A model generated the notes under the pieces. That model was not told where the DNA came from. It made no database searches and saw nothing but the letters and a program-made list of their open reading frames with translations. 64,000 nt of DNA from Enterococcus rotai. GTDB lineage: Bacteria; Bacillota; Bacilli; Lactobacillales; Enterococcaceae. Positions 1 to 64,000 of this stretch are shown one piece after another. The stretch covers positions 3,535,091 through 3,599,090 of the forward strand of contig NZ_CP013655.1 of NCBI RefSeq assembly GCF_001465345.1, written 5' to 3'. The translations under genes were made by a program, and so were the position numbers. Position 1 is the stretch's first letter. The number at the start of each line of letters is the position of its first letter.

Positions 1-45
1 GAATTTAATTTTTGATTGTTGATATAAATTGGAGGGCACTACTTT

Positions 46-1380
46 ATGGGAATTAGAAGTCATGTAGCGATAGCCGCTGGAAAAACTTCTCAATGGGTTT
101 TACAAACTTTTTTCAAAGGCGGCAGCAGCTATCCTGGAAAACTAGCACTAAAAATCGATCCAAAAATTTTGGATACCTTAGCAAAAGATTATGAAATCGT
201 CGTTGTTACTGGTACGAATGGAAAAACATTGACCACTGCTTTAACGGTAAATATTTTAAGACAAGAATTTGATCATGTATTGACGAATCCAACAGGTGCG
301 AATATGGAACAAGGAATCGTTTCAACCTTCTTATCTGCCAAAAATAAAAAAGCAAAAAAGAAATTTGCCGTTTTAGAAATCGACGAGGCTAGTTTGAGTC
401 GTGTTACAAAATATATCGAACCAAAACTATTCTTATTTACAAATATTTTTCGAGATCAAATGGACCGCTACGGTGAAATTTACACTACTTACAAATTGAT
501 TGTAGATGGTGCAGCGGCTGCTCCTAATGCTCCAATCCTATGTAACGGTGATTCACCGATCTTCAACTCAGTTGAAACGATCAATCCGAGAAAATACTAT
601 GGGTTTAATCATGAGCCAGATAAAGAGCAAATGGCTCATTACAATACAGATGGACTACTTTGCCCAAAATGTCACCATATTTTACATTATAAAATGATTA
701 CTTATGCTAATCTTGGAAAATATTATTGTCCAAACTGTGGTTTCCATCGTCCTGAACTAGATGTTCAACTTACCGAGATGGTTGCAATGGATAATACTTC
801 CGCTGATTTTGTCATTGATGGTTCTGAATATAGCATTGCTGTTGGGGGAATGTACAATGTCTACAATGCCTTGGCTGCTACGGCTGTTGCAGAGTATTAC
901 GGTGTTGCGCCGGAAAAAATCAAAGCAGGACTAAGCTATGATGAAAAAGTATTTGGTCGCCAAGAAACCATTAATATTGATGGTAAATTATGCACGTTGA
1001 TTTTAGTTAAAAACCCAGTTGGTTTAAATCAAGTGATCGACATGATGGGCCTTGCTCCTTATTCTTTCTCACTTGTCTCATTATTAAATGCGAATTATGC
1101 AGACGGTATCGATGTTAGCTGGATCTGGGACGGTGACCATGAGTCGTTTGCTCAAATGGACATTCCCGAAGTGATTGCTGGTGGTGACCGCCATACAGAT
1201 ATGGCTTTAAGACTAAAAGTTGCTGGAATTTCTGAAGATAATTTAAAAGAAATCCCTAATCTTGAGGATGTGATCATGGCAATCAAAGAATTGCCGACAG
1301 AACGTGTTTATATTTTAGCTACGTATACGGCAGTTTTACAGTTACGAAAACTACTAACTGCTCAAGGTTATATTAAATAG
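46..1380 (+). CDS. murT: Lipid II isoglutaminyl synthase, MurT subunit
   Basis: Mur-ligase-like protein of 444 residues. With GatD it amidates the D-glutamate of the peptidoglycan stem peptide to D-isoglutamine, on the cytoplasmic face. The ATP-binding loop GTNGKT is at residues 56-61. Four cysteines (206, 209, 228, 231) in two CPxC pairs form the zinc-ribbon insertion typical of MurT, and the C-terminal part matches DUF1727. A GGAGGG ribosome site lies about 9 bases before the ATG. gatD follows 71 bases downstream on the same strand, the standard arrangement. The upstream promoter lies outside or at the very edge of the window. Confidence 0.95.
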
Positions 1381-1451
1381 TTGTGCAGCGGTGTGAAACA
1401 CTTTTGTCTTATGATCTTCTGAAAAAATAAAATACGAATGAGGTAAAAACA

Positions 1452-2147
1452 ATGACTAAAGAATTAGTTGTATGCCATTTATATGGAAATCTACTAAATA
1501 CTTATGGTGACAATGGTAATTTACTAATGTTAAAATACCTTGCTGAAAAAATGAATGTCACCTTTCGTTCTGAGATTATCAGTATTTATGAACCTTTTGA
1601 CCCGAATAAATATGATTTAGTTTTCGTTGGTGGTGGTCAAGATTTTGAGCAACTGATCATTTCTGAAGATATCCAAACTAAAAAAGAAGATTTGACTGAG
1701 TATATTGAAAATGATGGCGTAATGTTAGCAATTTGTGGTGGTTTTCAATTGTTAGGTCACTATTACATGGGGGCTAAAGGTGAAAAAATCCATGGAATCG
1801 GTGCTTTGGATCACTATACGTTAAGCCAAGATAATAACCGCTACATTGGTGATATTGTCATTCATAATGAAGAATTCAATGAAACGTATTACGGCTTTGA
1901 AAATCATAATGGCCGAACTTTTCTCGGAAAAGGTGAGCGTCCTTTAGGGAATGTAATCAAGGGAAAAGGCAATAATAGTGAAGACGGTTCTGAAGGTGTG
2001 ATCTACAAGAATGTTTTTGGTTCTTATTTCCACGGACCGATTCTTGCTCGTAATGAGAACCTAGGCGTTCGCTTGATCAAAACTGCCTTAGAAAAAAAAT
2101 ACAACGAACCCTTTGAGGTCCCACAAGAGATATTGACTGTTAAATAA
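1452..2147 (+). CDS. gatD: Lipid II isoglutaminyl synthase, GatD glutaminase subunit
   Basis: Class-I glutamine amidotransferase-like protein of 231 residues that supplies ammonia to MurT. The nucleophile is Cys95 in the motif AICGGFQ, and the partner histidine is His194 in YFHGP. Length and motif spacing fit GatD (CobB/CobQ type). It lies downstream of murT and ends directly before a strong hairpin terminator, so murT-gatD is a complete two-gene unit. Confidence 0.95.
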
Positions 2148-2181
2148 AAAAAGTGTTAGGATTTTTTCCTAACACTTTTTT
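2148..2181. terminator. Bidirectional terminator between gatD and manA
   Basis: Perfect stem AAGTGTTAGG / CCTAACACTT with flanking A and T runs on both sides. It separates the convergent gatD (+) and manA (-) genes and can serve both. Confidence 0.9.
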
Positions 2182-2189
2182 GTCTATTT

Positions 2190-3164
2190 TTAGGCATCTA
2201 CACCAGGTTCTGAAGCAATAATCGTCAAGTCTCCTTCGATACGCCATTTTGCGATATCATTCGGTAAAATAAAGCTTGTTCTTTTACTTAATTCATAGCT
2301 TTCAGTTTTAACCGTCTCAACCTCTTCAATAATCAACTGACCGACACCATCAATGACTGTTGCTAATGTATACGGCGCATTTTTTTTAAGATTCAATACA
2401 CCTTTAACTTGCCATTCATATACATTGAAAAAAGGTGTTTTCAAGTAGGTAATAATACTTGATTGTCCTTGGTTTTGTTGTTGGATCGATAATTGTGCCT
2501 CTTTAGCTGGAACTGTCGTAACATCCACAGATTGTTGAATATGCAGTTCTCTCGTTTGGCCTTGATCATCTTTTCTATCGTAGTCATACACCCGATACGT
2601 TGTATCACTACTTTGTTGTGTTTCTAAAATCATGATCCCTTTACCGATTGCATGGATCGTTCCACTTGGCACATAGAAAAAGTCACCTTTTTTAACTGGA
2701 ACTTTTTTCAGTAAATCATCCCAACGTGCTTCTTTGATCATTGCTTCTAGTTCTTCACGGCTCTTGGCATTATGTCCATAAATGATCGTAGATCCTGGTT
2801 CAGCATCGATAATATACCAACACTCGGTTTTTCCAAGTTCGCCTTCATGAGCCAATCCATAAGTATCGTCTGGATGCACTTGCACAGATAAATCATCTTC
2901 CGCGTCCAAAATTTTGGTTAATAAAGGAAAAACATCGCCCTTGGCATGACCAAACAGTTCACGGTGATTTGCCCAAAGTTCGTCGAGTTTTTGCCCAGAA
3001 AATTCACCATTCTCCACAGTACTAACACCATGAGGATGAGCACTGATTGCCCAGTCTTCTCCGATTTTATTACTTGGTAAGTCAAAACCGAATACAGTGT
3101 GTAAACGATCTCCACCCCAAATTTTTTCTTGGAATACTGGTTTTAGAAATAAAGGTTGCTGCAT
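2190..3164 (-). CDS. manA: Mannose-6-phosphate isomerase, class I
   Basis: Type-I phosphomannose isomerase of 324 residues that interconverts mannose-6-phosphate and fructose-6-phosphate in the cytoplasm. The zinc-site motif QVHPDD and the following KTECWYII segment sit in the first third. GTIHAIG and LETQQSSDTTYR give the second part of the cupin active site. The length is normal for the short Gram-positive form. An AGGGAG ribosome site precedes the ATG. It appears to be transcribed alone or with the genes upstream (3207-5119). Confidence 0.93.
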   Translation of the reverse strand: MQQPLFLKPVFQEKIWGGDRLHTVFGFDLPSNKIGEDWAISAHPHGVSTVENGEFSGQKLDELWANHRELFGHAKGDVFPLLTKILDAEDDLSVQVHPDDTYGLAHEGELGKTECWYIIDAEPGSTIIYGHNAKSREELEAMIKEARWDDLLKKVPVKKGDFFYVPSGTIHAIGKGIMILETQQSSDTTYRVYDYDRKDDQGQTRELHIQQSVDVTTVPAKEAQLSIQQQNQGQSSIITYLKTPFFNVYEWQVKGVLNLKKNAPYTLATVIDGVGQLIIEEVETVKTESYELSKRTSFILPNDIAKWRIEGDLTIIASEPGVDA

Positions 3165-3206
3165 AGTTTAGAGACTCCCTTCCATTTATACTCGTAAATT
3201 ATACCA

Positions 3207-4247
3207 CTAAAAAGAAAGCGATTCATCTTTGTTTGCTATTTTTTCTTTCAAATAAATGTCAATCAATTCATCTCTTTTTTCAATGTACGTTGCTCTCTCA
3301 TCTATAGGATGAACTCGATTAGATAGAAAAATAAACGCTTCTTTTTCTTTTAGATCAATTAGCAAAAAAGTTCCTGTATACCCAGTATGAAATAAAAACG
3401 GCCTTCCTGTTAAATCAGCTTTCAAATCCCATCCTAAAGAACGATGTCCGCACTTATCTGGTGTTTGATCCGCCAACAACGAACGAACTGTCTGCTTTCT
3501 TAATACTCTCGTTTTCTGATACAGACCTTCATTCAAATACATTGAGGTGAATTTTTTAAGATCAGCTAAGTTAGTAAATAAACCAGCATTGCCAGCATGT
3601 TCTGCTAAAACAAACGCTTTTGGATCGTGAGCTTGTCCGCGAATCACGCCTCTTACAGGGTGGTTTTCTGTTGGTACGGTTTTGGATGGATCTGAAGGTA
3701 AAAAGCAACTATCCGTCATATCCAAGGGGTCTAAAACACGTTCCTTAAAAATTTCAATGACGTCTTTATCTAGCAATTCTTCTAACATAAATCCCAATAA
3801 AATCGTCCCAGTATCTGTATAGGCAACTTTTTTTCCTAAAGATTCCCCTGAGCGAACCAGATTATAGGCCTGCTGCAATTCACTTTTCGATAAAGCATCT
3901 CGATTTTCAATATAACTTTGAATATCAGATGTATGAGTCAATAGATGTCGAATCGTTATTTTTTGATCTTCAAATACTGGATAATAATTTTTGAAAGGTG
4001 CGTCAATTTCGATAATCTGCTCTTCCATCAATTGTAAGACCACTGTTGTTGTACAAATCACTTTTGTCAAAGAGGCAACATCAAAAAGCAGCGAAGGCTT
4101 TAGCTCTTCGACTGCAGGTATAAGTTGAGCATTTCCCCAGGTATGATCTTCGGATGCTGTATCCGTCATAAATGAAAAACTAACACCAGGAAAAACCCCC
4201 TCATTCATCAAAGTCTTGATTTTTCTGCTTGTTTCTTTATACATCAT
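3207..4247 (-). CDS. Serine hydrolase, beta-lactamase/DD-peptidase family
   Basis: Protein of 346 residues with the class C beta-lactamase/esterase fold. The SxxK nucleophile motif is Ser59-Leu-Thr-Lys62. The second motif is Tyr143-Thr-Asp145, the YxD variant seen in esterase-like members. An HTG triad near residue 299 stands in for KTG. No signal peptide or membrane segment is visible, so it is probably cytoplasmic. It may act on a peptide or ester; the substrate cannot be told from sequence and clinical beta-lactamase activity is not implied. It lies 35 bases downstream of the VOC gene. Confidence 0.85.
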   Translation of the reverse strand: MMYKETSRKIKTLMNEGVFPGVSFSFMTDTASEDHTWGNAQLIPAVEELKPSLLFDVASLTKVICTTTVVLQLMEEQIIEIDAPFKNYYPVFEDQKITIRHLLTHTSDIQSYIENRDALSKSELQQAYNLVRSGESLGKKVAYTDTGTILLGFMLEELLDKDVIEIFKERVLDPLDMTDSCFLPSDPSKTVPTENHPVRGVIRGQAHDPKAFVLAEHAGNAGLFTNLADLKKFTSMYLNEGLYQKTRVLRKQTVRSLLADQTPDKCGHRSLGWDLKADLTGRPFLFHTGYTGTFLLIDLKEKEAFIFLSNRVHPIDERATYIEKRDELIDIYLKEKIANKDESLSF

Positions 4248-4282
4248 TCATTTTCCTCATTGATTTTATTCTTATTTCTCAA

Positions 4283-5119
4283 CTAGTTTCGCACAAACCA
4301 CCATTCAATGTCACTTGGATCATAAATGGTTAAAATGGTTAATTTTTTATCAACAAAAAATTTTTGCTGTTTATTTTCTAAATGCTGCTTAAGTAATTTC
4401 ATTTCAGTTTCAGTTTCTAATCCTAAAACGAAAAAATCTACTCCCAAACATTCTTCACTCTCTAGTTTGTTCTCATTTTGTGTGACAGAATCTGCCAAGT
4501 AAATCTCAAAATTACCATTTTTCATCGACAGCTTCCCCATTGAAACATCTTCAGAAAACATTCCTAAAACATCTTGATAAAACGTTAAGTGCTCTGACTT
4601 GTTTTCTACACGTAGCTTGATTCGATCAAAGACCACGTCTGCTGAAAGGCTTGAATATAATACATTGCTTTCTTGTATCAAGGGTTGAATATCTAGTGAT
4701 TCAGCTACTTCTACAGTTTGATCCACTGAATTTTGATAACTAATTTCTAGCTCGTTCCCCTCGGGATCTTCCAAAAAGATACTTTTCCGATTTCCTCGCT
4801 GTACTGATTTATCGATAGGATAATTATGTGCTGTAATTCTTCTCAAAAGACTGCCAAATTCTTCCTTAGTCGGAATTCGTAATGATAAACAAATAGCCTT
4901 GTTTAAAGAGACTACCTGCTCCTCATCTGGATCTGTTTCCTCTAATATCAGCAATCTACTATCCTTTTTTTGTGAACCAAAGATAGATAAATTATTTTCT
5001 TCCAACTTCAAAATAAACCCCAACACATTTTTGTAGAAACGAACCATTTTTTCTACATCTTTCACACGCAACGCAACCGTTCTCACATATACATCTTCCG
5101 ATAATTGAAACTTTTCCAT
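4283..5119 (-). CDS. Two-domain VOC (glyoxalase/dioxygenase-fold) protein
   Basis: Protein of 278 residues with two vicinal-oxygen-chelate modules. The first covers about residues 8-127 (VRTVALRVKDVEKMVRFY then EDPEGNELEISY). The second, from about residue 164, is more degenerate (IKLRVENKSEHLTFYQDVLG then IYDPSDIEWWF). The layout resembles CatE-like glyoxalase-family proteins. Several metal ligands are not obvious in the second half, so catalysis is uncertain. The ribosome site GGAGGGGG precedes the ATG. Confidence 0.8.
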   Translation of the reverse strand: MEKFQLSEDVYVRTVALRVKDVEKMVRFYKNVLGFILKLEENNLSIFGSQKKDSRLLILEETDPDEEQVVSLNKAICLSLRIPTKEEFGSLLRRITAHNYPIDKSVQRGNRKSIFLEDPEGNELEISYQNSVDQTVEVAESLDIQPLIQESNVLYSSLSADVVFDRIKLRVENKSEHLTFYQDVLGMFSEDVSMGKLSMKNGNFEIYLADSVTQNENKLESEECLGVDFFVLGLETETEMKLLKQHLENKQQKFFVDKKLTILTIYDPSDIEWWFVRN

Positions 5120-5416
5120 TCGTCTTCCCCCTCCGAATGTCTCCCTATATTTATTCTAAACATCTCTACTGATTTCAGCAAGCAAATGTACTTTTTTCGT
5201 TCATCACTCTTATAGATAAGACTGAATAGAAGTAAATTCTATTTACCTAGACCAATTGAGAAGTAAAATACACTCACTTGATTACCACTTATTCTATACC
5301 AATTATCGAATAAAATGAATATAATACTCCAATTATTTCTTAAATAATATTTTAAAATAAAAAAAGATGCTGAATCTGCTATTCAAACATCTTTTTTTAG
5401 CTATTAACTAAGCTAC
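5120..5416. other. Intergenic region upstream of the VOC gene
   Basis: AT-rich stretch of 297 bases with no supported open frame. It holds the ribosome site of the VOC gene at its left edge, a probable promoter area and the efflux-operon terminator at its right end. I see no further element. Confidence 0.6.
5359..5398 (-). terminator. Terminator of the MacAB-like efflux operon
   Basis: Stem AAAAAAAGATG / CATCTTTTTTT with an inner GAAT/ATTC pair, followed by a T run on the minus strand. It lies about 20 bases past the stop of the ABC permease gene. Confidence 0.85.
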
Positions 5417-6652
5417 TTAATTATAAATAGCCTTGATTGGATCCATTCTTGACGCACTAATCGCAGGAATAATCCCAAAAACAACGCCTGTAAAAATAGA
5501 AACCACTGTGGAAATCGCAAAAATTGCTGGAGTCATGACTGGTACGATATCTACAAAGCCACCGACGAGTGTAGAAAGCAGGTAACCTATTCCCACACCG
5601 ATCAATCCACCTAACAACGTAATAAATGCCGCTTCTAATAAAAATTGCATTAAAATCATTCGCGGTTTTGCTCCAATTGCTCTACGAATCCCGATTTCTC
5701 GTTTCCTTTCCGTTACAGAGACATACATGATATTCATTACACCAATTCCTCCAACTAATAGAGAAATTGCTGTGACAGCCATCAGGAACATCGTCATTCC
5801 TCCGATAGCGTCTTCCATTTGCTTTTGGTTCTTTTGTTCTAGATCATTTTCTTTGAACACACCTTTAACATCTGGATGATTTTCACTTAAAATCGTAACC
5901 GCTTGAGCAATCACAGTTTGTTTATCCGTACCTTCTTTTAATTTAAAATTAATTCCGCTGATTGACTTTGAGCTAGCCAATTTATTATAAGAACTTCTTG
6001 AAACAAAACTGCTTGAAACAGTATTCCAATCCAAAGACATTGCCTCAGTATTATCTAATGAGTCATAATCAAATGGTTCTAAAATACCGATTACTTTGTA
6101 CATATAACCATTGATTGCAACTGCTTTACCAATCAATTCACTTGGATCATCCATTTTTAAACTCATATCAAACGTATCATGATTTAAGATGATCACATCT
6201 TTATTGATATCTCGATCATCGAAATCACGACCATATTTTATTTTGTTGTTGCCCCTGTTTGAAGTGACCATTAAATTTGCCTTGGCACCAAAATAATCCA
6301 ACTCAGTTGTTAAATTATCCCCCATCACACCATCGCCATATTGAGGATAAATCGTTTCGATACCATCGATATCTCTGACTTTTTTCATATCAACTCTTGA
6401 AAAACTATAATCAGGTTCTTCAAAGCTCATCATTCCCGAAGCACTTTCATCTTGCATGGTATAATGGAGCTTAACGACATCCGTATTCATTGCACTCGTT
6501 GCCGACATTACTTGTTTTTTCATCCCTTCACCAAGGGTTGAAATTGTCACAACAGAAGCAATTCCAATGATAATACCAATCATCGTTAGAAAAACGCGCA
6601 ATTTATGCGCACGCAAACTTAAAAGTGTACTAATCAATAGGTTTGAAATCAT
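5417..6652 (-). CDS. ABC transporter permease, MacB/FtsX type
   Basis: Permease of 411 residues with the MacB architecture. It has one membrane helix near residues 18-40, a large extracellular domain (about 45-280) and three C-terminal helices (about 285-310, 335-360, 375-400). The GIGVMNIMYVSVTERKREIG segment is characteristic of the FtsX/MacB core. It probably exports a peptide or drug using force from the ATPase. Its ATG overlaps the stop of the ATPase gene by 4 bases, so the two are translationally coupled. Confidence 0.9.
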   Translation of the reverse strand: MISNLLISTLLSLRAHKLRVFLTMIGIIIGIASVVTISTLGEGMKKQVMSATSAMNTDVVKLHYTMQDESASGMMSFEEPDYSFSRVDMKKVRDIDGIETIYPQYGDGVMGDNLTTELDYFGAKANLMVTSNRGNNKIKYGRDFDDRDINKDVIILNHDTFDMSLKMDDPSELIGKAVAINGYMYKVIGILEPFDYDSLDNTEAMSLDWNTVSSSFVSRSSYNKLASSKSISGINFKLKEGTDKQTVIAQAVTILSENHPDVKGVFKENDLEQKNQKQMEDAIGGMTMFLMAVTAISLLVGGIGVMNIMYVSVTERKREIGIRRAIGAKPRMILMQFLLEAAFITLLGGLIGVGIGYLLSTLVGGFVDIVPVMTPAIFAISTVVSIFTGVVFGIIPAISASRMDPIKAIYN

Positions 6653-7359
6653 CGAATCACCTCTTCTTCAAGAAAGCGTCCATCTTTCATATGAATCACT
6701 CGAGTGGCATATTTCTTCATATCGGCATCATGAGTAACCATTACGATCGTCTTTCCTTGACGATTCAGTTCAGTCAATAACTCCATGATTTCTGTTCCCG
6801 TCTCACTATCCAATGCTCCTGTAGGTTCATCAGCCATGATCAAAAGTGGATCATTGACTAAAGAACGCGCAATCGCTACACGTTGTTGTTGCCCACCAGA
6901 TAATTCATTCACTTTTGCTTTTGTTTTTGCCCCTAAACCAACCAACTCTAGATATTTTTCAGCAATCTTGCGCTTTTCATCATTGCTTTTTTTGCCTTCA
7001 TAAACACAAGGCAACTGCACATTCTGACTAACATTCAGCGAATTGATCAAAAAGAACTGTTGGAAAATAAAACCCAAATATTCATTACGGAATTCTGATT
7101 TCTTGTTTTCTGAAAGAGTTGAAACATCTTCTCCTTTGAAAAGATAATTTCCATCAGACACTCGATCTAAAAATCCAATGATATTCATCAAGGTGGTTTT
7201 CCCACTTCCAGATTTTCCCATGATCATAATAAATTCACCTTCATTGATCGTCAAATCCAATGATTTTAAAACCTGCAATTTTTCTTTCCCAACAGGAAAA
7301 TACTTATTGATTGCTTGCATCTGAATAAGAGGTCGCGGGCTTTGCTCTTGTTGTATCAT
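6649..7359 (-). CDS. ABC transporter ATP-binding protein, MacB/LolD type
   Basis: Cytoplasmic ATPase of 236 residues that partners the downstream permease. The Walker A motif GKSGSGKTT is at residues 48-56. The signature LSGGQQQR, Walker [10 protein letters not shown] and an H-loop VTHD follow in order. The N-terminal layout ([11 protein letters not shown]) is that of LolD/MacB ATPases. The ribosome site AGGAGG lies before the ATG, 11 bases downstream of the adaptor gene. Confidence 0.93.
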
Positions 7360-7370
7360 GTCTGCTCCTC

Positions 7371-8531
7371 CTATTCTTTTGCTGCTGGCGCTGCTTCTCC
7401 CGATTCATCTGTGCCTTCTCCAATTAAATCGCCTTCTTTGACTTCTTTCTTAGAAGAAACAATTATTCGATCTGCAGATTCTAATCCTGAATTTATAATT
7501 GTATTTTCTCCTTTTTCTTCACCAACTTGTACATCACGGCGAATTACAGAACCAAAGTCATTGACCAATACATATTTTTTACCATCTTGTTCATGAACTG
7601 CCTTTTTAGGGACCTCGATTGGTTTACTATCTCCTAAATTGATCGTCGCTTGCATATGATAGCCATTTTTTATTCCTTCTAAACTATCAAGCGATAATTT
7701 TACATTATAATTGGACATCGATCCTTCAGCATTACTGCTCTCACCTTGAGTTGCTTTAGCTTCTGGCGGATTGTCATCAATATACGAAATTTTTCCAGTT
7801 ACTGTAGTGCCACTTGAAACAACAGAAAGATTTGCTTTTTGATCAACAGCGATTTTCATTAAATCTTTTTCATTTACTTTTCCAGCAACGTATAGACCAT
7901 CTGATGTTAATCGAAGAACAGGGGCATTTTCATCCTTTACTTCTGGGATAGAAACGCGGCCTTTGAATTTTGCTTTGGTAGAGATAAATTGCTTGGTAGA
8001 CAGGTCAGCTACCGTTTCATTTGAAAACAAAATTTCTTCATCCACGCCATCGACCTCAGCTTGATGTTGTTCATCAATCGCGGCTCCGTTTGTTGTTCGG
8101 TCTTCTTCTTTTGTTTTATTATAAGTATCGATTGCTCGATTCCATTTCTTATAAATATTCTGTTTTTTTGTCGCTAGTTTACTTAGGGTATTATTTTGCG
8201 CTTCGATTTCTTTTGTGATTTCTTTATCTTCATAGGTAAATAATATTGTCTCAGGTTCGACAACGTCCCCATTATTTACTTTGATTTCTGGTGTACTTGT
8301 CATTTTTGCATCTTTTGAAAAAGCTTCTGCCTGTTCCGGTTGTACTACACCATTGATATAGACTTGTTCAATATCTGGAACTTCAAAGTATTCGATACCT
8401 AGATCTTCCGTAGCCGCTTTCTGATCTGAACTAGCGGATGGTTTTCCACCAAATAAATTAGGAAGAATAAATAGACCGATAAGCACCACAGCAACTATTC
8501 CAACAATAATCATTATTTTTTTCTTTTTCAT
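7371..8531 (-). CDS. Efflux adaptor (membrane-fusion-like) protein, MacA/HlyD type
   Basis: Protein of 386 residues, first gene of the efflux operon. An N-terminal membrane anchor (residues about 5-25) follows a lysine-rich start. Next come a lipoyl/hairpin region with a helical stretch near residues 120-170, then beta-barrel domains typical of RND/ABC adaptor proteins (KAVHEQDGKKYVLV, GLESADRIIV). I chose the ATG at 8531 rather than 8546 because AGGAG lies 7 bases before it, whereas the earlier ATG abuts its own AGGAG. Confidence 0.88.
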   Translation of the reverse strand: MKKKKIMIIVGIVAVVLIGLFILPNLFGGKPSASSDQKAATEDLGIEYFEVPDIEQVYINGVVQPEQAEAFSKDAKMTSTPEIKVNNGDVVEPETILFTYEDKEITKEIEAQNNTLSKLATKKQNIYKKWNRAIDTYNKTKEEDRTTNGAAIDEQHQAEVDGVDEEILFSNETVADLSTKQFISTKAKFKGRVSIPEVKDENAPVLRLTSDGLYVAGKVNEKDLMKIAVDQKANLSVVSSGTTVTGKISYIDDNPPEAKATQGESSNAEGSMSNYNVKLSLDSLEGIKNGYHMQATINLGDSKPIEVPKKAVHEQDGKKYVLVNDFGSVIRRDVQVGEEKGENTIINSGLESADRIIVSSKKEVKEGDLIGEGTDESGEAAPAAKE

Positions 8532-8594
8532 AACCCTTCTCCTCATCTCCTTTTAATCAAGTTATCCTTTTCGACAACTTTAGTTATCCTACTC

Positions 8595-8650
8595 TTTCAT
8601 TTAACCATTATTAGCGCTATCATACAAGTTACATTTTTGTAATTTTGTGA
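8595..8650 (-). promoter_or_regulatory. Promoter region of the efflux operon with a small dyad
   Basis: On the minus strand a TATGAT -10-like hexamer lies 3' of the dyad TTACA-AAAA-TGTAA. No good -35 is visible at 17 bases, which suggests an activated or weak promoter. The dyad could be a regulator site, but it does not match the dyad in front of the tetR gene. Confidence 0.4.
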
Positions 8651-8704
8651 ATATTGAAACTTGTTAAGAATCTCCATTTTTATTTTGACTTTTCTTACTG
8701 ATAC

Positions 8705-8754
8705 TAAAAAAGACTAGATTATAAATGGATTCTTGATCCTATTCTAGTCTTTTC
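8705..8754 (-). terminator. Terminator of the tetR gene
   Basis: Imperfect long stem (GACTAGA ... TCTAGTC, inner GGAT/ATCC) followed by TTTTTT on the minus strand. It separates the tetR transcript from the efflux operon. Confidence 0.8.
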
Positions 8755-8772
8755 ATTTAGATACTACACAAC

Positions 8773-9420
8773 TTATTTAGAGAGTCCGTTTTTCACCCAA
8801 TTTAGTTTGATTTTAAAATCGTTGATGATCTCGTTAGAATCCTTTTTAAGAGAATCGTCGTCTTTTTGATACCCCTCTACAATCGAAGTAAAAAGGATAT
8901 TCATCAGTATTTCCATCACCATTTTAAATTCTTTTTCATCCGCAATCTTTAGTTTAGATCGATCAATCAAGGTATAGAGTTGATGCCCGTGACGCTTTTT
9001 CTGTGACTTTTCGCCCTTCTTTTTAATCGTTTGCAATTCAGGCGAAATCCGCACCATCGAGCGATAATTACTCTCCATATAGAAACGTTTATAAAAGCCT
9101 GCATGTGGTCCACATAATACTTCTAAAACTATTTTTGAGAAATAATTTTCCATTCCGTCAAATAAATCTCCGTCTGATTCTTGTACACATTTTGTGATTT
9201 CACTTTTTCTATCCTGACTTAATAAATCAAAATAATAATAGTAAAGATCTTCTTTATCTTCAAAATATTGATAAAAACTACCTCTGGGGATCTCAGCTAG
9301 CTTTATAATATTAGCAATGGATGCTTCTTTCAGTGCAACTCTAGAAAATTCAATCGAAGCCGCCTCCAACAACCTACGTTGCTTTTCTTCTGATAAATGG
9401 AAAAAAGTACTTTTTGGCAT
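8773..9420 (-). CDS. TetR/AcrR family transcriptional regulator
   Basis: Regulator of 215 residues. The N-terminal TetR helix-turn-helix covers about residues 10-56 (RRLLEAASIEF ... IPRGSFYQYFEDKEDLYYYYF). The C-terminal part is helical and would bind a ligand. I chose the ATG at 9420 because GGAGGGAGG lies just before it; the in-frame start at 9444 has none. It sits upstream of the efflux operon in the same orientation and probably controls it and itself. A strong dyad overlaps its own promoter. Confidence 0.9.
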   Translation of the reverse strand: MPKSTFFHLSEEKQRRLLEAASIEFSRVALKEASIANIIKLAEIPRGSFYQYFEDKEDLYYYYFDLLSQDRKSEITKCVQESDGDLFDGMENYFSKIVLEVLCGPHAGFYKRFYMESNYRSMVRISPELQTIKKKGEKSQKKRHGHQLYTLIDRSKLKIADEKEFKMVMEILMNILFTSIVEGYQKDDDSLKKDSNEIINDFKIKLNWVKNGLSK

Positions 9421-9442
9421 TTTGTTCCTCCCTCTCCACAAC

Positions 9443-9472
9443 ATGACACACCGTCATATGAAACGATGTCAT
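9443..9472 (-). promoter_or_regulatory. Probable TetR operator, 30-bp dyad
   Basis: Dyad ATGACA-N5-TCATATGA-N5-TGTCAT. It begins inside the -10 hexamer of the tetR promoter and covers the likely start of transcription. This fits autorepression by a TetR-family dimer or pair of dimers. Confidence 0.7.
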
Positions 9473-9498
9473 CATAGCAATTTAAAATGAAAAAACAA
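9471..9498 (-). promoter_or_regulatory. SigmaA promoter of the tetR gene
   Basis: Minus-strand -35 TTGTTT, 16-base spacer and -10 TATGAT. The -10 overlaps the start of the 30-bp dyad. Confidence 0.7.
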
Positions 9499-9552
9499 TA
9501 GAAAAGGTGTGAGTTTTTCATGGGAACATTCTTTAAACCAATAATTAAGCAC

Positions 9553-9591
9553 AAAAAAGCTAGATGAATAGCGTATTTCATCCTAGCTTAA
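9553..9591 (-). terminator. Terminator overlapping the end of the guanylate-kinase-like gene
   Basis: Stem AAGCTAGGATGAA / ATTCATCTAGCTT followed by TTTT on the minus strand. The upstream arm includes the last codons of the gene. Confidence 0.8.
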
Positions 9592-10165
9592 GTTGCATTA
9601 CTTCAGTTACTGCTTGCTTTACATCCTTAACAACTTCTTCGAATGGTTGGTTCGCATCGATAATATAGTGATGCGGATAGTTCATCACTGTATTTTTATT
9701 TGTAGATTCCTGATCATAAAGTGCCCCACGTGCATTTATGACTTCTTCGTTTACTTCTCTAATTTTTAACCTTGATAAAACATTTTTTTTGGATACTTCT
9801 AAAAAAATCGGAATAACCATACTTCCAAATTGATTTTGAATTTCCTGAAAACCATTGATCGTTAATACATCATAAGCAGAATGATTCTTTGTTCTGTTCA
9901 TTAACTCCGCAATGCCTACCCCATAGTGATAGCCATGATAAGTATCATACTCAGCTAATGACTTAGTATTCACTAAATAGTCAAATCGCTCTTTTGTTTC
10001 AAAATAATAATCCGTACCATCTTGCTCTCCAGTTCTAATTGGACGTGTTGTATGAGAAACCACCTTGTACTCTTTCGGAAAAACTGCTTCTGCTACTCTG
10101 GTTTTACCCGAACCACTTGGACCAATAATAACAAAAAAAGGATGTTTTAATTTTGCTTCTCCCAT
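9578..10165 (-). CDS. Guanylate kinase-like NMP kinase
   Basis: Protein of 195 residues with the P-loop GPSGSGKT (15-22) and the GMP-binding region HTTRPIRTGEQDGTDYYF typical of guanylate kinases (GMP + ATP to GDP + ADP). I chose the ATG at 10165, preceded by AAGGAGGAG; the open frame extends to 10228 without a ribosome site. The C-terminal half is more divergent than housekeeping Gmk, so it may be a paralogue. Genomic copy number cannot be seen here. Confidence 0.8.
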   Translation of the reverse strand: MGEAKLKHPFFVIIGPSGSGKTRVAEAVFPKEYKVVSHTTRPIRTGEQDGTDYYFETKERFDYLVNTKSLAEYDTYHGYHYGVGIAELMNRTKNHSAYDVLTINGFQEIQNQFGSMVIPIFLEVSKKNVLSRLKIREVNEEVINARGALYDQESTNKNTVMNYPHHYIIDANQPFEEVVKDVKQAVTEVMQLKLG

Positions 10166-10216
10166 AGTCACTCCTCCTTGTAAATTTACTATACAACAAT
10201 TAGAAAACTGCTTCAA

Positions 10217-10259
10217 AGAAAAAGACAATCATGAACGTAATTCTTAGTCATGATTGTCT
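10217..10259 (-). terminator. Terminator downstream of the small-peptide transcript
   Basis: Perfect 12-bp stem AGACAATCATGA / TCATGATTGTCT with TTTTTC following on the minus strand. It would end a transcript that starts upstream of the 19-residue peptide gene. Confidence 0.75.
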
Positions 10260-10367
10260 ATCTCTATTTTGTAAATTAATCTTCCATAATAGTAAAAAAT
10301 AACTACCAATTTATTTATATCAATGTTATAATTACATAAATAGTATTTTATTAAAAATACTGTCGAT

Positions 10368-10419
10368 GCATCTTCTAACAGCACTAAACTTCCCCAAGCT
10401 TTGAAATGTTAGAAGATGC
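10368..10419 (-). repeat. 13-bp inverted repeat after the small-peptide gene
   Basis: Perfect arms GCATCTTCTAACA / TGTTAGAAGATGC separated by 26 bases, which can pair further around a GGGG loop. No T run follows at once, so it is a structured 3' region rather than a clear terminator. Confidence 0.75.
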
Positions 10420-10427
10420 TTATAGAT

Positions 10428-10487
10428 TTAAGTTCCTACAGTGAAAGCAAATAAACTAAACAATACAACAGCAACACCTAAAGTCAT
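10428..10487 (-). CDS. Short hydrophobic peptide, candidate pheromone precursor
   Basis: A 19-codon frame preceded by GGAGGG 7 bases before its ATG and ended by TAA. The product is MTLGVAVVLFSLFAFTVGT: almost wholly hydrophobic and without charged residues. It is divergent from the Rgg/PrgX-like regulator at 10703. Short hydrophobic peptides beside Rgg-family genes are exported, processed and re-imported signals. The LFSL segment resembles the enterococcal pheromone cAD1 (LFSLVLAG, from memory). A leader peptide or a membrane-active toxin is an alternative. Function is inferred from context only. Confidence 0.6.
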   Translation of the reverse strand: MTLGVAVVLFSLFAFTVGT

Positions 10488-10702
10488 TTTTTCTCCCTCC
10501 AATCTATGATTATTTATAAAAGCTATTCTATATAAAAATATCTTTCATAAGATTATTTTAACAAACAACAAGACTTAAATAAACAACAATTGGATAAAAT
10601 TGCATAAAACACTAAAATAAATGCTTTTTTTTTATAATATATGTTTTTTACACAAAAACACTTGTTTTCTTATCATACGTGCAATTTTTAGGAGTGAATC
10701 AT
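10488..10702. promoter_or_regulatory. Divergent regulatory region, peptide gene / rgg
   Basis: AT-rich region of 215 bases. It holds a direct repeat AAACAACAA at 10563-10571 and 10581-10589, an 18-base period (about two helical turns). TATAAT at 10633-10638 is a possible -10 for the regulator gene, but no well-spaced -35 is visible. The repeats are candidate binding sites for the neighbouring regulator. Confidence 0.45.
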
Positions 10703-11611
10703 ATGAACATAGGCGAAACGTTAAGATTTTTCAGAAAGAAATTACATCTGACACAAAAAGAAATGTTGGATAATCATTTAGATCCTTCCTCTTATTCCCG
10801 TATCGAGCACGGGAAACAAATTATCAGAATTGATACTTTAGCTGAAATTTTAAAAAAATTATCCCTCTCACCTGAAGAATTTTTTGCACGAATCTCTTTG
10901 GATGAAGACCAAAAAAAATTTAAGGCACTATTTTACTATTGTGCTGAACATTTAGATAATCAATCTATGAAACAAAAATTAGTTGATTACTATCTTAAAC
11001 TAGCAAAGTTTCAACACAATTTAAAAGAACTTTCAAATTATATTGTTATTAAAGTTTACTTTTCTCAATTTTGGAGTGAGATTGATCCTATTACTGATAA
11101 AGAGATTCAAGAGATAGTCAAATACTTATTAAAAAAAGATTATTATCAACAATTCGATTATCTAATTATATCAAATACTATTAGATTTTTTAGTACCAAA
11201 CAACAAGACCTAGTTCTTTCAAGAGCAATTCCAATTTCTGATGAGGATTTAAGAGATTCTACAACTTTGAATTTTGCTTATAATATGCTTACAAATGTCA
11301 TTTCCTCTAGAATTCATGAAAGAGATTATGAAGGTGCAGCGAAGTATCTATCAATTGCAAAAAAACAAGATAAAAAAGGTAAAAATTATAATTTTCGTAT
11401 GAATCTCCAATATTTAAATAACTTGCTAGAGTATTTAGTAACGGGAGAGCACCATTACATGGAGTATCTATATGACTTTATCAAATTAATTGAAAATATT
11501 GGTGACCTTCAGCAAGCGGAAACTTTGAAAAAAGAGGTTACCTATTTGACTCACAGTAATTTCACCGTAACCGATAAAACAAGCTTTCCAAATGGCTTAT
11601 TCAGATATTAA
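10703..11611 (+). CDS. Rgg/PrgX-type peptide-responsive transcriptional regulator
   Basis: Regulator of 302 residues with an N-terminal XRE helix-turn-helix (about residues 4-62: IGETLRFFRKKLHLTQKEM then SRIEHGKQ). The long all-helical C-terminal region has the size and character of the TPR-like peptide-binding domains of Rgg, PrgX and TraA. I chose the ATG at 10703, with AGGAG 8 bases upstream; the open frame extends to a GTG at 10679. A short hydrophobic peptide gene is divergent on its left, as in several Rgg/SHP systems. Its targets and peptide are inference. Confidence 0.85.
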   Translation: MNIGETLRFFRKKLHLTQKEMLDNHLDPSSYSRIEHGKQIIRIDTLAEILKKLSLSPEEFFARISLDEDQKKFKALFYYCAEHLDNQSMKQKLVDYYLKLAKFQHNLKELSNYIVIKVYFSQFWSEIDPITDKEIQEIVKYLLKKDYYQQFDYLIISNTIRFFSTKQQDLVLSRAIPISDEDLRDSTTLNFAYNMLTNVISSRIHERDYEGAAKYLSIAKKQDKKGKNYNFRMNLQYLNNLLEYLVTGEHHYMEYLYDFIKLIENIGDLQQAETLKKEVTYLTHSNFTVTDKTSFPNGLFRY

Positions 11612-11623
11612 CAATTGTTTATC

Positions 11624-11669
11624 AAAAGAGCCCTAACTCAGAGTTTATCACTGAGTTAGGGCTCTTTTT
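11624..11669. terminator. Bidirectional terminator between rgg-like gene and bglA
   Basis: Stem AAAGAGCCCTAACTCA / TGAGTTAGGGCTCTTT with A and T runs outside. It serves the convergent regulator (+) and 6-phospho-beta-glucosidase (-) genes. Confidence 0.9.
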
Positions 11670-11673
11670 CATG

Positions 11674-13134
<1,461 letters not shown>

Positions 13135-13141
13135 TTATTCT

Positions 13142-13180
13142 AAAAGCATAGAGGGCTAACTTTTTCAGCCCCCTTAGCTA
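13142..13180 (-). repeat. Intercistronic stem-loop, copy of AAAAGCRTAG element
   Basis: Stem AAGGGGGCT / AGCCCTCT between bglP and bglA with no T run. Its outer sequence TAAAAGCATAG resembles elements at 22099 and 40529. It may stabilise mRNA ends or reduce bglA expression. Confidence 0.55.
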
Positions 13181-13213
13181 AGTAAATTTAAAGCGGTAAA
13201 CCTTAACTATAAA

Positions 13214-15103
13214 TTAACGTACAATCGCCAAGAAATCTTCACCATGTAAAACATCTGTTTGATCCATATCTAATACATCTAGATAGTCACCACTATTTGT
13301 AACTACAACAGGTGTTACAACAGGATGACCTGCTGCTTTGATTTTTTCAATATCAAATTTAACTAGGAGATCCCCTTGTTTGACTTTATCGCCTTGTTTC
13401 ACTAGAATCTCGAATCCATCACCATCCATCTCAACAGTATCCATTCCGATGTGCATCAATACTTCCGCACCGTCTTCTGTAGTGATTCCGACCGCATGAC
13501 CTGTTGGAAATAGTGTTGTGATTTCTCCATTTGCAGGAGCATAAAGCTCACCCAATGTTGGTTCAATAGCAATTCCTTTACCTAATGCACCAGATGAAAA
13601 CACTTGATCTTCTACTTTATCTAAAGGAACGATTGTTCCAGTAATTGGACTTGTTAAGACGATTTTATCATTTTTATTGCCGTGTTGCGTTGCTGAATTA
13701 GAACTGTTGCCTTTAGTAGCTGCTTCACTGCCTGCTTCTGGTTTATCTTCAAATTTTAAAATAAACGTTAAGACAAATGCAATCACAAACGCAATTACTG
13801 TTCCAATAACTGCTGCTATCAAGCCAGATGTATCTTTTGTATCTTGTGGAATAAAGCCTGGTAAGCTTAGTAAACTGATCAAACCAAATACATAGTTTTG
13901 AACATGGCTAAATCCGATAAATGCTCCACCAACAGCTCCACCGATACAAGCCGCAATAAACGGTCTTTTAAGTGGTAAAGTGACACCATAAACAGTTGGT
14001 TCAGTAATCCCAAATACTGAAGTCATTGTAGAAGAAAGAGCTAACCCTTTTAATTTTACATTTTTTGTCATAAAGAAGACTGCTAGCGCTGCGCCACCTT
14101 GTGCTAAAACAGCTGGTAATAACATTGGTGCCATTGTATCAACACCGCCACCTGCTTGAGAAAGGTTCAGCATCATGATTGGTACAAAGCCCCAATGCAT
14201 ACCAAACATAACGAATACTTGCCATAAACCACCCATCACAGCTCCTGCAATGATTGGACTAATACCATAAATTCCATTGTAGCCTTTACCTAATAAATCT
14301 CCCAAAATCGTGCCGATTGGACCAATTGCAATAAATGTTACTGGCGCCATTACTAAGAATACTGCCAAGGGAACACAGATAATTTGTAAGAATGAAGGAA
14401 TGATTTTCTTAAAGAAACGTTCCACATAACTTTGAACATACACGGCTAAAATAATTGGAATAACTGAAGACGTATATGCACTAGCACCAATAATAACTGG
14501 AATACCCGCAAAACTTAATGTTTGACCTGCTAAAGCACTAATACTTGGATGAACCAATGCCATCGCTAAACAGACTGCTAAAAACTGATTTGTTTTGAAT
14601 TTTTTCGCAGCTGTAAATGCTAAAAGAATTGGTAAGAATGTGAAGATTCCATCTGCTATTGCAAAGAGAACGACGTAAACACCTGATTCAACAGTCAACC
14701 AATTTAGCGTCAAGGCTAGTGTTAAAAATCCTTTTAAAACCCCAGCTCCAGCCATAGCACCTAAGAATGGTGTAAAGATAGATGAAATAATATCAATTAA
14801 TTGATTAAATATATTCCCTTTAGGACCTTCATCTCTCTCTGAATCATCATCGCCTAAATTACTATGAGCCATCAACTCTTTATAAACATCACTAACATGG
14901 CTGCCGATCACGACTTGATACTGACCGCCGCTTTGAACGACTTGAATCACATCTGAATCTTGATTTAATTTTTCGGTATCTGCTTTGCCTTCGTCTTTCA
15001 ATTTAAAACGTAGACGTGTTGCGCAATGGACTACGCTATTCACATTTTCTTCTCCGCCAACTAACGTTAGAACGCGTTCAGCGATTTCTTGATTTTTACT
15101 CAT
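13214..15103 (-). CDS. bglP: PTS beta-glucoside transporter, IIBCA components
   Basis: Membrane permease of 629 residues that takes up and phosphorylates beta-glucosides. The IIB domain comes first, with the phospho-cysteine Cys27 in VVHCATRLRF. The IIC membrane domain spans about residues 100-450 with many helices. The IIA domain is last, with the active histidine His551 in LMHIGMDT. Gene order, fusion order and the upstream RAT element fit BglP of Gram-positive bacteria. It is controlled by LicT-type antitermination and probably by sugar supply. Confidence 0.94.
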   Translation of the reverse strand: MSKNQEIAERVLTLVGGEENVNSVVHCATRLRFKLKDEGKADTEKLNQDSDVIQVVQSGGQYQVVIGSHVSDVYKELMAHSNLGDDDSERDEGPKGNIFNQLIDIISSIFTPFLGAMAGAGVLKGFLTLALTLNWLTVESGVYVVLFAIADGIFTFLPILLAFTAAKKFKTNQFLAVCLAMALVHPSISALAGQTLSFAGIPVIIGASAYTSSVIPIILAVYVQSYVERFFKKIIPSFLQIICVPLAVFLVMAPVTFIAIGPIGTILGDLLGKGYNGIYGISPIIAGAVMGGLWQVFVMFGMHWGFVPIMMLNLSQAGGGVDTMAPMLLPAVLAQGGAALAVFFMTKNVKLKGLALSSTMTSVFGITEPTVYGVTLPLKRPFIAACIGGAVGGAFIGFSHVQNYVFGLISLLSLPGFIPQDTKDTSGLIAAVIGTVIAFVIAFVLTFILKFEDKPEAGSEAATKGNSSNSATQHGNKNDKIVLTSPITGTIVPLDKVEDQVFSSGALGKGIAIEPTLGELYAPANGEITTLFPTGHAVGITTEDGAEVLMHIGMDTVEMDGDGFEILVKQGDKVKQGDLLVKFDIEKIKAAGHPVVTPVVVTNSGDYLDVLDMDQTDVLHGEDFLAIVR

Positions 15104-15135
15104 TTTATATGCCTCTTTTCCTTAATTTTTTATAT

Positions 15136-15219
15136 AAAAAAACCTAAACTGAAAAAACAATACTCTACTATACTTAAAAAAACTAAATATAGATGAATCA
15201 CTTGTTTTTTCAATCTAGG
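15136..15219 (-). terminator. RAT-controlled terminator upstream of bglP
   Basis: Stem-loop starting AACCTAGATTGAAAAAACAA and closing with TTGTTTTTTCAGTTTAGGTT, then TTTTTT on the minus strand. Its first arm overlaps the end of the RAT element, so RAT folding and terminator folding exclude each other. Confidence 0.85.
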
Positions 15220-15245
15220 TTTTGCCTGCTAAACAGTAACAATCC
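15217..15245 (-). promoter_or_regulatory. RAT antiterminator site upstream of bglP
   Basis: Minus-strand GGATTGTTACTG then a short loop then GCAGGCAAAACCT matches the BglG/LicT ribonucleic antiterminator consensus. Binding of LicT would let transcription pass into bglP. Confidence 0.92.
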
Positions 15246-15287
15246 GCTTCGATTGAATGCTAAATTTTTAATAACGACAGATAAACG

Positions 15288-16130
15288 TTATGCTTTTTTC
15301 TCACCAGCAACTCGCTGGATATGAATGGTCAAATAAATCTGTTCCGCTTTATCGATTGGTTTTTGATATTTTTTAACCAGATAGTCATCGATTCTTTGGA
15401 CTGATTGAAATGCCTTTGGATATTTACTTTGAATCAATTCGTACAGAAAATCATCTTCTTCATCGTGGGCTTCATTTTGCAAATAGCGTTGTGCAAAATA
15501 TTGTAAATGCGTCACGATTCTTTGGTAATTTAGTGAATCCTCATCAAATGGTTTACCGAAATAACGACTAATGATCGTTAAAATATCTCGCACCATTTCA
15601 GTTGCCGACATAGTTACTTCCATGTTGCCATTGGCTTGTTCACTGTTTACAATGTGAAAGGCAATGAAACCAGCTTCGCTTTCTGAGAAATCTATGTCCA
15701 GTCTTTCCTTAATCAACGCTACGCCTTTTCTAGCAATAGCAAACTCTTTCGGATAAAACTTTTTTGTTTCAAACATTAGTGGATTGGGCATTTCAAGTCC
15801 TTCTTTAGCTCTCATAATGGCGTAATGCACATGATCCGTTAACGTTAAGTATATATTCGATGAAAGCTCGATGCCTAAATCTTCTTCTGCTATATCGACA
15901 ATTTTTTTGACGATCTCTACTTCTTCTACTGGAATATCTGCAAATAATTGCTGAAACTGTCCTGAAGTGATGGAATCTTTAAGAACAAATTCTTTTTCAA
16001 TAAAAGCTGGATCAATGACATCACCAATCTTCTTCTGAAATGCAAGACCGCGGCCCATACAGACAATTTCTTCACCTGATTCATTTTTTGTCATGACGAC
16101 ATTGTTGTTTAAAATTTTTTCAATATTCAT
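15288..16130 (-). CDS. licT: BglG/LicT family transcription antiterminator
   Basis: RNA-binding antiterminator of 280 residues. The N-terminal CAT domain (about 1-55: MNIEKILNNNVV ... GRGLAFQKKIGD) binds RAT RNA. Two PTS-regulation domains follow (about 65-170 and 175-278), with conserved histidines in LTDHVHYAI and ITHLQYFAQRY-like segments. I chose the ATG at 16130 with AGGTGAGG before it; the GTG at 16142 lies inside that ribosome site. It has its own RAT/terminator, so it is autoregulated. The PTS phosphorylates it when substrate is absent. Confidence 0.93.
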   Translation of the reverse strand: MNIEKILNNNVVMTKNESGEEIVCMGRGLAFQKKIGDVIDPAFIEKEFVLKDSITSGQFQQLFADIPVEEVEIVKKIVDIAEEDLGIELSSNIYLTLTDHVHYAIMRAKEGLEMPNPLMFETKKFYPKEFAIARKGVALIKERLDIDFSESEAGFIAFHIVNSEQANGNMEVTMSATEMVRDILTIISRYFGKPFDEDSLNYQRIVTHLQYFAQRYLQNEAHDEEDDFLYELIQSKYPKAFQSVQRIDDYLVKKYQKPIDKAEQIYLTIHIQRVAGEKKA

Positions 16131-16160
16131 GATGAACCTCACCTTTTACAAATACAAATG

Positions 16161-16209
16161 AAAAAAACCTAGAATCCACCCAAATAAACAATTATGGAAG
16201 ATTCAGGTT
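16161..16209 (-). terminator. RAT-controlled terminator upstream of licT
   Basis: Stem AACCTGAATC / GGATTCTAGGTT followed by TTTTTTT on the minus strand, overlapping the 3' end of the RAT. Confidence 0.85.
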
Positions 16210-16233
16210 TTGCCTGCCGAACAGTAACAATCC
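16205..16233 (-). promoter_or_regulatory. RAT antiterminator site upstream of licT
   Basis: Minus-strand GGATTGTTACTG-TTCG-GCAGGCAAAACCT. It is almost the same as the site before bglP, which shows both are read by the same LicT protein. Confidence 0.92.
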
Positions 16234-16246
16234 TTATTACATGCAC

Positions 16247-16275
16247 AGCATAACATGATTTTAGTTTATTTGCAA
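16247..16275 (-). promoter_or_regulatory. SigmaA promoter of the licT-bglP-bglA operon
   Basis: Minus-strand TTGCAA, 17-base spacer, TATGCT. The expected transcription start lies just upstream of the RAT. Confidence 0.75.
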
Positions 16276-16309
16276 CCCTTTTCAAAAAACAACTGGTAAA
16301 TAGTTTTTA

Positions 16310-16329
16310 GACATCTCTTAAGAAGTGTC
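16310..16329. promoter_or_regulatory. Operator-like dyad between licT and the rhodanese-like gene
   Basis: Dyad GACA-NN-TCTTAAGA-NN-TGTC placed 9 bases upstream of the plus-strand -35 and within the upstream area of the licT promoter. The binding protein is unknown. Confidence 0.4.
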
Positions 16330-16338
16330 ACACCCCGA

Positions 16339-16367
16339 TTGCAAAGTGATATAAAAAGCGTTACAAT
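16339..16367 (+). promoter_or_regulatory. SigmaA promoter of the rhodanese-like gene
   Basis: TTGCAA, 17-base spacer, TACAAT. It lies inside the 5' extension of the open frame, which supports the downstream ATG at 16411 as the true start. Confidence 0.7.
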
Positions 16368-16410
16368 CGAGCTCAGAGTTTTAAAAAAAATATTCGTAAG
16401 GATGAGTTGT

Positions 16411-16704
16411 ATGTTTGAATCGATTTCTATTCCAGATTTTGAAACACTTTATACTGAAACTGAACTTAACGTTATCGACATCCGTGAAACCAGTAATTAT
16501 CTAAAAGCACACTTGGCCTACTCAATATCACTGCCTGCTACTCTTTTGCCAAATATGTTAAAAAAACTGAATAAAGAGAAAACCTATCATATCATTAGTT
16601 ATAGTGGGCGACGCTCTGAAATCATTGCCTCATTTATGGCTTCTAAAGGTTTCCATGCTGTCCATGTAATTGGTGGAATACAGCACCTTTCGCAAGTTTT
16701 CTAA
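16411..16704 (+). CDS. Rhodanese-like domain protein lacking the catalytic cysteine
   Basis: Single rhodanese domain of 97 residues. The VIDIRET segment (21-27) and the active-site loop region (60-69) mark the fold. The loop reads S-Y-S-G-R-R-S (63-69), where sulfurtransferases have C-x-S-G-x-R-S, so Ser63 replaces the sulfur-carrying cysteine. The GRRS cradle is kept. It is likely a non-catalytic binding domain, or one with altered chemistry. An AAGG motif precedes the ATG at 16411. It is divergent from licT. Confidence 0.8.
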   Translation: MFESISIPDFETLYTETELNVIDIRETSNYLKAHLAYSISLPATLLPNMLKKLNKEKTYHIISYSGRRSEIIASFMASKGFHAVHVIGGIQHLSQVF

Positions 16705-16765
16705 CATTAAAACAACAAACATTTCTCTTGAATTCTTGTTATTTTATATAATTTATGCAAATATA

Positions 16766-16794
16766 TTGATTTCCTTACTTTTTATTAGTAAAAT
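16766..16794 (+). promoter_or_regulatory. SigmaA promoter of azoR
   Basis: TTGATT, 17-base spacer, TAAAAT, about 50 bases upstream of the azoreductase start. Confidence 0.7.
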
Positions 16795-16822
16795 AGTTTT
16801 TGTCTATAAAAAATGATACTGA

Positions 16823-17464
<642 letters not shown>

Positions 17465-17465
17465 A

Positions 17466-17513
17466 AATAAAAAGACCGAAACAGACATACTTGTCCATTT
17501 CGGTCTTTTTTTA
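17466..17513. terminator. Bidirectional terminator between azoR and the AI-2E family gene
   Basis: Stem AAAAAGACCGAAA / TTTCGGTCTTTTT with A and T flanks, between convergent genes. Confidence 0.9.
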
Positions 17514-18677
17514 CTCTAATTTTTTTAATTCTTCTTCTTCATGATACAAACTGGAAACATCTTTATACCATTCAAAGACATGCGTTATAATGACCTTAGC
17601 TGCTGCATAAACAGGTATTCCTAAAATAACACCAACTACACCGAATAGCTTCCCGGAAGTCAGCAACACGACTAAAATCGTTACTGGATGGATATCTAGT
17701 TGACTTCCTAATACCAATGGCGAAATCACACGACCTTCAATTGTTTGTTCGATAACAAATACAACCAACACTTTTACAAGTAAAATAGGACCGCCTACGA
17801 TTCCTAAAAACACAGCTGGCACCATTGCTAAAAATGATCCTAGATAAGGAATCAAATTAAGAAAACCTGCCGTAATCCCCAATGTGATCGCATAATCAAG
17901 TCCAATAAAAGAAAAACCTAGAATGAACATCACTGCTACAGCAAATGCTACAGTCAGCTGACCACGAATATAAGAAGAAACTTGAGAATTAACTTCCCCA
18001 AGAACCTTTAATGTAGGTTTGCGCATTTTATTGGGTAAAAATTTCATTAGATATGGTGCTAATTGTTTGCCATCTTTTAAAAGATAAAACAAGATAAATG
18101 GCATCGTAATAATTGCAACAACGATCGTTGCAACTGCCCCAAAAAAGCTACCTATACCTTGAACTGTAAATGTAGAAATATTACGAATAATATCTCCTAA
18201 TGAATTGATCATCTTATCGCCCATATCCTCTAACTGACTACGGAATTGCGCAAAAAATGGGTCACTTAAAATTTCTTGCATCTTTTGATCGATTGTATCA
18301 ATATATTGTGGAAAATGGTTGCCAAAACTTATCGTCTGCTCTTGTATTTTGGGAACAATCACGACCAATCCCCAAATAATCAATGCCACCACTATAATAA
18401 ATAGCCCAATGATACTCCAAATTCGTGGGACTTGTTTCTTTTCTAGGTAGTCAACGACTGGATTCATCAAATAATATAAGATACCTGCCATAATCAATGG
18501 TAAACCCACGACTCCTACAAATTGCCACACTGGCTTAAATAAGTAGGACACTTTTGTAAATACTAATAAAATCAGTAAAATAAGTAACACGATCAATAGT
18601 GAGGTCACTACTTGATTATTTAAAAACCAACGCCAAAACCACGAAAATCGTCTCTCTTTTTCTTTCTCTTGTCCCAT
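17511..18677 (-). CDS. AI-2E family transporter (PerM-type membrane protein)
   Basis: Integral membrane protein of 388 residues with about eight helices. A pair near residues 20-70 is followed by one at 82-108, a soluble segment (110-180), then helices at 183-210, 238-300 and 305-360. The pattern GFLNLIPYLGSFLAMVPA is the family signature. Members include TqsA and sodium/proton antiporters, so the AI-2E name does not prove the substrate. Its start lies 4 bases after the stop of the IIA-like gene. Confidence 0.88.
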   Translation of the reverse strand: MGQEKEKERRFSWFWRWFLNNQVVTSLLIVLLILLILLVFTKVSYLFKPVWQFVGVVGLPLIMAGILYYLMNPVVDYLEKKQVPRIWSIIGLFIIVVALIIWGLVVIVPKIQEQTISFGNHFPQYIDTIDQKMQEILSDPFFAQFRSQLEDMGDKMINSLGDIIRNISTFTVQGIGSFFGAVATIVVAIITMPFILFYLLKDGKQLAPYLMKFLPNKMRKPTLKVLGEVNSQVSSYIRGQLTVAFAVAVMFILGFSFIGLDYAITLGITAGFLNLIPYLGSFLAMVPAVFLGIVGGPILLVKVLVVFVIEQTIEGRVISPLVLGSQLDIHPVTILVVLLTSGKLFGVVGVILGIPVYAAAKVIITHVFEWYKDVSSLYHEEEELKKLE

Positions 18678-18681
18678 TCAA

Positions 18682-19044
18682 TCACACTCCAAGCGATGTA
18701 TACTCAATGATTGATCCAACTTTCATTGTTGGAAATTCGCTAGGGTCAAGGTATAAGCCATTCACAATCGCATCCTCTTCAGGGACATCAGCAAAAACTA
18801 GCGTTACATGAGCAATACTATTCAAATTATCGTTCGCAAACGGTCCTACATATTGAATTGTATAGTCTTGTTTGTCGATTTTTAATAAATCACCTTGTTT
18901 CATGTTTAATGAGGGGACTTCTTGAAATTGTTGAATCACTGAATATTCTTTTAAGCCCTCTGTAGCACTTTCACCAAAAAGTATAATCATCGGTTCTTTT
19001 TCATCTAATGCACTAGCACCGATTTCTGTCACTGTCGCTTTCAT
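18682..19044 (-). CDS. PTS glucitol/sorbitol IIA-like protein, orphan
   Basis: Protein of 120 residues matching the glucitol IIA fold: ATVTEIGASALD at the N-terminus, then NSIAHVTLVF (His79) and KVGSIIEY. No IIB or IIC partner is in the neighbourhood. The only histidine is His79; the region where I would expect the phosphorylated histidine reads YSVIQQFQE. It may therefore be a non-phosphorylated relative with a regulatory or unknown role. It is closely coupled to the downstream membrane transporter gene. Confidence 0.8.
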   Translation of the reverse strand: MKATVTEIGASALDEKEPMIILFGESATEGLKEYSVIQQFQEVPSLNMKQGDLLKIDKQDYTIQYVGPFANDNLNSIAHVTLVFADVPEEDAIVNGLYLDPSEFPTMKVGSIIEYTSLGV

Positions 19045-19132
19045 CTATTTATCGCTCCTTATCCTATTAATCACTTTCATTATAGCATAGAACCTTTTTT
19101 CTTATTTGTTATTTTGGTCTTCGTAAATTTAT

Positions 19133-19170
19133 AAAAAAAAAAAAAAACAAGATTTCACTCATCCTGTTTG
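19133..19170 (-). terminator. Terminator of the 3D-domain protein gene
   Basis: Stem AACAGGAT / AAATCTTGTT followed by a run of 14 or more T on the minus strand. Confidence 0.75.
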
Positions 19171-19205
19171 TCTTTTTAGACACGGCACCTGTCTAGGCTC
19201 AATTA

Positions 19206-19856
19206 TTACGATAAAATCGTTACTTCTACTTGTCGGCGGCCCCAATTGATACATTGAGCTACATCAGAAAAGTGGAGGTCAATAATATTCCCTTTGATTG
19301 CGCCACCCGTATCACTAGCAATTGCTTCGCCATACCCTTCAACATGTAACTTTGTGCCTAGAGGAATCACGCTAGGATCTACTGCAATGGCCATTGGGTC
19401 TAAACGTAGGTCTTGCCCCATTGCTGTTAAATTCCCTCCACCGATAAACCCTTCATTACAAGAATAGGCTGTTGCTTCCATGATCAGCTTTTGACCACTA
19501 GGTTTGCTACTTTCAGCTGTCTGTTTTGCCAATTCGGCTTGTTTCTGTTCAGATTCAGCCTTTTGTTTTGAAAGCTGCTCTTTTTTTTCAGCTTCTGCCT
19601 TGGCCTTCTTAGCTTGTTCTTTTTCTATTTTTTCTTTATTTAAAATATCAGATTTTACTAATTGAAATGCTTTTCCATCCGTTATTGAATGGATCATTGA
19701 GCTCGATAATTTTTTGGTTTTATATTCTGGCACAATCGTGTAATCTGTCAAACTCTTGATATCACTGCTCTTATTTTCAGCTGCGTATACAGGTATAACT
19801 GCTCCTGTAATAAAGTAGGTAATGATAAATAAAATCGCTAACCATTTTCGTTTCAT
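19206..19856 (-). CDS. Secreted 3D-domain protein (YocH/Rpf-like cell-wall enzyme)
   Basis: Secreted protein of 216 residues. A signal peptide (about 1-25, ending PVYAA) is followed by a charged coiled-coil stretch rich in K, E, A and Q (about 75-118). The C-terminal 3D domain (about 126-216) contains METAYS-like MEATAYSCN, IPLGTKL, ASDTGGAIKG and IDLHF, with the three aspartates. The domain has the MltA-like double-psi barrel, so peptidoglycan cleavage is likely. AGGGAGG precedes the ATG. A WalR-like site lies upstream. Confidence 0.88.
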   Translation of the reverse strand: MKRKWLAILFIITYFITGAVIPVYAAENKSSDIKSLTDYTIVPEYKTKKLSSSMIHSITDGKAFQLVKSDILNKEKIEKEQAKKAKAEAEKKEQLSKQKAESEQKQAELAKQTAESSKPSGQKLIMEATAYSCNEGFIGGGNLTAMGQDLRLDPMAIAVDPSVIPLGTKLHVEGYGEAIASDTGGAIKGNIIDLHFSDVAQCINWGRRQVEVTILS

Positions 19857-19929
19857 TAAATTGTTTCCTCCCTAAATTTCGTACGGGAGCAATCATAACA
19901 CGCGCCAAGCTCTTAATGGTTACCATTTA

Positions 19930-19946
19930 ATTAAAGCTACGTTACA
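19930..19946 (-). promoter_or_regulatory. Candidate WalR box
   Basis: Minus-strand TGTAAC-GTAGC-TTTAAT, one mismatch from TGTWAH-N5-TGTWAH. It lies 32 bases upstream of a TATGAT hexamer. WalR controls YocH-type 3D proteins in B. subtilis, so the context fits. Confidence 0.4.
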
Positions 19947-20196
19947 GCACGGAAGAAAACGTTTTATTGTTTGTTACATTGGAAATATTTTCATTTTTTT
20001 CAGAATAAATAAGTACATTCACAGAAAAATAACCAGTTTTAGCAAGCACTATTTGTTCCTCATTAAAATAGTCAAAAAAATATCTACTCTACATTATTGT
20101 TATATTTACAGCATATTAGACTAGTAAACAGACCAAAAACAATAGAACATCCCTTTATATTACAGTGAAATTACAAATAATTTCCCTTAACTAAAA

Positions 20197-20240
20197 CAAA
20201 AAGACAACCTAAACTGACAAAGCAGTTTGAGCTGTCTTTA
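20197..20240 (-). terminator. Terminator after the epuA-like gene
   Basis: Stem AAAGACAGCTCAAACTG / CAGTTTAGGTTGTCTTT with TTTTTG following on the minus strand. Confidence 0.85.
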
Positions 20241-20249
20241 TATGATTAC

Positions 20250-20426
20250 CTATTTAAAAAAGTCTAGAATATGAGCCCAAATTTCTTCTTTGAACACATC
20301 TTTTGGATTGCCTCCACCGATCACCCCGTAGCCAATCATAGTACCAGCCACAAATAAGATGATCACTAAAGAAATCACTACTAAAACTTTCAACAAAGTC
20401 ACTATAATATAGCGTGTCGAACTCAT
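20250..20426 (-). CDS. EpuA-like small membrane protein
   Basis: Frame of 58 codons, 14 bases downstream of murA, with AAAGGGGAAAGAG before the ATG. It begins MSSTRYIIVTLLKVLVVI, followed by LVIILFVAGTMIGYGVIGGG: one membrane helix at about 7-30 and a glycine-rich turn. The pattern matches the EpuA family (often labelled RNA polymerase subunit beta by mistake), which in lactobacilli and streptococci lies next to murA. Its function is not established. Confidence 0.82.
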   Translation of the reverse strand: MSSTRYIIVTLLKVLVVISLVIILFVAGTMIGYGVIGGGNPKDVFKEEIWAHILDFFK

Positions 20427-20440
20427 ATCTCTTTCCCCTT

Positions 20441-21739
20441 TTAATTAACTGTAGACATTTTCTTTTCTACAACTTTTTCGTCGTTGATACGTTCCACTTT
20501 TGCTCCCAATTTTTGAAGTTTTTCATGGAATTTATAATAACCACGATCTAAATATTCTAAATGTGATACGCGTGTAATCCCACTAGCTCTTAGTCCAACT
20601 AAGATCAACGCTGCTGCTGCACGTAAATCAGTCGCTTCTACAGATGCACCTTGTAATGCTTGAGTGCCGTTGATGATGGCAATATTTCCATCTATCTTAA
20701 CATCAGCATTCATACGTTGCATTTCTTCTAAATGTTGGAAACGATTCTCAAATACAGTTTCAGTTACAACGCTTGATCCTTCTGCTACCATTTGCATCGC
20801 AGTCATTTGCGCTTGCATATCTGTAGGGAAGCCTGGATGAGGCAATGTTTTAATGTCAGTTGGTTTAATCACTTTAGGTCCAATGACACGTAAACCGCCT
20901 CTTTCTTCGCGAATAATAGCGCCCATTTCAGTTAATTTTGAAATAAGTGGACGATTATGTTCAGGAATTGCTTCTTCAATCAACACATCGCCTTCAGTCA
21001 TCGCAGCTGCAACCATGAATGTTCCAGCTTCAATACGATCTTGAACGATGGAATGTTCAACTGCGTGAAGTTTAGTCACACCCTCGATACGCATCGTTTC
21101 AGTACCAGCACCGACAATTTTAGCACCCATTTTATTAAGAACATTCGCTAAATCAACGATTTCAGGTTCTCTCGCAACGTTTTCGATGATGGTCATTCCT
21201 TTAGCTTTGACAGCTGCCATCATAATATTTTGAGTAGCACCCACACTTGGGAAATCTAAATAGATCGTATTACCGATTAATTCATCGGCAATAGCTTCAA
21301 TATAGCCATTTTTTTGAATGATTTTTGCCCCTAACGCTTGGAAGCCTTTTAAGTGTAAATCAATTGGTCGTTTGCCAATCGCACATCCACCTGGCATTGC
21401 AACTTTAGCATGACCATTACGAGCCAATAAAGGACCCATAACAACGATTGACGCTCTCATTTGACTAACATACTCATAATTTGCTTCGATGCCTAAAGGC
21501 TGCGTTGCATCTATTGTAACTTGGTTTTCTTCTTCATTAAAATCAATATCGACATTTAAGTGTTTGATAACTTGGTTCATTGTAAAAACATCAGAAAGAA
21601 TCGGTACATTATTTAATGTTGTTGTTCCTTCTTCTGCTAAAAGGGTCGCTGCTAAAATTGGTAATACTGCATTTTTAGCCCCTTCGATTTTCACAGTTCC
21701 TTTTAATTGGTTACCACCATGAACAATGATCTGTTCCAT
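20441..21739 (-). CDS. murA: UDP-N-acetylglucosamine 1-carboxyvinyltransferase
   Basis: Enzyme of 432 residues that transfers enolpyruvate from PEP to UDP-GlcNAc, the first committed step of peptidoglycan synthesis. The reactive cysteine, also the fosfomycin target, is Cys119 in [10 protein letters not shown]. The N-terminal [22 protein letters not shown] is the family signature. Gram-positives usually carry two copies; the place beside the ATPase operon and DUF1146 suggests MurAA. A GGGGGG ribosome site precedes the ATG. Confidence 0.95.
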
Positions 21740-21845
21740 TTTGTTCCCCCCAAAAAAGTTAGAATTGGACTCTTCGATCCAAAATCTTTTCTATTATACC
21801 ACTATTTACCAACAATTAGTATCTTTTCTTTTTATTCATTAACCT

Positions 21846-22082
21846 TTATGGAAAAAAAACAATAAATAAATTACGACACAGCGTTAGAAACTCTAAGAAA
21901 AATGAGCTTACAGTATAGCCAATAACGATTGATAATAGTACGATCAATAACCGCACCTGAGAGGTTTGATGAGCCTTAAAAAACTGCTCTATCCTGATCG
22001 ATTGCATCGCCCAAAACGTAACATAAATAAACATCATATGGCAAATGATCCGAATCACTGCATCAACACCAAAAAATTGCAT
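21846..22082 (-). CDS. DUF1146 family small membrane protein
   Basis: Protein of 78 residues with two membrane helices, about 6-28 and 42-65, separated by a short basic stretch. It matches the DUF1146 (YwzB) family, which commonly lies between atpC and murA in Firmicutes. AAGGAGAG precedes the ATG. The function is unknown. Confidence 0.82.
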   Translation of the reverse strand: MQFFGVDAVIRIICHMMFIYVTFWAMQSIRIEQFFKAHQTSQVRLLIVLLSIVIGYTVSSFFLEFLTLCRNLFIVFFP

Positions 22083-22300
22083 AGGACTCTCCTTAATTTA
22101 AAAGCGTAGTAGGCTCGTTCATTCTTGACAGGAAAATAGGAAAAATTGATTGAGACGCTTTTTGTCTCACTCCATTTTTATCTTTTTTCCAACTGTCTAA
22201 CTTACATAGCTCCACTAAGTAATATAGAAACAGTTTATCACAAATAAGCTGAAACAAAAAATAAAGATTCTTAACTTTTCTAAAAGAATTTATGTATATA
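22083..22300. other. Intergenic region between atpC and the DUF1146 gene
   Basis: The part next to the DUF1146 gene carries TAAAAGCGTAGTAGGCTCGTTCA-type sequence (22099 on) resembling elements at 13142 and 40529, followed by GAGAC-GCTTTTT-GTCTC, a small hairpin at 22162-22178. The rest is AT-rich with no gene. Confidence 0.5.
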
Positions 22301-22309
22301 TCACTTTTT

Positions 22310-22356
22310 TTGAAAAAAAGTGAACTGAGACAATTAAATTATCTCAGTCACTTTAT
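22310..22356 (-). terminator. Terminator of the atp operon
   Basis: Stem AAAGTGACTGAGAT / GTCTCAGTTCACTTT followed by TTTT on the minus strand, just after the atpC stop. Confidence 0.85.
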
Positions 22357-22358
22357 TT

Positions 22359-22778
22359 TTACGTATGTTTTGATACATTGATTCGATTGATTGCGCGATG
22401 AAGGGCAACTGTTGCACGACGTAATTCATCCGTATTTGCATTTTCCTTCGCTTTTTCAATCATACGTTCAGCTCGTTGTTTTGCACGCTCTGCACGGCTT
22501 ACATCAATATCTCTTTCACGTTCTGCACTATCGGCAATAATTGAAACAACGTTATCACGAACTTCCATGATACCGCCATTCACAGCGATCCAATCCACGT
22601 GTGTATCAGAATCCGTTCTTTTTACACGAACTTCATCAATCGCTAAAGGAACAATGATTGGTGCATGTTTAGGTAAGATCCCAATTTCACCATCTGTTGT
22701 TTTTGCAACAACAATCGTTGCACGATGATCATAAACCAAACCATCAGGAGTCACCACATTGACAGTTAAACAATCCAT
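22359..22778 (-). CDS. atpC: F-type ATP synthase epsilon subunit
   Basis: Subunit of 139 residues with an N-terminal beta-sandwich ([34 protein letters not shown]) and a C-terminal helical hairpin ([19 protein letters not shown]). It belongs to the F1 central stalk and can inhibit ATP hydrolysis. It is the last gene of the operon, 17 bases after atpD, with AGGAGG before the ATG. Confidence 0.95.
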
Positions 22779-22795
22779 ATCTGTGTCTCCTCCTT

Positions 22796-24335
<1,540 letters not shown>

Positions 24336-24348
24336 CCGTTGAAGAGGT

Positions 24349-24451
24349 TATAAAAATATTGTTCAAGAGCGAGCAGTTGGAGCACAATCTGACTATCCGC
24401 TTTTTGGATATTTAGATTGTGTGAAACTGCTGAGCTCTTGATATTTTTATA
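24349..24451 (-). repeat. Tandem palindromic unit, copy 2
   Basis: Same architecture as copy 1. The central helix reads CACAATC / GATTGTG instead of CACAGTC / GACTGTG, a matched change in both arms that keeps pairing. The outer arms TATAAAAATA / TATTTTTATA are perfect. Confidence 0.9.
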
Positions 24452-24464
24452 CCGTTAAAGAGGT

Positions 24465-24474
24465 TATAAAAATA
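24465..24474 (-). repeat. Truncated third unit
   Basis: AGGTTATAAAAATA recurs exactly 116 bases after copy 2 begins, then the sequence diverges. It looks like the remains of a third copy. Confidence 0.6.
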
Positions 24475-24576
24475 TCGAAGGCTCGACAGATTTACACCTA
24501 ACGAGGTCGTGATAAAACCTATCTTCTTTGTTACTTTATACGAAGTTTGAGTCAATCCGACTCAAATTCTACTTTT

Positions 24577-25497
24577 TTATTCTAACGCTGCAGCACCTGC
24601 TACAATTTCGGTAATTTCTTGTGTGATTGCCCCTTGACGAGCACGATTGTAAGAAATCGTCAAGTCACTAATAATATTTTGGGCATTATCAGTGGCTGTT
24701 TTCATCGCAGTCATCCCGGCAGCATGTTCTGCTGTTTTTGCATCAATAATTGCGCCATAAATCAAACTTTCAGCATATTGAGGCAACAAATTATCTAAGA
24801 TTGCTTCTTCGGAAGGCTCTAGTATATATTCTTGCTCATAGGTTGTCGCTTCATCTGGATCTAAATCTGAAATCGGCAGCATTTTTTCTACACGAAATTG
24901 GCTAGTCAATGAATTGATGTGGTGATTATAGCAAACATATAACTCATCAAAGACTTCACTTTCATACATCGTAGTAGCCGTCGAAACGATTTTCCTAACT
25001 TCATCAAAACTAGGTTGATCACTTAAACCACGAAGCTCATAGGCAACATTTATTCCACGAGCTTTGAAAAAATCTGCTCCCGTTCCGCCAATAGCGATCA
25101 AGACATATTCGTCTTGAGATTTATGATCATCTGCCATCATTTTCATCGTTTGTTTCAAAATTGAACTGTTATATCCACCAACTAATCCTTTATCAGAAGT
25201 AATGACGATATAACCTGTTTTTTTCACAGGACGTGATGTAAGCATCATATGGTAGTTGCCACTTTCTGATGCTTCTTCATTGTCATATGAATCCAATTCT
25301 TCCAGATCACTTAATTGCGCTGCAACAAGATGAGTAACGATAGAACGGATTTTGGACGCATATTCTTGAAAGCTTCTGGAAGCCGCCTCTGATTTTGTCA
25401 GTTTAGCGCCCGAAACCATTTGCATAGCGTTGGTAATTTGACTGGTTTTTTTAGTTGAAGCAATGCGTTGTTTGATTTCATTTAATGAAGCACCCAA
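24577..25497 (-). CDS. atpG: F-type ATP synthase gamma subunit
   Basis: Central-stalk subunit of 306 residues. N-terminal [22 protein letters not shown] and C-terminal [21 protein letters not shown] are the family signatures of the coiled-coil shaft. It begins with TTG, preceded by GAGGTGAC; no nearby in-frame ATG fits the family N-terminus. It lies 15 bases after atpA. Confidence 0.95.
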
Positions 25498-25512
25498 TTC
25501 TTGTCACCTCTC

Positions 25513-27069
<1,557 letters not shown>

Positions 27070-27097
27070 TCAATTCACCTCTTTATTGTGCTGAACG

Positions 27098-27640
27098 TTA
27101 TTTTAATAACAATTCTTGGATTCGTTCTAATTGCTTGTGGATACTACCATCGATTACTTTATAGTTAGCTTCTATAATTACGCCGCCAACAATTTCAGGA
27201 TCAATCAGATTGATTAAATTAGCTTGTTCATACCCTAAAAGTTTTGCTGCTTTTTCTTCCATTAACTGATGTTGTTCTTTCGTTAAAGGAACAGCCGTCA
27301 AAGCTGTGCCTAAAAGCAAGCTCTTATGTTCGTCATAGCGTCTTTCGTATTCATCGATCATCAATAATAAATCGATCATACGAGAGTAGTTATAAACAAC
27401 ATATAAGAAGTTTTCGATTGTTCCATCAAAACCAGTAACTAATTGTTTCATGATTTCGTCTTTTTCGTATGGTTCAAGACGGACGTCACTTAAGATCTCT
27501 CCTAATTCTGGAACTTCATGAAAAATCTCTCTAAGTTTTAATAAGTCTTGATAAATGCTGTCGGCTTCTTCATTTTCAATTGCCAGTTCAAACAAAGCTT
27601 TGCCATAGCGTTTACCTACCGTATACTTATCTAACTTCAT
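27098..27640 (-). CDS. atpH: F-type ATP synthase delta subunit
   Basis: Peripheral-stalk subunit of 180 residues with an N-terminal helical bundle ([17 protein letters not shown]) and the C-terminal [21 protein letters not shown] signature. Its start overlaps the end of atpF by 14 bases, which implies translational coupling. Confidence 0.95.
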
Positions 27641-28154
27641 TTGACTTACCTAAACCTTCAATATAAGAATTGATTAAAGAATCATGTGCATCAGGTGTCA
27701 ATTCTTTATTTAAAATTTTCTCTGCAATTTGTAGAGACAAGCTCGCTACTTCATCTTTAACGGAAGCCAATGCTTCTTCATGCTCTTGAGAAATATCAAG
27801 ACGTGCTTTTTCTCGTAAACGTGACACTTCATCATTGGTTTCTGCTAAGATTTTTTGACGGTTTTGATCTCCGTTCTCTTTCGCTTGTTTAATAATTTCT
27901 GCTGCTTCAGATTTAGAAGAAAGCAATTTTTGTTGGCGTTCTTCTTGCAACTTAGCGGCTGCTATTCGAGATTGTTCTGCAGAATCTAAATCGTTGGCAA
28001 TTTTATCTTCACGTTTTTTTAACATATCAGTGATTGCTTCCCAAGCGAATTTCTTGATTAGAAGCATCAAAATTAGAAAAGCGCCACTTACAACAATCAT
28101 TGTACCGATTGTTGTACTGGGTCCTGCTTCACCGATTACTAAATAATCTAGCAT
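27627..28154 (-). CDS. atpF: F-type ATP synthase b subunit
   Basis: Stator subunit of 175 residues. One membrane helix (about 15-37) precedes a long charged coiled coil ([24 protein letters not shown] and onward). AAAGGAAG precedes the ATG. It is separated from atpE by an unusually long repeat-bearing spacer. Confidence 0.95.
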
Positions 28155-28229
28155 GAAGTTTCAACTTCCTTTCTCTGCAATACTTTGTGGTGCTTTTGTT
28201 GAATTACGTTCTTTGTATGGTTTGGTTCA

Positions 28230-28317
28230 CCTTATTTTTGGAGAAGCTTGATATTCCTTTTTAATAGGTTACTTCTCTCACTGCGTTCGCCAAGTACTGC
28301 TCATCATCTGCTCTGCC
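28230..28317 (-). repeat. atpE-atpF spacer repeat, copy 1
   Basis: Shares GGAGAAG-TTGAT, GGTTACTTCTCTC and CGTTCGCCAAGTACTGCTCA followed by TCATCTGCTCTGCC with copy 2. GGAGAAG and CTTCTC can pair as a stem. Confidence 0.85.
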
Positions 28318-28361
28318 TTTGGTTAGAACTTTTGAAGTATACTTGATATTTTGAGTGGTCT

Positions 28362-28448
28362 GCTTTATTTTGGAGAAGTTTGATGGTTCTTTTAATCGGT
28401 TACTTCTCTCTCTTCGTTCGCCAAGTACTGCTCATCATCTGCTCTGCC
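28362..28448 (-). repeat. atpE-atpF spacer repeat, copy 2
   Basis: About 90 percent the same as copy 1 by eye; differences cluster in the stem-loop interior. The last 36 bases (from CGTTCGCC) are the same in both copies. Confidence 0.85.
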
Positions 28449-28530
28449 GGAGGCAGTCGCAGTGATTCGCAGCAAAGAAAGCAGTAACGCGTGGCGTTTT
28501 AAAAACTCAGCGTCCTGCCTTCTAAAGAGA

Positions 28531-28743
28531 TTATTTAAGCACTAATAACAATGCAATAACTACACCTAGAATAGGAACCGCTTCGATCAAGGCTACCCCG
28601 ATAAACATTGTTGTTCTAAGTTGTCCAGCCATTTCTGGTTGGCGTGTCATTGATTCGATTGTTTTTGAGATAACTTTTCCGTTACCATATGCGGCTCCGA
28701 TTGCTGCTCCGAAAACTGCGATTGCTGCTGCGATATAATTCAT
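28531..28743 (-). CDS. atpE: F-type ATP synthase c subunit
   Basis: Proteolipid ring subunit of 70 residues with two helices. The ion-carrying carboxylate is Glu54 in [11 protein letters not shown], and the loop is SMTRQPEM. Alanine follows Glu54, without the serine/glutamine set of sodium ATPases, so proton coupling is likely. AGGAGG precedes the ATG. It follows atpB after 41 bases. Confidence 0.95.
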
Positions 28744-28784
28744 TATTGTTTTCCTCCTAAGAAATAGTTGTTTTTATTTATTGT

Positions 28785-29501
28785 TTATTCTTCGACTTCA
28801 ACTTTATGAGCCATGTAAACCATTGATAATGTTACAAAAATAAATGCTTGAATTCCGCCGATAAATAATGAGAAGGCTAACCAAATCATCTCTAGCGGTA
28901 TTGCGAGTGGAATTGTCCAAAGTCCAACGCTGGATACAAGTCCTGCAATTAGTCCAAGTAATACTTCACCGGCAAAAATATTTCCGTATAAACGTAGTGC
29001 CAACGTAAGCAAGTTCGTAAATTCTTCCATCAACTTGATCGGCATTAAGAAAGATACCGGACTTAAAAAGCTGTTTTTGAAATATCCTTTTAAGCCAAAA
29101 CGACTAACACTGAAGAAATGTGTTAAAGCAATCATGATCAATGCTAATGTCAAGGTAACCATTGGATCGGCTGTTGGGCTCTTCCAATATGTGTAATCCC
29201 CGATTGCCACTTTCGTTACTAAACCAATAATGTTAGCAACTAAAACGAACATAAACATCGTGAATGCTAGCAGGTGAAAATTTGTTACTTCTTTACTCGG
29301 CATATTGTCGGTAATGATACTTCGAACAAAATCAATGAGATACTCAATGACATTTTGTTTGCCTTTAGGTTTCATTTGAATATTCCTTGTGCAGAAATAT
29401 ACTATCCCAAAGACAATGACACATGTTAACAGAACCATTAGACAAATAGTTCCGTCAAACCAAATTGGCCCAATCTTGAAGAGTAGTGTCTTCTCTTCCA
29501 A
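28785..29501 (-). CDS. atpB: F-type ATP synthase a subunit
   Basis: Membrane stator subunit of 238 residues with about five to six helices and the conserved LALRLYGNIFAGEVLLG helix carrying the essential arginine. The start is TTG, with GAGGTG about 9 bases upstream; the reading MEEKTLLFKIG fits the family N-terminus. It is the first gene of the operon in this window; no atpI gene precedes it. Confidence 0.94.
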   Translation of the reverse strand: MEEKTLLFKIGPIWFDGTICLMVLLTCVIVFGIVYFCTRNIQMKPKGKQNVIEYLIDFVRSIITDNMPSKEVTNFHLLAFTMFMFVLVANIIGLVTKVAIGDYTYWKSPTADPMVTLTLALIMIALTHFFSVSRFGLKGYFKNSFLSPVSFLMPIKLMEEFTNLLTLALRLYGNIFAGEVLLGLIAGLVSSVGLWTIPLAIPLEMIWLAFSLFIGGIQAFIFVTLSMVYMAHKVEVEE

Positions 29502-29840
29502 ATTATTTCACCTCTTTTCCAACAAACTTGCGAGAAGCTTAAAAAGGCTTCTATTTCTTAACCACACGTATCATACCACCATCGATGAATAATTTCAAAA
29601 GAATTTCATGAAAATTGGACACTTCTTTTAATATGACAAAATATTAAAAGAATAGAGTCCTTTTGGTGTTTGGCAGTACGAAGGTCAGTTACTGAAAAAA
29701 CGATGAAAACTCATCATTTCCTTTACACTCTACCAAATTTTCCGCTTAAGATAAAGCAAAGAAAATAAATATGCGAAAAAGAATAAAATAACCGAATTAA
29801 AAGAGTTGATTTTATTCTTAAACACTTGAATTTTATTTCG
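29502..29840 (-). other. Region between atpB and smpB
   Basis: 339 bases without a supported gene. It contains the atp promoter near the atpB end, several AT-rich blocks and a 10-base repeat CTTTTAATAT with its complement ATATTAAAAG (29634-29651), a small hairpin. No tmRNA or AtpI frame is visible. Confidence 0.6.
29570..29598 (-). promoter_or_regulatory. SigmaA promoter of the atp operon
   Basis: Minus-strand TTGAAA, 17-base spacer, TATGAT, about 70 bases upstream of the atpB start. It is the best promoter match in the window. Confidence 0.85.
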
Positions 29841-30305
29841 TTACCGTAAACTTTCTTTTAGGGTACGACTGATTTCTCGATTGATCTCTTTGCGTTTTAA
29901 ATCTTCACGCTTGTCGTATTGTTTCTTCCCTTTTGCAAGTCCGATCAACACTTTAGCATAACCGTTACGAATATATACTTTTAACGGGATGATCGTAATC
30001 CCCGTATTTTTTGTTTCAGCAATCAATTTTGCAATTTGTTTTTTGTGTAATAATAATTTTCTTGTTCTTAAAGGATCATGATTGAAAATATTCCCTTGCT
30101 CATAGGGACTGATGTGAACATTGAGCAGATAGGCTTCACCATTTCTGATTCTAGCAAAGCCGTCTTTCAAATTGATTCGTCCATTACGGATGGATTTGAT
30201 CTCTGTTCCTTGTAAAACAATCCCTGCTTCCATTGTATCAACAACAGTATAGTCATGCCGTGCTTTACGATTTTGGGCAATCAGCTTACCTTCCCCTTTT
30301 GGCAT
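29841..30305 (-). CDS. smpB: SsrA-binding protein SmpB
   Basis: tmRNA-binding protein of 154 residues needed for trans-translation. Motifs are [38 protein letters not shown] and a basic C-terminal tail ([19 protein letters not shown]). I chose the second ATG (30305) because GGAGG lies 7 bases before it; the first ATG is too close. It follows rnr after 17 bases, the usual pairing with RNase R. Confidence 0.95.
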
Positions 30306-30322
30306 ACCCATTCCTCCAATTT

Positions 30323-32671
30323 CTATTTATTCTTTTGTTTCTTTCCTTTTTTCTTTTTCGCTACTTCTTTATAGAAAGGTTTCTTACCTTTTTTCTTATT
30401 CTTCTTTTGTGTAAATGATTTTTTATCACTATTTTTATGATCTGAATTGCGTTTTCGGCGATTATCCTGACGTTTCTTTTGTTTCGGTGCTTCGATTCTT
30501 TCTACTTCTTCCGCTTCAAGAAACTCAAAATCGATTTCTCTTGTTTCTGGATCGGCTTTATCTACTTTTACCTTCACTTTTTGACCGATTTTCAAGGTCA
30601 TTCCTGTTCGTTCACCAACAAGAGCCATGTGATTTTCAATAAAATGGAAATAATCTTGTTTCAAGTTATTGACATGGATCAACCCTTCAATTGTATTCGG
30701 AAGTTCTACAAATAATCCGAATCGAGTAACTGAGCTAATGATCCCATCATATTCTTCACCAATTTTATCTGCCATAAATTCGGCTTTCTTCATTGAGTCA
30801 ACTTCACGTTCTGTCTCAACCGCTCGACGCTCCATTCTTGAGCTATGATCTGCAATATCAGGTAAGTCCTGTTCCCATTTTTCTTTTAGCTTTTCGGAGA
30901 CATTCCCTGCATAACTGCGAATCAATCGATGCACGATCAAGTCTGGGTAACGACGGATCGGTGAGGTAAAGTGAGTATAGTACTCGGCAGCCAAGCCATA
31001 GTGCCCATAGTTATCCTCTGAATAACGAGCTTGTTGCATACTACGCAATAACATTGTATTGATCACAGCTTCTTCTGGCTTATCCGCAACTTGTTCTAAA
31101 ACTCTTTGCAAATCTTTAGGTGTAATATCTGCCTTCGTGCCTTTGACTAAAATGCCTAACACGGCGGCAAAATCGAAGAAACGCTGCATTTTTTCTTCTT
31201 TAGGTTGTTCATGGATTCGATAAATAAATGGTAATTTCAACTCATTGAAATGTTTTGCTACCGTTTCATTGGCTGCAAGCATAAATGATTCGATCAAACG
31301 TTCACCAACGCCACGTGTTCGAAGTAAGATATCATGTGGGTGACCTTCTGTATCCACTAAAACTTTTGCTTCACGATCTTCAAATGAAATTGCGCCACGG
31401 TTTTCTCGCATTTGTTCAAGAATCTGGTGAAGTTCTCCCATTTCTTTAAACATGGTTAATAATTTTTTATAGCGTTTCATCGTTTCAGGTTTTTCTTCTT
31501 CTAAAATTTCATTGACTGCCGTATAAGTCATCCGTTCAGTCGTTTGGATCACGCTTTGGAAAATATCATGCTTCACGACATGACCTTCAGGTGTTATTTC
31601 CATCTCACAACTCATTGTAAGTCTCGGTACATTAGGGTTCAACGAGCAAATCCCATTAGATAAACGTTGCGGGATCATCGGCACCACTCGGTCGGTTAAA
31701 TACACACTAGTCCCACGTTCATAAGCTTCTTGGTCTAACTCACTGCCTTCTGTAACATAGTAAGAGACATCAGCAATATGCACTCCTAAAAAATAATTGC
31801 CGTTTGTTAATTTTTCTACAGTTACTGCATCATCTAAATCTTTAGCATCTTCCCCATCAATCGTGACGATCAATTGATCCCGTAAATCTCTACGACCTTG
31901 TATATCAGTCTCTGAAATAGTCTCTGGCACTTTGTCCGCTTCAGCGATCACTTCGTTAGGAAAACTAGTTGGAATACCGTGAGCCACAACGATTGATAAG
32001 ATATCCATACCAGGATCATTTTTATGCCCCACTACTTTTTTGACGATTCCTTCTAAACTTTTTGGATATTCTTTTTCTGGATAGTGGGTCACTTCTACGA
32101 TCACAATACTACCGTCAACTGGTTTGATTCCTTGAGCTGCGATGTTAAACGTCAGCCCAGTCATTTTTTTGTCTTTTGGAACTGCATAGCCATATAAATC
32201 GGTTTCGCTGACTTCTTTTTCATCATAGGCGATAAATTCACCGACTACTTGAGTAATTGCACGTGTTTTAATTGCTACAACTTTCCCTTCAGCACCGCGG
32301 TCTGAAAAAGCATCTGCTGGTTGTACGATATCAATTACAACAATATCGCCATCCATAGCAAAGTTAACTGCTTCTTTTGGAATATAAACATCTGCTTCTT
32401 CAGGATCGATCGTTACAAAACCAAATCCTCGTTCATTAGCACGAAAGGTTCCTTCGATATCCCCATTTTTTTGTGGCAAACGGATCTTGCCTTTTTTGTT
32501 AAATTCAACTAATTTTTCACGTTCCATGGTTGCAATGGTTTGAACTAACAATTTAAAGTCTGAGCTTTTTTGTAGTTGCAACCCTTCTGCGATTTCTTCC
32601 ATGGAAACACTTTTTTTCGGATGATTTTCCATGAAAAACAGGATTTTCTCCTTGATTGTTTGTTTTGTCAT
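30323..32671 (-). CDS. rnr: Ribonuclease R
   Basis: 3'-to-5' exoribonuclease of 782 residues. N-terminal winged helix and cold-shock domains (about 1-220) are followed by the RNB catalytic domain ([18 protein letters not shown] with metal-binding aspartates) and an S1 domain (about 630-715). The tail from about 720 is rich in lysine and arginine. It degrades structured RNA and works with tmRNA/SmpB. It overlaps the esterase gene by 4 bases. Confidence 0.95.
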
Positions 32672-33432
32672 TCTTTCTCCTCATTCCAAGACAATGTATT
32701 CAAAAATGCGACTACGTCTTGTTCTAATTGTTTATGATCTGGTCCAATCGTTAGTACATGACCACTATCTGGATACCAGTTTAATGTAAATCGTGTTTGG
32801 GTTAGCGCTTCAGCAGTTTTATAAACACCTAGTGGATCGATCATTTGATCCTTACCTGCTTGTCCCATAAAAACAGGAACCTTAATTTGATCAAGTTTAT
32901 TGGCCGTCTGTTCTGAAAAATTTTCAATATCTTTTAATTGTGCGAAAGAGGCTTCTTTGATTTTGACCATCCGCTGTGCTCTTTCTTCATTTGGCACACC
33001 AGCCGTCTTTAACACTTTATCTGCATATAAAACAAAATTTTCCGGAACTGTGTTTTTTACAGGGAAAATCGGTGAGCAGAAAAAACCACCGCCGACAACT
33101 CCTGCCACCTGACTTGTCAATGCCTCCATTGTAAAAATCCCACCCATTGAAAGACCAAAAACGGCAATTTCCTGATACCCTTTTTCTTTTAAAAACTGAA
33201 CAGCCTCAATTGTATCCTGCTGCCAATCCTTTGTTGTCTTTTCTAAAATATCTTCTGGCGCAACGGTTGCATGACCCGAAAAATTGGGGGAATAAACGGT
33301 ATAATTTTCTTTTTCTAAATAACGACTCAGCATACGCACATCGTTGCTGCTTCCTGAATAAGCGTGCAAGAGTAATACAGCACGAGAACCATTTTTTGTA
33401 AATAATGGTTTAGGTAGACTTATTGTTTTCAC
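32668..33432 (-). CDS. Carboxylesterase, alpha/beta hydrolase (Est type)
   Basis: Serine esterase of 254 residues. The nucleophile Ser95 lies in [10 protein letters not shown]; an Asp in GKDQMIDP and His in DSGHVLTIG complete the triad. The [11 protein letters not shown] loop is typical of Est30-like carboxylesterases found beside secG and rnr. The start is GTG with GAGGTG upstream. It overlaps rnr by 4 bases and lies 145 bases after secG, beyond a terminator. Confidence 0.9.
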
Positions 33433-33537
33433 TTCTCAATTCACCTCATCCTCATTTTAGCACATTATCCTTTGAAAACCTTATGAAAAGAAAGGTTTTC
33501 CTGTAACTTTTCATATGTGCCTATTCAATTTTTTAAA

Positions 33538-33571
33538 AGAAAAAAAGCCCCTCAGTAAATGAAGGACTTCA
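33538..33571 (-). terminator. Terminator after secG
   Basis: Stem AGTCCTTC / GAGGGGCT followed by TTTTTTT on the minus strand, partly weak pairing. Confidence 0.7.
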
Positions 33572-33577
33572 AAGGTC

Positions 33578-33814
33578 TTACTTTGATGATAATAATACTA
33601 AAATAAATAATAGTAACATCCAAACCGCACCAATAATTGCTGTTGCACGTTGCATAACAGCTTCAAATCCACGTGCTTTTTGTTTACCGAAAAGTTTATC
33701 TGCACCACCTGTAAACGCACTTGCTGCACTGTTTTGTTTACTTGGTTGCATCATAACGGCAATAACCATCACTACTGAAAGGATGATTACAAGTGTTAAA
33801 ATAAAATTATACAT
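33578..33814 (-). CDS. secG: Preprotein translocase subunit SecG
   Basis: Small SecYEG subunit of 78 residues with two membrane helices (about 2-22 and 52-75) and the loop MMQPSKQNSAASAFTGGADKLFG, the SecG signature. It stimulates protein export. It has its own promoter and terminator. Confidence 0.95.
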   Translation of the reverse strand: MYNFILTLVIILSVVMVIAVMMQPSKQNSAASAFTGGADKLFGKQKARGFEAVMQRATAIIGAVWMLLLFILVLLSSK

Positions 33815-33847
33815 AGTCTAATTCTCCCTTATTCACAAAATACATCT

Positions 33848-33875
33848 ATTATACTTTAGCATATTTTTCAGACAA
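33848..33875 (-). promoter_or_regulatory. SigmaA promoter of secG
   Basis: Minus-strand TTGTCT, 16-base spacer, TATAAT, about 35 bases upstream of the start codon. Confidence 0.75.
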
Positions 33876-33903
33876 ATACCAGTTCAACTTTCGTTCCTAG
33901 TTT

Positions 33904-33945
33904 AAAAAAGATCTGTGCTGATCTAATCCAGCACAGATCTTTTTT
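33904..33945 (-). terminator. Terminator after the GNAT gene
   Basis: Near-perfect stem AAAAGATCTGTGCTG / CAGCACAGATCTTTT with TTTT on the minus strand, directly after the stop codon. Confidence 0.9.
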
Positions 33946-34221
33946 CTATTTTCTTAAAACGTCCCCATATTCAGGTTTTGTATCAAACTCTTTTTTAGCA
34001 AAAGGACAAAGCGGAATGATTTTCTTTCCTTCACGGCGTGCTTTTTCTACACCATTTAAGACCAATTTTTCCGCTAGTTTTTGACCTCTGTATGTAGGGT
34101 CAACAAAAGTATGATCGATGATCATCATTTTATCACCAGCATTCGACCAAGTCATTTCACCAATTTCTTGATTTTCATCATTAAATAATACAAAGCGATT
34201 TTCTTCTTCTTTAATTTCCAT
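33946..34221 (-). CDS. GNAT-family acetyltransferase, YjdJ-like
   Basis: Minimal GNAT domain of 91 residues. The acetyl-CoA loop lies in VDPTYRGQKLAEKLVLNGVEKARREGK, and the end (IIPLCPFAKKEFDTKPEYGDVL) is the pattern of the short YjdJ/GCN5-related group. I chose the ATG at 34221 with AAGGATGG upstream; the extension to 34269 overlaps the ferredoxin-like gene. It starts 2 bases after that gene's stop, so the two are coupled. Confidence 0.88.
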   Translation of the reverse strand: MEIKEEENRFVLFNDENQEIGEMTWSNAGDKMMIIDHTFVDPTYRGQKLAEKLVLNGVEKARREGKKIIPLCPFAKKEFDTKPEYGDVLRK

Positions 34222-34223
34222 AG

Positions 34224-34496
34224 CTATTTGCCATCCTTTCGAATGTATTTTAACGCACCACTTGGACAAGTATTGATCACGCGGATATCTTCTTCAATAC
34301 CGCCATTATCAGCTATGATCCATGGACGACGTCCCACTTCAAAAACAGCTTTATTTCCACGAACACAGTTTCCAATATGGGCACAAATATCTTTGCTGTA
34401 ATAAATGTCCAAATCCTCACCTGAATATTTACGATACCCTTCTTCTAAAAGCATCTCTTCTGTCACTGCTTTGTCGTTTATTTTACTTCCATCCAT
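34224..34496 (-). CDS. Divergent 4Fe-4S mono-cluster protein, YjdI-like
   Basis: Protein of 90 residues matching the Fer4_19 pattern: CAHIGNC (Cys38, Cys44), WIIADNG and CPSGAL (Cys77). His40 may be the fourth ligand. Members occur with a small GNAT enzyme, as here, but the reaction of the pair is unknown. AGGAGG precedes the ATG. Confidence 0.87.
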   Translation of the reverse strand: MDGSKINDKAVTEEMLLEEGYRKYSGEDLDIYYSKDICAHIGNCVRGNKAVFEVGRRPWIIADNGGIEEDIRVINTCPSGALKYIRKDGK

Positions 34497-34651
34497 CTTG
34501 TTTTCCTCCTAATGTATAAGCTAACTTTCAACGTTAACTAACAATAAAATTACATCTGTTTTTTATTAGTTTCTTCTTTTGATTCTAACAACTTAAGTCA
34601 TTTGCTGCAACTATCTTTTCTCGCTAGCCACACACACTTTCTTCATTGTAC

Positions 34652-36442
34652 TCAGTCATTCTTGGCACGTAGAGAGGATAGAATAGAAACAGTATCCACT
34701 ACTTCTTGTAAAATTGCACCAAATAACGCTGGTATAATTCCCGTACTTGCGATTAACATCAAGATTGTACAAATCAAAATTCCGATCAAGACAGATTGTT
34801 TGGCGATTTTCATTGTATCTTTTGAAATCTTTACAGCTGTACTTACTTTTTCTAGGTCATCTTTTAAGATAACAGCATCAGCGGTTTCACTCGCTGCTGT
34901 TGCCCCGTGAGCCCCCATTGCAATGCCAACATCAGCAATTGCTAAAGAAGGCGCATCATTTACACCATCTCCAACCATGATTACTGGACGTTTGGAAGCT
35001 GTAATTTTCTTTAGCACATCTATTTTATCTTGGGGTAAGCATTCTGCGTAAACTTCTGTAATCCCAACATCTTTAGCAATCGTATCTGCAACTGTTTGAT
35101 GATCTCCTGTCACCATCAGCAAATGGTTCACGTTTAGTTTACGTAGTTCTTCCATTGTTTTTTTCGCTTCTGGACGAATGGTATCTGTAAAAGTGATGTA
35201 GCCTAAGAACACTTCATCCTGAGAAATGTAAATCGTCGTCTGATCTACGATTTTTTCTATTTTTTGGTGTGAGACGAATGCAGGTTTTCCCACACGAATC
35301 TCTTTTCCTTCAATTATAGCTTTTACCCCAGAACTTGTTACTTCTGCTAAATCAGAAACTTCTTTTAACTTTTTGGGCGTATCTTTATATGCAAGGAGTG
35401 AGCGCGCCAAGATATGAGTTGATTCTTGTTCAGCACTGGCTGCTAACACTAACAATTCTTCTTTAGAAATACCGGACTCTGGTACAATTTGAGCTACTGA
35501 TAGGGCACCTTTTGTAATCGTTCCAGTCTTATCAAAGGCAACTGATTGTGTTTCCGCCATTTTCTCCAAGGTCGTTCCTGTTTTTACAACGATTCCATTT
35601 CTGCTTGAACGACTCATTCCAGCAACAAGTGCGATCGGTGCTGCCAAAATCAGCGGACATGGCGATGCTACAACTAAAACTTCAGCAAATCTAGTTGGGT
35701 CTTTTGATACAAACCAAGCAACACCTGCAATTACATATGCGGTAATCGTAAATGGAATGGCGTAACGATCCGCCATTCTAACAAAGTGAGCTGGTTGTGC
35801 TTCAGATTCTTTGACTAGTTTAACAATGGTTTGATACTGGCTGTCTGCTGCACTTTTTTCCGCTTTCATCGTGATAGAGCTATCCCCATTGATTGATCCA
35901 GACATCAATGGATCCCCTTGATTTTTATTTTCTGGGCGAGATTCTCCAGTTAATGAAGATTCATCAACAGTTGATGATCCTTTTATGACAACCCCATCTA
36001 CTGGAACTATTTCTCCTGGCTTTACGACTAGCTCATCATCAACTTTGACTTTCTCAACACTAATATCCAGTAGAGTCCCGTCAACCAACTGATGGGCTTT
36101 TTGAGGTGAGTTATCAAGTAATGACTTTAATTCTTTATTGGCTCGTTTAGCAGCGTAGTCTTCTAAAGAATCACCACCAGTCAGCATGATCAAGATCATC
36201 AAACTTGCCCAATACTCACCTACCGCTAGTGTCGCTACAATCGCTGTAATCGCTAATATATCTACTCCATATCTCCCTGATTTTAAGGTTTTAATCATTT
36301 CAACCAACATAGATAAAGTCATTACTGAACCTGTGATCACAATGATGCCAAATGCTAAAGAAGCTTGGTGAAAAACAAATTCAAATAATAGCGCTAAAAT
36401 ACCTGTAACGATTGTTATGATCAATTTCGTTAAATGTTTCAT
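34652..36442 (-). CDS. Heavy-metal P1B-type ATPase with SPC motif
   Basis: Transition-metal P-type ATPase of 596 residues without an N-terminal metal-binding domain. The membrane metal site reads SPC (in VVASPCPLILAAP) rather than CPC. The phosphorylation site DKTGTITKG and the GDGVNDAPSLAIADVGIAMG hinge follow. SPC pumps form the P1B-4 group, which exports Fe2+ or Co2+ (PfeT, FrvA, CtpD). A Fur-type box upstream supports iron export. AAAGGAGGAG precedes the ATG. Cadmium or zinc transport is a less likely alternative. Confidence 0.88.
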   Translation of the reverse strand: MKHLTKLIITIVTGILALLFEFVFHQASLAFGIIVITGSVMTLSMLVEMIKTLKSGRYGVDILAITAIVATLAVGEYWASLMILIMLTGGDSLEDYAAKRANKELKSLLDNSPQKAHQLVDGTLLDISVEKVKVDDELVVKPGEIVPVDGVVIKGSSTVDESSLTGESRPENKNQGDPLMSGSINGDSSITMKAEKSAADSQYQTIVKLVKESEAQPAHFVRMADRYAIPFTITAYVIAGVAWFVSKDPTRFAEVLVVASPCPLILAAPIALVAGMSRSSRNGIVVKTGTTLEKMAETQSVAFDKTGTITKGALSVAQIVPESGISKEELLVLAASAEQESTHILARSLLAYKDTPKKLKEVSDLAEVTSSGVKAIIEGKEIRVGKPAFVSHQKIEKIVDQTTIYISQDEVFLGYITFTDTIRPEAKKTMEELRKLNVNHLLMVTGDHQTVADTIAKDVGITEVYAECLPQDKIDVLKKITASKRPVIMVGDGVNDAPSLAIADVGIAMGAHGATAASETADAVILKDDLEKVSTAVKISKDTMKIAKQSVLIGILICTILMLIASTGIIPALFGAILQEVVDTVSILSSLRAKND

Positions 36443-36526
36443 TTTTACTCCTCCTTTTTCCCCTCTTCATTCTCTATTACTAAGATTACGCTCAGTTAAA
36501 CAAATAACAAAGGTAAAAGCCTTAAA

Positions 36527-36541
36527 TGAAAATGATTGTCA
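36527..36541 (-). promoter_or_regulatory. Fur-type operator upstream of the P1B ATPase gene
   Basis: Minus-strand TGACAAT-C-ATTTTCA, a 7-1-7 inverted repeat with one mismatch in each arm to TGATAAT-N-ATTATCA. It is 85 bases before the start codon, upstream of a possible TTGTTA-16-TAATCT promoter. Fur, PerR and Zur sites are similar, so the exact regulator is uncertain. Confidence 0.65.
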
Positions 36542-36559
36542 TTCTTACTACGTCAACAT

Positions 36560-36608
36560 AAAAAAAGGTGAAACACTTCCTCTTTTTGGAAATGTTTCAC
36601 TTTTTTTA
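36560..36608 (-). terminator. Terminator after the CtpE-like ATPase gene
   Basis: Stem AAAGGTGAAACACTTCC / GGAAATGTTTCACTTT (read from either strand) with A/T runs on both sides. It separates the two ATPase genes. Confidence 0.85.
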
Positions 36609-36618
36609 TTTTTATAAG

Positions 36619-39087
36619 TTAAATCACACGCTTCTTCTTTTTGATTTTTCTATTTTCACTTCTTTTTTCAAATTCATGTACTGCTCTAGTCATAAATAAA
36701 GAGATGTAATTGAAAATTGATCGACTACCTAAAATCAACGGCAAGTAGAAGAGTACATTTCTTGTGAAGAGTGAGGTTAGCATAAAGAAATCGCCAAAGA
36801 ATAGGAAACAAGCAATGAATGCTATCAATAGCAAACCAATCATGATTTGTTTTTTCAAATCAAGTGGTCGAGCTGCTTTTAATAACACTTGAAAACCAAC
36901 ACAGCCAGTTAGCAAGACACACATCGTGGAAACATCTTGATGGGATAAATCAAACCAAATACCCGCTAGTTGCAAGACTAAAATATTAAAAACGACTGTC
37001 AAAGCACCTGGAACTGAGATTCGCAAGATATTCGTTAAAAAATGTCCTTTGATTCGTTGATAATTAGGCTCTAACGCCAAAATAAAAGAGGGAATCCCTA
37101 CTGTTAAGGTATTGATCGGTGTTAATTGTAACGGCGCAAATGGATAAGGTAAGAATAAAAAGATAAATGTTACAGCCAGAATCGCTGAGTAGATCGTTTT
37201 AACCATATACATCGATGCCACTCGTTCAATGTTATTGATTACTCTGCGACCTTCATTCAAGACTTGAATCATTGAACTAAAATCAGAATTCAACAACACG
37301 ACATCGGATACTGCCCGAGCTGCATCACTTCCACTAGCCATTGCAACACTAACATCTGCTTCTCTTAATGACAGGATATCATTGACGCCATCACCCGTCA
37401 TACACGTTGTATGTCCATTTTGTTTTAAGGCTTGAATCAACTCTCTTTTTTGATAAGGGGTCACTCGGCCAAAAACAGTTGTATTTTCAACCAATTCATT
37501 AAAATCTGCTGAATCGGAAATCGTACTCATATCGACAAAATTTTCTGCACCGGCGATTCCTGCTTGCTTCGCTATTTGTGATACTGTAATTGGGTTGTCT
37601 CCTGATATAACTTTTAGGGTAACATCTTGTTTAGCAAAATAAGAAAAAGTATCCACTGCATTCGCACGAATCGTATCCGCAATAATAAAAATCGCAACAG
37701 TCTCTTTTGTTTGTGGTAACTCTGGTCTAGTTAATTCTTCAGAAAAATGAACTAAGATCAACACACGATCTCCTTGCTCATTATAAGGAGCTAACTTTTC
37801 TCTTAAATCCGCTGGAACTTCTGAATAAATAAATTCTGGTGCCCCCATAACAAAAGATCCTTTTTCTTTAAACGTCACACCACTCCATTTTCGATCGGAA
37901 GAAAATGGAATCACTTCTTTGACTGTCCATTCCGTTTTAGTTAAAGGAAATCTCGTTCTCAGAACTTTAGCCGTAGCATTTTGATCAGATAAACCAGCCA
38001 TCATTTCACTCATTGCACGTTCAATTTCACTAGCTGGAAAGCCTGCTTGCGGAATCAGTTCTTTAAAGGTCAACGTCCCATCAGTAATTGTACCGGTCTT
38101 ATCCAAGCAAATCGTATCAACACGAGCAAGCGTTTCTATACATGATAGTCGCTGGATCAACGTTTGTTTTCTAGCTAAGTTAGCAGCACCGACGGCAAAT
38201 GCAACACTCGTTAAAAGCATCAAGCCTTCTGGAATCATACTGATCAACGCACCTGAAACCCCTAAAACAGTTTTGGGAAATGACTGTGTCGATTGATACT
38301 GTGACCAAAAGAGCAATAAACCAATAGGAACAATGGCAAATGTTAATCCTTTGATCAAAAGATTCAACGAATTCATTAGTTCAGAGGTTGACGGTTTTTC
38401 TGTCTTAGCCTCTTTAGATAGTTTGGAAACAAAGTTGTCTTCTCCTACGGCATTGATTTTAACAAATCCCAATCCAGCGGTAATAAAACTACCACTCATG
38501 ATTTTATCGCCATTTTGTTTTGTGATTTTATCCGACTCTCCTGTTAATAAGGATTCATCCACTTCCATTCCTTCAGCGTGTAAAACGATTCCGTCTGAAG
38601 GGACTTGGTTTCCTAAGGATAGAACTAAAACATCCCCCAGTACGATTTCATCTTGATAAATATTTAGTAATCGGTTATCTCTTAAAGCTGTAACTTCTGT
38701 TTTATTGACAATCGATAATTTGTCGATCGTTTTTTTGGCATGGATTTCTTGAATCACACCAATTGCTGTATTTATGATAATAATCCAGAAAAACAAAGCA
38801 TTTTTCGGATACCCCACAGCAAAAACTGCGATTGCTAAAAATAGGTTGATAAAGTTGAATAATGTTAGTGAATTATCTAAAATGATTTGTTTTGTCGTTC
38901 TAGATAAATCTTCGACTTCTTTATTGTATTTTCCTTCTGCGTATAGCTGTTCGACTTCTTGATCGGACAAACCATTGATATCGTTTGGAATCCGAATGTC
39001 GTTAGTATTAACTGATTGTGTTTTTTCTTCAGATGAAAGAAACTCCTCGTTATCGATATTTCTTTTTTTCCTAAACCATTTTTTCAT
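36619..39087 (-). CDS. Cation-translocating P-type ATPase, CtpE-like
   Basis: P-type ATPase of 822 residues. Two N-terminal helices come after a charged region, then the actuator motif VDESLLTGESD, the phosphorylation site LDKTGTITDG, the hinge TGDGVNDILSLREADVSVAMA and about six C-terminal helices. It belongs to the CtpE/Exp7 branch, for which calcium uptake has been shown in mycobacteria; the ion here is not proven. I chose the ATG at 39087 because the GTG at 39099 lies within the AAAGGTG ribosome site. Confidence 0.87.
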   Translation of the reverse strand: MKKWFRKKRNIDNEEFLSSEEKTQSVNTNDIRIPNDINGLSDQEVEQLYAEGKYNKEVEDLSRTTKQIILDNSLTLFNFINLFLAIAVFAVGYPKNALFFWIIIINTAIGVIQEIHAKKTIDKLSIVNKTEVTALRDNRLLNIYQDEIVLGDVLVLSLGNQVPSDGIVLHAEGMEVDESLLTGESDKITKQNGDKIMSGSFITAGLGFVKINAVGEDNFVSKLSKEAKTEKPSTSELMNSLNLLIKGLTFAIVPIGLLLFWSQYQSTQSFPKTVLGVSGALISMIPEGLMLLTSVAFAVGAANLARKQTLIQRLSCIETLARVDTICLDKTGTITDGTLTFKELIPQAGFPASEIERAMSEMMAGLSDQNATAKVLRTRFPLTKTEWTVKEVIPFSSDRKWSGVTFKEKGSFVMGAPEFIYSEVPADLREKLAPYNEQGDRVLILVHFSEELTRPELPQTKETVAIFIIADTIRANAVDTFSYFAKQDVTLKVISGDNPITVSQIAKQAGIAGAENFVDMSTISDSADFNELVENTTVFGRVTPYQKRELIQALKQNGHTTCMTGDGVNDILSLREADVSVAMASGSDAARAVSDVVLLNSDFSSMIQVLNEGRRVINNIERVASMYMVKTIYSAILAVTFIFLFLPYPFAPLQLTPINTLTVGIPSFILALEPNYQRIKGHFLTNILRISVPGALTVVFNILVLQLAGIWFDLSHQDVSTMCVLLTGCVGFQVLLKAARPLDLKKQIMIGLLLIAFIACFLFFGDFFMLTSLFTRNVLFYLPLILGSRSIFNYISLFMTRAVHEFEKRSENRKIKKKKRVI

Positions 39088-39221
39088 ATTTTCATTCACC
39101 TTTTTCTTGCTGTAATTAATTCAATTGTAGAATAATTCATCGATTATTTCAGAGAACTAGTTTAAGTTTACACTTTTTTTAACCATTTGCACAAACTGAA
39201 GGTACTCTGATTAAAAATTCG

Positions 39222-39262
39222 CTAAAAAAAGAAAGGCTAAATTTTTAGTCTTTCTTTTTTAG
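39222..39262 (-). terminator. Terminator at the far end of the CRISPR array
   Basis: Stem AAAAAAGAAAGACTAA / TTAGCCTTTCTTTTTT on the minus strand, between the last repeat and the CtpE-like gene. It would end the crRNA precursor. Confidence 0.7.
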
Positions 39263-39323
39263 TCTATTTTTGATGGGATTTGGTTGAGATTTTATTTATC
39301 TTTAGTTGTCTGTTAACCGAGTC

Positions 39324-39489
39324 ATTTCAATCCACTCACTCATAACAGAGTGAGACGAAAGCACTCCAGCTCCTGCTAAACGATCACGCAATTTCAATCC
39401 ACTCACTCATAACAGAGTGAGACGCGATTAAAGCCGGTGATGCTGATTGGTATGATATTTCAATCCACTCACTCATAACAGAGTGAGAC
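39324..39489 (-). CRISPR. Orphan type I-C-like CRISPR array, 3 repeats, 2 spacers
   Basis: Three identical 33-base repeats at 39324-39356, 39391-39423 and 39457-39489, starting ATTTCAATCCACTCACTCAT and ending GAGTGAGAC on the plus strand. The spacers are 34 bases (39357-39390) and 33 bases (39424-39456) and differ from each other. The ACTCACTC/GAGTGAG stem and ATTTCAATCC end match type I-C repeats. Those are transcribed in the GTCTCACTC...GATTGAAAT sense, here the minus strand. No cas gene is in the window. Confidence 0.93.
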
Positions 39490-39660
39490 TGTGAAAACAA
39501 GCGATTATCTACGAAAAATCGGTGACAATCACTAAATTCCCACGTAAAACTATTTAAACATTAAAATAAAATGATAAAAAGCTCTAAATAGCCCTTATAT
39601 CTGTCCTTTTTTCGGTGCGAATCTCCCAGTAATTTTATGGGCACTTAGGGTTCGCACCAA
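39490..39660 (-). promoter_or_regulatory. CRISPR leader with conserved hairpin
   Basis: AT-rich sequence between the first repeat and nadE. It contains GGTGCGAA (39614-39621) and TTCGCACC (39651-39658), a perfect 8-base inverted repeat with a GGGAGATTCGCACC-like flank that I recall from type I-C leaders. This agrees with transcription on the minus strand and new spacers being added at the right-hand end. Confidence 0.65.
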
Positions 39661-39677
39661 AATGAGCTGATCATTTC

Positions 39678-40505
39678 TTATTTCCAGAAATCATCAAAAA
39701 TAGAAATTGGCATGTGACGTTTATGTTGTGTTTTTTTATACCAACCTTCAATTATTTCTTTAGCTTTCTCTGATACTGTTTTTCCTTCAACATAATCATC
39801 GATATCATCATAGGTTACCCCAAGTGCTACCTCGTCCGCCACTAAAGGTTTGTCGTCTTCTAAATCAGCAGTCGGGATTTTCGTATATAATTCAGCAGGA
39901 GAACCTAACTCCTTTAATAAAGCCTTACCTTGACGTTTATTTAAACGGAATAATGGTAAAATGTCCGCTCCACCATCACCAAATTTTGTGTAAAAACCTG
40001 TAATATTCTCAGCAGCATGATCCGTTCCAATCACAGCCCCTGATTTTTCGCCTGCAATCGCATATTGGACGATCATGCGTTGTCGTGCTTTCATATTACC
40101 TTTATTGAAATCATTGATTGAAACACCTGACTCTTCAAGAGACAGCACACAGGCTGAAATCGCAGGTTTGATATTAACAGATAATGAGACGTCAGGTTGA
40201 ATAAAATCTAAGGCTTTTTTAGCATCTGCTTCATCTGCCTGTTCACCATATGGCAAACGAACTGCAATAAACTGATAGTCTTTATCTTTGGTTTCGTTGC
40301 GCATCTCTTCCATCGTTAACTGAGCGAGTCGACCTGCTAGTGTCGAATCTTGACCACCGCTAATTCCTAAAACAAACGTTTTTAAAAAAGGATATTTGTA
40401 TAAATAGCTTTTCATAAACTCAATACTTTTACGAATTTCTTCCTTTGGATCTATTTGTGGTTTGACACCTAATTCTTCGATAATGGCTTTTTGCAACGAT
40501 TCCAT
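39678..40505 (-). CDS. nadE: NH3-dependent NAD+ synthetase
   Basis: Enzyme of 275 residues that amidates nicotinate adenine dinucleotide to NAD+. The PP-loop SGGQDST follows LGISG near residue 46; [22 protein letters not shown] is the substrate loop. There is no glutaminase domain, so free ammonia is the donor. AGGAGG precedes the ATG. It follows pncB after a spacer with a stem-loop; together they form the niacin salvage route. Confidence 0.95.
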
Positions 40506-40526
40506 AGAAATTTCCTCCTAAATAAT

Positions 40527-40578
40527 ATAAAAGCGTAGCGGGCTCACTCAGTCTCGTAGAAAAAAGCCCGCATCGTTA
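40527..40578 (-). repeat. Intercistronic stem-loop, copy of AAAAGCRTAG element
   Basis: TAAAAGCGTAGCGGGCTC with matching GCCCGC forms a GCGGGC stem between pncB and nadE. It shares TAAAAGCGTAG and GGCTC with the spacer at 22099 and more loosely with 13142. Confidence 0.6.
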
Positions 40579-40586
40579 AATAATCG

Positions 40587-42059
40587 TTATTTTCCTTCAC
40601 TTAATGCTTTTACATCTACACGGACTTTTTCCAGTAAACGCATTTTATGATTCCAACATTCAGTGGACAAATCGACTGGGTATTTTTGCGGATTAAGATC
40701 ACGCTTATACTCTTCCCACAAAGAATCAAGATTTTCTTTCGCATAACTTTTGATTTCTTCCAAGGTCGGCATTGTATAAACTCGTTTCCCTTCGACAAAA
40801 ATGTCTTGTAAAACAGCTCGAGCTTCAAAATCTCTAACAGTTTTGTTAATGAAGGTATGCACTGGATGGAACATATAGATTTCTTCCTGCTTACGAGGAT
40901 CTTCATCCCATAATGTTACATAATCACCTTCAGATTTTTTATCCGATTTACGTGTGATCCGCCAAACTTGCTTTTTACCTGGCGTCGTGACTTTTTCTGC
41001 ATTACTAGAAAGTTTGATCGTATCTTTCATCTGACCGTTTTTATCTTCAATCGAAACTAATTTGAATACTGCACCTAAAGCAGGTTGATCATAAGCGGTG
41101 ATCAATTTTGTACCCACACCCCAAACATCGATCTTCGCTTTTTGCATTTTTAAACTTAAAATAGTATTTTCGTCTAAATCATTAGAAGCAAAGATTTTCG
41201 CTTCTGTATAGCCTGCTTCATCCAATTGTTCACGTACGCGTTTGGAAATGTAGGCCATATCCCCGCTATCAAGACGAACACCTAGGAAATTGATTTTGTC
41301 TCCCATTTCCTTGGCTACGCGAATTGCACTTGGAACTCCTGATTTCAACGTATCATAGGTATCTACTAAAAAGACACAGTCTTGATGAGTTTGAGCATAG
41401 GCCGTAAAAGCATCATAGTCATTTCCATAAGATTGTACTAGTGAATGAGCATGTGTTCCACTAACTGGTATGCCAAAAATCTTTCCAGCTCGAACATTAC
41501 TCGTCGCATCAGCTCCACCAATGTAAGCTGCACGAGTTCCCCAAACAGCCGCATCTAATTCTTGTGCACGACGTGTGCCGAATTCCATTAATGGATCTTC
41601 ACCGATCACGGATTTGATCCGTGCAGCTTTCGTTGCAATCAGCGTTTGGAAATTGACCATATTTAAAAGAGCCGTCTCGATCAGTTGACATTGAGCTAAC
41701 GGACCTTCTACCTGAATCAATGGTTCGTTATTAAAAACTAGGTCTCCTTCTAACGCGGAACGAACAGTACATTTAAATTCGAACTCTTTTAGGTAGGTCA
41801 AAAAATCTTCTGGATAATCTTCAACTTCTCTAAGATAAGCAATATCTGTCTCTGTAAACGTTAAATTTTCTAAATAGTCAACTAAGCGTTCCAACCCGGC
41901 AAAAATTGCATAGCCATGGTTAAATGGCATTTCTCGAAAATAACATTCAAAAACTGAATGTAAATCTGCTCGTCCTAATTTCCAATAAGTCTGCATCATA
42001 TTGATTTGATATAAATCCGTATGTAAGGTTAAGCTATCATCATCGTAAACTTTCTTCAT
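40587..42059 (-). CDS. pncB: Nicotinate phosphoribosyltransferase
   Basis: Enzyme of 490 residues that joins nicotinate and PRPP to form nicotinate mononucleotide. Motifs are the N-terminal LHTDLYQINMMQTYW, FECYFREMPFNHGYAIFAGL, the GTRRAQELDAA loop and FASNDLDENTI. The long form is usual in lactic acid bacteria. It heads the pncB-nadE unit. I see no NadR or NiaR box. Confidence 0.95.
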   Translation of the reverse strand: MKKVYDDDSLTLHTDLYQINMMQTYWKLGRADLHSVFECYFREMPFNHGYAIFAGLERLVDYLENLTFTETDIAYLREVEDYPEDFLTYLKEFEFKCTVRSALEGDLVFNNEPLIQVEGPLAQCQLIETALLNMVNFQTLIATKAARIKSVIGEDPLMEFGTRRAQELDAAVWGTRAAYIGGADATSNVRAGKIFGIPVSGTHAHSLVQSYGNDYDAFTAYAQTHQDCVFLVDTYDTLKSGVPSAIRVAKEMGDKINFLGVRLDSGDMAYISKRVREQLDEAGYTEAKIFASNDLDENTILSLKMQKAKIDVWGVGTKLITAYDQPALGAVFKLVSIEDKNGQMKDTIKLSSNAEKVTTPGKKQVWRITRKSDKKSEGDYVTLWDEDPRKQEEIYMFHPVHTFINKTVRDFEARAVLQDIFVEGKRVYTMPTLEEIKSYAKENLDSLWEEYKRDLNPQKYPVDLSTECWNHKMRLLEKVRVDVKALSEGK

Positions 42060-42140
42060 CTCACTGTGCCATCCTTTATTTTTTCTAGAATTTTAACTTC
42101 AATTATAACAAAAAAACATTTTTTTAACTAAAATCTGCTT

Positions 42141-42551
42141 TTAAGGTGATTTTTTCTTAAAAATGAAAAACTTGCTGAAAAAGTAGTTCAATACGACGAC
42201 TGCTACTTGGGTCACCATTTTTGCCCAAAATTCTGAGATATGCAGGACTTCGATCATCAAAATCATCAATGCCATATCCACTACAAAAGACAATATGCGA
42301 TACCAATAAAACAGTAGCATTTCTCTTACAAAAGAACCAAAATCTTCATGATTACTGGCAAAAACAAAATATTTGTTTGTGAAAAATGCAAATAATACAG
42401 ATAAAAACCAGCCAATCGTATTACTAATTTTATAGTCAATCCCTAAAACATCTTTGCAAAGAAAGAAGACAAGGATATTCACAATAGTTGTCGCTACTCC
42501 AAACACTAAATACGAGATTACTTCTTTGTATTTATGAAACAATTCTTTCAA
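42141..42551 (-). CDS. GtrA/GtcA-family membrane protein
   Basis: Protein of 136 residues with four membrane helices (about 10-32, 36-58, 75-98, 104-128) and the signature VFGVATTIVNILVFF. GtrA/GtcA proteins flip polyprenyl-phosphate sugars for wall or lipoteichoic-acid glycosylation. A GT2 and a YfhO gene, the other two parts of such a system, lie 5-12 kb to the right. The start is TTG with AAAGGATG upstream. Confidence 0.85.
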   Translation of the reverse strand: MKELFHKYKEVISYLVFGVATTIVNILVFFLCKDVLGIDYKISNTIGWFLSVLFAFFTNKYFVFASNHEDFGSFVREMLLFYWYRILSFVVDMALMILMIEVLHISEFWAKMVTQVAVVVLNYFFSKFFIFKKKSP

Positions 42552-42717
42552 CAGCTACGCATCCTTTCACTCTATTTAACATTTTATCAAAGTTAACATA
42601 GAAATCATACTGCTTTACTACATTTTTCATCTTTTCTCAAATTTAAGTGAGTGCGAAACACTTTATAAAATCAGCTCGCTATACTGACGAAATCTGATCA
42701 TTTTAACTTGCAAATAA

Positions 42718-42760
42718 GAAAAAAACCCCAGAAAAAGTGCTATTTCCACTTTCTCAAGAG
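42718..42760 (-). terminator. Terminator after the DUF1827 gene
   Basis: Stem CTTGAGAAAGTG / CACTTTTTCTGG followed by GGTTTTTTT on the minus strand. Confidence 0.75.
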
Positions 42761-42771
42761 TTTTACCTTTT

Positions 42772-43128
42772 TTATGATGGCTCCACATTTTTCTGAATCA
42801 CAATAATATCTTTTCTCGGAGCACTAAAAGAATAACCATTTTTCTGCATTTCATTTTTAATCCCAATATGCACAGTGACTTCTTCTCTAGTCGTATTTAA
42901 CAGTTTCTTGATCACATAATCAACCTCTTTTTTGTTGATCTTCTTCTTGGTATTAATCATGATGATATCGATTTTATCAAAGGCATCAGCATACACGATT
43001 TGTGTTCGATCCAATGCGTATAATTTAAAAAATTTGATCGCCTTTGTCCCAAAAACGAATTTAGTGATATTTGGATAAAAATACTCTAAATCTAAATTTC
43101 TATTAATCGGGGTTTCAATTAGTTTCAT
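42772..43128 (-). CDS. DUF1827 family protein
   Basis: Cytoplasmic protein of 118 residues, alpha/beta in character, with no signal or membrane segment. It matches the DUF1827 family known mainly from lactic acid bacteria (MKLIETPINR start, KFVFGTKAIKFFKLYALDRT). The function is unknown. AAAGGAG precedes the ATG, and its own terminator follows. It is divergent from the MerR regulator. Confidence 0.75.
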   Translation of the reverse strand: MKLIETPINRNLDLEYFYPNITKFVFGTKAIKFFKLYALDRTQIVYADAFDKIDIIMINTKKKINKKEVDYVIKKLLNTTREEVTVHIGIKNEMQKNGYSFSAPRKDIIVIQKNVEPS

Positions 43129-43230
43129 TTACTCAGCTCCTTTTTCCATAATAACTTTACATAAAAATTTTACTCTTTCAGTCCATTTTTGTAAATCAAA
43201 AATTTATAGTTATGTTATGCTATAAAAAAC

Positions 43231-43261
43231 TTGACCTTCACGTTAAGTAAAGGTTTATGCT
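43231..43261 (+). promoter_or_regulatory. MerR-type promoter with 19-bp spacer and dyad operator
   Basis: TTGACC, a 19-base spacer and TATGCT. The spacer is occupied by the dyad ACCTTCAC-GTTAA-GTAAAGGT (43234-43254). An overlong spacer carrying the dyad is the hallmark of promoters that MerR-family proteins twist into an active shape. Confidence 0.88.
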
Positions 43262-43284
43262 AGTTTCATGCAGGAGGGAAAAAG

Positions 43285-44043
43285 ATGGAATACACGATCA
43301 AAAAAATTGCCGAATTATCTGGAATCAGCACGCGAACGTTGCGTTATTATGATGAAATCAACTTATTAAAACCGGCACGTATTAATTCTTCTGGTTACCG
43401 TATCTATGGAACAAAAGAAATCGATAAGCTGCAGCAAATCCTTTTTTATCGTTCGTTGGATATGAAATTAGAAGACATCCAAACGTTACTTGGCACACCA
43501 AACTATGATCCCCAACACGCGTTACAGGACCATTATCAAAAATTATTGGAAAAGCGGCGACAAATGGATCATCTAATCCTGACTGTAGAAAAAACATTAC
43601 GCTATCAAAAAGGAGAGCTAATCATGACCGACAAAGAAAAATTTATTGGCTTTAAACAAGAAAAACTAGAGAAAAATGAAGCAACCTACGGACAAGAAAT
43701 TCGAGAAAAGTATGGTGAGGAAACAGTGGCAGCATCTAATCAAAAGTGGCTAAATCTAAGTGAAGCAGATTTTAATCAAATGGAAACTGCAGAAAAAGAA
43801 CTGATCGACGCATTAAAAGTTGTGATGGAGACCAAAGACTATCACTCGCAAGAAGCAGAAACAGTCTTTTTAAAACACAAAGAATGGTTAAGCTATACTT
43901 CACCTGCCTATTCAGCTGAAATGCACCGAGGCCTTGGCCAAATGTATGTAGCCGATGGACGATTTGCTGCTTACTATAATAATCGGGCCGGCGCCAATGC
44001 TGCACAAACCTTAAATGAAATCATTCAACAGTTTGCTAACTAG
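43285..44043 (+). CDS. MerR-family regulator with TipAS ligand-binding domain
   Basis: Regulator of 252 residues. The MerR winged helix-turn-helix covers about 1-70 (YTIKKIAELSGISTRTLRYYDEINLLKPAR), followed by the linking coiled coil (about 76-110) and a TipAS antibiotic-recognition domain (about 118-250: FIGFKQEKLEKNEATYGQEI, MHRGLGQMYVADGRFAAYYNN). The layout is that of TipAL, SkgA and Mta. The promoter carries a MerR-type operator, so it is autoregulated. A second ribosome site and ATG inside the gene would give the TipAS domain alone. Confidence 0.92.
   Translation: MEYTIKKIAELSGISTRTLRYYDEINLLKPARINSSGYRIYGTKEIDKLQQILFYRSLDMKLEDIQTLLGTPNYDPQHALQDHYQKLLEKRRQMDHLILTVEKTLRYQKGELIMTDKEKFIGFKQEKLEKNEATYGQEIREKYGEETVAASNQKWLNLSEADFNQMETAEKELIDALKVVMETKDYHSQEAETVFLKHKEWLSYTSPAYSAEMHRGLGQMYVADGRFAAYYNNRAGANAAQTLNEIIQQFAN
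43611..44043 (+). other. Internal translation start for a free TipAS-like domain
   Basis: AGGAG at 43611-43615, then 8 bases, then an in-frame ATG at 43624 (codon 114). The product would be 139 residues starting MTDKEKFIGFKQ, exactly the ligand-binding domain. Streptomyces tipA makes such a short form. Here it is inferred from the ribosome site and the domain boundary. Confidence 0.65.
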
Positions 44044-44075
44044 ATAGTCATTAACATTACTGAATACTATCTACT

Positions 44076-44172
44076 AAAAAGAACCTTCTACCTAAGTGTA
44101 CGAACCTTTTGAAGTTAGAATTTATCATCTAACTTCGAGGATTACGACATCCTTGATAGAAGGTTCTTTTTT
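44076..44172. terminator. Long bidirectional terminator
   Basis: Outer stem AAAAAGAACCTTCTA / TAGAAGGTTCTTTTT and inner stem GAAGTTAGA / TCTAACTTC. It lies between the convergent MerR gene and the frameshifted membrane-protein gene. Confidence 0.85.
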
Positions 44173-45378
44173 AAATAACTGTCCCTTTTGTATCAAGTTC
44201 GATTGAACGCAGGATTTCTTGTACTTGTTGCTCTAAATCAAGGTCATCCATTTGAGAAGTAGCTGTTATTTCACACATGATCCAGCCATAATTATGACCT
44301 GTTTCAAAAAAATAAGTCGTATAATTGCTAGAATCTGACTGACCATTTTTACTAGTTTTGGTGGTGATGATATATTCGTTTTTGAACAAATCAGGATGTA
44401 ACGTTTCGCTCGTTTTTTTATCGTTTATTTTACCGTCGTCTTCTAGCACTTGACCTACAAATTCTGATAAGCTAGTTGCATTTGACACTTGGCTCATGAG
44501 GATCGAAACATAGAGCGTGGGACTACTGAAGGCTTTACTTGCCAGTCCTTTTACTTCATCCGCTGATGACAATTCACCTTTTTCTTCATGAAAATGCTTT
44601 GGCAACTGAATTTTCAACGTTTCATTTTCATTGGTGACAGCAAGCTCACTAATCCTTACCTGCGTCTCTTGACCAATATTATCCTCATATTCCCCCTCAA
44701 CCCTTTTTTCATATAAGGTTCGACCGTCGTCTTGTAAGTATGTTTTTGCACCAAAATAAACTAACGTACCTAGTACGGCTAGTAAAATAAGCGTTAAAAC
44801 AGTGGTCTTGATTCTTCTTCTTTTACGCTTTGCAATAAAATTAGTATTTTTTAGTATTTCTTTTTTATAATTCGCCGAATGTTTGATTTGAGTGATATCA
44901 TAGTAAAAAATTGTAGTGGCTGTTCTAGTCCATTTTTATTTATTTCGTCTGTAAAACCGACTAACAAGGTATATTGTCTGATCTTTGACGGAAAATTTCG
45001 AGTGTTTTTCTTTTTCAATTTAACAAATAACGCTTGATCATCTGAAAAATAATACGCTTGGTCATCTTCTTGGATTTCAATCGAAGCCATTTTATGAAAC
45101 TCATTTGGTAACTGTTCTTTTATTTGCTGGAAATACGCTTCAAATGTTTCAGCTCGCAAATAACGGAACAAATAGACTACAATACCAGCTTCAATTAAAA
45201 AGACAGCAATCAGCAACCATCTAACGATTGATTCAGTGGCTCCAATTCCAATAGCGGTTCCCAACATGACCGCCAGCAGAATCAATAGATATTTTTGATA
45301 GGTCTTTAGATACAATTGTCGGATACCTGATTGATAATACTCTAAATCGTGTTCGATGTTTTCTTTATTTTCTTTCAT
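44171..45378 (-). pseudogene. Membrane protein gene split by a -1 frameshift
   Basis: The 5' part (45378-44851, 175 codons) encodes two membrane helices (about 28-50, 54-72) and a soluble domain and ends in a short out-of-frame tail. At the T6 run (A6 on the plus strand, 44905-44910) a shift of -1 opens a continuous frame of 96 stop-free codons. That frame encodes YYDITQIKHSANYKKEI, a basic stretch and a third helix, and runs into the 3' frame ending at 44171. The whole would be about 402 residues. One missing T, an assembly error or programmed slippage could explain it. The family is not recognised. Confidence 0.8.
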
Positions 45379-45488
45379 TTATACTCCCCCAAAACGATAA
45401 AATAATTCTTTTACGTCAATGACCACGTATTTGTATGCCTATTCCAAAGTTCTACTAACTATTGAATTTTTTTTGATATGAAACTGCC

Positions 45489-46340
45489 TTATTCAATAAT
45501 TTCTTCAAATATAAATTGTCCAACACCGCCGTCTAAACAGTCTCCAATAATTTTTTGACACTTTTCTTTGACGATTGGTTTTGCATTGCCCACTGCAACT
45601 GGAACATCGACAACGTCTAACATAGCTAAATCATTTTCACCATCGCCAATACCATAACTACGAGCTCCTGGATATTTTTTCATAAACTCATTGATCGCAT
45701 TGCCCTTGCTACTTTTTGGATCAACGATTTCCAGACACTGAATAAATGAAGAGAAAACTTCTGCGCTATCACTACTTAACACGTCACGTAAAAGTTCGTG
45801 TTCTTGATCACTGGCTTCCATCAATTCAATTTTCATCACTTTTAATTCAGGATGTTCAGTCAGATAACGGTATGGATCGTCAACGTGCTGACACTGCTCT
45901 TTGAAAAAACTTTCTTTGAAGTCCATGATTTGTTTTCCCATAGCGCCCATTGGTTCAAGTTTTTTTCTTAAATCCAAAATATTTGTCTCGTATTTTTCAA
46001 CTGCTTTTAAAATGATTCCTTCATTCGTATGAATGTGATAAAAAATATTGCGCTCCTCTAAAATAGCCATCGTTCTTTCACACTCAGCCATTGATAAACA
46101 GTGATTATACTGCACTGGTTCGCCAACTAATTTATAACCGCCACCATTGCTAAAAATAACATCACATTCACTATCTAACTGATCCATCAATTCAGTCAAC
46201 TGTGCATACCCTCGTCCACTGATAAACACAAAATGATCCCCTTGCTTTTGCAGGGCATAAATTGCATCGTAATTGACTTGAGGTACCTCGCCACCAAGGT
46301 CTTGAAATGTTCCATCTATATCACAAAATACTACATTCAT
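45489..46340 (-). CDS. HAD-superfamily hydrolase, Cof/sugar-phosphatase type
   Basis: Cytoplasmic phosphatase of 283 residues. Motif I is FCDIDGT (Asp7, Asp9), motif II ISGRG, and motif IV GIGDGENDLAMLD, with a type-IIB cap between. The family dephosphorylates sugar phosphates, FMN or PLP; the substrate cannot be told. AAGGAG precedes the ATG. It is separate from its neighbours by more than 100 bases on each side. Confidence 0.88.
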   Translation of the reverse strand: MNVVFCDIDGTFQDLGGEVPQVNYDAIYALQKQGDHFVFISGRGYAQLTELMDQLDSECDVIFSNGGGYKLVGEPVQYNHCLSMAECERTMAILEERNIFYHIHTNEGIILKAVEKYETNILDLRKKLEPMGAMGKQIMDFKESFFKEQCQHVDDPYRYLTEHPELKVMKIELMEASDQEHELLRDVLSSDSAEVFSSFIQCLEIVDPKSSKGNAINEFMKKYPGARSYGIGDGENDLAMLDVVDVPVAVGNAKPIVKEKCQKIIGDCLDGGVGQFIFEEIIE

Positions 46341-46542
46341 TGGTTGTTAAACTCCTTTTTAGCTTTAATGTCGTTCTATTATTATGTTGAACCTTTCACT
46401 TCCCCTATTAAACAATTGGTGTCATCGGAAAAATTCAATTCGTACATTTGAGTATAGCATAATAAACTTCCCGATGTTACTGCTCCTATTCAATTTTTCT
46501 AGCAAATATAAACAAAAAATGATTGGAGTATAACTCTTAGAG

Positions 46543-47613
46543 TTATAACCCAATCAGCTGATGCAACTTTTCTCCAATTTTATCTGTTAGATTTGAAACT
46601 CGTAATAATTGAAATAACAGTGATCGAATAAAATCAATCAAAAGACAACTCAAATAGATCAAGCTTGCGGATATCAACACTTGAATCAACGCCACAATGA
46701 TCGGCTCATTTGCTAAAAAAATAAAACGATCTTTTAAAACAAAATAAAAAATGATTGGATGCGTATGAATAAGATAAACAGCAAAAGAATAAGGTACGAC
46801 TTTTTCAATCATAAAAGAACTCTGTTTATTTTTGATTGGCGCTTTTAAAAATAAAATAAACAATAAAATCGAACTTGCTAAAATAAGCGGCGACACATAA
46901 TGGATAAACCAAACAGTATCTCTGGATTCTTCCAAACTTCCTACCATTGTTTTAATCGCAATCAGTCCTAGCGACACACTATTTACGCCTAAATAATAGT
47001 AAACGATTTTCGTCTTATCAATAGCGTCAATATCCACATGTAAACGAATAAATGCACCAATAAAATACATAAAAATCAACCAAATCATACTATAGCCTTC
47101 AGCCAAATTAAACGGATCCGCTTTAAATAAAATAGATGCTGAACCTAATAACACGATGACGGATACACCGTAAAGCATTTCTTTTTTTGTAAGTTTACCT
47201 ATGGCTTTATTTAGTAACGGCATGAACAAAAATAAACCAGCATATGCCGAGAAAAACCAATAACTTTTTTTAAATAAAGGAAATAATGAATCAGTATACA
47301 GCGATAGTGGAACAATCTCGCCTAAAATACAATAAGCAACGAGACTTAACGTAACCGAATAAAAAAGCACTTCAACCCACAACTGAATAAATCGTCCAAT
47401 TCGCCACTTTCCTTTACTCATAAAGTAACCCGTTACTAAAGCAAAACAGTTTACAGCGACAAAGCATATAATTTCTATTGCCCAAAAAAGATAATAATTG
47501 AAACTACCAATCTGTACATTATTCAAAATTCCACCATTTCCTAAAATATGTAGGATCAAAATCATAAACATAGATACCATTCGTAATAATTCAATACCCA
47601 AATGCCTTTTCAC
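46543..47613 (-). CDS. Membrane acyltransferase, acyltransferase-3 family
   Basis: Integral membrane protein of 356 residues with about ten helices. N-terminal IELLRMVSMFMILILHI carries the conserved family motif and active-site histidine. Members add acetyl or other acyl groups to surface sugars. The GTG start overlaps the stop of the GT2 gene by one base (TAGTG), so it is translated with it. Confidence 0.87.
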   Translation of the reverse strand: MKRHLGIELLRMVSMFMILILHILGNGGILNNVQIGSFNYYLFWAIEIICFVAVNCFALVTGYFMSKGKWRIGRFIQLWVEVLFYSVTLSLVAYCILGEIVPLSLYTDSLFPLFKKSYWFFSAYAGLFLFMPLLNKAIGKLTKKEMLYGVSVIVLLGSASILFKADPFNLAEGYSMIWLIFMYFIGAFIRLHVDIDAIDKTKIVYYYLGVNSVSLGLIAIKTMVGSLEESRDTVWFIHYVSPLILASSILLFILFLKAPIKNKQSSFMIEKVVPYSFAVYLIHTHPIIFYFVLKDRFIFLANEPIIVALIQVLISASLIYLSCLLIDFIRSLLFQLLRVSNLTDKIGEKLHQLIGL

Positions 47614-48644
47614 TAATGACGATGCTCCTTTCTGATTCTCATCTCTTCTTCTATCAATGAAAAAATAGGGTTTTCCTCTAGCTTTTGTTCACTTAGTTTC
47701 GCTGTTTCCGAGCTTTGGGTATCATAATACGTATCGATAAAGTACAATGGTCGTTTTTTCGTTTCATTAAACACACGACCTAAATATTCTCCAATAATGC
47801 CAAGCGAAATCAATTGAAGGCCTCCTAGAAATAAAATACCGATCATTAATGAAGGATATCCTGAAACATCCGCTCCTAAAAGAAGTGTTTGAACTAAAAC
47901 GATCAACATATATATAAATGCAGCGAATGAAACGATGCCGCCTATAACTGTTGTGATTTTCAATGGCAATGTTGTGTAAGAGGTGACTCCATTCATCGCA
48001 AGATTAAACAAAGAAGAAAAACGCCATTTTGTTGTTCCTCCCGCTCGTTCATCAGCATCATAATAAAGTTCCTTTTTCTTAAATCCGATCCAGCCATACA
48101 ATCCTTTAGTATAGCGTTCATATTCCCGGATCATTTTTAACGCCTCTACAGCTTTTCGATCTAGCAAACGAAAATCCCCTGCATTCGGATAAATGTTTGT
48201 CTTACTCGCTTTTTGTAAAATTTTATAGTAACAAGCAGACGTCCATTTTTTAAAAAAATGTTCCCCTTTTCGTTCTTTTCTGACCGCATATACATCTTCG
48301 TAGCCTTTTTCCCACCAGATAATCATTTCTTTAATTAATTCTGGTGGCTGTTGTAAATCAGAATCGATCACAACCACTGCGTCTCCTTTAGCGTGATCAA
48401 AACCTGCTAACATCGCAATTTCTTTCCCATAGTTTCTTGAAAGTTCAAGTAGGGTAACTCTATCATCCTTTTTTCTTAACCCCAATACAATTGCTAAACT
48501 TTGATCATTACTGCCATCATTTACAAAGAGGAAATCAAAACGATACGTAGAACAATCATCCGCTAATAAAATGAGTCGTTCGTACAGTTTTTCTAAAACA
48601 GATTCTTCATTCAAAAATGGAATGATCACAGTAATTCGCTTCAT
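47613..48644 (-). CDS. Family 2 glycosyltransferase, CsbB/GtrB-like
   Basis: Membrane-bound GT2 enzyme of 343 residues. The N-terminal nucleotide-sugar domain has IPFLNEESVLEKL, FVNDGSNDQS and VVIDSDLQQPPELI (DxD-type). Two helices near residues 230-255 and 265-290 anchor it. Such enzymes load a sugar onto undecaprenyl phosphate. With YfhO and a GtcA-like flippase it would form a three-component glycosylation system. AGGAGG precedes the ATG. Confidence 0.92.
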   Translation of the reverse strand: MKRITVIIPFLNEESVLEKLYERLILLADDCSTYRFDFLFVNDGSNDQSLAIVLGLRKKDDRVTLLELSRNYGKEIAMLAGFDHAKGDAVVVIDSDLQQPPELIKEMIIWWEKGYEDVYAVRKERKGEHFFKKWTSACYYKILQKASKTNIYPNAGDFRLLDRKAVEALKMIREYERYTKGLYGWIGFKKKELYYDADERAGGTTKWRFSSLFNLAMNGVTSYTTLPLKITTVIGGIVSFAAFIYMLIVLVQTLLLGADVSGYPSLMIGILFLGGLQLISLGIIGEYLGRVFNETKKRPLYFIDTYYDTQSSETAKLSEQKLEENPIFSLIEEEMRIRKEHRH

Positions 48645-48668
48645 TTAGATTTCCTCCTAACTTGTTAA

Positions 48669-50348
48669 CTATTCTTTATAAAAAAGGATGAAATCAGCAT
48701 TTTCATTCACTGAAAAATCCTTTAAAAATGTTTTTTTCGATAAATCAGTTCCTTTGTGATACAGATAACCAACGCTTGTTTCATCCTTTTTTGTAGCCTC
48801 ATTTTCATCTAAAAAAATATACTTTCCATAATAACGATAGGTCAGATTACTATTTTTATCATATGGCGTATCACGGCTAGCCTGATAACTCTCTGGTGAG
48901 ATAGGATCATAAAAACGGATGAAGATAAAGGTTAAGTCTTGCAACTGTTTCAAGCTAGTTCGCTCAACATATATTTTTTCTAATTTTTTTTCATTTCCAA
49001 CCCTAAGTATCTCTGCTAATGTGATTGGTGCCATATATTTGCTGTCTTGCTGTTCTTCTTTATAGACAACATTATAGGTGTAAACATAGGAAACAAATAA
49101 TACTGAGAAAAAGACAAATGTACTTCTGAAAACTGCTTTATTTCCCAATGCCCCTAAACTAGCAAGTCCATAACCCATCATAATAATTAAAGGAAACATA
49201 ATGACATTCCAATGATGGACAACAGGAACGATAATCAGCAATAAAGGAATGCTACATACAAACCAGCCCATCGTTAATTGACTCAACGGACTTTTCTCCT
49301 GCCGCATGTGAATCCAACCTAAACTAGCCAACAGTAACCCAGCCAAGTTGTACATAAAACCAAACCCATGTATTGAACTAAAAATCAAGCCATCTCTACC
49401 ACTTAAAAGAAAACCAAAAATTCTTTGAAGATTGCCTAAAAATGCGCTCCAGATATCTTTTTGAAATAAAATGGTTTGCCCTTCACTCTGACTACCGATC
49501 ATTTTTGCAAATGTTATACCGAAAATAGTAAGGGTTTCATGCCGCACATACTGGACATATGCAAAAATCATGACAGGGATGATTGTAACAATTAAAACGG
49601 CTATTAATAGCACCACTTGTCGTCTATTTAATAGATTATTTTTCAAGAAATAACCTAAAAGAAAAAGTAAAAATAAAGGTAAGAAAAACCACGTTGCTAA
49701 ATAGGCATATGAAGTTAATCCAATCAACCAAATCCCTACACTATAAAAAAGCATCTGCTTGTTTTCTACTTCTTTCATACCAACCAAGACTAGACAAACA
49801 GCAATTAATAATAAATGCGGCGCTACATTTGCATCCAAACCAAACCGACTGATCAACATATGCCATGGACTAATGATCAGCATAAAGAAAATCGATCCAG
49901 TTAACGTTTCTGGTAGCTTCAGTTTTAATAGGGTCCATAATACTGTCAAAATCGTAAAGGAAGAAAGGCAAGCCATTGCTAAACGAGTACTAACAAGAGA
50001 TAATCCTAATAGCTTTACAAATGGTAAAGATAAATAAGTATAAAATGCTGATGGTCCTGTCCCGTACCCCATCAAGTAAATTGGCCACGAATTCAAGGCG
50101 CTATCTGTCCCATAATTTGCTAAAGCCCAAGTGTCATATCCTGACATCGCTTCATCGATTTGGAGACCAGGCAATTGATTGATATTAACAAAACGGGTAA
50201 TGACTCCTATAACGAATAAAAAGAAAAGAATTTGTAAAAACTGCTTGTTCTTTTTATACTGTTCCCCTTGTATCCATACGCGCCGAAGAAAATCAGCTCC
50301 AACTCCAATAAAGCCTATCATAACTGAATATAATACAATGACCGCCAT
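48669..50348 (-). CDS. GT39/PMT-like membrane glycosyltransferase
   Basis: Polytopic membrane protein of 559 residues with about eleven helices. After the second helix the loop LPGLQIDEAMSGYD carries the Asp-Glu pair typical of GT-C transferases (ArnT/PMT type). The C-terminal part (about 430-559) is soluble and extracellular. It probably uses a lipid-linked sugar to modify a surface acceptor. AGGGAG precedes the ATG; it is 22 bases downstream of a lipoprotein gene. Confidence 0.8.
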   Translation of the reverse strand: MAVIVLYSVMIGFIGVGADFLRRVWIQGEQYKKNKQFLQILFFLFVIGVITRFVNINQLPGLQIDEAMSGYDTWALANYGTDSALNSWPIYLMGYGTGPSAFYTYLSLPFVKLLGLSLVSTRLAMACLSSFTILTVLWTLLKLKLPETLTGSIFFMLIISPWHMLISRFGLDANVAPHLLLIAVCLVLVGMKEVENKQMLFYSVGIWLIGLTSYAYLATWFFLPLFLLFLLGYFLKNNLLNRRQVVLLIAVLIVTIIPVMIFAYVQYVRHETLTIFGITFAKMIGSQSEGQTILFQKDIWSAFLGNLQRIFGFLLSGRDGLIFSSIHGFGFMYNLAGLLLASLGWIHMRQEKSPLSQLTMGWFVCSIPLLLIIVPVVHHWNVIMFPLIIMMGYGLASLGALGNKAVFRSTFVFFSVLFVSYVYTYNVVYKEEQQDSKYMAPITLAEILRVGNEKKLEKIYVERTSLKQLQDLTFIFIRFYDPISPESYQASRDTPYDKNSNLTYRYYGKYIFLDENEATKKDETSVGYLYHKGTDLSKKTFLKDFSVNENADFILFYKE

Positions 50349-50370
50349 TTAGTTTCTCCCTTTTATTCGT

Positions 50371-51108
50371 TTATTCCGTACGATCCACAATCGCAACTTG
50401 AAGGCCTTTCAATTCTTTCTTTTGACTGAATTCAGCCACTATAGACTGTGTGATTCGTTTTTTTTCTGTCATTTCCTCATCATTACTATAAACTTTTACT
50501 CGTTGTGCTGCTGGGCGACTATCCAATTCTTGATATGTTTTGCCAAAATTTTCAATTGAACGATCTGCTATCGTTTTAGGCAAATCAATTATTTTAGCCG
50601 TTTCTTCTAAAAGAGTATGAAATTTTTCTTTGGTAAATGCTTCTTTTTCTCCAACATTCACAATAGAAAAACTCTGAGTTCTTAGTCGAACATCTTTTTC
50701 TTCCCGTCTAAACAAATACGTAAATTCTACTGCAGCAACTGTTTCTAGCTGACTCTCTTTAGAAAATGGATAATAGCCTTGAATTCTTAATTCATCCCCT
50801 TCAGCATAAAGAGTATATTCAGAATCACCAGGTTTCACTCCATCTGTTGCCACTTCTTTTTCCATCAACGCCTCTGCTTGGGCTATCATATCTGGTACTT
50901 TTACTTTAAACTTGTCTTTCAACAAAGAGAGTCCTTCTTCTTTGCTGATTTTGGGATAATCAAATCGACCAAAAGGCTTTTCTCTAGTATCGTGCCAAAG
51001 AAGTTGTTCATGTTCGATCGAAGTTGTCTTTTTATTTGCTGAGCAGGCACTTATTATAAGGATTAAAATCGTTGTTGCACACAAAAATAAAGTACGCTTT
51101 TTTTGCAT
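50371..51108 (-). CDS. Putative lipoprotein
   Basis: Lipoprotein of 245 residues. The signal is KKRTLFLCATTILILIISAC with the lipobox ISAC (Cys22), followed by a soluble domain of mixed alpha/beta with no family I recognise. Its ATG overlaps the stop of the next lipoprotein gene by one base (TAATG). The two lipoproteins probably act together at the membrane surface. Confidence 0.75.
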   Translation of the reverse strand: MQKKRTLFLCATTILILIISACSANKKTTSIEHEQLLWHDTREKPFGRFDYPKISKEEGLSLLKDKFKVKVPDMIAQAEALMEKEVATDGVKPGDSEYTLYAEGDELRIQGYYPFSKESQLETVAAVEFTYLFRREEKDVRLRTQSFSIVNVGEKEAFTKEKFHTLLEETAKIIDLPKTIADRSIENFGKTYQELDSRPAAQRVKVYSNDEEMTEKKRITQSIVAEFSQKKELKGLQVAIVDRTE

Positions 51109-52079
51109 TATTTTCCATCTTCCTTTCCACTATCTTTTGCAAGCGTTAAATGGACAGGTTCAGCATCTTTAAAGACCTCTTTAGAAGGTGTAAGTACTAT
51201 ATCCTTTGTCTTGTCTTTCAACGTATATATGACAACTGCCTCAAGACTTTCCCCACTGGGAATCGTTTGATTTTGTTGTTCTAATAGCTTCGTGATATCC
51301 ACTACTTGATCGTCTTTTTTAACGGTTCCTTCTTGTAACCCTTGATCATTTTGAGTTACTTTAATCAACTCTTGCCATTTCTTTGGTGTGATATCGTCTT
51401 GTTTCCCTTTGTTCGTAACCATATACCGAATCGCATAAACTGAGGTATCGTTCTCTCCAGCTAAATCCATTACACCTGTCACTTTTACCTCTAATGTACT
51501 TGAATCAAACACAATTTCATCTTCATCTTCAACAGGACCTTGATCTTCTTTTTCTTTGATGGAGTATGCGGAAGAATCAATGATATCAACACGTTTTTCA
51601 TGTTGACCATCATCAGCAGAATAAAAATCAAATTGAACCAAACCATGTTCTGTCTCAATATAATAGAGATGTAACCAGGTAGAACGTTTCTCAAACGTAG
51701 TATTCAGTGTATATTTATAGGCCTTATACTTGCCAATTTTGGTTTCTTTCATATATATATCTTTCGCTTTATAGTTATATAGCTTTGCCAGTTCTTTACG
51801 CGTTCGTTCACCAAAATCAGCTAAATCAACATTCTCTTTACGAGAAGCTAAAACAAATAAAGATGAATTACTCTTTTTGTCTTTCGCTCCAAAAACTGCT
51901 GACTTATTATAAGTTGCTTTATAATCTTTGGTAACTTCCCAAGTACTCGGTAATTGAAATTGATATTGAATTCCCTCTGCTTCAAAGGATTGTTTTTTAT
52001 CCGATAATGTTGCCGAACAACCACTGATGATGAATAAACTAAAAACGAAAATCGGGAAATACCTTATTATTTTTTTCAT
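51108..52079 (-). CDS. Putative lipoprotein with DUF5067-like C-terminal domain
   Basis: Lipoprotein of 323 residues. The signal MKKIIRYFPIFVFSLFIISG is followed by lipobox cysteine in SGCSA. The N-terminal half (about 30-180) resembles PsbP/YjcE-like cores (FQLPSTWEVTKDYKATY). The C-terminal half (about 195-310) resembles DUF5067. I chose the ATG at 52079 with GAAGGAG before it; upstream codons overlap yfhO. It is 14 bases downstream of the yfhO stop. Confidence 0.78.
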   Translation of the reverse strand: MKKIIRYFPIFVFSLFIISGCSATLSDKKQSFEAEGIQYQFQLPSTWEVTKDYKATYNKSAVFGAKDKKSNSSLFVLASRKENVDLADFGERTRKELAKLYNYKAKDIYMKETKIGKYKAYKYTLNTTFEKRSTWLHLYYIETEHGLVQFDFYSADDGQHEKRVDIIDSSAYSIKEKEDQGPVEDEDEIVFDSSTLEVKVTGVMDLAGENDTSVYAIRYMVTNKGKQDDITPKKWQELIKVTQNDQGLQEGTVKKDDQVVDITKLLEQQNQTIPSGESLEAVVIYTLKDKTKDIVLTPSKEVFKDAEPVHLTLAKDSGKEDGK

Positions 52080-52093
52080 GCCTCTTACTCCTT

Positions 52094-54670
52094 CTATATA
52101 TGGGTCTGTTGTTCCATTTCTTTCCTTAACCACCAGTTGTACACTATAAAAAGTAGAATACAACTAACGAATAATGAAAGACCGATTCTAAAGCCTTCAG
52201 GTAAAAATACTAATTTTACGGAATGTTTTCCTTTAGGAACAGGCAACGCTAAGAAAGCATCTTTAAATGTGGGAATTTCAACTTTTTTGCCATCAATATA
52301 AGCTCTCCAGCCTTTGTCAAAGGGGATGGTTGTCAAAATCACCTGATCTTTAGACAACTCGACTTCTGCTTCTGAAGTTCGCCCGCTGGTTTCGAACGAA
52401 ACGCCATTTTTATTGATTGTTTTCATCATCTGCTCGAAACGATCACTACTTAAAAACATTGCTTTTGGTTTTACCAGTTGTACAACATTTTCACCAGTGA
52501 ATACAACCTGGACTTCAATCGTTTTGGACTCTTTATAATAGCCTAAGTCATAATACTGACCACTGGAATCCAGACTCCCATGACGCTGTATCCCATTGAC
52601 TTTCGTAATAATATCCACTTCTGTTCCTTTACCATATAGACTTAAATAGGCTTGGGAATGCGCAGGAACATCAATTGAATAGGTCAGTTCACGATTGGCG
52701 TTTGCGGTTCTTGAATAATAAACGCCGCCTTCTTGTTCTTCTACTTTGACATTGTTTTCTTTCACTGTCTCCACTTCAGCAAAAGAAAACATAGTTGATT
52801 CATCATCAGATAGGTATTGCATTAATTCTGTTTGATTTTTTACAGCGTTTTTCTTATAAATCCCCTTGTCTGTTAAAATACCTAGAGGCATTGCGAACTG
52901 ATTCTCATACAAGGTATAATCCCCTGCTGTTTTTATCGCTTTATACCCATATTTTCTTAAATCTTCTTTTGCTAAATTGTATTTTATGCCTAATAAGGCA
53001 TCCATAATCAACGTATTATTTTCATATTGAATCGTCAAATTAGTTCCCGCTGAACGAAAGCCTAACTGATCTAGATACTGGGAAGAGTGACGATTTCGAA
53101 TAGAAGAAAACATTGTAACACCGCTATATCCATGAATAAAACTCTCATTTCGAGATGTTGCATCAACATTTCCTACCCGGTATAGACTAGTGTTCTCATT
53201 TTTGGTTGTCTCGATCAATGTATTGATATCAGAAAAATGATCATCATAAGCTATACGATCTGGATAATTCCATTCTCCTGCAATTCCTTTTACAATGCTT
53301 TGTGCATTAATCAACTGTTCTCCAATAAAAACAAAAGAAAATAGACATCCGATCAATACCAAACGCTTCGGCCACTTTTGAATCAGAACGCCTAATAGCA
53401 CATAGAGCAAGGCAACAGTTAATGTAACGAGTAACGTTTTCTGATCCAAATACTCATATCTTTTACGATTTGCTACAAAACTGATCAAAACATATAGAAA
53501 AATCAAGCCCAAGACAATATTAACGAAATGATTGAAGTCATCCTTGGTTACCTGTTCCAATCCAAATCCAGCCAATAAAAGCCCTAAAAAGGAAAACAAG
53601 AAACTAAAACGAAATAAAAACATATAAGGAGAATGCATTCCATGCCAAAAAAGATTCATCGGCTCAATATAAACACTTGCAATCAATAGAAGAAACAAAC
53701 TGCCATAGATCAGCTTATTTTTAAGCGCGATTTTCCGGCTTATAAAATAGAAAAGACAAAAAATCAACCCTAGCATCCCAAAATAAATAAAGGGTGCACT
53801 CCCATATTTACTCGTATCGTATGACCCTACCATTGTTTTGGCTGGAATATCCCAGATATCCATCCCTCTTGTTAAAAAGCTATAGATCGGTGTTAATCCC
53901 TCACCATTATTTTTCAAGTCTAATAATGTTGGCAAAATCGTGACCATCGACGCGCCACCTGCAAGTAGCGACGTTATCAAGTAAGGAACCAAGCTTGCTT
54001 TAAATCGCTTAGGCTCTGTTAAAAATCGACAAAATACATAGAAAAAAGAAAATACGCCAACCATAAATGCCATATAAAAGTTGGATAAAAATAGTAACAA
54101 GTAACTAATAAATAATAGTGCAGGTTTTCGGTCATCCATTAAATAATGAATCCCTAAAATAACTAAAGGTAAATAGATTAATCCATCCAACCACATTTGT
54201 TGCGGCGAATAAGCAATACTAAATCCACACAAAGCAAAACTAACACTTAACATTATTTTTGCAATTTGCGGCAATTTAAATAAGCGATCACTCATGATCC
54301 AAAATGTACCGCCAATGGCTCCAAACTTGAGTAACAAAATCAAATACAGTGCATCAGGAATATGTTGATTATCAAAAAGCGCAACAACAAAACTAAAAAT
54401 CCCGTTTATGTAATAGGCCATAAATGACCAGTAATTCAATCCTAAAGAACCATACCATGTATAAAAAAAGCTTTGTTTGCCATGTAACGTATTATTAAAA
54501 CTTGCAAAAAAATTAGATGTTTGAGATAACGCATCACTCGCTAAGACCGTTCTTTGACTAGTAGGATAAATGCCCATCATTAAGTAGACTACTGCCATTA
54601 TTATGATGGGAATGAGTACACTTAAAAGAAATGCCCAACCTTTTCTTTTAAACCATATTTTTAGTTTCAT
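52094..54670 (-). CDS. YfhO family membrane glycosyltransferase
   Basis: Large membrane protein of 858 residues with about twelve helices in the first 480 residues, an extracellular domain (about 480-825) and a final helix near 830-850. N-terminal LASDALSQTSNFFASFNNTLHGK and WLDGLIYLPLVILGI are YfhO features. In B. subtilis YfhO glycosylates lipoteichoic acid with sugars loaded by CsbB. I chose the ATG at 54670 with AGGAGG upstream. It heads the run YfhO-lipoproteins-GT39-GT2-acyltransferase. Confidence 0.9.
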   Translation of the reverse strand: MKLKIWFKRKGWAFLLSVLIPIIIMAVVYLMMGIYPTSQRTVLASDALSQTSNFFASFNNTLHGKQSFFYTWYGSLGLNYWSFMAYYINGIFSFVVALFDNQHIPDALYLILLLKFGAIGGTFWIMSDRLFKLPQIAKIMLSVSFALCGFSIAYSPQQMWLDGLIYLPLVILGIHYLMDDRKPALLFISYLLLFLSNFYMAFMVGVFSFFYVFCRFLTEPKRFKASLVPYLITSLLAGGASMVTILPTLLDLKNNGEGLTPIYSFLTRGMDIWDIPAKTMVGSYDTSKYGSAPFIYFGMLGLIFCLFYFISRKIALKNKLIYGSLFLLLIASVYIEPMNLFWHGMHSPYMFLFRFSFLFSFLGLLLAGFGLEQVTKDDFNHFVNIVLGLIFLYVLISFVANRKRYEYLDQKTLLVTLTVALLYVLLGVLIQKWPKRLVLIGCLFSFVFIGEQLINAQSIVKGIAGEWNYPDRIAYDDHFSDINTLIETTKNENTSLYRVGNVDATSRNESFIHGYSGVTMFSSIRNRHSSQYLDQLGFRSAGTNLTIQYENNTLIMDALLGIKYNLAKEDLRKYGYKAIKTAGDYTLYENQFAMPLGILTDKGIYKKNAVKNQTELMQYLSDDESTMFSFAEVETVKENNVKVEEQEGGVYYSRTANANRELTYSIDVPAHSQAYLSLYGKGTEVDIITKVNGIQRHGSLDSSGQYYDLGYYKESKTIEVQVVFTGENVVQLVKPKAMFLSSDRFEQMMKTINKNGVSFETSGRTSEAEVELSKDQVILTTIPFDKGWRAYIDGKKVEIPTFKDAFLALPVPKGKHSVKLVFLPEGFRIGLSLFVSCILLFIVYNWWLRKEMEQQTHI

Positions 54671-54744
54671 GTCATTTCTTCCTCCTAGGTACAAATTAAC
54701 TGTGGTGCGTTGCCGCTTTGTGGCTGTTATTTTTTAATACTTTA

Positions 54745-55419
54745 TCAGTGTACTAACCCTATTTTGTTGAATGGAAAGTAGCGAAATACTACTACGCCTT
54801 CAATCTGCTCTTCTTCAATTAGTCCAAGAGCTCTACTATCTTTGGATTCAGCGCGATTGTCTCCTAATACAAAATAGCTTCCTTTCGGGATTGTTGCCAG
54901 TCCCGAAAGCTTTAGAGCTACCTCCTCATGAACCAATACTTTAAGCGTACTATCTGGTAACATGCTAATAATAAATTGTGGAACTTCATCTTGTTGCCAC
55001 GGTGCAGCATTGGACGGACGAATATAAACCGCATTTGATTCTGTCCAAATTTGGTCTCCTGGAAGACCTATTATTCGTTTGACATAGCTTGGGTCATTGG
55101 GAATCTCAGGATCAAATGTCACGATCTCATATCTTTTTGGGGATGTGTTCTTTTGTACAATAATTCGATCACTATTTTCAAAAGTTGGTGCCATTGATTT
55201 CCCTGAAACACGATGGGTTTTAAATACAACTAAAAAAACAATAACTAGTATAAGTGCAAAAAACAAAAAGCCTTCTTTTAGCCAACTTCTTCTATGCTCC
55301 AGCATATTATTTTCACTTTGTTTTTTTGATAAATTTAATCGTTGCTCTCTTCGCTTATTTGGACTTAAAGTCGTTTGCCGTTGTTTTTTTTTCTTTGAGA
55401 AATGAGGTCCTTTTGCCAT
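54745..55419 (-). CDS. Signal peptidase I, catalytically complete
   Basis: Type-I signal peptidase of 224 residues with a basic N-terminal extension and one membrane helix (about 48-68). The catalytic serine lies in SGKSMAPTF and the lysine in SYVKRIIGLPGD; the GSYFVLGDNRAESKDSR box follows. It cleaves Sec signal peptides on the outer face. I chose the second ATG (55419) because AGGAGG is 7 bases before it. It lies 17 bases after an inactive paralogue, inside the WxL locus. Confidence 0.93.
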   Translation of the reverse strand: MAKGPHFSKKKKQRQTTLSPNKRREQRLNLSKKQSENNMLEHRRSWLKEGFLFFALILVIVFLVVFKTHRVSGKSMAPTFENSDRIIVQKNTSPKRYEIVTFDPEIPNDPSYVKRIIGLPGDQIWTESNAVYIRPSNAAPWQQDEVPQFIISMLPDSTLKVLVHEEVALKLSGLATIPKGSYFVLGDNRAESKDSRALGLIEEEQIEGVVVFRYFPFNKIGLVH

Positions 55420-55436
55420 ATCCATTCCTCCTATCT

Positions 55437-56177
55437 CTAAAATGATGTTATTTGATGCATCGGTGAGATCCTTGCTTTTACAATCCCTAAAATATCTTTC
55501 TTCTCAATCCAGCCAAAATTACGGCTATCTGCAGCATAATGACGATTATCACCCAAAATAAAATAGCTATCTTTGGGCAAACGGCTTTCATCTGTAACAG
55601 TTCTCAAACTGAAGTTATCTGTCAATAATCGTTGCTCCACTTTTGCTTCATTTAGTTCTTTCTTCAAAAAACGCTCTACAATAGGCTTTTGATTCACTAA
55701 TAGCTGATCGTTTTGATAGGCTATTTCTTCTTCAGGTAAACCTATCACTCTACGGACCATCGTTCTTTTGGTTCCAGATTCCCTGATATAAACTAAGTCA
55801 AACCGTTTAATTTCCTTCGTTTTTCTGACAATCACCCGTTCACCATCGTTTAGCAACGGGGTCATTCCATAGCCCTCAACCAATGGAAAAGAAAAAAGCA
55901 AAGACTGTACTATAACAAGCAATCCTAATAAAAGGGATAAACTAACAATAAGTTCTTTTACTAATTGCTTTTGCTCTTCTCTTTTACGATTAATATATTT
56001 TTTTGTGGGTCTTTTCTTTCTAGAAGAAGACTTCTTTGTAGGGTCATTCGACTTTTTACTTTTTCTTTTCTTTTGATCGACTACATTCTTTTTTCTTTTT
56101 TTGGGTTGACTTAATTCCCTGTTAGGAGTTGCTTTTAGCGACTGTCGTCTTACTTTAGTTTTTTTTGTCTGTTTCAT
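55437..56177 (-). CDS. Signal-peptidase-I-like protein lacking catalytic Ser and Lys
   Basis: Protein of 246 residues with a very basic N-terminal segment (about 1-75), one membrane helix (77-97) and the signal peptidase fold. The serine motif reads EGYGMTPLL, with Gly104 where Ser is needed. The lysine motif reads MVRRVIGLP, with Arg142 for Lys. The DSYFILGDNRHYAADSRNFG box is kept. This recalls SipA-type pseudo-peptidases of streptococcal pilus loci, which act in assembly. A role in assembling WxL proteins is inference. Confidence 0.88.
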   Translation of the reverse strand: MKQTKKTKVRRQSLKATPNRELSQPKKRKKNVVDQKKRKSKKSNDPTKKSSSRKKRPTKKYINRKREEQKQLVKELIVSLSLLLGLLVIVQSLLFSFPLVEGYGMTPLLNDGERVIVRKTKEIKRFDLVYIRESGTKRTMVRRVIGLPEEEIAYQNDQLLVNQKPIVERFLKKELNEAKVEQRLLTDNFSLRTVTDESRLPKDSYFILGDNRHYAADSRNFGWIEKKDILGIVKARISPMHQITSF

Positions 56178-56203
56178 GTTGTTTCCCTCAGCAATCAGTT
56201 CCC

Positions 56204-56872
56204 TTACCCTTTTCTTTTTAATGCTGATTCATTCACTCTAAAATACTTAAAAACTTCTTTTTGCTGCTTCTTCATTTTTTGAATATCTTTTAAATAGCCA
56301 TCAATCGTTTCTTTATTTTCTAACTGCTGTTCTGATAGACTATGGAGATTCATCCCTAAGTTTTTCATCCCCACATTATAACGGGTCAATAATCTCTTTC
56401 CTTCTTCCGACAGTCCGTCAGAAACGGATCGATTGCTATAAGTTACGATTAAAGAGCTAATTTCCAGATATGCTTGATATTCCTTTTCAATACTTCCGCC
56501 ATCTCTCATTGTCTCCAACTTTTTTTCGATATCCTCCGACATAAAATAACCTTGAACAACTCCTTTTGCATCTTCAGCTGTTAAATGGGTCATCTGATAA
56601 TATCGAGAATAAAAAGCACTTCCAGACGCTATAATCACGAACAATAGAAAAATAAAACTGTTTCGATCAAATCGTTTCCGACGTTTTTCCAATTGCTTTC
56701 GCGCTTTTATCCAACGTTTTCGTTTCGCTTTGTTTTTAGGTCGTTTTTGCCACTTCGCTTTCTTTAGTTCTTTTCGAATCGATAAAGAATAGAAAAAGAA
56801 AAAAAAGATAAACAAAAAGCTAAGAGTCGCAAAGGAAAGTTGTCCAATGAAAAACCAGTCTAATAGACTCAT
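56204..56872 (-). CDS. Two-helix membrane protein of the WxL locus
   Basis: Protein of 222 residues. Helices lie at about 8-28 and 72-92, joined by a strongly basic loop (KKAKWQKRPKNKAKRKRW). The C-terminal part (about 95-222) is helical and charged, likely a coiled coil outside the cell. I do not recognise a family. Its position between the DUF916 and signal-peptidase genes suggests a part in export or assembly of the surface proteins. AGGAGG precedes the ATG. Confidence 0.72.
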   Translation of the reverse strand: MSLLDWFFIGQLSFATLSFLFIFFFFFYSLSIRKELKKAKWQKRPKNKAKRKRWIKARKQLEKRRKRFDRNSFIFLLFVIIASGSAFYSRYYQMTHLTAEDAKGVVQGYFMSEDIEKKLETMRDGGSIEKEYQAYLEISSLIVTYSNRSVSDGLSEEGKRLLTRYNVGMKNLGMNLHSLSEQQLENKETIDGYLKDIQKMKKQQKEVFKYFRVNESALKRKG

Positions 56873-56893
56873 ATTATGATAACCTCCTTAAGC

Positions 56894-57946
56894 TTATTTT
56901 TTCTTTCTCTTCTTATTTCCTTTCTTTTTCTTCTTGTTCTTATTTACCACTCGAACGATAAAGAAGATTGCTAAAAATGCCAGGAAAATACCCGCACCAA
57001 TCAAAGCCACTAGTTTCCAATTAATACCTGGTTCCTGAATCAAAGAGACATCTTGAGCATTATATTTATCAGCTTCTTCATTGGTAATCTTAAAGTTTTC
57101 TGTCCATTCCCATTTTTGGTCACCGCTTGTAACTAGTATATGGGCCTTATAATCCCCTGCGACCATCTTATCTCCATTCATTTCTAGAGGGAATTCAATC
57201 ATAGAATTGGGCGCCATCTTCATATCCGCTTTTTTCGTATCATATAAAACAGCATCTGAATCTTTTGCCATTACTTCCATTTCTACTGTCATATTATTTA
57301 AAAATTCTGGCTTTATATTTGAAAAATTGGCAAATACACTATTTCGATAGTTTGATAAGCCTGCATAAACTTTGTTTAATTTTAAATCATTTGTTACTTT
57401 TTCATCTGTTTCCTGTAAAACCATTGCAACTAAAAACGCATACTCATTAACTACGCCTTTTGCTTTTTTATTTGCTTCTTCCTCTTCTTTTGTCGGTTTG
57501 GATTTCAAATAAATTCCACCCACGATTTTTCCATCATAGCTTGTTGCTGGCATCGTAATGGTTAGCTCTAAAGGCTTTGTTTCATTTGGTGCCAAGGTTA
57601 CTTCTGATGGCCCTTTAACAATGTCTTTAAAGTCATGTTTTAAAGAAGGATCATTTTTCAACGCACTTGGTCCATATTCTAAAACACCATTTGAATTCGT
57701 TTTTACCCCATTTAAAGACACTTGAATCGTTTGTTCTTGATCTGCACGATTCGTTAACATTACTTGGACCGTTTGTTCCTGTCCAGGTGTCATACGTAAG
57801 TCAAAATAACGCCCTTCCCCTTTTTGATTTTCAGGTAGCACAGTTTCATATGCAAATTGCAATTCAGCATATGCATCTCTTGAAAAACCAAAAAGTGAAA
57901 CTATGTATAAACATAAAAAGAGACTTAATAAAATTCGTTTTTTCAT
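56894..57946 (-). CDS. WxL-associated DUF916/DUF3324 membrane protein
   Basis: Secreted, membrane-anchored protein of 350 residues. A signal peptide (1-27, ending DAYA) is followed by the DUF916 domain (about 30-150: YFDLRMTPGQEQTVQVMLTN) and DUF3324 (about 160-290). One helix at about 308-332 and a lysine-rich tail follow. This domain pair binds peptidoglycan and WxL proteins and is present in nearly every WxL locus. Confidence 0.93.
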   Translation of the reverse strand: MKKRILLSLFLCLYIVSLFGFSRDAYAELQFAYETVLPENQKGEGRYFDLRMTPGQEQTVQVMLTNRADQEQTIQVSLNGVKTNSNGVLEYGPSALKNDPSLKHDFKDIVKGPSEVTLAPNETKPLELTITMPATSYDGKIVGGIYLKSKPTKEEEEANKKAKGVVNEYAFLVAMVLQETDEKVTNDLKLNKVYAGLSNYRNSVFANFSNIKPEFLNNMTVEMEVMAKDSDAVLYDTKKADMKMAPNSMIEFPLEMNGDKMVAGDYKAHILVTSGDQKWEWTENFKITNEEADKYNAQDVSLIQEPGINWKLVALIGAGIFLAFLAIFFIVRVVNKNKKKKKGNKKRKKK

Positions 57947-57981
57947 GTATTTCGTTGTCCTCTCTCTTCCATCATGAAAGA

Positions 57982-58006
57982 ATTCACCGGTAAATCACCG
58001 GTGAAT
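57982..58006 (-). repeat. Intercistronic stem-loop before the DUF916 gene
   Basis: Perfect arms ATTCACCGGT / ACCGGTGAAT with a 5-base loop and no T run. It could lower read-through from the WxL genes into the DUF916 gene or protect the upstream mRNA. Confidence 0.7.
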
Positions 58007-58046
58007 CTTTTAATCTACTATTTGTTAAATTATAGTAGCTTTCGTA

Positions 58047-58856
58047 TTACATTGGTGTTTCTGAAAGTGTCCAAAGAATTGTTGCTACGTATTTACCATC
58101 ACGGATATCATCCGATTGGTTAGCTGGAATGCTCAATTCGATTGATTCTGAATCTAATTGAGCTGGATTTAATGTATCACCAAAGTAAACAGCATATTTA
58201 CCACGGCCTTTACCAGTGTTATTTTCATTTACTGTAAATAATTGTTTGCGAGTATTTTCAGCTAGATGAAGAGTTGGCTTTAATCCAGAAGTACTTGGCT
58301 TAAGACTAACGTTATCTTCATGAGCCACTAAATCTGTATTTTTGTAATCGATTGTTGCACCAGCGATACGTCTTTTCTTGCCATTATCATCAAACTCAAA
58401 TGCACCTTTTCCATCTGGATCAACAAGTGTAGCTGATAATTCATACGTACGATTATCTACAAGACGATCATCTTTAAATTGAACCCAGTTAGCACGTCTT
58501 TCCACATAACTGCCATCCGTTGCACCATCATTGGCAGTTGTTGGTTTTGCCCAAGACTTGATAGCACCGGTTGTAGCTTGTTGTTCAGTAAAAACTAATT
58601 TTGACATCCCTTGAACAACAAATTCACCATCTAATAATTTTGTTGGATCAGTATCTGTTGTTGATTGAGAAGATGTATCTCGTGGTACTACCCCACCTGT
58701 AGAATCATATGAACCATAAGTAGCTTTAGTGAATTGGATTTCACCTTCGCCTGCTTTTGAATGATCTGGTGCTGCTTTTGTTGCTCCTGGTGCTGCTACT
58801 GCTACACCTAGTACAGCTAATAACGCTGCACCACATAATTTGTGTGTTAATTTCAT
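58047..58856 (-). CDS. WxL-domain surface protein
   Basis: Secreted protein of 269 residues. The signal peptide (about 1-29) ends near ATKA. The C-terminal WxL region holds two motifs: WVQF near residue 127 (degenerate) and WTL in ATILWTLSETP at the end. WxL domains attach non-covalently to peptidoglycan. AGGAGG precedes the ATG. Its abundance-type codons and strong ribosome site suggest a highly made protein, but that is inference. Confidence 0.93.
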   Translation of the reverse strand: MKLTHKLCGAALLAVLGVAVAAPGATKAAPDHSKAGEGEIQFTKATYGSYDSTGGVVPRDTSSQSTTDTDPTKLLDGEFVVQGMSKLVFTEQQATTGAIKSWAKPTTANDGATDGSYVERRANWVQFKDDRLVDNRTYELSATLVDPDGKGAFEFDDNGKKRRIAGATIDYKNTDLVAHEDNVSLKPSTSGLKPTLHLAENTRKQLFTVNENNTGKGRGKYAVYFGDTLNPAQLDSESIELSIPANQSDDIRDGKYVATILWTLSETPM

Positions 58857-58886
58857 TTGTGTTTCCTCCTAATTTTTTTGTTCTAT

Positions 58887-59690
58887 TTATGGTAACTCAG
58901 CTAATACCCAAGTTAGCACCGTTGAATAAGCGCCTGCTTCTTTCTCAGTCGCCCCTGGCACAGAGAGCGTAACTGCTCGGTTTGTGTACACAGGTTTTTT
59001 AAAGATCGGATCTATTATTTCTTTACCCGAACCGTCTTTTCTTATTTCCAATGTATTTGGACGTTCATTATGATTTTCTTGTGATGCTCCAAACACAATA
59101 CTCCAAGTTCCTACCCCTTTGCCCGATTGTGCAACTGCTAGGTTATAAGTTTCACCTACATTGCTCATACGAATAACTTCTTTTGATACAGTCGGTGCTT
59201 TGGTTAACTCTCTTGAAGAATTAACCCATGTTTGATCAAATGATATCACTGCGCCTTTCAATTCTGCCCCCAATTTAGTGGCATGCTTAAATTGATTCTC
59301 CTGTCTGACTTGCAACGTCCAACCATCTGGATCATCTCGATAGTCCGATACTTGCACAAAATTTCCACGAGCAGAAGTATCGCCATGAAATAGTTGTGCA
59401 TTGACAGGAAAAACAGCATTTTCATCTGAAATCATAACTGTACTAAAATTTAGTTTTGGGGCAAAATCAATCCTTAAGTCTCCTTCAGTTTGTGGTGATT
59501 CCCCAGGATCAACTTCAACTTTTGGATTTTCTGGATCTCGGATAATTGAATTTTCTTCTTTATACCCTTTTAACTCAACTTCTGCATCCCCAGATAATGA
59601 AGCGTCTTTAGCATAAGAAGTCTTCGCGTTGCTAAGTGTAAACAGAAGGGATCCAAGAAGAATAACGGTAAAAAATGTTTTTTTCTTCAA
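58887..59690 (-). CDS. WxL-domain surface protein
   Basis: Secreted protein of 267 residues. The first residues LKKKTFFTVILLGSLLFTL form a signal peptide. WxL motifs are WTL in DDPDGWTLQVRQ and WVL in TVLTWVLAELP at the C-terminus. I chose the TTG at 59690 with AAAGGAGGG 9 bases before it; the longer frame to 59735 overlaps the upstream gene and adds a charged stretch before the signal. It lies 4 bases after the upstream stop. Confidence 0.9.
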   Translation of the reverse strand: MKKKTFFTVILLGSLLFTLSNAKTSYAKDASLSGDAEVELKGYKEENSIIRDPENPKVEVDPGESPQTEGDLRIDFAPKLNFSTVMISDENAVFPVNAQLFHGDTSARGNFVQVSDYRDDPDGWTLQVRQENQFKHATKLGAELKGAVISFDQTWVNSSRELTKAPTVSKEVIRMSNVGETYNLAVAQSGKGVGTWSIVFGASQENHNERPNTLEIRKDGSGKEIIDPIFKKPVYTNRAVTLSVPGATEKEAGAYSTVLTWVLAELP

Positions 59691-59694
59691 TTGC

Positions 59695-60039
59695 TTATCC
59701 CTCCTTTTCACTCGCATCTTTTTTTCTTTTAACAAGATAAAAGATGACTACTAAAGCGGCTAAAACTATCCCACTAATCGTCAAACTCTTCATAACAAGT
59801 TCTCCAGTTGAAGGATATTTCCCAGTTGGCTTTTTAATTGGTTCACTGCTAGAAGCTGTTGACTCTGAAGGTGTTGTGCTAGACCTTGGACCACTACTTT
59901 CAGCAGAAAAAACAATCTCGCCATTCGTTTGTACAGCAGCTTCTTCTCCATAAACAGAAGTAGTGAACATGCCCAAGATTCCTCCCATTAAAGCGAGTAA
60001 CATTAGGCCAATATACAAATAGTTTCTTTTCTTCATCAT
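59695..60039 (-). CDS. Short cell-wall-anchored protein with YPSTG sorting motif
   Basis: Protein of 114 residues. A signal peptide (about 1-32, ending VYGEE) is followed by a Ser/Thr/Pro-rich stretch. The sorting signal YPSTGE, a hydrophobic helix and the tail KRKKDASEKEG come last. Tyr replaces the usual Leu of LPXTG. Small proteins of this type occur in WxL loci. I chose the ATG at 60039, with AAGGAG about 9 bases upstream. Confidence 0.85.
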   Translation of the reverse strand: MMKKRNYLYIGLMLLALMGGILGMFTTSVYGEEAAVQTNGEIVFSAESSGPRSSTTPSESTASSSEPIKKPTGKYPSTGELVMKSLTISGIVLAALVVIFYLVKRKKDASEKEG

Positions 60040-60058
60040 TGACATTTTCTCCTTCGCT

Positions 60059-63000
60059 TTATGGAAGATCTGGCACTTCACTTAATGTATAAACAATTTT
60101 TGCTCGATATTCGCCTAGCTTTTTGACATAATCTCCCGGCACTTCAACTTTAAAGCCTTTGCCTTTTGCAGACCAAGTTTGACTAATGTTATACTTCGTA
60201 TCTGAAAAATTATCAGGTGATGTCAACAATTGATTTTGATCTACTGGGAAATTCTTTTCAGTTGTTCCGCCATCGTTATATCGCAAGATCCCTGAAAGAG
60301 TCTTATTCGATCCATCAGTTGTTTTAAAATCTTCCGTTACTTTGGCGTATAAATACCAACGTTGTTTTGTTGCTCGTGTATCTGTAACGACTAAATCCTT
60401 GTCCGTTTTAGCACTTTCTACGCGAAGATTTTTTGCGCTTGCTTCGTTCATCTCAAAATCAAGCAGCGTTGGTGCTGATGTGATCAATAATGTTCCTTTA
60501 TAATGGAATTCAATCGTTGAAATCTCTCCGTATTTCCCTTTGACAGATGTTGGCAATGGTTCGGGTAATACTTGACCGTCAACAATGATTTTATCTAAAA
60601 CATATCCATCAAACGTTTCAGGTGTGATATCAAATGCTGTACCATCCTTTTGAGTAGTGATGGTATCACGATCTGGATCCATTTTCACATCATTATTAGT
60701 TTCATCTTTTTTCCTATAAAGAACATTTAACTGGCTTTCACCACGTATTACGTTCAAACTAGTTGAATTGGATTGTTGAGAAGCTTTGGAACCGTCTCCA
60801 GCTGCGCCCGACACAGTATATGTTTGATTGACAACCTGAACAGCAGCATCTGCAGCAACAATAACGTCATATTTAATCACTGCCTCGTTCTCATCTAAAT
60901 CCAAATCACTTAGATCGATTTTAAATTCTTTAGTCGATAGATCGAAATCCACTTTACTTGCTTCAAGTGCTACTCCATTGACCTTAACAGTACTCACATC
61001 TGGCGTGATTTTGTCAGGGAATGGTGTATCGATTTTAAACGAAACATTCCCCCAAGCAGTCGGTGCTTCCGCTGTATTTTTGACAGTAGCTGTATAAGTG
61101 GCTTTTCCGCCTAAAGGAACCGTAGTTGGGCTAACATCAAATTCCGCCTTAATCACAGGTGTTCTTAATTTGGTGTATTTGAATGTTACTTTTTTATTTG
61201 TGACAAACTTAACTGTAACCGATAACGGATCTGTTATTGGTGATGGTGTTTTATCTACACCATCTACAAGTACAGCCGATGGGATATACCCTTTGATTTG
61301 TTCAGAAGTAGCTATATATTCTACTCCTTCTTCACCACTTGGTAATGGACTTGTCGTCGCAATTGCTGCCCCTGTTTCAGCATCAAGATGTTCAATATCT
61401 AAGTCAAATATTGTTTGAGTTATCTCAATTTTGACTGTAATCGGCGTTTCAACGCCTTTAGCAGAAGTTAACATCAAAGGTACTTCTACAATATCCCCAG
61501 GTTTGTTGGTGCTGATATTTGGTGGTGTTCCAACATATGAGACTGTGACTGGACGATCGATTTCATTTTCTGTATCAACGTCATATGAAGAAAGTAATTC
61601 CTTGGCCTCTGGAAATGCTGTAGCGATATTCCCGCCCATTGGGATTTTTAGATCTTCTTTGGCCGTTCCATAAGGGACTCCTTCATAAAGAACTTGAGAT
61701 TGAGTTTGTTCGGTATTGGTTTCTGAAATAAGTGTCTGCGAAATATTGGTTTTTGGATTGACGAATGTATAGGATGCAGTCGTTGCGGCTCCTGCCATCT
61801 CAAAATCTGTCATATAGCCATTATCTGGCCCACTGTTTTGATAATTGTAAGCAGCTTTATTATTTTTAAAATCAAAAGATGGACTAGGATTTGCTACAAC
61901 TTGAATATCAAATACTTTTCCATTGAATTCATCTGAGGTAGAATCTTTGGCTTCAATCGTTGCTTTGTTACCACCTGTAATCACAATATTAAATACTTTG
62001 TCCGTTATATCGACTGTTGAACCGTATTCAAATATTTTGATGTCTTCTTTTTTTAGTTCATAATAATCGGGTACTTGAGTATCTATTTTGAATGTCGTAC
62101 TTCTGTTATTTACTTCAGCATTTTTTACATTATCTGCAATTGTTTGAAGAATCGAATATTTTAATTTTAAATAATCTGGATCATCATGTTTAGCACTGTT
62201 TCGTTCACCAAAGACAATCGGCTTTGCTGGAGCAATTCGTACTATGGAAGTTGTATCATAAAGAATGGCCATTGCGGAAGATGCTGTATTACTATTCGCT
62301 GAACGACGTTGCATATTCATTGAATATTCTTCACCTGAAACCAATTTAGAAACTTTAGATGAATCTAATCCAACTCTACTACCAGATCCATAAAACTCTG
62401 AGAATCCTGGTACTGTAAGTCCTGATTTTGTTTCTGTTTTGACCCGGACATCGGTTAGATTACGAACGTAAACATCGCTAAAGTCGTCCTTATTTTGTGG
62501 AGCTGAAACAGCTTTTAATCCATTAATATTACTAAAGTTCCAAACACCTTTAAAATCTAATGGTGCACCACTTTTCGCATCAAAAAACTCATAGTGATAT
62601 GAAATACTGTCATTGACTTCATATTTATCCCAAATATCAGTATTCGTAACACCATTTCTATTACCACTTCCAAAGAATAGGAAAAGTTTTCCCCAATTTT
62701 CTGCTGAGTTAGTAGAAACAGGTAGAAAATCGCTACTTTGACCATCTTTAACACTTCCAACAGCAATAAAGTTAATATTCGGATCTTGCTGAAAGTTCAT
62801 TTCATCGATTACTAACTTCAAATTGATATCTCTTCCATTATAAACAGCAGCATTTTTAACCAAAACCGATTTTTCCTTGCCTAAATCAGCTTTTTTAAAT
62901 CGAAAAATTTTTGTTTTTTCCAATCCCTGCGGAATAATGGTTGTATCCTCACCTGATACTTCATAGCCAATTTTATCTGTTAATTTAAAACTAGTTCCAA

Positions 63001-63217
63001 AATCACCCGGCAATTCAACAGCTTGTCCTGAGACTGCATCTGTTCCATCATTATTAAGAATGTGTACCCCAGGGGTATTAACACTATTAAATACTTGATA
63101 TTGTTCATACTCCTCTGGTGAGGCTTTAATCGAATGATTTCCACTTATCCAATACCAACCAATCAAAAGAAACACACCAACAAACGACAAAAAAACGAAC
63201 TTTTGTTTTTTTCTCAT
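60059..63217 (-). CDS. Large WxL-like adhesin
   Basis: Secreted protein of 1052 residues. The signal peptide is at about 1-30. The N-terminal half (about 40-560) is beta-rich without a family I can name. A MucBP-like module lies near 610-690 (LDIEHLDAETGAAIA, FKYTKL), then a DUF11-like repeat (about 700-830) and a second MucBP-like segment (SQLNVLYRKKDETN). The C-terminal about 150 residues are WxL-like: WYL is kept, but the final motif reads YTL in IVYTLSEVP. I chose the ATG at 63217 with AAGGAGG upstream. Confidence 0.88.
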   Translation of the reverse strand: MRKKQKFVFLSFVGVFLLIGWYWISGNHSIKASPEEYEQYQVFNSVNTPGVHILNNDGTDAVSGQAVELPGDFGTSFKLTDKIGYEVSGEDTTIIPQGLEKTKIFRFKKADLGKEKSVLVKNAAVYNGRDINLKLVIDEMNFQQDPNINFIAVGSVKDGQSSDFLPVSTNSAENWGKLFLFFGSGNRNGVTNTDIWDKYEVNDSISYHYEFFDAKSGAPLDFKGVWNFSNINGLKAVSAPQNKDDFSDVYVRNLTDVRVKTETKSGLTVPGFSEFYGSGSRVGLDSSKVSKLVSGEEYSMNMQRRSANSNTASSAMAILYDTTSIVRIAPAKPIVFGERNSAKHDDPDYLKLKYSILQTIADNVKNAEVNNRSTTFKIDTQVPDYYELKKEDIKIFEYGSTVDITDKVFNIVITGGNKATIEAKDSTSDEFNGKVFDIQVVANPSPSFDFKNNKAAYNYQNSGPDNGYMTDFEMAGAATTASYTFVNPKTNISQTLISETNTEQTQSQVLYEGVPYGTAKEDLKIPMGGNIATAFPEAKELLSSYDVDTENEIDRPVTVSYVGTPPNISTNKPGDIVEVPLMLTSAKGVETPITVKIEITQTIFDLDIEHLDAETGAAIATTSPLPSGEEGVEYIATSEQIKGYIPSAVLVDGVDKTPSPITDPLSVTVKFVTNKKVTFKYTKLRTPVIKAEFDVSPTTVPLGGKATYTATVKNTAEAPTAWGNVSFKIDTPFPDKITPDVSTVKVNGVALEASKVDFDLSTKEFKIDLSDLDLDENEAVIKYDVIVAADAAVQVVNQTYTVSGAAGDGSKASQQSNSTSLNVIRGESQLNVLYRKKDETNNDVKMDPDRDTITTQKDGTAFDITPETFDGYVLDKIIVDGQVLPEPLPTSVKGKYGEISTIEFHYKGTLLITSAPTLLDFEMNEASAKNLRVESAKTDKDLVVTDTRATKQRWYLYAKVTEDFKTTDGSNKTLSGILRYNDGGTTEKNFPVDQNQLLTSPDNFSDTKYNISQTWSAKGKGFKVEVPGDYVKKLGEYRAKIVYTLSEVPDLP

Positions 63218-63249
63218 TTTAGTCCTCCTTTCCTTCATGATTTTTGGAA

Positions 63250-63301
63250 ATAAACCAAGTTCATATTTAAATGAACCTAAAATATGAACTTGGTTCTTTT
63301 A
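63250..63301 (-). terminator. Terminator between the beta-helix gene and the adhesin gene
   Basis: Perfect stem AACCAAGTTCATATTT / AAATATGAACTTGGTT on a 10-base loop, with a modest T-rich tail (TATTT) on the minus strand. Confidence 0.75.
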
Positions 63302-63315
63302 TCACGCTTAATCTT

Positions 63316-64000
63316 TTAGAAGCCACCAGCTTCAAGAGAGATTTTACCGTAATTTTCCATTTTGAACTGTTGATCTAAATCACCAGTAACAGAAAGTGTT
63401 TTACTGTTGCAAATTTTACCGAAGTTTACTGCAAAGTCGCCACCATCAAAAACTTGAGAAGGATTTTCAGCGTAATCTCCACCAATTTGTGCCCATGTTG
63501 AAACATCACTTATATTTTTAGCGTTAATTGTTGTATTTGTTGAATAGAACAATTTAGCATTTGCTTTTTTGTTTGCTACTTCAAATTTTGCTGGAGAATC
63601 CATATTGATTTGAGCACCTTTGTACTCACTGCGAATAACACCCTTGCTACTATTACCAGTTGCTACAAATTCAGAATCTGGTGCAAGATTTACTTGAGCG
63701 CCATAATATTGTAAATTAACTGCTGCGTAGTTACCGCCACCACGGCCATTAAAGTATGCTTTCGCACCACTTGCTAAGTTTAACGATGGGAATTTATTTA
63801 CATAGTCAGCACGTGGAATAAACTCAAATGCTACACCAGCTGCATCAACATCTAAAGTTGCATTTTCATCAATATCAACTTTTTGAACTTTATCATAAAA
63901 TACTGGGTAGTAGTGATTTACATCACTTTGTGGTCCGATTTTTACATTAACGTTAGCTTTAGCACCAATTTTCACTTCACCAGTTGCTTTGCCTTTGATC
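63316..64000 (-). CDS. Beta-helix (pectate-lyase-like) surface protein, 3'-terminal part only
   Basis: Open frame running off the right edge; at least 228 codons are present and the start is outside the window. The sequence is a series of short beta-strand repeats (KIDENATLDV-like, GAQVNLAPDSEF, GAQINMDSPAKF, NFGKICNSKTLSV). Such regular rungs fit the pectate-lyase-like adhesive domains of Gram-positive surface proteins. No sorting motif or WxL ending is seen; the C-terminus is SLEAGGF. Its attachment to the cell is unclear. Confidence 0.7.
   Translation of the reverse strand, partial: IKGKATGEVKIGAKANVNVKIGPQSDVNHYYPVFYDKVQKVDIDENATLDVDAAGVAFEFIPRADYVNKFPSLNLASGAKAYFNGRGGGNYAAVNLQYYGAQVNLAPDSEFVATGNSSKGVIRSEYKGAQINMDSPAKFEVANKKANAKLFYSTNTTINAKNISDVSTWAQIGGDYAENPSQVFDGGDFAVNFGKICNSKTLSVTGDLDQQFKMENYGKISLEAGGF

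Follow-up and report, generated by a model that had tools for sequence, protein, structure and literature searches.

A chromosomal peptide-receptor cassette of Enterococcus rotai with a probable pheromone-plasmid-like layout

In the chromosome of Enterococcus rotai we identified a divergent locus that is probably a self-contained cassette for peptide signalling, organized like a pheromone-plasmid control region, with a receptor, a peptide, an antisense RNA and a threshold switch. The locus lies in a stretch of 64,000 nt (the window; contig NZ_CP013655.1, positions 3,535,091 to 3,599,090) of a genome that consists of one contig of 3,746,111 bases. An earlier note on this DNA had described a pair, i.e. 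a short hydrophobic peptide gene divergent from an Rgg/PrgX-like regulator. Comparative genomics supports the pairing well (peptide ORFs at 57 of 80 loci, pN/pS values, covariation and the PrgX profile match); that reading was incomplete, as it missed a predicted convergent antisense RNA, a terminator-like hairpin downstream and the accessory character of a cassette with chromosomal and prophage relatives. Selection on the peptide, receptor class, RNA structure with its -10 box, the terminator-like hairpin and the presence or absence of the cassette were all computed. The features, in window coordinates, are as follows.

10703..11611, plus strand: regulator of peptide-receptor type and PrgX/TraA/Rgg class (302 aa), with an HTH followed by an all-helical C-terminal domain
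10647..10676, plus strand: possible regulator promoter TTTACA-18-TATCAT (10/12 matches)
10495-10500, minus strand: SD sequence GGAGGG of the peptide gene, 7 nt from the ATG
10428..10487, minus strand: peptide gene, MTLGVAVVLFSLFAFTVGT, 19 aa, with same-place relatives in L033-L037
10339..10430, plus strand: antisense RNA predicted to converge on the peptide gene (folding z -6.9), its 5' end set at about +7 relative to the -10 box and its 3' end uncertain
10340-10361 and 10368-10419, plus strand: first and main hairpin of this RNA, the main one with loop CUUCCCCAAG at 10389-10398
10324..10332, plus strand: TGTTATAAT, an extended -10 box predicted for this RNA, with TGNTATA(A/C)T in L033-L037
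10216..10259, minus strand: terminator-like hairpin AGACAATCATGA...TCATGATTGTCT plus T run (-14.3 kcal/mol, z -2.5)
10216..10188, minus strand: promoter-like TTGAAG-17-TATAGT of the gmk-like gene, kept in the cassette-free gaps L197-L201
9578..10165, minus strand: guanylate-kinase-like (gmk-like) neighbour, outside the cassette, in 22/22 genus genomes

The arrangement given in the earlier note was borne out: a 302-residue regulator on the plus strand is divergent from a minus-strand frame of 19 codons (10487..10428), whose ATG follows GGAGGG at a distance of 7 nt. The regulator promoter candidate is weak, since the region holds seven promoter-like sites against 4.4 expected.

The class of the regulator could be assigned more closely. 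Pfam detected HTH_3 (31.3 bits) and Rgg_C (28.2 bits, just above the cut-off of 27), and TIGR01716 scored 25.2, under its cut-off of 36.9. A single-sequence phmmer search against solved structures listed Rgg/MutR chains and no PrgX, whereas a profile built from 45 family sequences placed PrgX first (2.8e-28 over residues 2-288), followed by an unnamed regulator (9lth, 4e-18), Rgg2-type chains (2.2e-15) and RopB (6e-4). Pairwise identity was 30% over 187 aa with TraA of pTEF1 (E 1e-18) and only 20% over 229 aa with PrgX (E 3e-4). The AF2 model (mean pLDDT 88.8, pTM 0.81) is all helical past the HTH. Thus the receptor class named earlier holds, with a profile closer to PrgX/TraA than to the Rgg-SHP type; judged by this profile, the receptor is of the PrgX/TraA class.

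To place the peptide in a family we searched for the regulator in 105 genomes of the same family, 66 of which had a match; the 22 genomes of the same genus all had matches, 2 to 17 each if fragments and distant ones are counted. From 80 stretches around related regulators we took 80 upstream regions (three stretches gave two starts, and the fragments L109-L111, with no usable start, were left out). A peptide ORF was defined as a frame of 14-24 aa with no charged residue, mean hydropathy of at least 1 and an SD sequence, located at -60 to -320 on the divergent strand. Such ORFs, 16-22 aa long, were present in 57 of the 80 regions and in none of the same 80 when the opposite strand was scanned; over 50 Markov shuffles the mean was 0.5 loci and the maximum three. 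Because the criterion was fixed after a first list of peptides had been viewed, the weight rests on these controls and not on the count alone. In the whole window the same criterion selected one ORF on the minus strand, the peptide gene itself, and three on the plus strand. The remaining 23 regions had no ORF of this kind; a looser scan found plausible peptides with charged residues in five of them (L063, L068, L070, L095 and L101). Many of the family peptides end in GG.

The earlier note had named conservation of the frame at the coding level in related genomes as a check on its reading, and such conservation is seen. The pN/pS ratio of the peptide was 0.55 in the window group (five sequences; L033, identical to the window, omitted) and 0.52, 0.73, 0.32 and 0.52 in four other groups (17, 6, 3 and 6 sequences), the five groups covering 37 of the 57 peptides with a range of 0.32-0.73. 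Every group varied most at third codon positions, the margin being only 33 versus 32 in one group of six. The length changes in L036 and L037, of 6 and 9 nt, are both in frame. By these comparisons the peptide frame is under selection. Peptide distance was also correlated with distance of the receptor C-terminal domain when the HTH was held fixed (partial r 0.443), in contrast to HTH distance with the C-terminal domain held fixed (partial r -0.052); both values are for 55 of the 57 loci, L069 and L093 being omitted for their short receptors. None of 2000 permutations reached the raw peptide-receptor correlation, which we treat as supportive only, since related sequences are not independent.

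Three details given earlier for the peptide and its upstream region fared differently. The lack of N-terminal lysines is correct, there being no K or R in MTLGVAVVLFSLFAFTVGT; the 57 family peptides lack them as well, though here the criterion had excluded charged residues. The C-terminal LFSLFAFTVGT, or part of it, is a candidate for the signal. The stretch LFSL, shared with the pheromone cAD1, is kept in L033 and L035 and replaced by LVGL, AGVF and VGLF in L034, L036 and L037. As an argument for a cAD1-like signal it is therefore unsupported, and we rejected it; given this lack of conservation, the likeness is probably a coincidence. The two AAACAACAA repeats between the genes are present (10563-10571 and 10581-10589), while conservation lends no support to the argument built on them. 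The 9-mer occurs five times in the window against 2.77 expected, a number reached by 16 of 100 shuffles; the copy at 10563-10571 is altered in L034-L037 and that at 10581-10589 is exact in L033 and L034 only. As a binding site the repeat was rejected, the 9-mer being not clearly enriched and its copies not kept.

Beyond the peptide stop, many family loci have a strong hairpin. A search for TGNTATA(A/C/T)T within 260 nt beyond the stop gave 26 of the 57 peptide loci with the box on the regulator strand and one with it on the peptide strand (300 shuffles: mean 2.4, maximum 7); 31 of the 57, among them the whole 17-member MIS group, have no strict box. Changes on both sides of a pair were observed at 5 of 14 pairs over eight window-type RNAs and at 11 of 40 pairs over six prophage-type RNAs. 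On the regulator strand, G.U cells outnumbered A.C cells by 19 to 2 (A2) and 12 to 0 (A4) in consensus structures derived on that strand; A2 derived on the peptide strand still gave 8 versus 2 in the same direction. Alifold energies on the regulator and the peptide strand were -46.0 versus -36.9 and -17.8 versus -6.2 kcal/mol. Taken by itself, the window hairpin is slightly more stable on the peptide strand (-29.1 versus -26.7), and the window RNA has a poor U run. Rfam had no match over the window RNA at E up to 1 or over the predicted RNA in 18 relatives at E up to 0.5, and a known RNA family was rejected on these grounds. Conserved structure and a -10 box are thus present on the regulator strand, and the RNA itself is predicted. 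The terminator-like hairpin at 10216..10259 corresponds in position to IRS1 of pCF10, and each of the six orthologues (L032-L037) has a hairpin of this kind ahead of the gmk-like gene; a consensus terminator scan with a loop limit of 3-8 listed none at these coordinates.

These strand data bear on a simpler account, in which the locus is a plain Rgg/SHP or RopB/leaderless-peptide pair with no antisense control and the hairpin is just the end of the peptide transcript. A divergent peptide adjoining its receptor would be expected of such a pair, and the Rgg_C score just above cut-off, the Rgg/MutR chains listed by phmmer with no PrgX, the slight preference of the window hairpin alone for the peptide strand and the 31 loci with no strict -10 box all agree with it, as does the uncharged hydrophobic peptide, a property of leaderless communication peptides (LCPs) in the part of the published account available (PMC10518010). 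We nevertheless consider this account unlikely: the family profile favours PrgX with TIGR01716 under cut-off, the 57 peptides are 16-22 and not 8-10 aa long, and the strand bias of the -10 box together with the G.U bias indicates the regulator strand.

The reading that we prefer, a cassette with the layout of a pheromone-plasmid control region, was compared directly with the plasmid RNAs. Promoter PX yields the prgX mRNA and Anti-Q (mD in pAD1); Anti-Q, a branched RNA antisense to prgQ that has a poly-U tract, promotes termination at IRS1, as given in the accessible part of PMC7117660. On the pCF10 strand opposite prgQ we found TGTTATACT, a hairpin of the form GUUGUAAC..GUUGCAAC and, with a U run, a closed three-way junction. 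RNA models were built from six prophage-type RNAs (R1), from the window type (R2) and from the RNAs of pCF10 and four other plasmid-type loci (R3). R1 matched five plasmid loci with a receptor of the same class, with E-values of 3.4e-4 (L188), 7.5e-4 (L114), 0.012 (L115 and L187) and 0.029 (L186), L115, L187 and L186 being near-copies; it also gave three weak opposite-strand matches and found neither pCF10 nor pTEF1. R3 was run on 42 of the 80 stretches and three plasmid loci and gave 18 matches at E up to 1, five of them weaker and on the opposite strand. Nine other cassettes (L058, L106, L053, L060, L073, L065, L096, L061 and L095) were matched at the predicted place and strand with E from 1e-4 to 0.09, eight of them among the 25 searched loci with a -10 box; further matches were to L101 (6e-17), pTEF1, L186 and L187. 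The other 17 of these 25 loci were missed, among them all of the window type and the prophage loci L084, L087, L093, L094, L102 and L103, and the stretches of L084, L094, L102 and L103 were missed by R1 as well.

An Anti-Q-type ancestry of the RNA is supported by these models for part of the family, and for some prophage relatives the matching to plasmid RNAs of this type works both ways. Neither R1 nor R3 matched the window RNA, and the branched Anti-Q fold was not found in the window, so that this RNA resembles Anti-Q in place, strand, promoter and hairpin. R3 did match the window at 44061-44176 on the plus strand (E 0.0016, 23.7 bits), where a branched hairpin and its U run follow a MerR-like gene. 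We judged the match false, as the 5' hairpin is broken and the whole looks like an ordinary branched terminator, which it probably is; it makes a useful false-positive control, from which it follows that matches of 20-25 bits prove little if place is left aside.

In the 22 genomes of the genus, R1 had 13 matches in eight genomes (six being training sequences), 12 of them with a receptor match inside the 3-kb locus (the exception is L156); the receptor match is weak or partial at L152, L157, L158, L160 and L161. R2 gave 21 rows in 13 of the 22 genomes; of its 16 matches at E up to 1e-6 (eight training), 12 adjoin an intact receptor, two adjoin receptor fragments (L172 and L176), and at L171 and L178 the window-type hairpin occurs with no receptor match nearby.

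Several of these loci differ in layout. In three from one genome (L157, L158 and L161) an Anti-Q-type RNA occurs together with a receptor that is very divergent and an Iad-like precursor that contains lysine (MNFNKKEKIKALLSLAVAFSLTLVA in L158). On the plasmids of L114, L115 and L186-L188 the receptor and the peptide gene are in tandem on one strand with the antisense RNA opposite the peptide gene; here the peptide-RNA unit is preserved and the orientation of the receptor is changed. The mD region of pTEF1 (L183, 5296-5397, minus strand) is apparently truncated by an IS1216 copy.

The likeness to the plasmid systems extends to the whole unit. PrgX, PrgQ (the iCF10 precursor) and Anti-Q of pCF10, and TraA, Iad and mD of pAD1, comprise a receptor of the same class as that of the window cassette, a short hydrophobic peptide gene likewise transcribed away from it and followed by a terminator, and an antisense RNA that starts beyond the peptide gene (from an extended -10 in pCF10), as predicted here (PMC7117660, in the part available). 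In contrast to the window peptide, the plasmid precursors examined here have a basic N-terminus; conjugation genes lie downstream on the plasmids, whereas the window cassette has none and is chromosomal and accessory; and Anti-Q is branched, the window RNA a simple hairpin. The Rgg-SHP pairs of streptococci have the same HTH receptor and a divergent short hydrophobic peptide. SHPs end in GG, as do the peptides of many relatives, but they carry a KK N-terminus that is absent here, and the E. rotai locus has a predicted antisense RNA and a receptor profile nearer PrgX. RopB-LCP pairs, including that of E. malodoratus, share an uncharged leaderless hydrophobic peptide divergent from an Rgg-class receptor; in the text of PMC10518010 available, their peptides are mostly of 8-10 aa, compared with 19 aa in the window and 16-22 aa in the 57, and no such pairs were detected in phages or prophages.

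If the window cassette works like the plasmid control regions, the peptide would be exported (PptAB-type), trimmed (Eep-type) and re-imported, and the receptor would bind it in the cytoplasm and alter transcription of the peptide gene. The source genome has an EcsB-like gene (405 bits), EcsB presumably corresponding to PptB, and an RseP/Eep-like gene (298.6 bits). The small RNA, transcribed from the far side toward the peptide gene, would be antisense to the peptide mRNA; made steadily, it would drive an early end of peptide transcripts at the IRS1-like hairpin. Once peptide transcription outran the antisense RNA the transcript would extend, and the outcome would be a threshold switch. Here we infer the making of the RNA, secretion, binding, the direction of regulation, attenuation and the output.

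A short hydrophobic peptide facing a convergent antisense RNA is also the layout of type I toxin-antitoxin loci, e.g. Fst/par of pAD1. The peptide could then be membrane-active and silenced by the RNA, the regulator being incidental. We hold this to be quite improbable, because one receptor family repeatedly has such ORFs at its side, the peptides and the receptor C-terminal domain co-vary, the peptide has no charged tail and the closest layout is that of the pheromone-plasmid control region.

The surroundings and distribution of the window cassette were analysed in the 22 genomes of the genus. An orthologue (at least 63% identity) was present in six, each time beside the gmk-like gene. Among the 16 cassette-free genomes six were read, and none had a receptor between the gmk-like and bgl genes; the gaps were of 117-238 nt in five and of 1,683 nt in one, the latter with a 460-aa ORF taken for a transposase. 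As the neighbours stand side by side in the cassette-free genomes read, the window cassette is accessory and cargo-free. These features, together with the presence in 6/22 genomes, relatives in prophages and plasmids and the decayed relatives L172 and L176, would also fit a decayed plasmid or prophage remnant with no present function, which is highly improbable given a receptor frame that stays open in each of the six orthologues, even at 63% identity, in-frame peptide indels with pN/pS of 0.55 and compensatory changes in the RNA.

No dedicated output gene was found at the window cassette, which sits between the gmk-like and bgl genes. The gmk-like gene was rejected as a dedicated target, as it is present in 22/22 genomes and its own promoter-like sequence is kept where the cassette is missing; for the latter reason read-through of the peptide transcript into this gene is only possible. 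As outputs of the switch, distant genes controlled by the receptor or targets of the CUUCCCC loop of the RNA are guesses. A reading of the window as a phage was rejected: the nearest genes are an ABC exporter, TetR, gmk-like and bgl/PTS, all but the gmk-like gene being named by reading ORFs.

Relatives of the cassette do occur in prophages. Ten relatives were chosen for their phage-like surroundings, and in eight the tested neighbour was an integrase (six tyrosine, two serine), the exceptions being L121 and L130. On the other side an HTH repressor-like ORF was found in nine of the ten scanned prophage-type relatives; in the tenth, L116, the ORF scanned (6855-7271) was not the repressor-like one (7152-7538). 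Terminase and portal genes were located within about 25 kb in all four prophage-type relatives that were followed further. One scan of viral contigs found no relative, and no tRNA was found in seven loci. In L102, L096 and L084 the integrase is followed in turn by the receptor, the peptide, the predicted antisense RNA, a small ORF and the repressor-like gene. The integrases beside the prophage relatives suggest an arbitrium-like role there. With arbitrium of Bacillus phages (AimR-AimP-AimX) these relatives share a receptor and a peptide in the neighbourhood of an integrase and of an HTH gene of repressor type; they differ in having a receptor of the PrgX/Rgg class, a divergent peptide and a predicted antisense RNA, and the window copy lies outside a prophage.

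Tentatively, and with slightly more doubt than confidence, we propose that the pheromone switch of enterococcal plasmids is one branch of a far larger family, found also in lysogeny regions of enterococcal prophages, where it would serve as a PrgX-type, RNA-thresholded counterpart of arbitrium, and in cargo-free chromosomal cassettes like that of the window; a single cell would then have several parallel private channels with leaderless peptide precursors. Published surveys, in the parts available, show few such receptors in enterococci: Table 1 of PMC9765709 gives the Enterococcus receptors of the superfamily as '<1 (PrgX)', and PMC10518010 adds leaderless peptides in a few enterococcal species; here each of 22 genomes had 2 to 17 matches, fragments and distant ones included. 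Among the matches listed in open-licence PMC (titles and starts of abstracts, preprints lying outside), none dealt with PrgX-type peptide and antisense cassettes in enterococcal prophages or with this locus. Should the prophage copies be functional, enterococcal temperate phages would signal by the same kind of circuit as plasmid mating, and evolution of the circuit would be testable by comparing its plasmid, phage and chromosomal versions.

Some observations on individual phage-type loci may be added. The small ORF of L102, L096 and L084 (about 33-49 aa) runs in the direction of the peptide gene and could be a switch output. The E. faecalis phage Efs 1-1-1 (L112; 4736, minus strand) has a receptor of the family; divergent from it lies an ORF of 15 aa, MFDFDISLFLITLFR, whose SD sequence is strong. 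R1 found no RNA there. In L084, at 3093-3326 on the far side of the receptor, the Rfam Enterococcus sRNAs RefB11 (over the gathering threshold) and RefA9 (just under it) were matched.
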